Positions 1 through 38,236 of a stretch of DNA of 38,236 bases are shown here, one piece after another; the first letter of the stretch is position 1; each line of letters opens with the position of its first letter. Both the position numbers and the translations under genes were made by a program. This DNA comes from a virus, in IMG/VR virus record IMGVR_UViG_3300025137_000104, positions 1 to 38,236 of that record, one strand, 5' to 3'. Below the pieces are notes generated by a model that saw only the letters and a program-made list of their open reading frames with translations, ran no database searches and was not told where the DNA came from.

Positions 1-6
1 ACTATC

Positions 7-201
7 ATGAAAGCAAAGCAACCTGTTGATGAGAGTAATTTATCTGAATGGTTAGTAGTCTATAAAGATTACGATCAAATTACTCGTTCTTTCAGAATCA
101 AGGCTAATGATTCAAACGAGGCTTTAACATCTGCTAAATCATTGTTATTAGGAAAGGTTTGCGATAAATTTGAAATGAATAAAATACAAAAGACAAAATG
201 A
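7..201 (+). CDS. Small hypothetical protein or C-terminal part of the gene at 38069
   Basis: Sixty-four codons from the first ATG to TGA. The frame is also open through bases 1-6 and joins in frame to the ORF that leaves the right edge, so this ATG may be an internal methionine of a 122-residue protein. The sequence (SEWLVVYKDYDQITRSFRIKA) looks like a small alpha/beta protein with no recognised family. The stop overlaps the next ATG (ATGA), which suggests translational coupling to the pentapeptide-repeat gene. Confidence 0.6.
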   Translation: MKAKQPVDESNLSEWLVVYKDYDQITRSFRIKANDSNEALTSAKSLLLGKVCDKFEMNKIQKTK

Positions 202-908
202 AAATAGAAATTAAAAACCGATTTAGTGGTGAGATTATATTCTCTTATGATTGCGATAACAACACTATTAAGATCACTTTACTCGAAGGTTTGAAAAGAG
301 GCGCTAACCTTATAGACGCTAACCTTGGAGGCGCTAACCTTATAGACGCTAACCTTAGAGGCGCTAACCTTGGAGGCGCTAACCTTGGAAGCGCTAACCT
401 TAGAGGCGCTAACCTTATAGACGCTAACCTTGGAAGCGCTAACCTTATAGGCGCTAACCTTATAGACGCTAACCTTATAGACGCTAACCTTATAGACGCT
501 AACCTTGGAGGTGCTAACCTTGGAGATGCTGACCTTGGAAGCGCTAACCTTATATACGCTAACCTTAGAGGCGCTAACCTTGGAGGCGCTAACCTTATAT
601 ACGCTAACCTTAGAGGCGCTAACCTTGGAGGCGCTAACCTTGGAGGCGCTAACCTTGTAGGCGCTAAAAATACCGATACTGCATACATGCCTATATCTTG
701 CATGTGGTCGGTTACAATAAAAGGCGAGAAAATAAGAATAGGCTGCAAAGAAAAAACTGTTACAGAATGGGACGAGTGGTTTATCTCAAACGAAGAGTAC
801 GACACGGAAAGAGGCACAGAAGAGTTTGCAAGAATAGAGGCTAACTACTTAGCTGTTAAAGCTTACTATTTACACATGAAAAAATTCAAAGATGCTATTC
901 AATCCTAA
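198..908 (+). CDS. Pentapeptide-repeat protein
   Basis: A protein of 236 residues. A short N-terminal beta segment (1-33) is followed by 24 consecutive pentapeptides of the A(N/D)LxX type (residues about 34-155), which should fold as a right-handed quadrilateral beta-helix. A C-terminal domain (about 160-236) contains IRIGCKEKTVTEWDEWF and a charged helix. Pentapeptide proteins of the Qnr/MfpA type mimic DNA and bind gyrase. Whether this one does is not shown: many phage members have no known target. The C-terminal domain with 'IGC...W..W' recurs in phage pentapeptide proteins in my recollection. The gene overlaps its neighbours on both sides. Confidence 0.88.
   Translation: MKIEIKNRFSGEIIFSYDCDNNTIKITLLEGLKRGANLIDANLGGANLIDANLRGANLGGANLGSANLRGANLIDANLGSANLIGANLIDANLIDANLIDANLGGANLGDADLGSANLIYANLRGANLGGANLIYANLRGANLGGANLGGANLVGAKNTDTAYMPISCMWSVTIKGEKIRIGCKEKTVTEWDEWFISNEEYDTERGTEEFARIEANYLAVKAYYLHMKKFKDAIQS
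300..659 (+). repeat. 24 tandem 15-bp DNA repeats (GGCGCTAACCTTATA type)
   Basis: The pentapeptides are encoded by 24 near-identical 15-bp units. The core GCTAACCTT is almost invariant, and variation is confined to six positions (ATAGAC, GGAGGC, AGAGGC, GGAAGC, ATAGGC, ATATAC). Codon use is constant across units, so the array grew recently by slippage or unequal recombination rather than by ancient duplication. Confidence 0.95.
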
Positions 909-1332
909 AAACGAACTAGACAAAAAAAGAGCTAGGGCGTACTTTGAAAGACTGATCAATGGTAGTAATGTGTTTGAGATCACCAGTAAGAAAAAGCAAC
1001 GCACGATAAAGCAAAACGCTTACCTACATGTTTGCATTACTATTTTTGCAAAAGAATACGGGGAATCTATCAAAGATGCAAAAACAATGCTTAAGCGAGA
1101 TTGTCCACATCATGAGTTTACCAGATACAAAGCTATTCACCCGATCACCAAAAAGGAAGAAACAAGGCTAACAAGCACAGAGGAATACGATACAGAACAA
1201 GCGGGGAAGTTCATCGACTGGGTTAGGGAATACGCGGCAATTGGTGGAATTTACATTCCTACATCACAAGAATACTTGTCAAACAAATGGGAGATAGAGC
1301 TAGAAATTGAAAAACAAAAAAAGTACTTATGA
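892..1332 (+). CDS. NinB-like recombination protein (tentative)
   Basis: A protein of 146 residues. The pattern 'R-A-x-x-Y-F-E-R-L-I-N-G...F-E-I-T...R-T-I-K-Q-N-A-Y-L-H' followed by a segment about a metal-rich 'CPHHEF' matches my memory of NinB/Orf-type recombination mediators and related phage proteins (R..QN...H). It sits two genes upstream of a RusA resolvase, as NinB does in the nin regions of lambdoid phages, which supports a recombination role. The start overlaps the preceding gene by 17 bases and the stop overlaps the next ATG (ATGA). Assignment rests on pattern and context only. Confidence 0.45.
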   Translation: MLFNPKNELDKKRARAYFERLINGSNVFEITSKKKQRTIKQNAYLHVCITIFAKEYGESIKDAKTMLKRDCPHHEFTRYKAIHPITKKEETRLTSTEEYDTEQAGKFIDWVREYAAIGGIYIPTSQEYLSNKWEIELEIEKQKKYL

Positions 1333-1490
1333 AAAAGCAAAGAATTGAATACTCGTTAATTGTAGTTATGGTATTGTGTGGAATAGCTCTTTTTGTGTCC
1401 AACATAGTATCCAGTGAATTAGGCTGTTTTATTAGTGGTATTGGAGTAGTTCTGTCATTTACTTTTTACTTAAAAGTTTCGGGGAAATGA
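1329..1490 (+). CDS. Small two-segment membrane protein (53 aa)
   Basis: Start overlaps the stop of the NinB-like gene (ATGA) and its own stop overlaps the ATG of the RusA gene in the same way, so it is firmly embedded in the operon. The protein has a short basic N-terminus (MKKQRIEYS) and two hydrophobic segments at about residues 9-25 and 33-49, giving a hairpin membrane topology. The size and topology would fit a small holin or an inner-membrane accessory protein, but the position among recombination genes does not argue for lysis. Confidence 0.7.
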   Translation: MKKQRIEYSLIVVMVLCGIALFVSNIVSSELGCFISGIGVVLSFTFYLKVSGK

Positions 1491-1861
1491 TAGTTGAGTA
1501 CGAATTAAATATAGCACCGAGCACATGGGTTAGGATGACTCATAAAAGTAGGTTTAAGCCATCAGCCAAAAGATACCATGAATGGAAGAACAAAGTAGCG
1601 ATCTTGTCTAAATCAATAGGATTGAAAGGATTAAAAGAGTTCTACGAAGTTGATTTTTATGCGCCTATGCCTGTTACTTGGAGCAAAAAGAAAAAAGCAG
1701 AAATGAACGGCAAGCCTAAGCAAACTATTCCTGATTGGGATAATTACGCGAAAGCCTTACAGGATGCTTTAGCCAAGGATGACGGTTATATTTATGGGTG
1801 CTGCGCTTGCAAATATTGGGCTTATAAAGGTAGAATAGTTGTAAGACAAAAAGAGAATTAA
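1487..1861 (+). CDS. rusA: RusA-type Holliday junction resolvase
   Basis: A protein of 124 residues, the usual RusA length. The motif IPDWDNYAKALQDAL (81-95) carries the two RusA catalytic aspartates (D83, D85) and the conserved lysine (K89). The DD at 98-99 followed by a turn and K109 corresponds to the third acidic site and the final strand. RusA dimers cut four-way DNA junctions, resolving recombination and replication intermediates before packaging. It partners logically with the ERF annealing protein of the leftward unit. Coupled by ATGA to the small membrane protein upstream. Confidence 0.9.
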   Translation: MIVEYELNIAPSTWVRMTHKSRFKPSAKRYHEWKNKVAILSKSIGLKGLKEFYEVDFYAPMPVTWSKKKKAEMNGKPKQTIPDWDNYAKALQDALAKDDGYIYGCCACKYWAYKGRIVVRQKEN

Positions 1862-1895
1862 AACAATTAGTGAATTAAACACTGAACTTGATAAA

Positions 1896-2183
1896 ATGAA
1901 AGAATTTAAAGGAACACAAGGTAAATGGAATACAGTTGAAAGTAACAGAGTTGTTTATGTAGAAAATAAAGAGCAAGTTCTAGTCGCTGAATTAGATAAT
2001 CACAAAACGATAGGATTTAACCAAGCAACACCAACCGCTGTTTATTTTAACGCCAAACTAATAGCGGCGGCCCCTGACATGTTAGAGGCGTTAATGAGTT
2101 TGGAAAATTATAAGGACTCAATACCAAAACAAGTACTAGACAAAGCTAAAAACGCTATTGAAAAGGCATTAGGTTTGTATTAA
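1896..2183 (+). CDS. Small phage protein of the 'LIAAAPDMLEAL' family
   Basis: A protein of 95 residues. It begins with a 'GTQGKWNTVES' beta segment and contains the hallmark AKLIAAAPDMLEAL (about 53-66). This motif is widespread in small proteins of phages and prophages from many hosts, where it has no assigned function. A C-terminal helix follows. It starts 34 bases after the resolvase gene behind an AT-rich leader (CTTGATAAA). Confidence 0.75.
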   Translation: MKEFKGTQGKWNTVESNRVVYVENKEQVLVAELDNHKTIGFNQATPTAVYFNAKLIAAAPDMLEALMSLENYKDSIPKQVLDKAKNAIEKALGLY

Positions 2184-2214
2184 ATATTATTTGAATCATA
2201 TAAAGCAGGAAACA

Positions 2215-2814
2215 ATGAGTGAATTAAAGAAAGGTATTGAAGTAGGGGATTGGGTTTTAATTAAAGGGTCTAATCCTAAGCATGCGTTTAAAGTTACTAA
2301 TATGTGGGAAGATGGCACTTTTAGTTTAAATATCACGGGTACTTTTTCAGGTGGGAGCTGGAAGCCTGACAGCCTGAAAAAGATAACAGAAGAAGAAGCA
2401 TATAAAATTCTTTTTCATAAGCCTATGATCAACGAAAGCTCAACCGAGTTAGAACAGGCTAAAAGCAGAATTGAAGAGCTAGAAGAGATTGAAGAGTTGT
2501 ACTATGATAAACTAGATGATAACCGACAATTAACCAAAGAGCTTGGCTTAAATATTGAGAAAGTCGATTTTTACATTTACAAAAGCATCTACTTAGAAAC
2601 GCTTGATTTGTTGATTGAAGCAAATGATAAAGGTAAAGAATTATCTATACATAGTACTCTAGGTTGTTTCAAAACACTTGAAGAATGTGAAAAAGAAGCT
2701 ATTGAATTTACTAAAGATAATATGAAAGCAGCATATCTACTACTTTCTGATGACTACAAAACAGGTTATAAAGAAGGTATTGAACATTACTTGAATAAAC
2801 ATAATAACCTATAA
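2215..2814 (+). CDS. Hypothetical protein with coiled coil
   Basis: A protein of 199 residues from the ATG at 2215. An in-frame TTG 24 bases earlier is less likely. The N-terminus (GDWVLIKGSN...HAFKV...WEDGTFSL) looks like a small beta-barrel that binds nucleic acid or protein. A short coiled coil follows (about 80-115, rich in E/L/K), then an alpha-helical C-terminal part. No family was recognised. Confidence 0.7.
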   Translation: MSELKKGIEVGDWVLIKGSNPKHAFKVTNMWEDGTFSLNITGTFSGGSWKPDSLKKITEEEAYKILFHKPMINESSTELEQAKSRIEELEEIEELYYDKLDDNRQLTKELGLNIEKVDFYIYKSIYLETLDLLIEANDKGKELSIHSTLGCFKTLEECEKEAIEFTKDNMKAAYLLLSDDYKTGYKEGIEHYLNKHNNL

Positions 2815-2820
2815 CCCCAA

Positions 2821-2849
2821 ACTATACACCGTTTTAATGGCTGTATAGT
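2821..2849. other. Perfect 8-bp inverted repeat between genes
   Basis: ACTATACA (2821-2828) and TGTATAGT (2842-2849) are separated by 13 bases. It lies just after the stop of the upstream gene and directly before the first copy of a 30-nt repeat. There is no T-tract, so it is not a standard terminator. An operator or an RNA-processing/stability hairpin is possible. Confidence 0.6.
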
Positions 2850-2850
2850 A

Positions 2851-2880
2851 TTAGTTAAGGTAGTATTTTAAACAGAATGA
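2851..2880 (+). repeat. 30-nt imperfect direct repeat, copy 1
   Basis: Begins TTAGTTAAGGTA and matches 3181-3210 at 26 of 30 positions. Both copies sit immediately upstream of a small gene and bracket the gene at 2891-3178. They could be translation or promoter signals, or the scar of a single-gene insertion. Confidence 0.8.
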
Positions 2881-2890
2881 ACAAAACATT

Positions 2891-3178
2891 ATGATTAATA
2901 ACACAGAGTTAAGAATAGGAAATAGAATAAATTATGTAACATTCGGAGGGGCTGAGGAATGTATTGTAGATTTAGATTTATTAAATGAGTTAGAGCCGCA
3001 CAACGGAAGCGGAAGTACTAGAATGTATTATGCAATACCATTAACTGAGGATTGGTTAACTAGGATGAGAGATAATAAAAATATATCTTCCTTTCCTGAT
3101 CATATTAAAAACGTACACGAAGCCCAAAACTGGTATTATTGGGCCAATAACAAAATCGAATTAAAAATACTAGACTAG
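2891..3178 (+). CDS. Small hypothetical phage protein (LTEDWL family)
   Basis: A protein of 95 residues opening with ELRIGNRINY and carrying AIPLTEDWLTRM (about 49-60). This layout (a short 'LRIGN' beta strand, a variable middle and 'I-x-L-T-E-x-W-L') is familiar from small proteins in Bacteroidota phages and prophages, with no known role. It is bracketed by a 30-nt direct repeat, which suggests it moved in as a unit. Confidence 0.7.
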   Translation: MINNTELRIGNRINYVTFGGAEECIVDLDLLNELEPHNGSGSTRMYYAIPLTEDWLTRMRDNKNISSFPDHIKNVHEAQNWYYWANNKIELKILD

Positions 3179-3180
3179 TC

Positions 3181-3210
3181 TTAGTTAAGGTAACATTTTA
3201 AATAGAATAA
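3181..3210 (+). repeat. 30-nt imperfect direct repeat, copy 2
   Basis: Second copy of the element at 2851-2880, with four mismatches. It ends three bases before the ATG at 3213. Confidence 0.8.
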
Positions 3211-3212
3211 AG

Positions 3213-3398
3213 ATGAATGGCGAAGATTTTAAAACAAAATTACTTTCTAAATTAGAAGGAATTAAGGAAAGTTATGAAGACGGAAGTAAACTTGGTGAGT
3301 ATGCAAAAGGTAGGCATGCAAGCATTAAAATGGTAATAGACATAGTCAAAACAGAACAAAATGGAAACAATACATCAATTAATAGTGGAAAGTGTTAG
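3213..3398 (+). CDS. Small hypothetical protein (61 aa)
   Basis: Starts just after the second 30-nt repeat. The protein is charged and helical (KLLSKLEGIKESYEDGSKL) with no recognised domain. The last 38 bases overlap the start of the next gene in another frame. Confidence 0.55.
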   Translation: MNGEDFKTKLLSKLEGIKESYEDGSKLGEYAKGRHASIKMVIDIVKTEQNGNNTSINSGKC

Positions 3399-3573
3399 CG
3401 GTGGATTTTGGAAATTCATAGATTGGGTAGCGATAGGTCTTTGGCTTGTAGTGCCAGCAAAGATATTAATTGTATTAATAAACCGACCTTTAAGGCATTG
3501 GAATATAAGAAAACACGGTTATCCCCCAAGTCATTGCGATGCTGATGGTGATTTTAAAAGCGAAGATAAGTAA
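3361..3573 (+). CDS. Small membrane protein (70 aa), last gene of rightward unit
   Basis: One hydrophobic segment at about residues 19-41 (IDWVAIGLWLVVPAKILIVL) is flanked by a basic stretch (NRPLRHWNIRKHGYPP), then a polar acidic tail. The positive-inside rule suggests N-out/C-in. A terminator follows after 66 bases. Its position at the end of a unit and its size would allow a lysis or superinfection role, but nothing in the sequence proves either. Confidence 0.65.
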   Translation: METIHQLIVESVSGGFWKFIDWVAIGLWLVVPAKILIVLINRPLRHWNIRKHGYPPSHCDADGDFKSEDK

Positions 3574-3639
3574 TCATAAAACCACAAAAATAACCCTACA
3601 AATATCAAAAACCACAGTTACTAGATAGAGTGAATTTCA

Positions 3640-3668
3640 AAAACCGTAGTTCAATGAGCTACGGTTTT
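3640..3668. terminator. Bidirectional intrinsic terminator between converging units
   Basis: Perfect 10-bp stem AAAACCGTAG/CTACGGTTTT with a 9-nt loop. The stem starts in A residues and ends in T residues on either strand. It lies between the stop of the rightward unit (3573) and the stop of the last leftward gene (3674), so it serves both. Confidence 0.9.
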
Positions 3669-3673
3669 ATTTG

Positions 3674-3970
3674 TTAAGGTTCTAGCTTAATAACCCGCCT
3701 ACTTAGGTCGGTTACTGTTTCTTCTAACTGCATAAACCTCGATATTACTCTGGTTTGCTCTGATATGGTTTCAAGTAGCTTTACTTGCATTTCAATAGAT
3801 TTCTCTTCTCTTTGCGTTGCTTCTTTACCTATTTCTAAAGAAGCCTTTTTGATTTCGCTTAGTCTTGCTCTCATGCTAGTTACGTATAAAGTAACAAACA
3901 AGACAGCTAAACCAGAAGCAAACGAAAACGCCCCCATGTATTCCAATTGACTAAACTTTAAAGCCTCCAT
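3674..3970 (-). CDS. Membrane-anchored coiled-coil protein (possible lysis or superinfection protein)
   Basis: A protein of 98 residues with a single N-terminal membrane segment (about 11-31, YMGAFSFASGLAVLFVTLYV) followed by a long amphipathic coiled coil (about 35-95). It is the last gene of the late unit and its ATG overlaps the stop of a 29-residue membrane peptide (TAATG). Small late proteins with an N-terminal anchor and a periplasmic coiled coil resemble spanins or some holins. No recognisable lysozyme or amidase is adjacent, so the role is inference. Confidence 0.65.
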   Translation of the reverse strand: MEALKFSQLEYMGAFSFASGLAVLFVTLYVTSMRARLSEIKKASLEIGKEATQREEKSIEMQVKLLETISEQTRVISRFMQLEETVTDLSRRVIKLEP

Positions 3971-4059
3971 TATTTTCCCCTTTGATTGTATGTTGTGACC
4001 ATTGCATAAGCGCTAATTACTCCAAGTAAGGCGCATGTGCTTACTATAAAAATATCCAT
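3970..4059 (-). CDS. 29-residue membrane peptide
   Basis: MDIFIVSTCALLGVISAYAM followed by a short polar tail (VTTYNQRGK). Almost the whole peptide is one hydrophobic helix (3-23). The stop overlaps the ATG of the next gene (TAATG), so the pair is probably translated together. It starts 19 bases after the long tail gene. Tiny single-helix proteins at the end of late operons often act in lysis timing. That is an inference here. Confidence 0.6.
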   Translation of the reverse strand: MDIFIVSTCALLGVISAYAMVTTYNQRGK

Positions 4060-4078
4060 TGAGAAGTATTTTTAATTG

Positions 4079-5335
4079 TTAAAAATTCTGCGTTATTTTT
4101 CCCTCATTCCTTTCGGAAAAGTTCACAGTAATATCCTGTAATCTTTGCCCAAAGATAGGAACGTACTCCATTTTTTTTCTATAAAGCTCGACTTTTCTAA
4201 ATATCTCCGTGTTCATAATGTTATAATCGGTCACTAATATCCTTCCCGACAAACTAATATTCCCATCAAGAAACAGATTAATTATACTTGCAGGCGCTTG
4301 CTTTACAATTAGCTGATATTGACTTATTAATTGATCTTGTATTTGCAGCCTGTTTTCTTGGCTGTCAGGATAATTATCTTCAATTTCTTCTGGTGCGACT
4401 TTTTTAAAGTCCCCAAAAACCCTAATATAAAAGGCCCATCCAGTAGGCAACAATCCATTAAAGTTAAACGCGCTTTGCTTGATGTTTGCCGTTTGATAAC
4501 CTACAATCCTTACCGTTTTATCTGCAAGCTCATCAGTGTAAGGGTATAGCCTGTACAATACACTATCCACAATGTCGGTATTACCTAATAACGTCCTAAC
4601 TGTTTTCACCTGATAAAGCCCCGGACCAAATACGGGTAGAACCTTTTCCCACTCTAGCACTAATCCTTGATACAATGGTTTTACCGCAAACCCGTCATAG
4701 TATGTACCATAAGTGTCATTATTTAAGTCAGCTACTTTAACACCGTCTTTGTACAACTCAAATAAAACACTATCCGATTGGACCACCTTTTGAAATAGAA
4801 AACTAGCCTTGTCGTTTTTGTACTCTTCACCTCCAACAGAGGCAAAAGCGTATTCTACATATTCACACTCAACAGCACAGTAACAAAAGTCATTGCGTAA
4901 AACTGATTTAATACTAGGTAATGTAGTACTTTCAAGCTGTACAGCTAGGCCACTAATAGAGATTAACTGTATATCTATACAGTCATCCTCTATCCCTTCA
5001 AAGTCATAAATTAACTCAACATCATCGAATCCCGCCCTTTGAGCCGTTGCCGTGCCTTTCTTTATAAAGACGTATACAAAGCCGTTTAAATCGCTTATAT
5101 ACTGCTCTGTTGGTAAACCTTCGCTAATGGTTACAATCGCGCCCTCTATGGCGTTAGAAAACTGATCTACAACCCTTAAGCAATATTGCCTAATTGGAAT
5201 AGAAAACCCCATTGACGACTTCGCAGTATTATCAATAAAATCAAACAAGGGAACAGAAAAACCGTTTAGGCTTTTGCTAGTTCCTGTAATCTTCCCATTG
5301 GTAGGGATTGAAAAACCGTTTTGCGTTCCTGCCAT
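4079..5335 (-). CDS. Tail-tip/receptor-binding region protein with NGFS(I/V)P repeats
   Basis: A protein of 418 residues. The first 50 residues carry three spaced copies of a short motif: NGFSIP, NGFSVP and MGFSIP. A segment at about 52-125 (VVDQFSNAIEGAIVTISEGLP...DLNGFVYVFI) looks like a carboxypeptidase-regulatory-like or Ig-type beta-sandwich. The rest is beta-rich with an unrecognised C-terminal domain. Located after the tail fibre-like protein with a 1-base overlap (TAATG), it is probably a tail appendage or baseplate-tip component. Confidence 0.6.
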   Translation of the reverse strand: MAGTQNGFSIPTNGKITGTSKSLNGFSVPLFDFIDNTAKSSMGFSIPIRQYCLRVVDQFSNAIEGAIVTISEGLPTEQYISDLNGFVYVFIKKGTATAQRAGFDDVELIYDFEGIEDDCIDIQLISISGLAVQLESTTLPSIKSVLRNDFCYCAVECEYVEYAFASVGGEEYKNDKASFLFQKVVQSDSVLFELYKDGVKVADLNNDTYGTYYDGFAVKPLYQGLVLEWEKVLPVFGPGLYQVKTVRTLLGNTDIVDSVLYRLYPYTDELADKTVRIVGYQTANIKQSAFNFNGLLPTGWAFYIRVFGDFKKVAPEEIEDNYPDSQENRLQIQDQLISQYQLIVKQAPASIINLFLDGNISLSGRILVTDYNIMNTEIFRKVELYRKKMEYVPIFGQRLQDITVNFSERNEGKITQNF

Positions 5336-6738
5336 TACACTCCGTTATCTCTTAGGAAAAATTCTACCCTAAATATTCGACCTATAACATCACCTAACGC
5401 TGACATATCAGCATCTACATTTCCATTTCCTAGACCTCCACTATCATTTTGCAAGGCTTGGTTAATCTCATACTCTTTGAATGCGCTCCAAGTTAGCGCG
5501 ATTTCATCGTATACAGACACTTTGTAAGTTAGCCTAGCCTCTAAGTTAGCAGGGTCATTATAATTGTCATCATCAACCCATTCGCCATTGAAAAAGTTAA
5601 ACCCCTGCAAACTAAACTCTACAAATTCACTTATAGATGTTGAAAAAGGTAGAATTATTGATTTTGTTGGATCATCTGTTGATCTTACTATCCCTCCTGG
5701 TCCTGTATTAATGTCAAAGCTACCAGTTACTAGGTTTCTTGTTATATTGGCATCTATCGAAACACCACTATTAACAGGGTCAAAGCATTGATTTGCTGCA
5801 TCTATGAATACACCCAAACCTAAAGCACCTATAACATTAAACCCGTTCAATAGCTTGCTTTGCGGTGAATTTGACAAAGTGTAAACATCTTTGTCAGGCG
5901 CGTTAAATCCTAGGTCATCAGTCCAAAAGCAGTTTGTAAAAGTTATAGTTTCACTTCCTACTGTAATCGTGCCGCTAAACTTCTCCCCGTCTGCGTATTC
6001 TGTTGAAATATTAGAGCCGTCACCGTTTAAAGTTAATGTTTTTAAGTCTGTCCCGTCTAAAAGAAACCCCGACTCAAAGGCGCAATTTGATAGAGAATAA
6101 CTAATAGTGCCGCCATTGTTATTTATAGATGTTCCTGAATTAAATACGCAGTTCAAAAACTCGTGACCGTCAATGTTTACGCTAGACCTTATGCCTAAAA
6201 TATTAATTTGACAATCTGCAAAAGTGTTTCTAAAATATGTTTGCGCTGTTCCTGAATATATTTGATTTATTGAGGTTCTAACAAATAAATTATTCTTGCT
6301 TTCAGCTCCTAAGTCAATATTTACAGAATCAAATATTTTGCATCTTTCGTATGAGGTGCTTCTAAATCCTGTTTGACCAGCTACTAAACTGTTTATATTC
6401 AATAAAGTAATATTGTCAAAGCTAAAATTAAAGCCTTGCGTTACGCTGCCTCTTAAAAATGGGAAAAAGCCTGAACCATCTACCACTACAAACCCATCTC
6501 CTAATAACTTAATACCCTTCCCCGAATATATACCCGCAACAGTAACATCAAATCCGCCCTCATTATAAACCGCTCCATTTCTTAAAGATAGCGTTACACC
6601 GTTGTTAGTCATTAATGTAACATACTTCCCAATAGTTGCAAAGGGGCTTGATTCACTGCCTATGTTCGCATCATCGCCATCACGACCAGATGTATAGTAA
6701 GTAGCTGCTAAATCCCTCCAATTTGTGTTTAATGCCAT
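5335..6738 (-). CDS. Beta-helix-like tail fibre/appendage protein
   Basis: A protein of 467 residues. After an N-terminal 'SGRDGDDANIGSESSPFATI' segment, which resembles the entrance of pectate-lyase-like repeats, come about 250 residues of short, regularly spaced hydrophobic strands with Asn/Ser turns (FDNITLLNINS, FADCQINILGI, FLNCVFNSGT, LSNCAFESG). This pattern is typical of a right-handed parallel beta-helix. Such folds act as fibre shafts or polysaccharide depolymerases. No catalytic residues could be assigned. A C-terminal beta domain of about 120 residues follows. Confidence 0.7.
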   Translation of the reverse strand: MALNTNWRDLAATYYTSGRDGDDANIGSESSPFATIGKYVTLMTNNGVTLSLRNGAVYNEGGFDVTVAGIYSGKGIKLLGDGFVVVDGSGFFPFLRGSVTQGFNFSFDNITLLNINSLVAGQTGFRSTSYERCKIFDSVNIDLGAESKNNLFVRTSINQIYSGTAQTYFRNTFADCQINILGIRSSVNIDGHEFLNCVFNSGTSINNNGGTISYSLSNCAFESGFLLDGTDLKTLTLNGDGSNISTEYADGEKFSGTITVGSETITFTNCFWTDDLGFNAPDKDVYTLSNSPQSKLLNGFNVIGALGLGVFIDAANQCFDPVNSGVSIDANITRNLVTGSFDINTGPGGIVRSTDDPTKSIILPFSTSISEFVEFSLQGFNFFNGEWVDDDNYNDPANLEARLTYKVSVYDEIALTWSAFKEYEINQALQNDSGGLGNGNVDADMSALGDVIGRIFRVEFFLRDNGV

Positions 6739-7046
6739 TATAGTAACTCTTTTAGTTCTGCCTCTTTTACTTCAATAGCTAGATTTCTAGCGTCTAAATT
6801 TTCGGTGATTTTACCTATCATTGTCGCCAATAACTCACCAAATACAGTAGTATCTGTATATATCAAGTCGGATGTTCCGTTCTCGGTTTTAATCCTTATT
6901 GTTATTTGCTGTGCTTCTATTACTTGGAAATCCTTAACAGTTCCCGGTGTAATTCCTAACAAAGCGTTTTTTGTTTTTTCATCCTCGGTTACATTGTTAA
7001 TATCTTCCAGTATTTCAGACATTAACGCCTCTTTTTCATCATCCAT
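6738..7046 (-). CDS. Small tail-region protein (102 aa)
   Basis: Acidic helical N-terminus (DDEKEALMSEILEDINNV), a beta-rich middle (AQQITIRIKTENGTSDLIY), and a C-terminal amphipathic helix. It overlaps the upstream gene by 8 bases and the next by one base (TAATG). Conserved placement between two tail-tip genes suggests an assembly or connector role. No family was recognised. Confidence 0.6.
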   Translation of the reverse strand: MDDEKEALMSEILEDINNVTEDEKTKNALLGITPGTVKDFQVIEAQQITIRIKTENGTSDLIYTDTTVFGELLATMIGKITENLDARNLAIEVKEAELKELL

Positions 7047-9408
7047 TTGATTTTATTTTTGCGGACAAACGCCAGTTCACCCCGTTTAACTTCGTGTAAT
7101 CTATTAAGCACTCACTAACAACATCCCCATTAAGTAAATACACATTTGTAAGGCTTTCGCCATCAATCGGAATCAGTGGGTTATCTTGCTGTAATGGCGG
7201 TCTTATACTTGATAGTTCGTATATGCTTCTACCACTATCGCCTGTGGGTTGGGTCCTATGTATGACATAATTAGGCAAGGTAGTAACTGGATTGTCTTGA
7301 CTCCAAACAACGCGAAATAAAGTATTTTGCTCATTGCTTATCGCTCCGCCAAAACTTACAGTGCCATCTTCGTTAAATGTGTCTATAAATGCAGACCATA
7401 CAGGAGTGTTATTACCATCCTTGTTATAATCAAAACTATCAATATCACCTGAAAAGAAAGAAAACGAGCCGTTTATTTGCCTGTTTAGGTCATCTAATCC
7501 GCTAACATTTCCAGTTGCTAAAATCCTTATTTGATAATTTTCTACATTAGAATAGTTGGAACTCTTAAAGTTCAAGCCGTTGTTAGGTTCATTTGCTTTA
7601 AAAAAAACAGGGTCAGCGTTTGAGTTTCTCAACCATGATTCCCATGATATTTTCTGTCCTAAACTTCCTGTATATTTTTGGAATCCACCATTATTAACGC
7701 CTATGTTAATCACTGCATTATTAAATTGACTACCTTCATTTAATTGGTACCCTCTATTTTGATTTATTATTATCTGCTGAACACCTGACGATATTACAAC
7801 ATTTGACAAATCAAAAGTGAAAGAATCTAATTCAAAAAAGGTATTTGTAATCGTGTTTAATGCGACTAATTTAAAATCAAGGCTATTTAATAAAGCTCCT
7901 TTATTCAGATTAATGTCAAATTCAAAATCTAACAACATGCCGTCCTCGTTCCATACCAGTACAGTATTAGAGCCTGTATCGACTCCAAGTTGTTGATCAT
8001 GTCCGAGGATGTTAAACTTAGGAAAGCTTATCAATGATGATAGTATGCTAACCTCTGAATAATTAGCCAAATCAGCTAATAATACTACGCTGTCAGTACT
8101 TAAGTTAGTAAGTACTGAATTAGCCGCCTCTACTCCTATTAAATAGCTAGAATCGGCTGATAATACTGCCTGCTGTAATGCTGTGTACTCAAAATCAGCA
8201 ACTATTACTAAGTTCCCTCCCGATACGTTCGAGGATATTACTTTGATAATACCGTTACCAACTGTTGGCGGGTTACCTTCCTCATAATAAACCACGTCAT
8301 ACAGGAAGTTATCAGCAAAATTTGATATTGTATTTTGATACTCTACCTGACTAGGCAGGTATGATACAAATAAACCCACCTTTTCACCTCCAATAAAAGA
8401 GCCTGAAAGCTTATTTATGCTTATCGTTGCTCTAGTCTTTGAATTGTATTGAAGTGAGTTAACAGGCTCTAATGAGTTAGCATCTTGATAACTTATAGAT
8501 AATATTTCATAATCAGAGTTTAACCCGTTCAGCGATTCATTAAACCAACCAACAGACCCTAGTACATTATCAACTATTTGCGCTATGCTTGTATTTGGGT
8601 TTGATAGTGATAATCTAAAATCAAGCTGATAGGCATGTTTTAGGCTTGCATCACCCTCTAAGTAATCAGGGTAGATATTGTTTTGAATGTCTGATAACTG
8701 ACCATCAAGATAATAAGGAGCTATAATGAAAATATGCTCTACCTCAAATGTTTGCGAATAGGTGCTATTTGATACAAATCTAACTTGTGCGCTTCCTGTT
8801 TGCCCTCCCTTGTTTGTCCCTTGCCAATCCATTACAACAAAATCGGTTGATCTTATTACACCGCTTCCTATGTTATCAGCATAGTAAACATTATCTGAAT
8901 CAGTTATTTTGCTTTGAAAAGTAAATGGCTCACTATTTTCTATTAGTCCAAACTTATAGAATAGTCCAGTAAGATAATTAGCCTGATTTCCCGCAACTGC
9001 TCTAATACCCACGTTTTCCATTACTCCAGTGGTAGGAGCGCCACTGTTTACCGAAAACGTCATAGTAGAGCCGTCCAAGCTAATACTAGTTATAGTAGCG
9101 TTAAACTCTATTGGTGTAGTGTTGTCGCTGTTCCAATCGGTTATATAGTCAAACACTTGACCAATGTAAAAACCATCATTAGAGAAGTTTCCTACATTCC
9201 TAACTATCTTAGTTGCACTTACATTCCAAATATCGACTAGATCAGCATTTGCAAACCACTCTATTTCAATAGTAGAAACAAATTTTGTTTTTAGCCCTAC
9301 ATTTCGAGCAAGATTCACAGTAAAATCCGATAGATTTTGATCGAACAAAACCCCGTTTTTATGCTGATAATAGTATTTACTTTCTAATATGGTTGCGCTC
9401 TTTGGCAT
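7039..9408 (-). CDS. Large tail structural protein (probable tail tip/baseplate hub)
   Basis: A protein of 789 residues, almost all beta-structure and rich in Asn/Ser/Gly, with no membrane segment or coiled coil. It comes after the tape measure and the 580-residue tail protein, the position where siphoviruses encode tip or hub proteins. Strand-turn repeats such as 'SLDGSTMTFSVNSG' suggest several beta-sandwich modules. No catalytic or peptidoglycan-degrading motif was found. Confidence 0.6.
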   Translation of the reverse strand: MPKSATILESKYYYQHKNGVLFDQNLSDFTVNLARNVGLKTKFVSTIEIEWFANADLVDIWNVSATKIVRNVGNFSNDGFYIGQVFDYITDWNSDNTTPIEFNATITSISLDGSTMTFSVNSGAPTTGVMENVGIRAVAGNQANYLTGLFYKFGLIENSEPFTFQSKITDSDNVYYADNIGSGVIRSTDFVVMDWQGTNKGGQTGSAQVRFVSNSTYSQTFEVEHIFIIAPYYLDGQLSDIQNNIYPDYLEGDASLKHAYQLDFRLSLSNPNTSIAQIVDNVLGSVGWFNESLNGLNSDYEILSISYQDANSLEPVNSLQYNSKTRATISINKLSGSFIGGEKVGLFVSYLPSQVEYQNTISNFADNFLYDVVYYEEGNPPTVGNGIIKVISSNVSGGNLVIVADFEYTALQQAVLSADSSYLIGVEAANSVLTNLSTDSVVLLADLANYSEVSILSSLISFPKFNILGHDQQLGVDTGSNTVLVWNEDGMLLDFEFDINLNKGALLNSLDFKLVALNTITNTFFELDSFTFDLSNVVISSGVQQIIINQNRGYQLNEGSQFNNAVINIGVNNGGFQKYTGSLGQKISWESWLRNSNADPVFFKANEPNNGLNFKSSNYSNVENYQIRILATGNVSGLDDLNRQINGSFSFFSGDIDSFDYNKDGNNTPVWSAFIDTFNEDGTVSFGGAISNEQNTLFRVVWSQDNPVTTLPNYVIHRTQPTGDSGRSIYELSSIRPPLQQDNPLIPIDGESLTNVYLLNGDVVSECLIDYTKLNGVNWRLSAKIKSNG

Positions 9409-9411
9409 TTC

Positions 9412-9636
9412 TTATGCTTTGTGTAAATTCTCGATTCCTTCAATATTTGGTATTTCAACAGGTGACATATTTTTGACTGTCTTCAAAAAAGCTTCACGCC
9501 TTTTGTCATTAAATCCCCCTTGTTTTACTACCTCTAATTCGTTTTTGATCAAATAATACATAGGTTTACTATGTTCTTCGATAACCTTTAATTGATCATT
9601 AAAAAATCGCTGCTGTTCTTCTGTTAATGTTATCAT
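9412..9636 (-). CDS. Small tail-region protein (74 aa)
   Basis: Highly helical and charged (LTEEQQRFFNDQLKVIEEHS, then NELEVVKQGGFNDKRREAFLK). The ATG overlaps the stop of the 580-residue tail gene (ATGA). Position suggests a small assembly factor or structural subunit. No family was recognised. Confidence 0.6.
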   Translation of the reverse strand: MITLTEEQQRFFNDQLKVIEEHSKPMYYLIKNELEVVKQGGFNDKRREAFLKTVKNMSPVEIPNIEGIENLHKA

Positions 9637-11375
9637 TCCACCTCAATAAATGTTTCTTTCAAATTCCTTGTGTAAATATCTTGAATCCAGTAACTAATAG
9701 TGGCCTTTTGCTTTGTAATCCACCTAAAACTAACTATTTGCCCTTTTCTTCCTTTAGAGTCCCTAAAATACGAAAATTTAGACAATTCTAGTAAATCTTC
9801 ATACCCGAAAGGAACGTCAATGTCTGGGTATACTAGCTTTTGTCCTCCAAAGTTATTAGAAACAAAGCTTTCATGAATCCAATATTTAGACCAGCTCACT
9901 TTAGCGCTTAACTTTTCTCTATGATCGGAAGGAATAACCCCGTTTTCCATCCAAAGGAGTTTAGGTATTTGGTGATTATTAGAGCTTACTTTTAAAGTTC
10001 CTATTTTAGTCTTTACCTGATTGACTAAATTGCTGTTTCCTCCAAACACATTTATAGCATCATCAGCAATTCCCGCGAGTGTTTTTAAAACCCTTTCTAA
10101 TGGGCTAAGTGTACTTTTCCTTACTCCTAAAGCCCAAGGTATTCGAATTTCGTCTAACCCTTTTATAAACTTAGCATCTGGATTAGTTGGGTTTTTAAGA
10201 TCGGTTATGATCTCATAGTTAGTTCCTTTAAATTCGTCTAGTGTGTACTCGTCCGCTATTGGGTCAGTAGAGAAAGCAATAAGCCTATTTGCAACTAGCT
10301 CATTTGTATTGTAACCGTTTTGAGTTGGTTTTACATCTGGAAGTATTAAAGTGCTTTCCTTAACCCAATAATCACTATTTTTAGACCTGAATTGTATAAC
10401 CCCGTCTATTACTTGATAGATAGCGTTAAAATATCGTGCCGCTCCCTCATAACACTCACTAGCAGTATAACCGAAATCTTGCGCATTTGGATAGCCTTTT
10501 TTGATTGTGCCAGGTGTAGAAATAAATCCTTTTTTATCTATGTCATCAGTATTTGGATTAGAAGGCAATAGGACAATGTTGTTTAAATCGGTTATATCTG
10601 TTTCAAATCCATATCCTAGCTGTTCAGCCGCTTTTGATAGTAGCGTTTTAAGCTTCATTGCCTTATGTGTCCTTTTAAGCTGTATAAAGTAGCCTAGGAA
10701 ACTTCCTATCAAATTAATCAATGCAAATACAACCGCCACATTTGCAGCTACTTCAAGTATAAATGCAAGTGCGGCAAATATTGCCGCGCCTATTGCCCCT
10801 GTAACACTTGAAGAAGCTATGCCAGAACTAGTAGCGGTATCTTTTCCTAAGTCTTTTGTTTTCTCAATTAAAGCAGTTATCATGATGTATATAATAACTG
10901 CGCTTGTCGCTAACTCTAAAGGCTCGAACTTCTTTTGTACTGAATAATCTACATCAACATAATCACTTTCACCTATAATTCCCTGCTCTTCTAAATATGC
11001 GTAAGTGATTGCGCCTAGTCTGTCCGAAAGTTGCTGCACGCCTTCCTTAAGCAATGCCTTACATTCAATCGCTCCGCGTTCAGGCGAATCTATTACATTG
11101 TCAGAAAGGTCTAGCCATTGCTGAATTGTGATATTTGAATCTTCATTAAACACGTCAACCTGATAGTCGAGCCCTTCAAAGATATTACCCTCTTCAATGT
11201 GATTTTTCACCTCGTTGTAAGCATTTCTAACAAAGGTCACTCTTTGAATTGATATGTTGAGCGTGTCACTATCAAGACCCCCTAAAAACTCCAAGTCTCC
11301 AATTTCAAGACTAGAATTAACCAGTTTGCCGCCTATGCGCTCTCTTATGCTTGTCGATTTGCTTAATTCGGTCAT
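9633..11375 (-). CDS. Tail protein with hydrophobic segments (580 aa)
   Basis: Directly downstream of the tape-measure gene with a single base between them. Residues 156-170 (ATSAVIIYIMITALI) and 191-232 (an Ala/Ile/Leu-rich stretch) are strongly hydrophobic, unusual in a tail protein. The remaining regions are mixed alpha/beta with several aromatic residues. The position is that of the distal tail protein. The hydrophobic part could insert into the host inner membrane during DNA entry, as proposed for some tape-measure and hub proteins. This is an inference. Confidence 0.6.
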   Translation of the reverse strand: MTELSKSTSIRERIGGKLVNSSLEIGDLEFLGGLDSDTLNISIQRVTFVRNAYNEVKNHIEEGNIFEGLDYQVDVFNEDSNITIQQWLDLSDNVIDSPERGAIECKALLKEGVQQLSDRLGAITYAYLEEQGIIGESDYVDVDYSVQKKFEPLELATSAVIIYIMITALIEKTKDLGKDTATSSGIASSSVTGAIGAAIFAALAFILEVAANVAVVFALINLIGSFLGYFIQLKRTHKAMKLKTLLSKAAEQLGYGFETDITDLNNIVLLPSNPNTDDIDKKGFISTPGTIKKGYPNAQDFGYTASECYEGAARYFNAIYQVIDGVIQFRSKNSDYWVKESTLILPDVKPTQNGYNTNELVANRLIAFSTDPIADEYTLDEFKGTNYEIITDLKNPTNPDAKFIKGLDEIRIPWALGVRKSTLSPLERVLKTLAGIADDAINVFGGNSNLVNQVKTKIGTLKVSSNNHQIPKLLWMENGVIPSDHREKLSAKVSWSKYWIHESFVSNNFGGQKLVYPDIDVPFGYEDLLELSKFSYFRDSKGRKGQIVSFRWITKQKATISYWIQDIYTRNLKETFIEVE

Positions 11376-11376
11376 A

Positions 11377-14361
11377 CTAGTGCTTTCTTACTGCTTTTCT
11401 GTAATTATTGACTACCCTGTTTTTTTGCTCCAAGCGATCACTTACAAGATTCGTTACTTTATCATAATCAATGCCCGTGTGTACTGGTTTAGATTCTATT
11501 GCTTGCCTAACATCATCTAATTTACTTAGTACCCTGTCATCATTTACGACCTTTGTAGTACTTGCCGACTTTGGCATTCCACTATCTAGTATCATTCTAC
11601 CTAAGTTATAAGTACTAGCTAGCATTTCATTAGAAGGCGCGCCTTCAAGCGATTCATTTAAAACTTTAGGCATTATTCTCTCATTATCATGCGCTAAAAT
11701 AACGCGCCCCCCGTTACTATCAAGTGGGTTAGCTACTTTGCCTAAACTTTCCGTACCATCATAAAAGCTAGGTAATGTTTGTACAAATGCCTTTAATACT
11801 TGCGCGTCAAATATCGTGTTAACTATCGCGTTTTCATCCCCTGCTGCTGCTTTTGCGCTAGCGGTATCAAGCAAAGTTAAAAACGCTTTTTCTTTGGCTT
11901 GTCTTTTCCTTAATCGCTCCCTGTCTCGTTCTATCTCCGCTTCCCTTTTCTGTTGTAAAGCTAGGTTTTCTGTTGCGCCTTCTACATTGTTTTTTGCAAG
12001 CTCTCTTAATTCACTGGTTCTCGTTTTCTCTGCTTCAAGTTGCCTATCTAGCTGCTCATTTTGCCGCTCAAATCTTGCATCAAAAAAAGCATCTGTAAGT
12101 TCGCTTAGTGTTTCTTGTAGTTTGACACGCTGCTCTATAATCTTGGCGTTTTTCTTTTCTTCGATTGATATTTCAGTTTCGGCCTTTTCTTTCAATAGGT
12201 CTAGTTCCTCTTTACTTAGCCCTGTTAACGCCTGTAATCGTCTTTCATAGCTTGCCTTAGCAATCTTGTCCTCTTCACTAGTTGAGCCTTCTAAAGCTTC
12301 TATTTTACCCCTTAAAGCTTCTCGTTCTACTTCTCTTCGCTTTCTAATAGCTTCGATCTCTTCATTGATGCGCATTAAGGTGTTTTGCGCTATTCTATCT
12401 TCAAGCTCTTCAAGCTCTTTGACTGCTTTACCTCGGTTAGTTCTGATAATCTCCAACCTTTCAGCAAGGAATAGTATTTCTTCTTCTACTTCTCGCCCTT
12501 CCTGTCTTGCTCTGATTAAATCGCGCTCGCTCTCAAATAGTTCTTGGTTGAAAGCCACACGCTCCTTTATAATTTCTAAAGCTCTAGCTGCTAGCTTATC
12601 ATTAAGACCTGAATTTTCAATAGCCTGTGCTATCAATTTACTATCCTCCAAGGCCACAAGCTTATCAAAGTCTAGTTTTTCCTTTCCTGCTTCAATGCCT
12701 TTGTTTATTTCCTCGACACTATCACGGAATGATTTTTCCGCAAGCCTTCTATTCTCCACCGCTAACGCTCTACGTTTTGCAAATGTCTGCGTTTCATCAG
12801 CTACCAATTTTTCATTTACTGATTTTCTTCTATCAAAGTCGTCAATAATAAAGTCAAGATTTCTCTCTATCAAATCGGTTTCAATGTCTCGCGCTTCTCG
12901 CTCTGACATTACACGATCTTTAGTTGCTTGTACTTGCGCATCAGTTAAAGCCCTTTCAGCTTGCGCTAGTTGTTCCCGCGCTTCAATGTTCTTAGCCCCG
13001 TCTTTACTGCCTATTTCGGTTAATCGAACTCTTTGAAGTGCCAAATTACGCTCTTCCTTAGCTATCTGTACGTTTTGTTCAGATATAGCCGCACGTATTA
13101 TAAGTAATTGCTTTGTTGCATTCGCCCTTTCTTGTAAGGCTATAAAGTTACTTTCACTTTGCTCTTCAAGTCTTACCTCTGCCTCTAAAAGGCTTTCGTT
13201 ATCCTTAGTGATAGCTTTTACCTCATCGGATAAAGATTTTATGCTATCAGCTTCCTTTGATAAGGTGTTATTTAAAGCGATCACCGCTAGCCTTGATTTT
13301 TGGGTAGCGTCAACAAGCGCATTACTCGCTTTTACTGCTTTTTCTACATTATCAAAAAAGCCCTCAAACGCTTTCGACAGGTCGTCAAATCCTTTATTGT
13401 TTTCTATCTCATTGTTTAGATCGGAAATCGAATCCTTTAGCTCCTTTATTCGTTTCGTGTCTCCTGTACCAAATGTGTTTTTCAGTTCTTCGGCAAATAG
13501 TTTAACCTCTAAGAACGCCACCCTTATTTCGTTCGCAAATGATGAAATTATACTAATTAGTGCGGGCCCTGCTGTAACTAATGTATTAACTAAGACTCCT
13601 ATTGTAGCAGATAAAGCACCTGCTACCTTATCGAATATTGCGGCACTAGTAGAGTTGGCTTGAAATGATGCTTTAATACCGTCTAAGGCTTTTAAAGCTA
13701 GCGCTGCGACACCTAACTTTGTAAGGGTTGAGTTGAGTTTCTTTGTAGCTTTTTCGTAGTTACCAACTTCGCGCTGATTCTGTCCAACTGTTTTATCAAG
13801 GGCTTTTAACGCTTTATCCCCTGCTATTACTCCCTTTTTAAGAAATGAAAGCTCTTTGCCCGCCTTAGTAAATTGAAATACTAAACCTTTCAGCCCCTTC
13901 CTGTTCTTTTCTGTCTCTAAAAATAAGCTTTTGTATTGTTTTCTAGCTTTGTTTAACTCTTTGCTTTGTCTTTGGTACTCATCGGTTAATCCTATGTTTT
14001 CCTTTGCTAATGCTCGTTGTCCTTTCCTAAGCTCATTAGCCTTCTGTCTTAGCTCTTCATTGGCTAGTGATTGCTCCTCGGTTAAATCCGTAAGTTGCTT
14101 TAACAGTCTTAACCTGTCTTTTTCGTTCTTACTTAATCCCTCACTTGCCTTCTCAACATCCTTAATTCCCTTTTCCACCTTTTGCAATCCCTCGTAAGAG
14201 TCCAAAGGCGTAGACTTTGCTAGTTTCTCCTGCGTTTTAAGAACATCCTTCAATGCGTCATCCATTTCCCCTATCTTCTTAACCGCTTCTTCCAAGCGAT
14301 CTAGTAAAGGTATTAGAATATTATCATCAACTAATTTCTTATTATCTAGCTTTTTAGCCAT
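11377..14361 (-). CDS. Tape measure protein
   Basis: A protein of 994 residues, by far the longest in the genome. It has long Lys/Glu/Leu-rich coiled coils (about 15-150, 370-600 and 620-800), a hydrophobic zone (about 215-290, with GVLVNTLVTAGPALISI), and no enzymatic domain that I can see. These features and its place after the tail tube and small assembly ORFs identify the tail-length ruler. At about 0.15 nm per residue it implies a tail near 150 nm, consistent with a siphovirus. It overlaps the upstream gene by 8 bases. Confidence 0.9.
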   Translation of the reverse strand: MAKKLDNKKLVDDNILIPLLDRLEEAVKKIGEMDDALKDVLKTQEKLAKSTPLDSYEGLQKVEKGIKDVEKASEGLSKNEKDRLRLLKQLTDLTEEQSLANEELRQKANELRKGQRALAKENIGLTDEYQRQSKELNKARKQYKSLFLETEKNRKGLKGLVFQFTKAGKELSFLKKGVIAGDKALKALDKTVGQNQREVGNYEKATKKLNSTLTKLGVAALALKALDGIKASFQANSTSAAIFDKVAGALSATIGVLVNTLVTAGPALISIISSFANEIRVAFLEVKLFAEELKNTFGTGDTKRIKELKDSISDLNNEIENNKGFDDLSKAFEGFFDNVEKAVKASNALVDATQKSRLAVIALNNTLSKEADSIKSLSDEVKAITKDNESLLEAEVRLEEQSESNFIALQERANATKQLLIIRAAISEQNVQIAKEERNLALQRVRLTEIGSKDGAKNIEAREQLAQAERALTDAQVQATKDRVMSEREARDIETDLIERNLDFIIDDFDRRKSVNEKLVADETQTFAKRRALAVENRRLAEKSFRDSVEEINKGIEAGKEKLDFDKLVALEDSKLIAQAIENSGLNDKLAARALEIIKERVAFNQELFESERDLIRARQEGREVEEEILFLAERLEIIRTNRGKAVKELEELEDRIAQNTLMRINEEIEAIRKRREVEREALRGKIEALEGSTSEEDKIAKASYERRLQALTGLSKEELDLLKEKAETEISIEEKKNAKIIEQRVKLQETLSELTDAFFDARFERQNEQLDRQLEAEKTRTSELRELAKNNVEGATENLALQQKREAEIERDRERLRKRQAKEKAFLTLLDTASAKAAAGDENAIVNTIFDAQVLKAFVQTLPSFYDGTESLGKVANPLDSNGGRVILAHDNERIMPKVLNESLEGAPSNEMLASTYNLGRMILDSGMPKSASTTKVVNDDRVLSKLDDVRQAIESKPVHTGIDYDKVTNLVSDRLEQKNRVVNNYRKAVRKH

Positions 14362-14806
14362 TATTCAAGTGCTTTATATATCCGTAGAACTCAAAAACTG
14401 TTACCGCGTTAGGGTCTATTCTAAATTTCATTTCTTGACTTATATAGGCTATTGTCTTATGAAATTCGACTTTTACATCAAACAAAATGCTTTCATATTC
14501 AGCCTTATAGATGGCGGCAAACGACTCTCTATACTTTTGCCCTTTACACCATATCTTCACTTGTTCATTACACCATTTCAATCTAAGTGAAACGTATCTT
14601 TCGTATGTGTCAGGAACTCCAAATGTCTTTATAAACTCGCTGTATATCTTTATCCAAATATCATGTAGTTCATCCTCTGACATATTGCCCTCAAAACAAA
14701 GTTTATGGTATTCCTTTTTATCTAGCACTGATTCGAATACCCCAATAGGGCAATCATGTATACTTACGTAATACTTAGGTTTTGGCTTATGGAAAAACAG
14801 GCTCAT
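14354..14806 (-). CDS. Hypothetical protein upstream of tape measure (150 aa)
   Basis: Mixed helical protein rich in aromatic residues (HKLCFEGNMSEDELHDIWIK, LKWCNEQVKIWCKGQKY). It lies just before the tape-measure gene and is linked to the preceding gene by ATGA. That slot is usually filled by tail-assembly chaperones, which coat the tape measure before tube polymerisation. Its sequence is not diagnostic. Confidence 0.6.
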   Translation of the reverse strand: MSLFFHKPKPKYYVSIHDCPIGVFESVLDKKEYHKLCFEGNMSEDELHDIWIKIYSEFIKTFGVPDTYERYVSLRLKWCNEQVKIWCKGQKYRESFAAIYKAEYESILFDVKVEFHKTIAYISQEMKFRIDPNAVTVFEFYGYIKHLNNG

Positions 14807-15261
14807 AAATCTTGCGTTAAATAATCGTGTATGAACTCAACAATCAAAGGATGCAGGAAAAATATTAACGTCTCAATGCTTTCGTCATTTAACCCTAGTA
14901 TATCATTTCCCCACCTTTCCCGTAGGTCATCCCCGTCCTTAATTGTATCGGCATCTATGACAATACCGCCCATTTCATAGCGAACATTGAAAGACTGGTA
15001 AAATGCGCCAGTGTCTTTGAGTGTTACCCTGTCAAAAGGTTGGTTGTTTGCTTCTTTAAAGCTGATAGTAACAGGCGCGTAACGTCCCCCTATGCTTGAT
15101 AAAGTGACATTTTTAGAATCTACACCCTCGAACAATTGGTGGTTAGTATTCAAGTCTATTACCAAATCTTTAAAATCTGGCTCACCCTCAAAAATAGAGC
15201 GCATGATTAAATCTATGCTTAATTCACGCGCTCTATCGGTCATTTGTCTAATCGCCTCCAT
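14803..15261 (-). CDS. Tail assembly-region protein (152 aa)
   Basis: The start at 15261 (MEAIRQMTDRARELSIDL) overlaps the 59-residue ORF upstream by 14 bases. The same frame stays open for a further 54 bases upstream, but with only a TTG start. The protein has an N-terminal helix and a beta-rich body (KNVTLSSIGGRYAPVTISFK...VRYEMGGIVIDADTI). It looks like the tail-completion/minor tail class rather than a chaperone. The family is uncertain. Confidence 0.6.
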   Translation of the reverse strand: MEAIRQMTDRARELSIDLIMRSIFEGEPDFKDLVIDLNTNHQLFEGVDSKNVTLSSIGGRYAPVTISFKEANNQPFDRVTLKDTGAFYQSFNVRYEMGGIVIDADTIKDGDDLRERWGNDILGLNDESIETLIFFLHPLIVEFIHDYLTQDL

Positions 15262-15427
15262 CTTCTTTAACTTTCTTCGTAGCTTTTTTAGGCATTGTTC
15301 CGCCAAGCTCTGCAAAAACCTTTTCTAAATCACAACCTTTCAGTAAAACACTGTAAAGCTCTTTAAACTTAGAAAAGCTCATATTTTTGCAAGCGTCTTT
15401 CGTAAATGATGTGTTATTATACTTCAT
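15248..15427 (-). CDS. Short tail-assembly ORF (59 aa, chaperone-like)
   Basis: Starts on the last base of the tail-tube stop (TAATG). Helical (FTKDACKNMSFSKFKELYSV) with a lysine-rich tail (MPKKATKKVKEDGGD). Short ORFs directly after the tail tube and before the tape measure are typical of the gpG-type tail-assembly chaperone. The next ORF is in the +1 (or -2) frame and overlaps the 3' end. Confidence 0.65.
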   Translation of the reverse strand: MKYNNTSFTKDACKNMSFSKFKELYSVLLKGCDLEKVFAELGGTMPKKATKKVKEDGGD

Positions 15428-16389
15428 TACGCTACTGCTTCAAAAGTTTTACCTTGCACTTCAAATCCATCCTTGACATACTTAGTACCATTGTCTGCGA
15501 TCTGTAACTGCATTCTATTAGTTGCCGTCATAGGGTCAGTAACAAAAGTATACGTACCCTTAGGTGATTCGGTAACGCTAGTGATTGCTACATCTAATCC
15601 AGTTGCAGTATCTGTTAGCTTAAAATCAGCCGCAATCAACCCATTTTGAGGAATAACAACACCAAACCCGCCATATTCAAGCTGTAAGCTAGCGGTAAAA
15701 CCCGTATTAGTGATATTGCTATAATCAACTAACAAGTTCAACAACCCGTCCTCATCTTTTAAATCTAACTCTATCGCGCTAGAAGGCACTAAGCATTCAC
15801 GTGCATCATCAGAATTAGTATCATACTCAAAGCCAATAAAAAGCGTTTGAGGTGCAGAACCTTGTGCTTTTGTCAAGTTTACGTAAAATTTTCTACGCGC
15901 TATTGGGTGAGGCTCTAATATTTCAACATTTGTTTTGTTGGTTTCACCTCCCAAAGTACCACAGTCGTCAATTTCAAAAAAAGCTAAATCAGGAAATTGA
16001 CATTTTAGTCCATCCAAGTTCGCTTTATACTTTGCGGGTTCAACTACTTGATACGTTGCCGATCTTATACCCTCGGCTGTATCTTGCGAATTTCGACCAT
16101 CGTCAAACGTGTTATTAACGGGTAAGGCTTTTTCATCGGTGCTTGATACAATCTTATGCACAGGGTACCACCTTTTAGACGGGTCAGATGCATTGATTTT
16201 GTTTTTAACAAACTCGTCAGGTAGCACACCGTTAACAAAATCACTCTTTAAAATAACGTTTTTAGTACCATCCGTTGCAGTTCTAGGAACAAATATTAAG
16301 CTAGCTGCTCTACCTAAAAATAAAGCTGCTGTACTTGTTCCTGTATTACCATTTGTTTCGCCTCCTTTACAGGCGCAAAATGTACTCAT
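15427..16389 (-). CDS. Major tail tube protein
   Basis: A protein of 320 residues, all-beta. The N-terminal two thirds (FLGRAASLIFVPRTATDGTK ... RRKFYVNLTKAQGSAPQTLF) fits a tail-tube barrel. The last 90 residues form a separate Ig-like domain (FKLTDTATGLDVAITSVTES ... GTYTFV), a frequent decoration of tube proteins. It lies between neck genes and the tape-measure cluster, as expected. Cys5 and Cys7 near the start (TFCACKGG) are unusual. Confidence 0.75.
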   Translation of the reverse strand: MSTFCACKGGETNGNTGTSTAALFLGRAASLIFVPRTATDGTKNVILKSDFVNGVLPDEFVKNKINASDPSKRWYPVHKIVSSTDEKALPVNNTFDDGRNSQDTAEGIRSATYQVVEPAKYKANLDGLKCQFPDLAFFEIDDCGTLGGETNKTNVEILEPHPIARRKFYVNLTKAQGSAPQTLFIGFEYDTNSDDARECLVPSSAIELDLKDEDGLLNLLVDYSNITNTGFTASLQLEYGGFGVVIPQNGLIAADFKLTDTATGLDVAITSVTESPKGTYTFVTDPMTATNRMQLQIADNGTKYVKDGFEVQGKTFEAVA

Positions 16390-16400
16390 ATCTAAGAATT

Positions 16401-17087
16401 TTATTTACAATCACATATTTCTAAATCAAAAACCCATTCAATGGCATCTAAATACTCGTTGAATGTCTTTTGCTTCGTCCCCTTTCGGGTAATTTCGCCC
16501 CACTTTGGCACAATGTTCTGTGTTACTTCCGAACCTTCTCTAAAAGCAAAACATGACCTTTTATCTAACTGCTCAAATACATAATCCGCTAATTTACTAA
16601 GTGGTTTTATTAAAAGGTCGTGGTGCTGTTTTCTAGTCCAGTCGTTTGAATACACATCTGCAAACGCCAATCTTATTGGAGCTATTGACTTTATCCTGCT
16701 CGGTCTGGTCTGTCGCTTTTCCGTGATGATCTCATTTAAGTAAATCATTGGAACTTTTTGACTATCGTCTAGCATGCGTATTTCATTAGCCGTACTAATC
16801 AATGTACCGTACCAATAAAAAGGATTAGGCACTTTGTAAACGCTAGCAGACACAATAACACCTATAACAGTAACCGTATTAGCATCATAATCAACCGCTA
16901 TCACATTATAAGAAACGCCATCAATAAATACGTTTCGAATGTGTGAAGATGGCATAGCCCTAATGTGAAACACGTTTTCAACTACCAAAGTAGTATTTGT
17001 CCCATCATCGGATAAGGATAACACTTTGCTTTCTAGCTTTAGGCCACTCACAAAGCGTCCCATTCTATCGACTACTAATGCACTCAT
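16401..17087 (-). CDS. Neck/tail-completion protein (228 aa)
   Basis: N-terminal beta-rich half with short hydrophobic strands (HIRNVFIDGVSYNVIAVDYD) and a C-terminal half with helical segments. It sits between the connector-like protein and the tail tube, the usual place of the tail terminator or head closure protein. The ATG overlaps the preceding stop (ATGA). No diagnostic motif was found. Confidence 0.6.
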   Translation of the reverse strand: MSALVVDRMGRFVSGLKLESKVLSLSDDGTNTTLVVENVFHIRAMPSSHIRNVFIDGVSYNVIAVDYDANTVTVIGVIVSASVYKVPNPFYWYGTLISTANEIRMLDDSQKVPMIYLNEIITEKRQTRPSRIKSIAPIRLAFADVYSNDWTRKQHHDLLIKPLSKLADYVFEQLDKRSCFAFREGSEVTQNIVPKWGEITRKGTKQKTFNEYLDAIEWVFDLEICDCK

Positions 17088-17818
17088 ATACTCACGTATT
17101 GTAGGTTGTCACATAGTTCCTTACTCAAAGGAAAATCCTCGTAAGGCTTCCACAACACAGAATCCCCTGTAAAGTCCTTACCTATCGTTTCCCCTGAAAT
17201 ATCAAAAGACACGTTTTCGATAAGGTTCGATACTATGTATTTAGTGCTGTTTATAGTCACCGTTTCGCCATCAGACAAATAGAAAGTACTAGGCAAATTT
17301 AAGGTGTAAGAACCTCCACCCAAGTCAACACTGGAAGAGATAACGCCAGTTATATCCTCATAGTTTTCAATGAATGGAAGTATCTCACCTCTCAATTTTG
17401 CGATTGACTGATTCCATCTAGTCGCGGCAATAACACCATTATGCACATTATTAGTCCGTTTGCTGACTTCTTGCAAAGGCTGCACGTTGCCTGAATTAGT
17501 AGGATCGAAAACCCTATCTTTTACATAGAGAAAATAAAGCAACCCTTTCAAGGCATCGGAAACACCAAAATGATACATCTTTTTATCACAAGCACTATTG
17601 TAATAGCCTCGTGAGCCGTTAAATAAATCAATCCATTTAGGTTTAGAAGCTATTCCATTGTCTTCGATCTCATTGAATGCGTCAACGCTTACAATCCAGT
17701 GGATTAGTTGCGGTTGCCATTGGTCAAGATAATTACTCAAATACTCACTTTGATAAGCATCTGCCACTATCTTCCATCTACCAATAAAATCGGCTGTTGT
17801 TACTGCTTCTATTGCCAT
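17084..17818 (-). CDS. Head-tail connector-like protein (244 aa)
   Basis: Starts with helices about 1-60 (TTADFIGRWKIVADAYQSEY) and contains a helical core typical of gp6-like adaptors (DALKGLLYFLYVKDRV). A beta-rich insert at about 165-215 (SYTLNLPSTFYLSDGETVTI) follows. Position after the capsid and a small protein, and before the tail genes, supports an adaptor that docks on the portal. Confidence 0.6.
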   Translation of the reverse strand: MAIEAVTTADFIGRWKIVADAYQSEYLSNYLDQWQPQLIHWIVSVDAFNEIEDNGIASKPKWIDLFNGSRGYYNSACDKKMYHFGVSDALKGLLYFLYVKDRVFDPTNSGNVQPLQEVSKRTNNVHNGVIAATRWNQSIAKLRGEILPFIENYEDITGVISSSVDLGGGSYTLNLPSTFYLSDGETVTINSTKYIVSNLIENVSFDISGETIGKDFTGDSVLWKPYEDFPLSKELCDNLQYVSI

Positions 17819-17825
17819 GATTTGC

Positions 17826-18059
17826 TTACTTTACTGCTTGTTTAGCTGTATACGCCTTGTCGTCAATTTTAGCGACCTTTAACCCCTCAAACATTAACGC
17901 TGAATCTTCAGACACCCAATATTGTGCACCCTCTTTCATTACCTGTTTTACTCCTTTGGGTACTTTTAGTGCTAATATCCTTACAGTTGTACGGTTTTTA
18001 GCCGCAGAATCCTCTCGCGCTTGTGCGGATGTTTTCTTTTCTTCGTTCTTACCTTTCAT
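17826..18059 (-). CDS. Small head-region protein (77 aa)
   Basis: Basic N-terminus (KGKNEEKKTSAQAREDSAAK) and a compact beta part (YWVSEDSALMFEGLKVAKI). Located right after the capsid gene. Could be a head decoration or stabilising protein. No family was recognised. Confidence 0.6.
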   Translation of the reverse strand: MKGKNEEKKTSAQAREDSAAKNRTTVRILALKVPKGVKQVMKEGAQYWVSEDSALMFEGLKVAKIDDKAYTAKQAVK

Positions 18060-18069
18060 ATCAAATCAA

Positions 18070-19428
18070 TTAAACTGTTTCTAGTTCAGCCTTAGCTGTT
18101 GTAAAGTCTCCAATAATTACACCGTTTACATAGTTGTCAGGAATAGCAACTAACGCGCTCATTTCGGCACGAATTGTTCGAAGGTTTTTCTTAAATTGAT
18201 CATCAACCAATCCTACCTCAATAGTCAATTGCTCTTCAATCCATAACTCAACTAAGCTACCTTCCATTGTTAAAAACTGGTCAGCGCCTAGATAGTTGTT
18301 AGGCACAATAGGCACACCCGCTAATTCAGGACGTGAAGCGGTTGCAAATTGAGGCATTACATAATGTCCGTCAGAACCTTTTGAAAGCTGCATAGCTGTA
18401 ATAGCTGCGTGATTAAGCGCAATTACTGACATAGTAAATCCCGCAGGTTCACCCACGGCATTAATAGTACCAGAGCTACCCGTAGCACCCTGTTTGATTG
18501 CTGCTAATAACACATCGTAATTGTTAGCTTCTGGTACAGTTCCCGCCAAAGAGCCGCTAGAAAATGCAGTTCCTTGCGTGAAAATGCCGTTAATGTTTTC
18601 AGTAGTATTGTCACCGAATAATATTTGAAGCTCTAACTCATTTTCAATAGAGCGCATCAATTGCGTGTTAATTCGTTGTGACATCTGCCCGACTCTTCGA
18701 AGCATTTGCTTAGACACAACAGTTGTTGCAGTGATATACTTAGCCCTTTCTTCTTTTACAACATACTCCCAATGCATGTCGTTTTTTAATGCACCTTCCG
18801 CTGTTGTTCCTGTTGTCTCTTCGATATTGGCTTGCTCCATCCATTGCACTAGATCGCTATCGCCTCCTGCTGTTGATGGGATATTCATTACCGTAATCCA
18901 ATTACGAATAAATCCCTCACGCCTTCTTTGGTCGATAATATCAGGCTTGCGGTAAGCTTGTGGAATATTACCAGTAACTGTTCCCGCTCCGTCTGTTTGG
19001 AATAATGGCGTATCTGCTGCCTTGATTACTACTGTAACAGATTTTGCATTTTCCTTACTTTTTGCTTGAAGGTTTTGGATTAGAACATCCTTATTTTTTT
19101 CTAGCGAGTTTTCAATTTGCTTCTCAACAGGAATAGAGCTGTCAGGATTGTAATTGAAAGTAAGCATTTTTTTGATGCTTTTTTGATTCTCGGCAAATGC
19201 CGCTTTAAGCATTTCGAACTGTTTTTCACGCTCTTCTGAACTTCTCGAAAGCTCTTTTCTTAACGCCTCAACATCCTCACTGCTTGCCTTAGCTTGCATT
19301 GCTTCGTCACGAACTTTGTCCGCTTCTTCGTTGTGTGAGTTCATGTGCTGAACTAAATCACTAGGCTCTAATCCTTTTGCGTCAATACCATTTTCCTCTA
19401 GGTATTCCGCGAATGTTTTCCTTTTCAT
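18070..19428 (-). CDS. Major capsid protein, HK97 fold, with N-terminal scaffold
   Basis: A protein of 452 residues. Residues 1-105 are a charged coiled coil (delta domain/scaffold), expected to be removed by the protease encoded just upstream. The body contains the N-arm (TPLFQTDGAG), an E-loop-like segment rich in Thr/Glu (NIEETTGTTAEGALK), the spine helix (AKYITATTVVSKQMLRRVGQ), and P- and A-domain patterns (NGIFTQGTAF, AELAGVPIVPNNY-like). These are typical of HK97-family capsids. Confidence 0.88.
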   Translation of the reverse strand: MKRKTFAEYLEENGIDAKGLEPSDLVQHMNSHNEEADKVRDEAMQAKASSEDVEALRKELSRSSEEREKQFEMLKAAFAENQKSIKKMLTFNYNPDSSIPVEKQIENSLEKNKDVLIQNLQAKSKENAKSVTVVIKAADTPLFQTDGAGTVTGNIPQAYRKPDIIDQRRREGFIRNWITVMNIPSTAGGDSDLVQWMEQANIEETTGTTAEGALKNDMHWEYVVKEERAKYITATTVVSKQMLRRVGQMSQRINTQLMRSIENELELQILFGDNTTENINGIFTQGTAFSSGSLAGTVPEANNYDVLLAAIKQGATGSSGTINAVGEPAGFTMSVIALNHAAITAMQLSKGSDGHYVMPQFATASRPELAGVPIVPNNYLGADQFLTMEGSLVELWIEEQLTIEVGLVDDQFKKNLRTIRAEMSALVAIPDNYVNGVIIGDFTTAKAELETV

Positions 19429-19432
19429 CGTA

Positions 19433-20239
19433 TTATCTTTTCAATTCAAGTAAAATACTATAATCCTGACTTTTTAGAGTGCTGTTAGGCGGCTCGTTGC
19501 GAATGCTGTTAGGCGGTTCACTGTCAATACTTTTGTTTGTAAATGCTGGTGTAAGTCTATTGCTAGCGAAAACTACTAAACTGTTTTCAATAGCTTCCTG
19601 CGACTCCACACCAAAGTAAAAGCCGTTTTCCTCAACCGCTTCTCTGTTTATGATATTGTCAATATGACTAAGGTAAAGCTTGTAAGCTTCTTCATCGTCT
19701 GGGTCGTCTATCCCTAGCCATATCTTTTTATACCTAAGTCCCGCACTGTGTTGTTGATAAGTACCGTCTTGATACTTAATCAAATCCTCGTTGCTGTATG
19801 GCTTTATCTTGTAAGCCAATACTTGCGTTGTTCCGTCCATGTCATAACCTAAAGCTTTAATAGGCATTTCCATAACCATGGATTCAATGTTTTTAGCAAA
19901 AAGATTTCGTGGGTCGTATTCATGGTTAAGTAGTTGCGGTATTCTATTACCCTTGTCTGATACTGTTTTATTCCACGAGTCTCTTAATGAAACATCCTTG
20001 TGACTATCAAAGAAATTAACGGCATTGCTGACAGATAGAACCTCATCATCTTTTAGGCCAAGCAAAGATACGTCAAACACAGGATTGATAAACATAGATT
20101 CGTCAACCTTGACTATCAGGGAATCGTTTTTAGGCATCATCTTTTTGTGTAAGATGATTTCACCCTTGTTTTCACGTGCGTATCTTATTCTATCCTCACG
20201 ATTATTAATGCCCGTCAATCCTTTTAGCACCTCACTCAT
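19433..20239 (-). CDS. Prohead (capsid maturation) protease
   Basis: A protein of 268 residues. LLNHEYDP (about 103-110) gives a likely catalytic histidine (H106). QHSAGLRY (about 163-170) provides the serine (S165), as in the herpes/HK97 maturation-protease fold. DSHKDVSLRDSW (about 79-90) may add a second histidine. It lies directly before the capsid gene and would remove the capsid's scaffold domain. The C-terminus carries two tandem 'EPPNS' units, encoded by a 24-bp near repeat, likely a linker or recent slippage. Confidence 0.82.
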   Translation of the reverse strand: MSEVLKGLTGINNREDRIRYARENKGEIILHKKMMPKNDSLIVKVDESMFINPVFDVSLLGLKDDEVLSVSNAVNFFDSHKDVSLRDSWNKTVSDKGNRIPQLLNHEYDPRNLFAKNIESMVMEMPIKALGYDMDGTTQVLAYKIKPYSNEDLIKYQDGTYQQHSAGLRYKKIWLGIDDPDDEEAYKLYLSHIDNIINREAVEENGFYFGVESQEAIENSLVVFASNRLTPAFTNKSIDSEPPNSIRNEPPNSTLKSQDYSILLELKR

Positions 20240-20247
20240 GTATGTCT

Positions 20248-20568
20248 CTATTTATTACCTGCTGATTTTTTTAAAAATATGTTAGGCTGATTATTTATGA
20301 AACTTTCCAAGCAACTATTAAGGGCTATAAAACCACTCATATCACCGTATTTATCCATAACCTGACTTTGATCTCCTATACAAATATCATCTATTGTATT
20401 TTCGTCTAGCAAATTGCCGTTTTTTTTGGTAAAATCATCAATAGCATTAATAAGGCATAAAAAGTGCTCGCCGTATTCATTAGAATCAAACCGACTAGTC
20501 ATTCCGTTATCATGCAATAAAATAAATGCCATTTTTTTGGCTATTGCTATACTTTCTAGCTGAATCAT
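20248..20568 (-). CDS. Small protein of late head region (106 aa)
   Basis: Helical, cysteine-containing protein (ECxx absent; LCLINAIDDFTKKNGNLL). Sits between two other small proteins and the protease. No recognised family. May be a head assembly accessory factor. Confidence 0.6.
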   Translation of the reverse strand: MIQLESIAIAKKMAFILLHDNGMTSRFDSNEYGEHFLCLINAIDDFTKKNGNLLDENTIDDICIGDQSQVMDKYGDMSGFIALNSCLESFINNQPNIFLKKSAGNK

Positions 20569-20583
20569 TAGTTTTTTAGGAAA

Positions 20584-20862
20584 TTAATGTATGTATCTAT
20601 TTCCATCATCCCCCGTCATTATAACTGCGTCAGGCACAAAAACTAACGATTCAGCTATATTTCCTTTATTCTGTGTACTTACTTGAATAACCACACCTTT
20701 GCTAACTTGCATTGCTTTCGTGCTTTTCATCCATCCTTCTTTTTTAGACGAACACTTTGAAATTAATTCAAATAAATCCCCATTACCGTGTAATTCAACG
20801 TCTGGTACGTTGGCCAAGGTGTCTTTAAACGATTTATTGTTTAACGTTTTGTCATCACTCAT
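20584..20862 (-). CDS. Small protein of late head region (92 aa)
   Basis: Mixed alpha/beta (KGVVIQVSTQNKGNIAESLV near the C-terminus). The start follows an AT-rich leader four bases after the preceding stop. No recognised family. Confidence 0.6.
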   Translation of the reverse strand: MSDDKTLNNKSFKDTLANVPDVELHGNGDLFELISKCSSKKEGWMKSTKAMQVSKGVVIQVSTQNKGNIAESLVFVPDAVIMTGDDGNRYIH

Positions 20863-20866
20863 ATCT

Positions 20867-20998
20867 TTATTTATTTACTGTTTTACCTTCTAAATCCTGT
20901 AACTTTTGCTCTAAGCTTTCTTTTAATCCTTTTTGAATCTTTGTAGGCTTGGCGTTTTTAACGCGCTCTAGCTGATTCTTAACCTGTTGCTTGTTCAT
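20867..20998 (-). CDS. Small helical protein (43 aa)
   Basis: MNKQQVKNQLERVKNAKPTK... is a charged amphipathic helix pair. The ATG lies inside the 3' end of the preceding gene (20-base overlap) and the stop is four bases before the next ATG, so it fits the operon tightly. No recognised family. Confidence 0.6.
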   Translation of the reverse strand: MNKQQVKNQLERVKNAKPTKIQKGLKESLEQKLQDLEGKTVNK

Positions 20999-21362
20999 CC
21001 TTTTTCTTGTCTAGTTCCTGTTTAAACTCTTCAATTGACTTCCTTATAGCCGTAAGCATGATCAAACCTGCTGATTCATAAACCATTGCTAACTGATCAA
21101 TGGAAATATTACCATGATTGTACTCTTGGACAGCTAATAATACCGCCATTGCATCGCCGCTAGCGCTTTCTTCTTTCGATTTGTCTAATGCCTTGAAATC
21201 TACATTGCGTATGATTTCTGATAGCCTGAATGCATCTTCTTTTGATGCGCAAGATATATAATCCTTATCAGGTGGGTTTCTCCCTGAAAATGATACGCCC
21301 CAGTTTTCTGTTCCTTCACTTAAAGACGCAATAACAACGAGTTCTTTATATTCTTTTGTCAT
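20979..21362 (-). CDS. Hypothetical protein after portal (127 aa)
   Basis: N-terminal beta strands (KELVVIASLSEGTENWGVSF), then a helical part ending in KEELDKKKDEQATG-like charged residues. It is coupled to the portal gene by ATGA. Conserved position suggests a head assembly role. The family is unknown. Confidence 0.6.
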   Translation of the reverse strand: MTKEYKELVVIASLSEGTENWGVSFSGRNPPDKDYISCASKEDAFRLSEIIRNVDFKALDKSKEESASGDAMAVLLAVQEYNHGNISIDQLAMVYESAGLIMLTAIRKSIEEFKQELDKKKDEQATG

Positions 21363-22654
21363 AATCCTAATAGTATTTTCGCCTCATCTTCTGTGTAGGC
21401 ATATTGAATAATTAGATTCCCTATTGCAGCGGCTTTGTCTAGCTCATCTGCTTTAAAACTCTTTACTATGCCTGTTACCTGCTCTTTGCCTTTGTCAGTA
21501 TTACGTTGCATTAGCTTTGCTTCTTTCGCTTCGTCCTTCTCATCTATCTTATAGCAAATATCCAGATCATAATTACCTTGAATTAACCACCTGTTTAGCT
21601 CATCATCATATAGTGAACCGTTCATTGTAGCGGTTTTCTCCATTCTTGCTTCTGCTGTCTTTAAGTTATCGAACTTAGCACCTTCGCTGTCTCCAAATAA
21701 CATTGGGTCAACATTGTACACCGCGCACAAATGCCTTAAATCCGTAGGCACTGACTCAATTAGCTGCAATTGTTCAGGGCTTAGACTTATTCGAGTGTAA
21801 TCCACTGGTGCTCCAGAAACATGAACACCTCCAAAGTTGTGCACTCCAGTAGTATCATGATCAAACCTTTCTTGCATTGCCTTCTGTTCTACGGGAAGCA
21901 TTATAGTTTCCGACCCTTTAGGACTCAACACCCCGCTTTTCCCCCCATTAGTATAAGCGTTATTGCGAGCCTCAAAAGTAAGCGTACTAGCTGTATATGC
22001 CTTTTGTTGCCCAAATAGCTTAGAAAGCCCATAATTAGTGTTAGGACTAACTATGTTGGGGTTCTTAAGGTGTAAAACATCCTTTGCGTCAATCGTTACC
22101 GTAGCACTGCTATTGTAAGCCCTTGTAATCTCATAGGCGACAGGCTCACTATTTACCGTGCCATCAGCCGTTATAATGTTGACATCCTCGATTGATGCTA
22201 TGTATAATTCGGTGTACTTCTGCATTCCTAAAGATTGCATGGCTTCACTGTTCCCTATAATTGGGGCAAGCCCGTAAACGATAGCATTACCCGTAACGAG
22301 ATAGTACTGGTCGATAAGGTTATAGAACTCTCTTCTACTAGTCGTTTTGTTAGGTTGGGATATAAGGCGCAACAGCTCACGGTCTACCTGTGAAGGCTCT
22401 AATAGCTCACCGTCAGCACTTCTCCATGATCTAGGTAAAGCGGCTTGCGTTTCTGCTAGCCTTGGAACGACCATATTAACAATAGGATTTCTACCAAAGG
22501 CATTACGGATAAACTCTCTAAAGTCCCTATCATTGTAGGAGTAACCAACAAAATCAATATCCCAAAACAAAGGCTTTCCCGTGTCTGTAAGCTTGATTCT
22601 TTGGTTTTGGTTATGACCAGTAAAAGCACTTTTTAACCTATCGAATATACTCAT
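21359..22654 (-). CDS. Portal protein (HK97-type)
   Basis: A protein of 431 residues. The N-terminus MSIFDRLKSAF is characteristic of HK97-family portals. The core includes FRNEARNNAYTNGGKSGVL-like 'A..N...NGG.P.G.L' features (TFEARNNAYTNGGKSGVLSP), followed by the wing/stem and crown helices with VDPMLFGDSEGAKFDN (about 310-325). It forms the dodecameric DNA channel at the capsid vertex and works with terminase. The first bases of this gene are duplicated upstream of the neighbouring DUF5662-like gene. Confidence 0.88.
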   Translation of the reverse strand: MSIFDRLKSAFTGHNQNQRIKLTDTGKPLFWDIDFVGYSYNDRDFREFIRNAFGRNPIVNMVVPRLAETQAALPRSWRSADGELLEPSQVDRELLRLISQPNKTTSRREFYNLIDQYYLVTGNAIVYGLAPIIGNSEAMQSLGMQKYTELYIASIEDVNIITADGTVNSEPVAYEITRAYNSSATVTIDAKDVLHLKNPNIVSPNTNYGLSKLFGQQKAYTASTLTFEARNNAYTNGGKSGVLSPKGSETIMLPVEQKAMQERFDHDTTGVHNFGGVHVSGAPVDYTRISLSPEQLQLIESVPTDLRHLCAVYNVDPMLFGDSEGAKFDNLKTAEARMEKTATMNGSLYDDELNRWLIQGNYDLDICYKIDEKDEAKEAKLMQRNTDKGKEQVTGIVKSFKADELDKAAAIGNLIIQYAYTEDEAKILLGL

Positions 22655-22660
22655 TATCTA
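22627..22660 (-). repeat. 34-nt direct repeat, copy 1 (portal start)
   Basis: Covers the ATG and first codons of the portal gene. It matches 23166-23199 at 31 of 34 positions. Confidence 0.9.
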
Positions 22661-23158
22661 ATAAATACAGTTAAATATCTTATACATTAATTCAACCGCC
22701 CAATCAGGAAGATTAATATCTCCTGTATTCTCTTCATAATAAGATTTCGCAGTGTCGCCAAACTCAAAACCCATAGCAACCCAATCTACAATATTTTCAA
22801 TAAAGTAAATAAGCTGATCATAACTATTTAATGTATCGTCATTCGTCCAGTTTTGCCAATGATGAGGATTTTTAGATTTGTGATTATCCCATGCTGACAA
22901 GAATAAATCTTTGTCTTTTGATTCATCATTAACAGGAAAAAAATACTGCCTATACTGTGTGAATTCCTCTTTTGAAAGTTTGCTAAGATCATGAGCTTTT
23001 ATATTACTATCTATACAATTCCATACATAGTCGTCATAAATAAACTTAAAGTCATTACTGCACTTTTTATTTATTAATTCCCATGCTTTTTGCACATTAT
23101 CATAATGTCTCTCAATATAATCTAGGTACTCCCTAAACTTCTGTAATTCTGCTTTCAT
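22658..23158 (-). CDS. DUF5662-like protein inserted between terminase and portal
   Basis: A protein of 166 residues. The stretch 'H-D-L-S-K-L-S-K-E-E-F-x-x-Y' (about 77-90) followed by AWDNHKSKNPHHW (about 109-121) matches what I recall of DUF5662, a family of phage and bacterial proteins with conserved histidines and aspartates (HD-like). This suggests a metal site and possibly a phosphohydrolase-like activity, not proven. The gene interrupts the otherwise conserved terminase-portal order, and is bracketed by a duplication of the portal start. Confidence 0.6.
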   Translation of the reverse strand: MKAELQKFREYLDYIERHYDNVQKAWELINKKCSNDFKFIYDDYVWNCIDSNIKAHDLSKLSKEEFTQYRQYFFPVNDESKDKDLFLSAWDNHKSKNPHHWQNWTNDDTLNSYDQLIYFIENIVDWVAMGFEFGDTAKSYYEENTGDINLPDWAVELMYKIFNCIY

Positions 23159-23193
23159 TTGTTTTCACTTTTTAATCTATCAAATATACCCAT
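23155..23193 (-). pseudogene. 12-codon remnant of portal start, now a leader ORF
   Basis: ATG GGT ATA TTT GAT AGA TTA AAA AGT ... encodes MGIFDRLKSENK and stops. The real portal starts MSIFDRLKSAF. The TGA overlaps the ATG of the DUF5662-like gene (ATGA). It therefore looks like the old portal start left behind by an insertion and reused as a translation-coupling leader. Confidence 0.75.
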
Positions 23194-23199
23194 TATCTA
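23166..23199 (-). repeat. 34-nt direct repeat, copy 2 (ghost portal start)
   Basis: Copy of the portal start with three substitutions relative to 22627-22660. It also creates TATATTTG (23181-23188), a match to the Bacteroidota -7 box, but without a clear -33 box. Confidence 0.9.
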
Positions 23200-23207
23200 G
23201 CCTTGTG

Positions 23208-24500
23208 TTATCCTAGTAATTTAGTCGCTGCGTACCTCATTGCATCCATTAAATGATTGTCTTTATCAACAGGCAAATTGAGCCGCTCGTTTGTTTTCTT
23301 GTCTCTCATCCACTTATACCCCCTCCCTTCGTCCTGTAAATTAACACTTTCAACATGGAAAAGCAATTGGAAGCCTTCTATCTTGTCTATCCCTGACTTT
23401 ATAGAACCTTTGCCCTTCCTGCATGCTATAGCGTTAATGTTTCCTAGCCTTAATTCGGCAATATCAGACGCGGCTTGACTATCACAAACTACATAACAAT
23501 CTTCATCTAATTGCAACCGCTCTAATTCGTGAAGTAAATTCTTTTTATAGTTTTTGTGGCCTTTAGGCTTAGGTGAAACATTGATCAATCCTAACTCATA
23601 AATAAGCTCCTTAACATACAACTTGTGTCCTACGCGCATTACCTCACACACAGCAGCCACATCATTACTGTAACCAAAATCAACCCCGTATATCTTCCAG
23701 TCATAGCTTTCTGGGAAGTCTTTAAATAGCTCAAACCTGTATATCCTGTCTTCTCCTGCGCTCCTTATTCCTTCACCGAATACCTGCCACTTGAATTTGT
23801 TAGCCGTTGTCCCTTTTACATTCCTGTCGTTCTCCCTTCTCTTCTCTTCTGGCAAATGCATATCGTTCCAATGCCACGGGTTATACGCCTCTATCTTCGC
23901 TACCTGTGCAAGTGGTGCGAAAGGATTATCTTTGTAGGTGCTTTTAAAGTGAAATACATCTGGTCGATGATCTGCATATTTATACACCCAACTCTTTTCT
24001 TCTGCTGGGTTGTAATCAGCTATAAAGAACTCCTCCGTTCTTTGCTCCATCTGGTCCCAAACATCCTTTAATAGGTAAATAACTTCCGCGCCCATTAGTA
24101 CGTCTTGCTCCATACCCATGGCGCGCCCTATATCATCGTTCACCCCTACAAATCTAATTTCGTTGCCGTTGTAGTGTATAGTAGTCGCGGACTTGTTGAA
24201 ACACTTCATAGGCATTAGGCTTGCTTGCCATACTTTTTTCAAAGTGCTATAAAACGAAATCTTTAAGTTAGCGAAGGTGTCACGACAGCAGGTTATTACC
24301 TTGCCTTGGTTATCATTCACATACCTAGTTAACCAGATTGCTTCCGCATAACTCTTACCTGATCTCGAAGAACCTTCTAAAAATATCCCCTTCTTCCTCT
24401 CCTTGTTGTCAAAGTCGCTCATAGCTTCCCTATAAGCCCTATCAATAGCATAGTAGTTCTTAGTCAGTCCTATTTTATGCGTCTTCTCCTGTTGCATCAT
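23208..24500 (-). CDS. terL: Terminase large subunit
   Basis: A protein of 430 residues. The N-terminal ATPase has Walker A GSSRSGKS (43-50), an adenine-binding region upstream, and a coupling-motif-like ADYNPA (161-166). The C-terminal RNase H-type nuclease has the acidic residues D274 (IYGVDFGYS), D340 (YVVCDSQ) and D419 (HLMDAMRYA). The enzyme cuts concatemeric DNA and pumps it into the prohead. The first two codons are both ATG, so the start could be 24497. It overlaps the small subunit by 26 bases. Confidence 0.93.
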   Translation of the reverse strand: MMQQEKTHKIGLTKNYYAIDRAYREAMSDFDNKERKKGIFLEGSSRSGKSYAEAIWLTRYVNDNQGKVITCCRDTFANLKISFYSTLKKVWQASLMPMKCFNKSATTIHYNGNEIRFVGVNDDIGRAMGMEQDVLMGAEVIYLLKDVWDQMEQRTEEFFIADYNPAEEKSWVYKYADHRPDVFHFKSTYKDNPFAPLAQVAKIEAYNPWHWNDMHLPEEKRRENDRNVKGTTANKFKWQVFGEGIRSAGEDRIYRFELFKDFPESYDWKIYGVDFGYSNDVAAVCEVMRVGHKLYVKELIYELGLINVSPKPKGHKNYKKNLLHELERLQLDEDCYVVCDSQAASDIAELRLGNINAIACRKGKGSIKSGIDKIEGFQLLFHVESVNLQDEGRGYKWMRDKKTNERLNLPVDKDNHLMDAMRYAATKLLG

Positions 24501-24828
24501 AATAGATCACCTTCTTAACTATATTATCGTCCTCCTTTGGCGCGTTGCTTAACCTATCAAGCTCCTGATCATCTGCAAGCAGTTTAAATGCTGCTATATT
24601 AAGCGTTGCATTGTCTGATTCTTCCCACTTAGAAATTAACTTTTCTTTCCTTGCAATCCTTTTATTTTGCAAAGCCTCTTTTATTGACTCCACTTTTTCC
24701 ATCTCCAAATTGTAAAAAGTAGAGGATGCGCAAGGTAAATGAGGGATTAAATATTTAATCCATGCAATACCATTCAAGGCAATTGCTTCTAGTGCTAATC
24801 TTTCTAATTCCTTCTTGTTGTATGCCAT
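24475..24828 (-). CDS. Terminase small subunit (probable)
   Basis: A protein of 117 residues immediately upstream of the large subunit and overlapping it. An N-terminal helix-turn-helix-like part (KKELERLALEAIALNGIAWI...LPCASSTFYNLEME) is followed by a basic coiled coil (NKRIARKEKLISKWEESDNA) that would mediate oligomerisation. This matches the architecture of small subunits that recognise the packaging site. Confidence 0.7.
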   Translation of the reverse strand: MAYNKKELERLALEAIALNGIAWIKYLIPHLPCASSTFYNLEMEKVESIKEALQNKRIARKEKLISKWEESDNATLNIAAFKLLADDQELDRLSNAPKEDDNIVKKVIYYDATGEDA

Positions 24829-24835
24829 AACTTAA

Positions 24836-25762
24836 CTATTCATTCCAGTTTAAACTTACTCGAACATCAGCATTGTTAGAGCTAGGCAAAAATGACAGCG
24901 CAAAGTAACTACCCTGAGGCAAGACCACTTGAAAGCCCGTTCTGCTGTCCATAGTTTCCTGATTCTCTCCATACTTAGGCAACATTAACCTACCTCCTAC
25001 TGCTTCATTATAACCATTAATAACAGGCAATGCAGGCACACCCTGTTCACCCGCTCTTGCAAACTGCAAATTACTTTGTAGTGGATTGGTTGGGTCTGTC
25101 ACGTTTTGGAAATGCGAATCATCAATAGTATAATTTGAGAAAGTAGGATTTGCGCTTAGTCTAGCCTCGTAGCGATCATTACTATTCGATTGGATAGATA
25201 TGAAGAACGACCTTAATAAAGCCATTGGAACACCTGCCTTAACTCTAAATAGATAAGCTAGTGTATCAACACCATTGTTTACATTATCCAATGTTAAATC
25301 TGAACCTTTGCTTAACCCAAAAGCGTTGCCTAGCTCTGACCTCAAAGGAATGCCGTTGTTTTCCCAATTAACCAAAGAAGCAATTAACGTATCTTGCTTT
25401 GCTTCTGTCGATGGCGCTGCAATGATCTTGGCTAAGATGCTGTTTAATCTTGCTGTTTGCGTTTGCTGTTCTGCAAGGGTAGAGATATTAGCAGGAACAC
25501 CACCACCGCCGCTAACTGTTAAGCTCTGAAAATACCCACCTGTGATAGCAGCATCTAAATACGCAACAATGTTAGCTGCTCCCAACTTGTCCGTTATCGA
25601 ATCAAAAGAAACGGTGTTAATTGTAGAGGCAACGGATAAAACATCATATATATCCTTACTTAAATCCGCTTTAATCCAGTAAGGTGCTAACACATAATAA
25701 AATGTATTATCATCTACATTAATCCTTGTAATGCCATTAATTAAGCTCAAATCGTTTGCCAT
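24836..25762 (-). CDS. Structural-type protein at head of late unit
   Basis: The start is placed at 25762 (MANDLSLING). The in-frame upstream ATG at 25789 lies beyond the -7 promoter box (TATATTTG, 25767-25774), so its codons would not be transcribed from it. A protein of 308 residues, beta-rich, with an Ala-rich helix containing 'APSTEAKQDTLIASL', a motif frequent in phage head-fibre and tail proteins. It could be a decoration or fibre protein. The location in front of terminase is unusual for one. Confidence 0.6.
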   Translation of the reverse strand: MANDLSLINGITRINVDDNTFYYVLAPYWIKADLSKDIYDVLSVASTINTVSFDSITDKLGAANIVAYLDAAITGGYFQSLTVSGGGGVPANISTLAEQQTQTARLNSILAKIIAAPSTEAKQDTLIASLVNWENNGIPLRSELGNAFGLSKGSDLTLDNVNNGVDTLAYLFRVKAGVPMALLRSFFISIQSNSNDRYEARLSANPTFSNYTIDDSHFQNVTDPTNPLQSNLQFARAGEQGVPALPVINGYNEAVGGRLMLPKYGENQETMDSRTGFQVVLPQGSYFALSFLPSSNNADVRVSLNWNE

Positions 25763-25766
25763 AGCA

Positions 25767-25774
25767 CAAATATA
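25767..25774 (-). promoter_or_regulatory. Candidate late promoter -7 box (TATATTTG)
   Basis: Perfect match to the Bacteroidota TAnnTTTG -7 element, just after the early terminator and just before the first late ATG. The -33 position lies in a T-rich run with TTTG at a shorter than usual spacing (about 12). The promoter could therefore need a phage factor. Confidence 0.5.
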
Positions 25775-25792
25775 CAAAAAAAACAACAAAAA

Positions 25793-25823
25793 AAGGAATC
25801 CAACCTATTAGGCGGGATTCCTT
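25793..25823 (-). terminator. Intrinsic terminator between early and late units
   Basis: Stem AAGGAATCC/GGATTCCTT (9 bp) with a 13-nt loop that can fold further (CCT/AGG). It is followed on the minus strand by seven T residues. It ends the early transcript and also any RNA from the promoter at 25909-25940. Confidence 0.88.
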
Positions 25824-25902
25824 AAAACAAAAAACAAAATGAAATACAAAAAGCACTAATATAGTAAAGTAGTATTGTGTAACACATTCAACCTCTAAAA
25901 CT
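25793..25902 (-). ncRNA. Putative ~110-nt leader or small RNA before late genes
   Basis: Defined by the upstream promoter and the terminator. The 5' end (GATTCC) can pair with GGAATC in the 5' arm of the terminator stem, which would open the terminator. Whether it is an sRNA or an antitermination leader cannot be decided from sequence. Confidence 0.45.
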
Positions 25903-25908
25903 CGGAAT

Positions 25909-25940
25909 CAAAGATAGTGATTACTTTTCATTATACCAAA
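25909..25940 (-). promoter_or_regulatory. Bacteroidota-type promoter TTTG-N20-TATCTTTG
   Basis: On the minus strand TTTG (25940-25937) and TATCTTTG (25916-25909) are spaced by 20, close to consensus. Transcription would begin near 25902 and reach the terminator at 25793 after about 110 nt. There is no ORF of substance in between, so the product is a short RNA or an attenuated leader for the late unit. Confidence 0.65.
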
Positions 25941-25980
25941 ATACTTCTTGTCTTACTTTCGGGGTGCGTATAGCGTGGTG

Positions 25981-26268
25981 TTAGTTACAATACTTTCCTT
26001 TTAATCGGTGCATATCTTCAAACTCTTCTTTCATCCTAAAGTGTTCGTGCTTGTGTTCTATGTTTTCGAAGTGGTACTCCCCACCCTCAAAGCCTAAATA
26101 TTTATAATTTGTTTCACTCCAACCACCCCAACTACCATACTCAAACTTGTGTGCGTGTTTAATAAGTACAATGTCGCCAATATTTAGGGTAGCCAACATG
26201 CAGTACTTAACATTACCTACAAGCAATGCATTTAACCCTTCTTTGGTTCTTTCTTCCTCTGTTATCAT
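25981..26268 (-). CDS. Small hypothetical protein (95 aa), last early gene
   Basis: Contains GDIVLIKHAHKFEYGSWGGW and a beta-rich centre (KYLGFEGGEYHFENIEH), suggesting a small barrel. The ATG overlaps the preceding stop (ATGA). No recognised family. Followed by the promoter-leader-terminator block. Confidence 0.6.
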   Translation of the reverse strand: MITEEERTKEGLNALLVGNVKYCMLATLNIGDIVLIKHAHKFEYGSWGGWSETNYKYLGFEGGEYHFENIEHKHEHFRMKEEFEDMHRLKGKYCN

Positions 26269-26483
26269 AATTCAATTTGTTTTTCATTATCAATCAAATC
26301 ATCCCAATACTTATAGTATGCTCCTAAATCTCCGTACATGCTTATAGTGTGCTCAATATTTATCAACCGCTTAAACATTCCAAACAAATACCTTTTTTCA
26401 ACGGTCAAGATAACTACTTGCTCCCATTCGCCATGACCGAAAAAATCCATCGGCTTTAGTTTGTATTCCTTTAATTTTGCCAT
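26265..26483 (-). CDS. Small hypothetical protein (72 aa)
   Basis: Compact alpha/beta protein (MDFFGHGEWEQVVILTVEKR) with a C-terminal acidic helix. Coupled to the following gene by ATGA. No recognised family. Confidence 0.6.
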   Translation of the reverse strand: MAKLKEYKLKPMDFFGHGEWEQVVILTVEKRYLFGMFKRLINIEHTISMYGDLGAYYKYWDDLIDNEKQIEL

Positions 26484-26484
26484 T

Positions 26485-26598
26485 ATTAACCTGTTTTGCT
26501 TTCATTCAAAAACGCTTCCATCTGATCAAGAAACCATTTGCCCGAAGTCGGGAAAATGGTGTATTCTGTTTTAATAATCCGTACAGCAAGTAAAAAAG
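26485..26598 (-). pseudogene. Short ORF without normal start, possible gene remnant
   Basis: The minus strand is open from about 26595 to the TAA at 26485-26487 in one frame, reading ...TEYTIFPTSGKWFLDQMEAFLNE... and ending SKTG. It has no ATG, GTG or TTG in the right place until an internal ATG. Its end FLNESKT, and 23 of 25 bases of the underlying DNA, match the middle of the next upstream gene (26800-26824). It may be the remnant of a duplicated or deleted gene. Confidence 0.4.
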
Positions 26599-27045
26599 CT
26601 ATAAATCATTATTGATTTCTAATACTTTTAGCCAATAATCATCCCCCTTTGTCGCCTCTATTATCTCTTTAACCATAATAGAAGTTAAAGCTTCGCAACT
26701 CTCATTCCTTACATCATCGTCTGGATAACCAGTATGAGAAGCATCTGCATAATCTTTTACCTTTTCTCTTAATTCAATAACTTTATCTAGTGGGGAAACT
26801 GTTTTGCTTTCATTTAAAAACACATCTAAATACCTCCCCCTATACCATTCTGTTTCCTCCATAGATAGGATGCTCATCCATTTTTGGAAATCTTCATCCA
26901 TCTTTTTAATTTGATCAAAAATTATCTTTGTCTGGCTTTCAAAGTTTGCTCTATCAGATGTATAAATATCATCTAAAAAATCACCGTCTAATTCTTGTGC
27001 AATAGTCTTGGCTAACTGCTTTAACTCTTCTAAAGTGTATTTCAT
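26599..27045 (-). CDS. Hypothetical helical protein (148 aa)
   Basis: Mostly helical and acidic (LEELKQLAKTIAQELDGDFL, KKMDEDFQKWMSIL). Contains EWYRGRYLDVFLNESKT (about 65-81), shared in part with the remnant ORF downstream. No recognised family. Confidence 0.6.
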   Translation of the reverse strand: MKYTLEELKQLAKTIAQELDGDFLDDIYTSDRANFESQTKIIFDQIKKMDEDFQKWMSILSMEETEWYRGRYLDVFLNESKTVSPLDKVIELREKVKDYADASHTGYPDDDVRNESCEALTSIMVKEIIEATKGDDYWLKVLEINNDL

Positions 27046-27056
27046 TTTATTGAATT

Positions 27057-27338
27057 TTAATTGTTAGGAAATAGCGAAGGACAAATAAGCATCCAAAAAT
27101 ACTTAACCGTTTGATCGTATTCTCTAGTTACATAGAAACAATCCTCACTTAGTTCTATTAATAAATCGTCTTCTTTTTCATTGTACATAAAGCTTACGAC
27201 TTCACTTAATTTACCTCTTGTTATTTCAGCTTCAACAGTCAAAGTGTCATCATCCCATTGCCATGTATAACTAAGCCCGTAATCATCACACTCACTACTT
27301 AAGTACTCTTCAATCCTTTTAGAAAATTTACTTTCCAT
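27057..27338 (-). CDS. Small hypothetical protein (93 aa)
   Basis: Acidic alpha/beta protein with alternating hydrophobic strands (YTWQWDDDTLTVEAEITRG, EKEDDLLIELSEDCFYVT). Overlaps the preceding gene by 11 bases. No recognised family. Confidence 0.6.
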   Translation of the reverse strand: MESKFSKRIEEYLSSECDDYGLSYTWQWDDDTLTVEAEITRGKLSEVVSFMYNEKEDDLLIELSEDCFYVTREYDQTVKYFWMLICPSLFPNN

Positions 27339-27549
27339 TTTGTTTTGTTTTTAAGTGTCTTATCAATACAATATCATACCTCCATAGCAACCACCTAAAA
27401 GAAATTGTTATTTCTTGCTTATGAACATTGCCTTTATTATCGCTTTCGATTTTGTTTTTAAAGCAGTTAGGTATCAACTCAAACCTTTTATGAAGCTTGC
27501 TTACAGATACATAACTATTGCTTTTCATCGTTAATTTATAGGTCATCAT
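27328..27549 (-). CDS. Small basic protein (73 aa)
   Basis: Basic, with a beta segment (KQEITISFRWLLWRYDIVLI) and RH/KTK-rich end. The first two codons are ATG ATG and overlap the stop of the small membrane protein upstream. Charge suggests nucleic-acid or membrane contact. The family is unknown. Confidence 0.55.
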   Translation of the reverse strand: MMTYKLTMKSNSYVSVSKLHKRFELIPNCFKNKIESDNKGNVHKQEITISFRWLLWRYDIVLIRHLKTKQNGK

Positions 27550-27680
27550 AATAGGAAAATCAAAAATACAACCCCTAAATTATACCAAAACATAAACCTT
27601 AGTTGTTGCTTGGTTGCTCCTCCTGCAAAAGCTGTTAACCAGTTCACGAAAGGAAAGAAATCTATTATTTGTAACTTCAT
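27546..27680 (-). CDS. Small membrane protein (44 aa)
   Basis: MKLQIIDFFPFVNWLTAFAG followed by a basic turn (GATKQQLR) and a hydrophobic helix at about 29-44. Coupled by ATGA at its start and overlapping the next gene at its end, so it is almost certainly translated. Topology resembles small holin-like or membrane-perturbing peptides, though it is in the early region. Confidence 0.65.
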   Translation of the reverse strand: MKLQIIDFFPFVNWLTAFAGGATKQQLRFMFWYNLGVVFLIFLL

Positions 27681-27793
27681 TTCAAGGGCTTTACTTGTTT
27701 TTTAAAAAACTCGGTGACTAATTTATTAGAAAATAAATCAAACTCACATTCCTTGCCAATTTTGTCAGGATTAACGGTTTTTAGTTTAGGCAT
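27677..27793 (-). CDS. Small hypothetical protein (38 aa)
   Basis: Start chosen at 27793 (MPKLKTVNPDKIGKECEFDL), where the ATG overlaps the preceding stop. A longer frame from 27877 would overlap the upstream gene by 92 bases. Charged, no recognised family. Confidence 0.5.
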   Translation of the reverse strand: MPKLKTVNPDKIGKECEFDLFSNKLVTEFFKKQVKPLK

Positions 27794-28037
27794 AGCAATG
27801 AAGTTCGTCCCAATCCCAATAGATACCGCCAACGTCAGCGCCTTTACTTTCGTTAAAACGCTTAGGGTATTGTTCATTTTTTACTTGATATTGTTCGTCA
27901 TTTTCATTGTGCCTTCTAAACTCCTTTTTCCACTCCTTAAAAGCGTTATCAACAATCTTTTTAATATAGCTTTCTGGCTTGCCTGACATATCAGACGCGG
28001 CTAAATACCCTGCTTTAAATGCTTGTTTTTCATTCAT
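27786..28037 (-). CDS. Small hypothetical protein (83 aa)
   Basis: Start chosen at 28037 (MNEKQAFKAGYLAASDM), 17 bases after the preceding stop. 'KQAFKAGYLAA...E..F.eW..' is a pattern seen in small phage proteins of Bacteroidota with no known function. The C-terminus ends in aromatic and acidic residues (YWDWDELHCYA). Confidence 0.6.
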   Translation of the reverse strand: MNEKQAFKAGYLAASDMSGKPESYIKKIVDNAFKEWKKEFRRHNENDEQYQVKNEQYPKRFNESKGADVGGIYWDWDELHCYA

Positions 28038-28054
28038 TGTTTTAGTGTTTAAAA

Positions 28055-28330
28055 TTACATACACATATTGAAATCAACCTGAAATGCTTGTAATATCGAA
28101 AATAATACAGGTTTTTGAGTTATATCCAAAAGTATATGATTTGAGAATTCCCCTATTATGGTTTTATGATACCACTTATAAGACTCTTCTAACGGGTTGT
28201 AATAAAAATAGCCGTTTAAAGTTTCTATCTTGTATACTTCCCTTTCTTTATCGCCTTCATTTGGCACACTTAAATACTTTTTAAATCCAATGTTTTCTAG
28301 CTCTTCTTTTGTTAATTCTAATTGTCTCAT
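28055..28330 (-). CDS. Small hypothetical protein (91 aa)
   Basis: Begins with 'LTKEELENIGFKKY' and continues with a beta hairpin (REVYKIETLNGYFYYNPLEE). This arrangement is frequent in uncharacterised phage proteins. It starts two bases after the preceding stop. Confidence 0.6.
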   Translation of the reverse strand: MRQLELTKEELENIGFKKYLSVPNEGDKEREVYKIETLNGYFYYNPLEESYKWYHKTIIGEFSNHILLDITQKPVLFSILQAFQVDFNMCM

Positions 28331-28332
28331 AA

Positions 28333-28764
28333 TTAATCGAATATGTTTTCGCCTTCAAAATCATTAAAACGGTCTTTAAGCTCTTCTTTGAGCCTATCAG
28401 TAGACAAAGGAAAATCATGATTAGCCTCACCTTGCTCATACATCTGTGTGGCAAAATTAATCACATCCTTTTTAGTGTACATTTCTGACATTTCTCCGTA
28501 AGCCTTACCAAGTTCTCCCGATACCTTTTGAGTCTCATTTTGTAGGCTTTGGCAAAATAAAGTATTTGCAAGTTGGTTTACTTCAAGTACGCCTTTACTT
28601 TCTCCTGTCATCGAATTATACACCATACAAGGAACATTTAATGTTACTGAATGCATAAAGCTAATAACGTTCTCTGGGTCGCTTAATTCTTCTGTGCCTA
28701 TATCATTAATACATTCCTGTATTTTCTCTAAAATTATCCCTGTGTACTCTGCTTGCTTACTCAT
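28333..28764 (-). CDS. Hypothetical protein (143 aa)
   Basis: Start chosen at 28764 (MSKQAEYTGIILEKIQECIN), overlapping the preceding stop by 8 bases. The in-frame upstream extension reads through the preceding gene and is compositionally odd (HHHRQRL). Helical and acidic with no recognised domain. Confidence 0.6.
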   Translation of the reverse strand: MSKQAEYTGIILEKIQECINDIGTEELSDPENVISFMHSVTLNVPCMVYNSMTGESKGVLEVNQLANTLFCQSLQNETQKVSGELGKAYGEMSEMYTKKDVINFATQMYEQGEANHDFPLSTDRLKEELKDRFNDFEGENIFD

Positions 28765-29131
28765 TGATTTCTGTTTTAATCTGTTTAACTTCTTTTTCGA
28801 AATGCGTTTCATCTGGATATAGAGGAAACAATGTTGTTTGTCTAATATTGTCAGGCGTTGGCGGTGGTGATGCTTTTGGATTGTCTGGGTCATCAGGGTC
28901 GCCGTCACTATCCCAATCCCATTTTACAAACTCTGTGCAAATTGGCTTACCGTCTTTTCCGTATTGCCATTCATCAATTCCGCCATCTTCGACAAATGAT
29001 CTAAAAAGCATTTCACAATCTTTGCCTTTTTCCATATTGTCATGTATGCAATTCTCACAGTACTTGCCTCTAAACCATTCGCCTTCACCTCCATTTGACG
29101 GAAACCAGTTCTTTTCTTCTAATTCACTCAT
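28757..29131 (-). CDS. Cysteine-cluster protein (124 aa)
   Basis: Has 'EWFRGKYCENCIHD...KDCEMLF' and later 'KPICTEF' (about 21-66), forming a C-x2-C...C...C set that probably binds zinc. The W..gk.C.nC pattern recurs in small Bacteroidota phage proteins in my recollection. A Pro-rich acidic region (DPDDPDNPKASPPPTPDN) follows. No biochemical role is known. Confidence 0.6.
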   Translation of the reverse strand: MSELEEKNWFPSNGGEGEWFRGKYCENCIHDNMEKGKDCEMLFRSFVEDGGIDEWQYGKDGKPICTEFVKWDWDSDGDPDDPDNPKASPPPTPDNIRQTTLFPLYPDETHFEKEVKQIKTEINE

Positions 29132-29255
29132 TTGTTTTCTGTTTTATTTCGCCTCTTTTTATAAGAGCTTGGCGTACTTGCTCTATACTCGTGTAAATTT
29201 TAGGCGTAGTCTTAAAACCCGCACTCTTCACTGTACCCGTCATACCTGATTTCTT
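29124..29255 (-). CDS. Small protein overlapping primase-helicase end (43 aa)
   Basis: Starts inside the end of the primase-helicase gene in another frame (MKKSGMTGTVKSAGFK). Conserved-looking part: YTSIEQVRQALIKRGEIKQK. An alternative start five codons later is possible. Likely real because its stop overlaps the next ATG, and no other gene fills the gap. Confidence 0.5.
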   Translation of the reverse strand, partial: KKSGMTGTVKSAGFKTTPKIYTSIEQVRQALIKRGEIKQKTNE

Positions 29256-31011
29256 CATCTTTCTTCTGTTTTTCATTTTCAGGGAGTTGCAACCATGGCA
29301 TTTCATCCCAAAAAGGCGTTATTTCATCACCGTCATCAACATCGCCGCCTACCTCGGTATATCTTCCGTTTCTAGGATTCCAAGCGAACCACACATGAGC
29401 CTGATTGACTCCAAGGTTTGAAAACTTAACTTTCATCACCTTAATTTTAACTAAACTTAGCTCAAAGTCCCTGTAAACTGACAAGCCGTGAGGGCTCATA
29501 TCGTACCATTCACCTCCGCCTTTAATATCATAAAATGATGGTTCAGGCATTTTATTAGTGCCTTGTGCTTTCATCTTTACGGGGTGAGCTACTGGAATAA
29601 CTATGCAATCATTCTTTTTACCCCACGCATCAATTTTGTTAAGGTATGCAGTAGTATATTCATTTGTTCGCTCCCTATTAATCCCCTTCATAGGAATCTT
29701 ATTAAACGGGTCAAGCACTAAAACCCTTATCCCCTTCCTTTTGACTAGTTCACTACCCTTACTCAAAGCCGTGTCCAAATCTGCTAGCTCATCACTTTCA
29801 TCGAAGTTCATGAAAAAGAAATGATCTTCTACGAAACTTTCTATATAGTTGAATAGCTCATTATCAAAATCTAGGTTGTTTGGCTCTCTTCCGTAAATCT
29901 TTTGAATGATCTTATTTACATGCAAATACTCTGGATTATTCTCTACGGATAAATAAGCCGTTTTAAAGCCGTAATTCAATGCATACCCTATACACATCTG
30001 GTCCACAAAATCACTTTTTCCATGTGTTGGAATACCTGTTACCGTTACAAACTGCTTCGTATAAGTGCTAAATATATTATCAAAAGATACTAAACCAGTT
30101 TTATAACCAGATGGCATGCCCTCCAATATAAAACGCCTGTATTGGTCCTTGATCGACTCGTAGGTTTTTACATTCTCTAAAGGTGTTAGCTTTGCCTCAA
30201 ATATTGCAGCCTGTAAAAACTCAACACCTTCATTCATTAACGCCTCATTCGCGTCCTTATAGTCTCCTAAATCGACTATATAGCACCGTTCAGCTCCTAG
30301 CCTTCTAATCAATTCCGCTTCTAGCTTCTTTCCTACATCATCACTATCAACACACAAGTAAATCTTTTTCTTGTTCTCAAAGAACTTGTAAGAATTGTCT
30401 AAGTATTGAAGGTTGGCAGAGCCGCCGCCATTTGGAACACTAGAAACATTTGAAAAGCCCGCTTCAATAAATGAAAGCTCATCTATTTCGCCTTCGGTCA
30501 ATATCACATCATCCTCATGCATCCATCTATCAATACCGCTCACTATCAATTCAGCATCCTTAGCAAGCTTAAACGCTTTTTTCGGTGCTCTATACTTGAT
30601 ATTTATTAGCTCACCATAAAGGAAATAGTTAAAATGAATGGTCTCTATCTCTCTATTAAATTGCGGCATCCAGTCGAAGCCTTCCGAAACCTTGGCAATC
30701 TTCAAGGCTCTTTGGCTTATTTTACGCCCCTCAAAGAACTTTAACACCTTATCAGATAAATTATACCTACTAGGCGGATTGGGTTTACTATACACAACGC
30801 TAGTAGCTTTATTTTTAACATACTCGTGAAGTTGTATAGTTTCTTCGCAGTGGTGACAGTCTGCAAGGCCCTTTTCCCACTTTATAGATAGGCATTTGTC
30901 CTTCTTCTTCTTCCTGCTTTCCGAGCAAAGAGGGCATGTAGAAGTTTTTGCACTTTCTGGAAGATCGTAAACGTTCCATTTCTCAATTGCGAATCCGTTT
31001 AGCTCCTTCAT
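29212..31011 (-). CDS. TOPRIM primase-replicative helicase
   Basis: A protein of 599 residues from the ATG at 31011. Zinc-binding motif CPLC (26-29) and CHHC (52-55). TOPRIM fold with TEGEIDELS (172-180) and DSDD (222-225). Hexameric helicase domain with Walker A GIPTHGKS (326-333), Walker B LVLD (431-434) and the VIPVAHP motif (471-477). The order is as in T7 gp4/Twinkle: primer synthesis and unwinding in one chain at the phage fork. A TTG two codons upstream is not needed. The ATG follows the previous stop by two bases. Confidence 0.9.
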   Translation of the reverse strand: MKELNGFAIEKWNVYDLPESAKTSTCPLCSESRKKKKDKCLSIKWEKGLADCHHCEETIQLHEYVKNKATSVVYSKPNPPSRYNLSDKVLKFFEGRKISQRALKIAKVSEGFDWMPQFNREIETIHFNYFLYGELINIKYRAPKKAFKLAKDAELIVSGIDRWMHEDDVILTEGEIDELSFIEAGFSNVSSVPNGGGSANLQYLDNSYKFFENKKKIYLCVDSDDVGKKLEAELIRRLGAERCYIVDLGDYKDANEALMNEGVEFLQAAIFEAKLTPLENVKTYESIKDQYRRFILEGMPSGYKTGLVSFDNIFSTYTKQFVTVTGIPTHGKSDFVDQMCIGYALNYGFKTAYLSVENNPEYLHVNKIIQKIYGREPNNLDFDNELFNYIESFVEDHFFFMNFDESDELADLDTALSKGSELVKRKGIRVLVLDPFNKIPMKGINRERTNEYTTAYLNKIDAWGKKNDCIVIPVAHPVKMKAQGTNKMPEPSFYDIKGGGEWYDMSPHGLSVYRDFELSLVKIKVMKVKFSNLGVNQAHVWFAWNPRNGRYTEVGGDVDDGDEITPFWDEMPWLQLPENEKQKKDEEIRYDGYSEECGF

Positions 31012-31013
31012 GA

Positions 31014-31421
31014 TCAAATATCATAACCTAATTCCCTAGCCTTGTCCACTAACTTAAATGAATTATAATCTACATATGAATAAATATTGAAAGTTTCTTT
31101 ACCTATGCAAAAGGAAGGGGAAGCAAAAGGATTCACATCATTAGTTAGTGCTACTTCAAATAAATCATCAGACACAAGCACCCACCCACTAACACCAGTT
31201 GCAGCCTCTGCGATCTCAATAGCGTCCTTTTCTGAAAGTTCGGAAATCGGTTTTTTGTTCTTCTGATCATCAATCTCGCACCACTCAATAACTCCTATAT
31301 TGTACTTCCAAACACGGTCATCATCTAAAAACTGATTAACCACATACCTGCCATTTTCTAACTTAGTAAGCACTTGCCTTTCATGGCTTGGCAATTCTTC
31401 ATCTGCTTTAATCCACTTCAT
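31014..31421 (-). CDS. DUF551-like protein (135 aa)
   Basis: Start chosen at 31421 (MKWIKADEELPSHERQVLTK) behind AAAACAGA. The opening 'W-I-K-x-x-E-x-L-P...V-L' and 'VIEWCEIDD' match the DUF551 signature common in phages and enteric prophages. The C-terminal extension of about 70 residues is acidic with no known domain. Function unknown for the family. Confidence 0.65.
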   Translation of the reverse strand: MKWIKADEELPSHERQVLTKLENGRYVVNQFLDDDRVWKYNIGVIEWCEIDDQKNKKPISELSEKDAIEIAEAATGVSGWVLVSDDLFEVALTNDVNPFASPSFCIGKETFNIYSYVDYNSFKLVDKARELGYDI

Positions 31422-31443
31422 TCTGTTTTTTGTTTTGTTTAAC

Positions 31444-31797
31444 TTATCGCCTAGAATCAAGAGCTTGATCGGCTGTTTGTTGAGCTATATCACTAACACA
31501 CTTGTCACAGATTACAGCATTATCAATACCACATGATAGGCATTTATTGCTTTCACTTAATTCACCCTCACCACTATACAACAGATACAAACATTCTTTA
31601 CCCTTTTTAGTAAGCCTAAGCCTATCACAAAGCCCTAATTCATTGATTATTGATTGAGTGGAGTAAGGAAGGTAATGACCGCAAGCAGTTTTTAACAATG
31701 CCTCTTTTAAAACTTCAAGATTGCTTTTGTCGAAACTGTAATCTTTAAAAGCTATCTTAATTTGTTCCTCTGTAATTAGCTGTTTTAGTTCTTTCAC
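31444..31797 (-). CDS. Winged-helix-like protein with zinc ribbon (117 aa)
   Basis: Residues about 43-75 (YSTQSIINELGLCDRLRLTK) look like a winged helix. A C-terminal C86-x2-C89...C97-x2-C100 set can bind zinc. Likely contacts DNA or RNA. Next to the XRE regulator and before the DUF551-like gene. Confidence 0.55.
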   Translation of the reverse strand: MKELKQLITEEQIKIAFKDYSFDKSNLEVLKEALLKTACGHYLPYSTQSIINELGLCDRLRLTKKGKECLYLLYSGEGELSESNKCLSCGIDNAVICDKCVSDIAQQTADQALDSRR

Positions 31798-31824
31798 TTT
31801 GTCTTTTGTTTTAAACGTTTCACT

Positions 31825-32025
31825 TTAATTATACCAATCCACTATTAAAACACCGCCTAAATGCCTAATAACATCAATTGCTAATGTCGATCTAGTTTTA
31901 CCGTTCTCCATATCGCAAATAGTAGCATTTCTTACCCCCATTTGCCGCGCTAGTTCTGTTTGAGTTACCCCCAATTCTTTGCGCCTTTTTATCGCTATTT
32001 GTATTAACGCCTCTATGCTATCCAT
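31825..32025 (-). CDS. XRE-family transcriptional regulator (66 aa)
   Basis: Full-length small HTH: RRKELGVTQTELARQMGVRN (14-33) spans the first helices, and NATICDMENGKTRSTLAIDV (33-52) is the recognition and stabilising part. It resembles single-domain Cro/antitoxin-like repressors. Coupled to the preceding gene by an 8-base overlap. Likely regulates early genes or a nearby operator. Confidence 0.8.
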   Translation of the reverse strand: MDSIEALIQIAIKRRKELGVTQTELARQMGVRNATICDMENGKTRSTLAIDVIRHLGGVLIVDWYN

Positions 32026-32329
32026 TTGCTACGTCCTTATCAAAGTTAGTTATTTCTTTCTCTGCTTTCTCCCAAACAGCGTTAAGTACTTTTTTTACAT
32101 CTTCAAAACCTTTACGACCAGACAAATACAAGTAATTAAAATTCAAATGCGCGTCACCGTCCCACTTTATATGCCCCTTTAAAAATATTACTTGATCATC
32201 TTTTGACGGCTCGTTTTGCATCGTCCACGAATTAACCTTCCAGACCTCGAAGTCAAGCCTACAATATTTGTCTGGCTCACATTTTATCAAGTACATTACA
32301 AGGCCACATTCTTTTATAAGCTCCTCCAT
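32018..32329 (-). CDS. Hypothetical protein (103 aa) behind a micro-ORF leader
   Basis: ATG at 32329 (MEELIKECGLVMYLIKCEPD). A GTG at 32335 is also in frame and shares a base with the stop of the micro-ORF (TAGTG), so coupled reinitiation there is possible. Alpha/beta with a basic end. No recognised family. Confidence 0.55.
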   Translation of the reverse strand: MEELIKECGLVMYLIKCEPDKYCRLDFEVWKVNSWTMQNEPSKDDQVIFLKGHIKWDGDAHLNFNYLYLSGRKGFEDVKKVLNAVWEKAEKEITNFDKDVANG

Positions 32330-32334
32330 TTTCA

Positions 32335-32355
32335 CTATTTATTTAGCGTTTGCAT
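32335..32355 (-). CDS. Leader micro-ORF MQTLNK (6 codons)
   Basis: Begins in AATTAAGGAAATGCAAAC (18-nt repeat shared with 32821-32838) and ends TAG. Its stop overlaps the GTG at 32335. The same peptide start occurs upstream of the neighbouring gene. Confidence 0.5.
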   Translation of the reverse strand: MQTLNK

Positions 32356-32365
32356 TTCCTTAATT
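32348..32365 (-). repeat. 18-nt direct repeat, copy 1
   Basis: GTTTGCATTTCCTTAATT on the plus strand, identical to 32821-32838. Carries AAGG and the ATG of a micro-ORF on the minus strand. Confidence 0.9.
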
Positions 32366-32450
32366 AGCGAGGTCGATACTAAGGAGGCGCGGGCAGTACT
32401 CCACGCTCTTAGCTGTCTTCATCCTTAGCACCTTCCTAGAATCCTCGCTA
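32365..32450 (-). ncRNA. Structured leader element (8-bp closing stem)
   Basis: TAGCGAGG (32365-32372) and CCTCGCTA (32443-32450) form a perfect 8-bp stem. Inside, CTAAGGA (32379-32385) can pair with TCCTTAG (32422-32428), while its first five bases can instead pair with CTTAG (32408-32412): two exclusive folds. The base composition is more GC-rich than its surroundings. It lies before the micro-ORF. It is not a tRNA: no T-arm or proper D-arm. Confidence 0.6.
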
Positions 32451-32460
32451 TTCACAGTAT

Positions 32461-32802
32461 TTACATAGATTTTTCCATGCTTTTAAAATACTCTTCTTCA
32501 AAAACTAAATACCCTTCATTTGAAAGATGCTCAATTTTAAATTTCCCATTTTCCATTTTTATAATTCTTGACTCAAAATGCAAGCTTCCATCTTGGTTAA
32601 TCATGAAACAACCTATAAGACCATTTATTCTAGTAACTGTTGGATTGTACCAACCAGAATTAGCACCTCCAAACAAATTAATAGCAGTCAACGCAGCACT
32701 GATTGTATTATGCTTAACCTCTCCAACCCATTGAACCTCTTTAACCATTTTCAAAGCGTTTACGGCTGCTTTGTTTTCACTTGTCATTTTTAAACTTAAC
32801 AT
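32461..32802 (-). CDS. Hypothetical protein (113 aa) behind a micro-ORF leader
   Basis: ATG at 32802 (MLSLKMTSENKAAVNALKMV). It overlaps the stop of the MQTLNK micro-ORF. A hydrophobic beta centre (AINLFGGANSGWYNPTVTRI) and a C-terminal acidic part follow. No recognised family. Bracketed by the 18-nt repeat and preceded by a structured leader. Confidence 0.55.
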   Translation of the reverse strand: MLSLKMTSENKAAVNALKMVKEVQWVGEVKHNTISAALTAINLFGGANSGWYNPTVTRINGLIGCFMINQDGSLHFESRIIKMENGKFKIEHLSNEGYLVFEEEYFKSMEKSM

Positions 32803-32828
32803 AATTCAAACTTGTTTAATGTTTGCAT
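32796..32828 (-). CDS. Leader micro-ORF MQTLNKFELC (10 codons)
   Basis: Shares its first six residues with the micro-ORF at 32335-32355. The last codons overlap the start of the 113-residue gene by 7 bases, suiting translational coupling. Confidence 0.5.
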   Translation of the reverse strand: MQTLNKFELC

Positions 32829-32838
32829 TTCCTTAATT
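32821..32838 (-). repeat. 18-nt direct repeat, copy 2
   Basis: GTTTGCATTTCCTTAATT on the plus strand, identical to 32348-32365. Confidence 0.9.
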
Positions 32839-32850
32839 GCTTGGTACGAA

Positions 32851-32911
32851 TGTACGGTAAAGCGTAATATAAAACAAGCAATATGTAAATTATTTTACGT
32901 GATGCCGTACA
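32851..32911 (-). other. Long-range inverted repeat in leader
   Basis: TGTACGG (32851-32857) and CCGTACA (32905-32911) pair perfectly. After 5- and 5-base internal loops CGTAA (32863-32867) and TTACG (32895-32899) pair as well. A 60-nt element that could be an RNA fold or a DNA operator just upstream of the micro-ORF. Confidence 0.6.
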
Positions 32912-32929
32912 ATTCAATAAGCATTTATT

Positions 32930-33220
32930 CTATCTACATCTTTGACAAGAATCCTTTCTTCTGCCTTGCGAATCGACTAAATAGCCGTAACCACCACAAT
33001 TACTACAAACAAGGGATTCACCATTATTACTAGCCCCTTCTACAAATGGGAGCAAATCCATTTCTACAACGTTTTGCAATTTTAAAAACGCTTGATGCAT
33101 TTTATAGAAATTAATATGGCATTCCCCGCCTTTTGTGGCTGCATCGCATTCCGCTTTAACTTCTTTCTTTTTACTATTGAATTTCTCCATAGTCTCAAGT
33201 AACTTTTCAAATGGTATCAT
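32930..33220 (-). CDS. Zinc-knuckle protein (96 aa)
   Basis: C-terminal C72-x2-C75-GGYGY...C92-x2-C95 resembles a DnaJ-type or ribbon zinc module. The N-terminal part is a charged helix (LLETMEKFNSKKKEVKAECD). Small zinc proteins of this type occur in many phage early regions. Coupled to the preceding gene by ATGA. Confidence 0.6.
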   Translation of the reverse strand: MIPFEKLLETMEKFNSKKKEVKAECDAATKGGECHINFYKMHQAFLKLQNVVEMDLLPFVEGASNNGESLVCSNCGGYGYLVDSQGRRKDSCQRCR

Positions 33221-33498
33221 CTTGTTTCAATTTTGTTTAAATCCTCAATTTCTTTCAAGGCAATTTTAGCCCTTTCAATCTTGCTTTTTGATGCTTCGAT
33301 AATATTGTTTTGCACATTAATTAAGTGCTGTTTAGCATCTTCTTTGGTGTCAAAATACCTACCATAATACGAAGACCTTCCGTGCCTTTCCTCTTTTCCA
33401 GTAATTTCATTTTCAATCCAAACGCTTTTCTCACTTACTCTAGTAGCTTCAATCTCTACTATTTCACGACAGTAGCTTCTTGTTTTGTAAACTTTCAT
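33217..33498 (-). CDS. Small hypothetical protein (93 aa)
   Basis: N-terminal beta half (IVEIEATRVSEKSVWIENEI) with a C-terminal amphipathic helix that repeats Lys/Ala/Ile (KSKIERAKIALKEIEDLNK). The first part looks like a small 'phage-ORF' beta domain with a GRYFDTKEDAKQHL segment. No recognised function. Confidence 0.6.
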   Translation of the reverse strand: MKVYKTRSYCREIVEIEATRVSEKSVWIENEITGKEERHGRSSYYGRYFDTKEDAKQHLINVQNNIIEASKSKIERAKIALKEIEDLNKIETR

Positions 33499-33510
33499 CT
33501 TGTCTCGGGT

Positions 33511-34302
33511 TTAGTTAATACTCATTTCCTCATACCCTCTTCCCTCATGCATCCTTTTATCTGTTTCCCATCTACTTTTGTTGTTGTGTCTTACTATTAG
33601 CCCGTTTATCTTATACCTGTACTTGGATTTCGCCTTGGCTTCCTGATTCTTAAATTCATCCTCAAACCTTCTCTTTGATAAGTAAGTCCTAGCAAATACA
33701 ATATACTTGCTATCCGATACCGACCCCTTGTAAGCCTTTATCATTTCTACTGCCTTTCCTTGATCGGTTTTATTTAGCTTCTTCCAAGCCTTTGCAGCTT
33801 CCGCCTTGGCTGATTTTGTTAGTCCTGTTATCTCGTGGTACTTATCCCAAAAAAACAAAAAATCAACAGTATACTTATTATCATTTATTAGTATAGTCAT
33901 TTCTTTGTTTAGTCCTTTCTTAGTAGTTGCGGCTTTCCCGTCTACGGGTTTCCCGTTTACGGCTTTCCCGTCTACGGGTTTTCCGTCTTGGTTGTCTTCT
34001 TTATATTCTGGCTCATCAGAAACTAGATAATTGTAACCCTTAAACTTTCCTTTACCGTCTCTATTTAATGACCTGTAAACATAGCCTTCATTGATAAGCT
34101 CTTTTAAGCCGTTTGCAGTTGCTTCCTTGCCATCCTTTCCCACTTTTGATAGTTGGGTGACATAAACACTCCAATCATCAGGACGGCTAATTAAATACAG
34201 TAATAAGCCTTTTGCTTTCCAAGACAAATTTGGATGATTAGGAATATCATTAGGAACGTTTGTAAATCTTGTCGTTCGTTTCTTTCTGGTAATCTTACTC
34301 AT
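33511..34302 (-). CDS. Replication initiator-like protein (lambda-O/DnaD-type), with iterons in gene
   Basis: A protein of 263 residues. N-terminal winged helix (about 10-100, LSWKAKGLLLYLISRPDDWS) as in phage initiators. A repeat linker of DGKPV/DGKAV/NGKPV/DGKAA (about 103-122) corresponds to 15-bp DNA iterons. A C-terminal alpha domain (about 140-235, VDFLFFWDKYHEITGLTKSA) like the part that recruits helicase loaders. Upstream leader contains an intrinsic terminator 11 bases before the ATG, so expression depends on read-through. Confidence 0.7.
   Translation of the reverse strand: MSKITRKKRTTRFTNVPNDIPNHPNLSWKAKGLLLYLISRPDDWSVYVTQLSKVGKDGKEATANGLKELINEGYVYRSLNRDGKGKFKGYNYLVSDEPEYKEDNQDGKPVDGKAVNGKPVDGKAATTKKGLNKEMTILINDNKYTVDFLFFWDKYHEITGLTKSAKAEAAKAWKKLNKTDQGKAVEMIKAYKGSVSDSKYIVFARTYLSKRRFEDEFKNQEAKAKSKYRYKINGLIVRHNNKSRWETDKRMHEGRGYEEMSIN
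33935..33994. repeat. Four 15-bp iterons inside the initiator gene (candidate origin)
   Basis: TTCCCGTCTACGGGT at 33935 and 33965 are identical. TTCCCGTTTACGGCT at 33950 differs at three positions, and the copy at 33980 is degenerate. The two perfect units carry a dyad CCCGT-CT-ACGGG. AT-rich DNA (about 33845-33920) adjoins the array, suited to strand opening. Confidence 0.7.
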
Positions 34303-34312
34303 GGGAGGAAAT

Positions 34313-34343
34313 AAAAAAAGGTCATACCGAGGGAAGTATGACC
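34313..34343 (-). terminator. Intrinsic terminator in leader A
   Basis: Stem GGTCATAC/GTATGACC (8 bp), 8-nt loop TTCCCTCG, then seven T residues on the minus strand. It ends 11 bases before the initiator ATG (34302), too close for a plain end of transcription. Confidence 0.88.
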
Positions 34344-34407
34344 AAGCTAAACACTAGGGTGTCTAGTTCAGACAAATGTACTGATTCCCTCAAACCAAAA
34401 CATTTGC

Positions 34408-34446
34408 CTTTTATGTATGCAAATATACTGAATTATTTGCTGATAT
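34408..34446 (-). repeat. 39-nt direct repeat, copy A
   Basis: Matches 35031-35069 at 37 of 39 positions. Covers the last codons and stop (ISK stop) of the 162-residue gene and a TATATTTG box (34427-34420). Confidence 0.9.
34420..34427 (-). promoter_or_regulatory. Candidate -7 box TATATTTG of leader A
   Basis: Fits TAnnTTTG. No TTTG is visible at the -33 distance. Start would be near 34413. Its repeat partner in leader B is TATATTTA. Confidence 0.45.
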
Positions 34447-34921
34447 TTTTTAATGCTTGGTATTCTTTTTTTATTGATAAAAGCTCTTTTTGCGCCTGTT
34501 TCATGCTGTGTTCTAGCCTTTTTGCTTCCTCTCTTTTATTTGAAATTATTTCACTTATTTCATTTCCATAATAATCTAAGAAAAACAACCTTCCCTCTTT
34601 TGTTAAAAGATTAAACATTTGAAAAGGCGTAACAAAATTATTATACACATTGTGTAAATTAGTTTTGTATTTAATACTGTTTAAATACTCTATACCATCT
34701 ACACACCCACCCATAACTATTAATTGATGGTTTTTACTTTCTAATTTCGTCCATCCATTATTTGAGCCAAGATGATTTTTTGACCTTTCTATTTTGAATT
34801 TTAAAAAGCCTAAAAACATATCCATTTTAATAGGATTTTTATTGTAATTAAAAGCAATCAAATCTAAATCTAACTTTGTATAAAAAAGCTCTTCTATGTT
34901 TATATCGTGGGAATCTGCCAT
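34433..34921 (-). CDS. Hypothetical protein (162 aa), cassette bracketed by repeats
   Basis: N-terminal mixed part (KLDLDLIAFNYNKNPIKMDM), a beta centre (LIVMGGCVDGIEYLNSIKYK), and a C-terminal coiled coil (about 130-160, EEAKRLEHSMKQAQKELLSI). No recognised family. The gene, with its own leader, lies between two copies of a 39-nt repeat, as if inserted next to the coiled-coil gene whose end it copies. Confidence 0.6.
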   Translation of the reverse strand: MADSHDINIEELFYTKLDLDLIAFNYNKNPIKMDMFLGFLKFKIERSKNHLGSNNGWTKLESKNHQLIVMGGCVDGIEYLNSIKYKTNLHNVYNNFVTPFQMFNLLTKEGRLFFLDYYGNEISEIISNKREEAKRLEHSMKQAQKELLSIKKEYQALKNISK

Positions 34922-35050
34922 AATTGAGGGAATAAAAAAAGCCCGATACAGGTAGGAGGCTGTAAACGGGCGTAAAACTCTATTGAGCTTTGCGCAATGA
35001 ATCTTTATCTCCTACAATAAAAATTCACTGCTTTTATGTATGTAAATATA
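34922..35050 (-). ncRNA. Leader RNA B of the 162-residue gene
   Basis: Same layout as leader A: repeat box, then GTAGGAG (35015-35009), a hairpin (34995-34970, 11 positions, one U-G and one A-C), and a terminator with loop CCTCCTAC. The 7-mer is the exact complement of CTCCTAC in the loop. Confidence 0.65.
34934..34971 (-). terminator. Intrinsic terminator in leader B
   Basis: GCCCG/CGGGC and TACAG/CTGTA stems (34941-34971), 8-nt loop, and seven T residues (34940-34934) on the minus strand. The next gene's ATG is 13 bases further. Confidence 0.88.
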
Positions 35051-35069
35051 CTAAATTATTTGCTGATAT
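35031..35069 (-). repeat. 39-nt direct repeat, copy B
   Basis: Covers the stop region of the coiled-coil gene and the start of leader B. Two mismatches to 34408-34446. Confidence 0.9.
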
Positions 35070-36105
35070 GCTTAACAATCTTATCAATTAACAATCCTAC
35101 ATCCTTATACATTTTGATGTTTTTGTCAGAATCAAAATCATACTTTGATTTGATCGTTTCAAGATCAAGAATCAAGTCTTTTCTTTTGTCCTCATCGCCT
35201 TTGTTTAGTTCTAGTTGTCGTTTAGCTTCAATTTCTTCTAGCTCCAGTCTTTCCGCTTCCTGCTTTGCTTTTAGTTCTTTTTCTAGCGCTTCCCTTTTCT
35301 CTCTTTCTATTCGCTCTACCCGCTCCCTTTCTTCCCTTTCTGCTTTTAACTGTGCCTCATGTGCTTCTCTTTGCTTTCTAGATTCTTCCTCGCGCTCCAG
35401 TCTTTCCGCTTCCGCTTTGGCTGCAATCGCTTTCGCTTCCGCTTCCCTTTTCTCCTGTTCAATCTTAGCTAACCTTTCACGCTTTTTCGCTTCCTCACGT
35501 AAAGCCTTGTTTTCTTCTTCTATGCGTTGACGTTCTTCTTTTTCTGCTTTCTCTTTGGCTATCCTATCGGCTTCTGCTTTCTTTTCTGCTGCTATTCTAT
35601 CTTCATAGCCTTTTTTCTTCATTGCTACCAAGGCTTCAAACTCATCATCCTTGAATTTATACAAATCCCGCTCGTGTGCGTCTTCTACATATTCAGACAG
35701 GATGGCAACCCTACTAGCTTGCAATTCGTCTAACCTCTTTTGCTCTTGAATTTGGAAGTGCTTTTCTATCGCTTCAAGATTCCCCTCCTTTTCCTGAACC
35801 GCCCATTTTAGTATATTATTTACTCCGTCAATGGCTTTACCTGCTCTTAAATATTCTTCCTTTAAAGCCTTCCTTTTCGCGTCTGAAAGCGTTCTAACCT
35901 TTCGGATGGCAAGCCTTAGCCGTTTAGCCCTTTTTGTTAAATCGTCTGTAATGCCTTCGCTAGATTCAGTAATTAGTGCGTTGTAGTCGCCTTCGAATCC
36001 TTCTAACATTTCTACCATTGGGGCAAAAACTGCTTTTATACTTGCCGCCTTACTATCTTCTAATCCTGACAATCCAGACGAATCAAAACTAATTAAATTG
36101 CTCAT
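35056..36105 (-). CDS. Coiled-coil protein next to ERF annealing protein
   Basis: A protein of 349 residues. Residues about 155-320 form a very long charged coiled coil (EEKAEKEERQRIEEE-type, rich in Ala/Glu/Lys/Arg). The first 130 residues are a separate helical domain (KAVFAPMVEMLEGFEGDYNA, RKVRTLSDAKRKALKEEYL). In Bacteroidota and other phages a protein of this build lies directly by the recombinase, so a role in recombination or replication is likely. No catalytic motif is visible. Confidence 0.7.
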   Translation of the reverse strand: MSNLISFDSSGLSGLEDSKAASIKAVFAPMVEMLEGFEGDYNALITESSEGITDDLTKRAKRLRLAIRKVRTLSDAKRKALKEEYLRAGKAIDGVNNILKWAVQEKEGNLEAIEKHFQIQEQKRLDELQASRVAILSEYVEDAHERDLYKFKDDEFEALVAMKKKGYEDRIAAEKKAEADRIAKEKAEKEERQRIEEENKALREEAKKRERLAKIEQEKREAEAKAIAAKAEAERLEREEESRKQREAHEAQLKAEREERERVERIEREKREALEKELKAKQEAERLELEEIEAKRQLELNKGDEDKRKDLILDLETIKSKYDFDSDKNIKMYKDVGLLIDKIVKHISK

Positions 36106-36117
36106 GTTTTTTATAAA

Positions 36118-36891
36118 TTAAAATTGTAAATCATTCTCGTTTAAAGTCTTCAAGTACTCTCTAAGCCCTTCCGAGTCTAGTTTGGCAGCGTTCTCTAATA
36201 TTGCTAAAATCTCACCTTGCTCATGCTTCCAGTTAGCTACATACTCCATAAAAGGGCGTTTAAACTTATCGTCCTTAAAGTCATAAATGAAAGAAGCCGC
36301 TACTCTCTGATTTTGTTCACTTAGTGATGAATTAGTAAACTTTTTAGCTATTGCATTTATGGTTTCGTCTTTTGTCAACTCCTTTTTTACTGGCTTTGGT
36401 TCAGGTGCTTTTTTGATTGCTTTTTTTTGTTGTGGTACTTCATGATCATTGCTGTGAGTTGTGTCCGTGTCGTCTATCTCCCCTACTGGAATAAGGAATG
36501 TGTAAAGTAGAAGCATCTTTAAAGCGTATGTTTGAGCCTTACCCGCGCCTTTGTCCTGCGCGTCTACGCCATAACCTACACCTTGTAACTCTATTGATTG
36601 ACCGCTTTCATGCACAAGTAAGTATTTGCACTTAGCCTCGGTAAATACCTGCGTTTTCCTTTTAGGCTTTCCGTTATGGCTTTCTTCCCACGATTCACGA
36701 TCTGTGGTAATATCAATAGATACAGGGAATAAGGCTAGCCCGTTCTTTGCTAGAAGCGGCTGTATTAGCTGCTTAACGTCTATATCCTTAACTCCTTTAT
36801 AAGCTGAATTACCAAACCCTACATTTGAGTTTTTAGATACGCTTCTTGCTTCTTTCATTACGGCATTAACCGCGTTTATTAATTCCTTCAT
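36118..36891 (-). CDS. erf: ERF-type single-strand annealing protein
   Basis: A protein of 257 residues. The ERF core spans about 1-140, with the hallmark GVGYGVDAQDKGAGKAQTYA (104-123). A Lys/Pro-rich linker (about 150-175) and a short C-terminal helical tail follow. ERF proteins form rings that anneal complementary strands, aiding circularisation and recombination. Presence of ERF with RusA suggests a phage-borne recombination route that can also rearrange short repeats. Confidence 0.88.
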   Translation of the reverse strand: MKELINAVNAVMKEARSVSKNSNVGFGNSAYKGVKDIDVKQLIQPLLAKNGLALFPVSIDITTDRESWEESHNGKPKRKTQVFTEAKCKYLLVHESGQSIELQGVGYGVDAQDKGAGKAQTYALKMLLLYTFLIPVGEIDDTDTTHSNDHEVPQQKKAIKKAPEPKPVKKELTKDETINAIAKKFTNSSLSEQNQRVAASFIYDFKDDKFKRPFMEYVANWKHEQGEILAILENAAKLDSEGLREYLKTLNENDLQF

Positions 36892-37040
36892 TTTTGTTCA
36901 ATTTGTTTGATTAAATCGTCTAACTCTTCCTTCATTGCCTTATACCTTTCGTCCTTTTTGAAATTGATGTGAAGAGCTTTAAACAGTTCAATTTCATAAG
37001 CTAGCTTATTTGCTTTGTCGATTAGGTTATCTTTGCTCAT
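36888..37040 (-). CDS. Small helical protein (50 aa)
   Basis: MSKDNLIDKANKLAYEIELF, a charged two-helix peptide. Stop overlaps the ERF start (ATGA), so it is coupled to ERF. No recognised family. Could be a regulator or partner of ERF. Confidence 0.6.
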   Translation of the reverse strand: MSKDNLIDKANKLAYEIELFKALHINFKKDERYKAMKEELDDLIKQIEQK

Positions 37041-37054
37041 GGATTTATTAATTT

Positions 37055-37513
37055 TTAATCAAAATCACATGTGTCACATTTAGGGAAAAAACCTAAATGG
37101 GAAGTATCTATACTACATATTTCACAGGTTTTAACCTCATCTAAAAACAGGGTTTTAAGAACTTTTAAGTCTTTTTCTTTTTCATCTAAAACGCTTAATA
37201 ATGTGTACAGCTCGGTTTTCATAGCTATCTGTTCTAGTGCCAAAGGGGCGTTTATAAAAACATTTGCATCACTATAATATATTCTTTCGTCTTGTAATAT
37301 AGTCCTTATCCTGTTTATAGGCTCGCTGTAACTAATATAACCGTACCTTTTAAATACAGGTAGTAACTTACCTATTGTCTTATCTGTTAGAGGAGCAGTA
37401 CCAGACATTACCCCGCGTAAAGTGGTTGCAGATATGCCCGCTTCCCTGCAAATTGAAAGCAGGGGAATTGATGGGCGATCTTTGAAAAATTGAATAATTG
37501 ATTCTTTGTTCAT
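37055..37513 (-). CDS. HTH protein with C-terminal zinc ribbon
   Basis: A protein of 152 residues. N-terminal HTH (LLSICREAGISATTLRGVMS, 18-37), then a helical middle and a C130-x2-C133...C146-x2-C149 zinc set. HTH plus zinc ribbon at the second place of the leftward unit is typical of an early regulator. Confidence 0.65.
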   Translation of the reverse strand: MNKESIIQFFKDRPSIPLLSICREAGISATTLRGVMSGTAPLTDKTIGKLLPVFKRYGYISYSEPINRIRTILQDERIYYSDANVFINAPLALEQIAMKTELYTLLSVLDEKEKDLKVLKTLFLDEVKTCEICSIDTSHLGFFPKCDTCDFD

Positions 37514-37515
37514 TT

Positions 37516-37911
37516 TTATTCTAATTTAAAGTGAAACATATAATGCAATTCGGCAAAGCCTTTGAAGAGGTTTAGTAACCTGTAATTGCTTTTGATTGAG
37601 TCCTTACCTATCTTCTTATCTTCATGATAAGTAAACCCGTCTACGTAGACAGTCATAAACAAGTCACCTAACTCGTCAATCATTAGATGCATGTCTACTT
37701 GATCAATCCAGAAAACGCTTTGCTTTAACTCGTGGTTTGCAAGGTTGTCCTTAATAGTAATTGAAAACGTTTCAGAATCTTCGCCATCGACACCGCTTAC
37801 CTGAAACACGCTTTTATCTATTGTATTCTCTAAGTCTTCAACAAAAGCTGCCATTTCTGTTTGGTCTTCTCTTCCTTCGGTTTTGAACTCTTCTTTTGCT
37901 TTATCTATCAT
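37516..37911 (-). CDS. First gene of leftward unit, hypothetical (131 aa)
   Basis: The start is set at 37911 (MIDKAKEEFKTEGREDQTEM). A longer frame from a TTG at 37941 would begin inside the promoter -7 box, so it cannot be the start of this transcript. ATG at 37935 is also close to or upstream of the transcription start. The protein is acidic with a beta-rich C-terminus (DLFMTVYVDGFTYHEDKKIG). No recognised family. Confidence 0.65.
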   Translation of the reverse strand: MIDKAKEEFKTEGREDQTEMAAFVEDLENTIDKSVFQVSGVDGEDSETFSITIKDNLANHELKQSVFWIDQVDMHLMIDELGDLFMTVYVDGFTYHEDKKIGKDSIKSNYRLLNLFKGFAELHYMFHFKLE

Positions 37912-37938
37912 TGTATCATTGTTTTGTTTGTACATCAG

Positions 37939-37969
37939 CAAAGTTAAAAGGTTTTAGCGTAAATGCAAG
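37939..37969 (-). promoter_or_regulatory. Leftward early promoter
   Basis: CTTG (37969-37966), 19 bases, TAACTTTG (37946-37939) on the minus strand fits Bacteroidota TTTG-N19-TAnnTTTG. Transcription would start about 37932. Confidence 0.78.
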
Positions 37970-38002
37970 GGTTAAGCACTAAAAAAATACTTTTATTATG
38001 TT

Positions 38003-38036
38003 TTTGTTGCTTTTAATATCCTTTTTGTTACCTTTG
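38003..38036 (+). promoter_or_regulatory. Rightward early promoter
   Basis: TTTG (38003-38006), 22 bases, TACCTTTG (38029-38036). Transcription would start about 38043, 26 bases before the ATG at 38069. Confidence 0.78.
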
Positions 38037-38068
38037 CTATTGTTCGATTAACACTAAAACAAACAGAA

Positions 38069-38236
38069 ATGAAAAAAGTATCATTCAAGAAACTAGTAAG
38101 AGGTCAAACCTTTAGGCTTCAACCATCAGGTACTATTTATGTCCGCGATGTAGATAGGGACTCAATACACGGTTACGCTTATAGAAGCGAAGAAGGCAGT
38201 ATTTTGAGGGTTAGTGAAGAGGAAAGGAAAACGCTT
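38069..38236 (+). CDS. Small hypothetical protein, first gene of rightward unit (open at right edge)
   Basis: The ATG lies about 30 bases downstream of a strong Bacteroidota-type promoter, behind the leader AAAACAAACAGAA. The 56 visible codons (MKKVSFKKLVRGQTFRL...) resemble short phage proteins that open with a 'K-F-x-x-L-x-x-G-x-x-F' beta-rich segment. No function is known. There is no stop before the edge. If the molecule is circular, the frame continues through ACT ATC into the ORF at position 7, giving one protein of 122 residues. Being first in the unit, it is likely expressed early. Confidence 0.75.
   Translation, partial: MKKVSFKKLVRGQTFRLQPSGTIYVRDVDRDSIHGYAYRSEEGSILRVSEEERKTL

Follow-up and report, generated by a model that had tools for sequence, protein, structure and literature searches.

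A candidate family of phage leader RNAs in which a 5' hairpin loop is predicted to kiss the terminator loop, upstream of replication and other genes

The window analyzed here, i.e. the whole stretch of DNA under study, is a 38,236-base IMG/VR virus record from a tailed phage, whose primase/helicase has its closest match among phage records in Cellulophaga phage phi10:1 (42% identity). Two of its minus-strand genes are preceded by leaders, named A and B, which are both on the minus strand, have promoter boxes of the Bacteroidota type, and share the same order of elements: promoter segment, hairpin H1, hairpin H2, terminator hairpin H3, seven T, and ATG. The original prediction had described them as two paralogous leaders with a common repeat, complementary words, hairpins with 4-nt loops, terminators, a run of seven T and an ATG, and all of these elements were found. 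The features, with the basis of each leader element in parentheses, are as follows.

33511..34302, minus strand: replication initiation protein gene behind leader A (PHROG 4707, 270, 428)
34313..34319, minus strand: leader A, seven T, U-tract (sequence)
34320..34343, minus strand: leader A, terminator hairpin H3 (fold and scan)
34347..34366, minus strand: leader A, hairpin H2, 8 bp with a 4-nt loop (fold)
34370..34409, minus strand: leader A, 5' hairpin H1, 10+7 bp with one mismatch (fold)
34420..34427, minus strand: leader A, -7 promoter box TATATTTG, matching TAnnTTTG (sequence)
34433..34921, minus strand: gene behind leader B, 162-aa protein of unknown function
34934..34940, minus strand: leader B, seven T, U-tract (sequence)
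34941..34971, minus strand: leader B, terminator hairpin H3 (fold and scan)
34974..34991, minus strand: leader B, hairpin H2, 7 bp with a 4-nt loop (fold)
34994..35031, minus strand: leader B, 5' hairpin H1, 16 bp with a 6-nt loop (fold)
35043..35050, minus strand: leader B, -7 promoter box TATATTTA (sequence)

The two leaders have a 39-nt repeat in common (34446-34408 in A, 35069-35031 in B, minus strand, 37 of 39 positions identical), which includes the -7 box of each, TATATTTG in A and TATATTTA in B; the transcription start of leader A is predicted at about 34415. In leader A, the word GAGGGAA (34391-34385) lies in the apical loop region of H1, where its flanks form a weak upper stem when it is not kissing, and it is complementary to TTCCCTC (34335-34329) in the H3 loop. 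In leader B, GTAGGAG (35015-35009) lies in H1 and is complementary to CTCCTAC (34958-34952), within the 8-nt loop of H3. The purine 7-mer is present as described, but it is not free: it is the apical loop of H1, a hairpin of 16-17 bp that had been overlooked. Because the 7-mer sits in the loop of a 5' hairpin, the predicted contact in both leaders (GAGGGAA/TTCCCTC and GTAGGAG/CTCCTAC) is a true loop-loop kiss. Both H3 hairpins directly adjoin the seven T, as is typical of an intrinsic terminator, and the start codons follow 10-12 bases past the T-run (ATG at 34302 after A and at 34921 after B). When compared with dinucleotide shuffles, the folding z-scores were -5.7 for A and -6.9 for B, and none of 200 shuffles was equally stable.

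In order to find related leaders, contigs around replication genes were collected via relatives of the helicase, cultured phages were added by record, and the sequences were scanned for terminator hairpins with a loop complementary to upstream RNA. The first matches beyond the window were in contigs L004 (words GTGGACG/CGTCCAC), where the leader precedes an initiator-type gene, and L024 (CTACGAC/GTCGTAG), where HNH, initiator and helicase genes follow. Contig L084 has two leaders in one phage, like the window; further leaders were found in L141 and L071, and those of L140 and L145 precede ERF genes. Among cultured phages, Tenacibaculum phage JQ has a leader with a 10-bp kiss in the gap before a small ORF, initiator and primase/helicase genes, and the same gap carries a leader in Flavobacterium phage hattifnatt9-1, which has three leaders altogether, and in Cellulophaga phages phi10:1 and phi19:1. 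Leaders are also present in morran9-1, hemulen6-1, tooticki6-1 and elemoC. The curated total is 56 leaders with 47 different kissing words in dozens of phages. They have a promoter box upstream and an ATG downstream, and the genes behind them encode replication initiators, ERF recombinases, a helicase, endonucleases and a large number of unassigned proteins; the predicted position at or just upstream of an initiator gene or operon was thus seen again in other phages.

The members of the set vary in several respects. H2 is optional, and the U-tract is broken or weak in some relatives (phi10:1, L182 and L170). Cross-pairing is absent between the words of different leaders in the same phage: most have no match at all, and the longest match is 5. 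The pair GTGAGAAG/CTTCTCAC is side-swapped, with GTGAGAAG on the 5' side in L235 and L170 and on the 3' side in L172 and L167, which suggests that the pairing may count more than the side bearing each word. Many words begin with GTG on one side or end with CAC on the other. A similar promoter followed by a lone terminator hairpin and an ATG, without a 5' partner, was observed in L065 (250, minus strand), and is perhaps a simpler relative. In Flavobacterium phage morran9-1 (L235, NC_048836.1), positions 139-173 of the plus strand match the Rfam DUF805b RNA (RF02914, 52 bits) before a ParB-like gene; this region corresponds to that of the kissing leader before the endonuclease gene in the sister phage hattifnatt9-1.

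The exact promoter core of A and B had no match in the viral contigs scanned, and a looser pattern gave 34 stretches, among which only the record of L004 (duplicate: L039) was recognized as a kissing leader. Covariance model R1 gave no match among the 12 candidates scored per genome in 295 Bacteroidia genomes, a result with weak bearing on prophages and hosts. With the window initiator protein as query, one weak relative was found (L003), and no kissing leader was found there; likewise, the L034 homologue of the gene behind leader B (50% identity) has no kissing leader.

Several comparisons with controls were made. A filtered scan, which required a promoter, a terminator, a downstream ORF and a non-coding position, gave 48 distinct leaders with a reverse-complement loop, versus 5 with reversed and 5 with complemented controls; the scan without promoter and ORF filters was too noisy to trust. 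In a set selected blind to complementarity, 33 of the 44 leaders have at least seven complementary bases in cis, versus a mean of 2.9 and a maximum of 10 in 1000 permutations of the partners. Twelve related leaders, most of them located before the same small ORF, were aligned with MAFFT without structure. In this alignment, 93.3% of the cells in the kiss, 5' stem and terminator stem are paired, versus 36-47% when the pairing is slid, the covariation score is 0.523 versus 0.04-0.14, and one kiss column pair displays all four Watson-Crick pairs. The covariation anticipated by the original prediction between the 7-mer and the loop was therefore observed, as compensatory changes in orthologous leaders that affect the kiss and both stems, and the complementarity, whose loss in related phages would have spoken against the model, is retained although the words change. 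A covariance-model search of phage sequence, also proposed there, was performed with a model of the two stems only, the kiss being left out; it gave nine matches in 439 kb, all of them previously found kissing leaders, two from the training group and seven from outside it.

Gene-sense RNA is more stable than antisense RNA (p=1e-5, and p=2e-8 with the kissing words masked), which places the structure in the transcript rather than in the DNA alone. When the 3' half was folded alone, 83% of the terminator-side complementary bases were unpaired, a value partly built into the scan, for which the loop location of the words was in part a condition. The fold z-scores and the complementarity conserved across phages make the structure more than chance, and we consider the kissing structure close to certain.

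The position of the words along the transcript bears on the timing of the contact. The -7 box TAnnTTTG of Flavobacterium psychrophilum spans -12 to -5 (PMC9723704), and if positions are counted accordingly, the 5' word (median start +9.5) begins at about +5 to +15 in most leaders, and later in leaders with a long H1, such as A. The spacing between the two kissing words is 37-61 nt. From the last base of the 3' word to the end of the U-tract there are 17-47 nt (median 27); with about 14 nt taken as covered by the enzyme, this word should be outside the polymerase before the termination decision.

We propose, with a probability of about 0.6, that the leaders act in cis as self-contained transcription attenuators, in which the kiss sets readthrough into the gene and the leader likely controls termination. 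Transcription would start at the TAnnTTTG promoter, and the 5'-terminal hairpin H1 would fold first. The H1 loop would pair with the terminator loop, typically over 7-10 bp, as the latter leaves the RNA polymerase, and the kiss would form ahead of the completion of the terminator 3' arm and U-tract. It would then set how frequently the polymerase passes into the gene, often one of replication or recombination, and the terminated product would be released as a compact leader RNA, about 90-110 nt long. We infer from the arrangement of the elements that the U-tract hairpin terminates transcription and that the kiss alters this termination. As for the direction, our best guess is that the kiss slows hairpin closure and favours readthrough, because H1 is the earliest hairpin to form, the 3' word has already emerged while the U-tract is still being made, and transcripts from this promoter have to pass the terminator to reach the gene. 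Against an attenuator, the U-tract is broken or weak in some relatives, a kiss in the terminator loop need not alter the stem, and no alternative antiterminator strand was present in the minimum-energy folds of A and B. With somewhat less than even confidence, we further propose a protein-free, ligand-free switch class, in which the 5' end of the transcript would grip the loop of its own promoter-proximal terminator and a folding race would set readthrough, and which would recur across Bacteroidota phages, several operons of a single phage each having a copy with its own, separately evolved orthogonal "key".

Release of the kiss by a ribosome, a protein or a trans RNA had been suggested in the original prediction. 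Ribosome control and a common trans RNA are disfavoured, as there is neither a conserved mini-ORF nor a shared word. An ATG mini-ORF of at least 8 codons that ends within the leader is present in only 13 of 53 leaders, and no conserved short leader ORF, as in amino-acid leader-peptide attenuators, was found among these 53. The words of A and B are different and show no cross-pairing, which makes a diffusible partner RNA common to both leaders unlikely. Purine and preQ1 riboswitches, which contain kissing loops or pseudoknots, resemble these leaders in combining tertiary loop pairing with a terminator in a leader RNA. Unlike them, the phage leaders have no conserved ligand-binding core and have little primary sequence in common; the invariant columns of alignment A6 are the promoter box and a few scattered positions, and not a core of the metabolite-riboswitch type. 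A metabolite aptamer is disfavoured because of this low conservation of primary sequence.

The best surviving alternative to the attenuator, although an improbable one, is a 5' cap-like fold, in which the kiss would close the RNA end and protect the mRNA or aid its translation after readthrough, with the U-tract being secondary. The early position of the 5' word in most leaders and the imperfect U-tracts of several would agree with such a role; however, the hairpin and the immediate T-rich run are kept in most leaders, though the scan selected for them. Less probable still is that the terminated leader acts in trans, as a stable small RNA, on phage or host RNA. The leader would be suited to this, as a compact RNA of some 100 nt that has both a promoter and a terminator of its own, but its exposed sequence is not conserved, as the number of different words indicates, and the elements are always located just upstream of a gene, though the filter required it.

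We give the same low probability to recognition of the fold by a protein or by RNA polymerase itself, with put- or nut-like antitermination that would also act on downstream terminators. Shape reading predicts what was found, namely the same shape before several operons of one phage without a common word, and the HK022 putRNA shows that a leader can act on polymerase: it antiterminates in cis through direct binding to the enzyme, and its effect reaches terminators as far as 10 kb away (PMC9378689). The phage leaders are similar to HK022 putRNA and lambda nut in being early phage leaders near the promoter that are linked to terminator passage, in the case of put without a phage protein. Unlike put, each of them holds its own terminator, with whose loop it is predicted to pair, and the element recurs in front of single operons; no polymerase contact or partner protein is known.

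Marginally less probable than these is an intermolecular loop pairing, in which released leaders would bind nascent ones and exert feedback on a replication gene in the style of plasmid copy control. This would be consistent with loop pairs that are self-complementary and private to their own leader, with the initiator genes that follow several leaders, and with the analogy to the pT181 repC leader, which kisses an antisense RNA in trans and in which an antiterminator sequesters the 5' part of the terminator stem (PMC4878617). The leaders resemble that of pT181 in their location before a replication initiator gene, their intrinsic terminator and their loop-loop kissing, but here the predicted kiss joins the 5' loop to the terminator loop of its own RNA, and with the spacing found between the words such a cis kiss should win. 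Antisense control is also disfavoured by the lack of any excess of opposite-strand promoters, a box of this kind being found in 7 of 48 leaders and 3 of 47 control stretches. In ColE1, RNA I and RNA II form an intermolecular kiss that acts on primer formation and is stabilized by Rop. The phage leaders share with it two complementary loops of about 7 nt that kiss, and the tie to replication control, whereas an intermolecular kiss, an action on primer formation and Rop were not seen for them. Chance, or DNA-level inverted repeats without an RNA role, can be practically dismissed: AT-rich genomes do yield many short complementary words, and in the scan without promoter and ORF filters the controls were not far below the true count, but the enrichment, permutation, covariation and strand asymmetry are all contrary.

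The attenuator leaders proposed here appear to form a family that sequence databases miss. Rfam 15 gave no match in the window at the gathering thresholds of its families, and the leaders of L235, L236, L238 and L239 were unmatched with E relaxed to 1. Because the pairing, and not the sequence, is conserved, the leaders escape homology searches and Rfam. No matching description was found in the open literature searched; subscription papers were largely outside this search, and an earlier description is possible. To our knowledge, there is no precedent for this leader architecture. The retention of the shape despite the changing sequence indicates a new family of regulatory RNA elements, which we place within the known "terminator leader" kind. 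If this is true, a regulatory RNA family recurs at the gateway to DNA replication in Bacteroidota phages, a group in which little is known of gene control, and provides a natural set of orthogonal kissing leaders. Whether a terminator held by its loop terminates more or less is a question that can be addressed in the cultured phages JQ, hattifnatt9-1, phi10:1 and phi19:1 and in the elemo phages.

Some further observations concern the genes around the leaders. Iteron-like repeats are located within the window initiator gene (33930-33988) and likewise within that of L004 (about 539-619, by eye), which suggests that the replication origin may lie inside the leader-preceded gene. The gaps that hold the leaders were left blank by annotators, and one start codon was placed inside a terminator: the annotated start of helicase gp34 of hattifnatt9-1 (L154) is at 9441, inside the leader terminator (region 9441-9477), and an ATG 17 bases past the T-run opens the identical long frame. 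Finally, a plus-strand gene at 198-908 of the window, oriented against the majority of the phage genes, encodes a pentapeptide-repeat protein (Pfam PF00805, E 1e-34).
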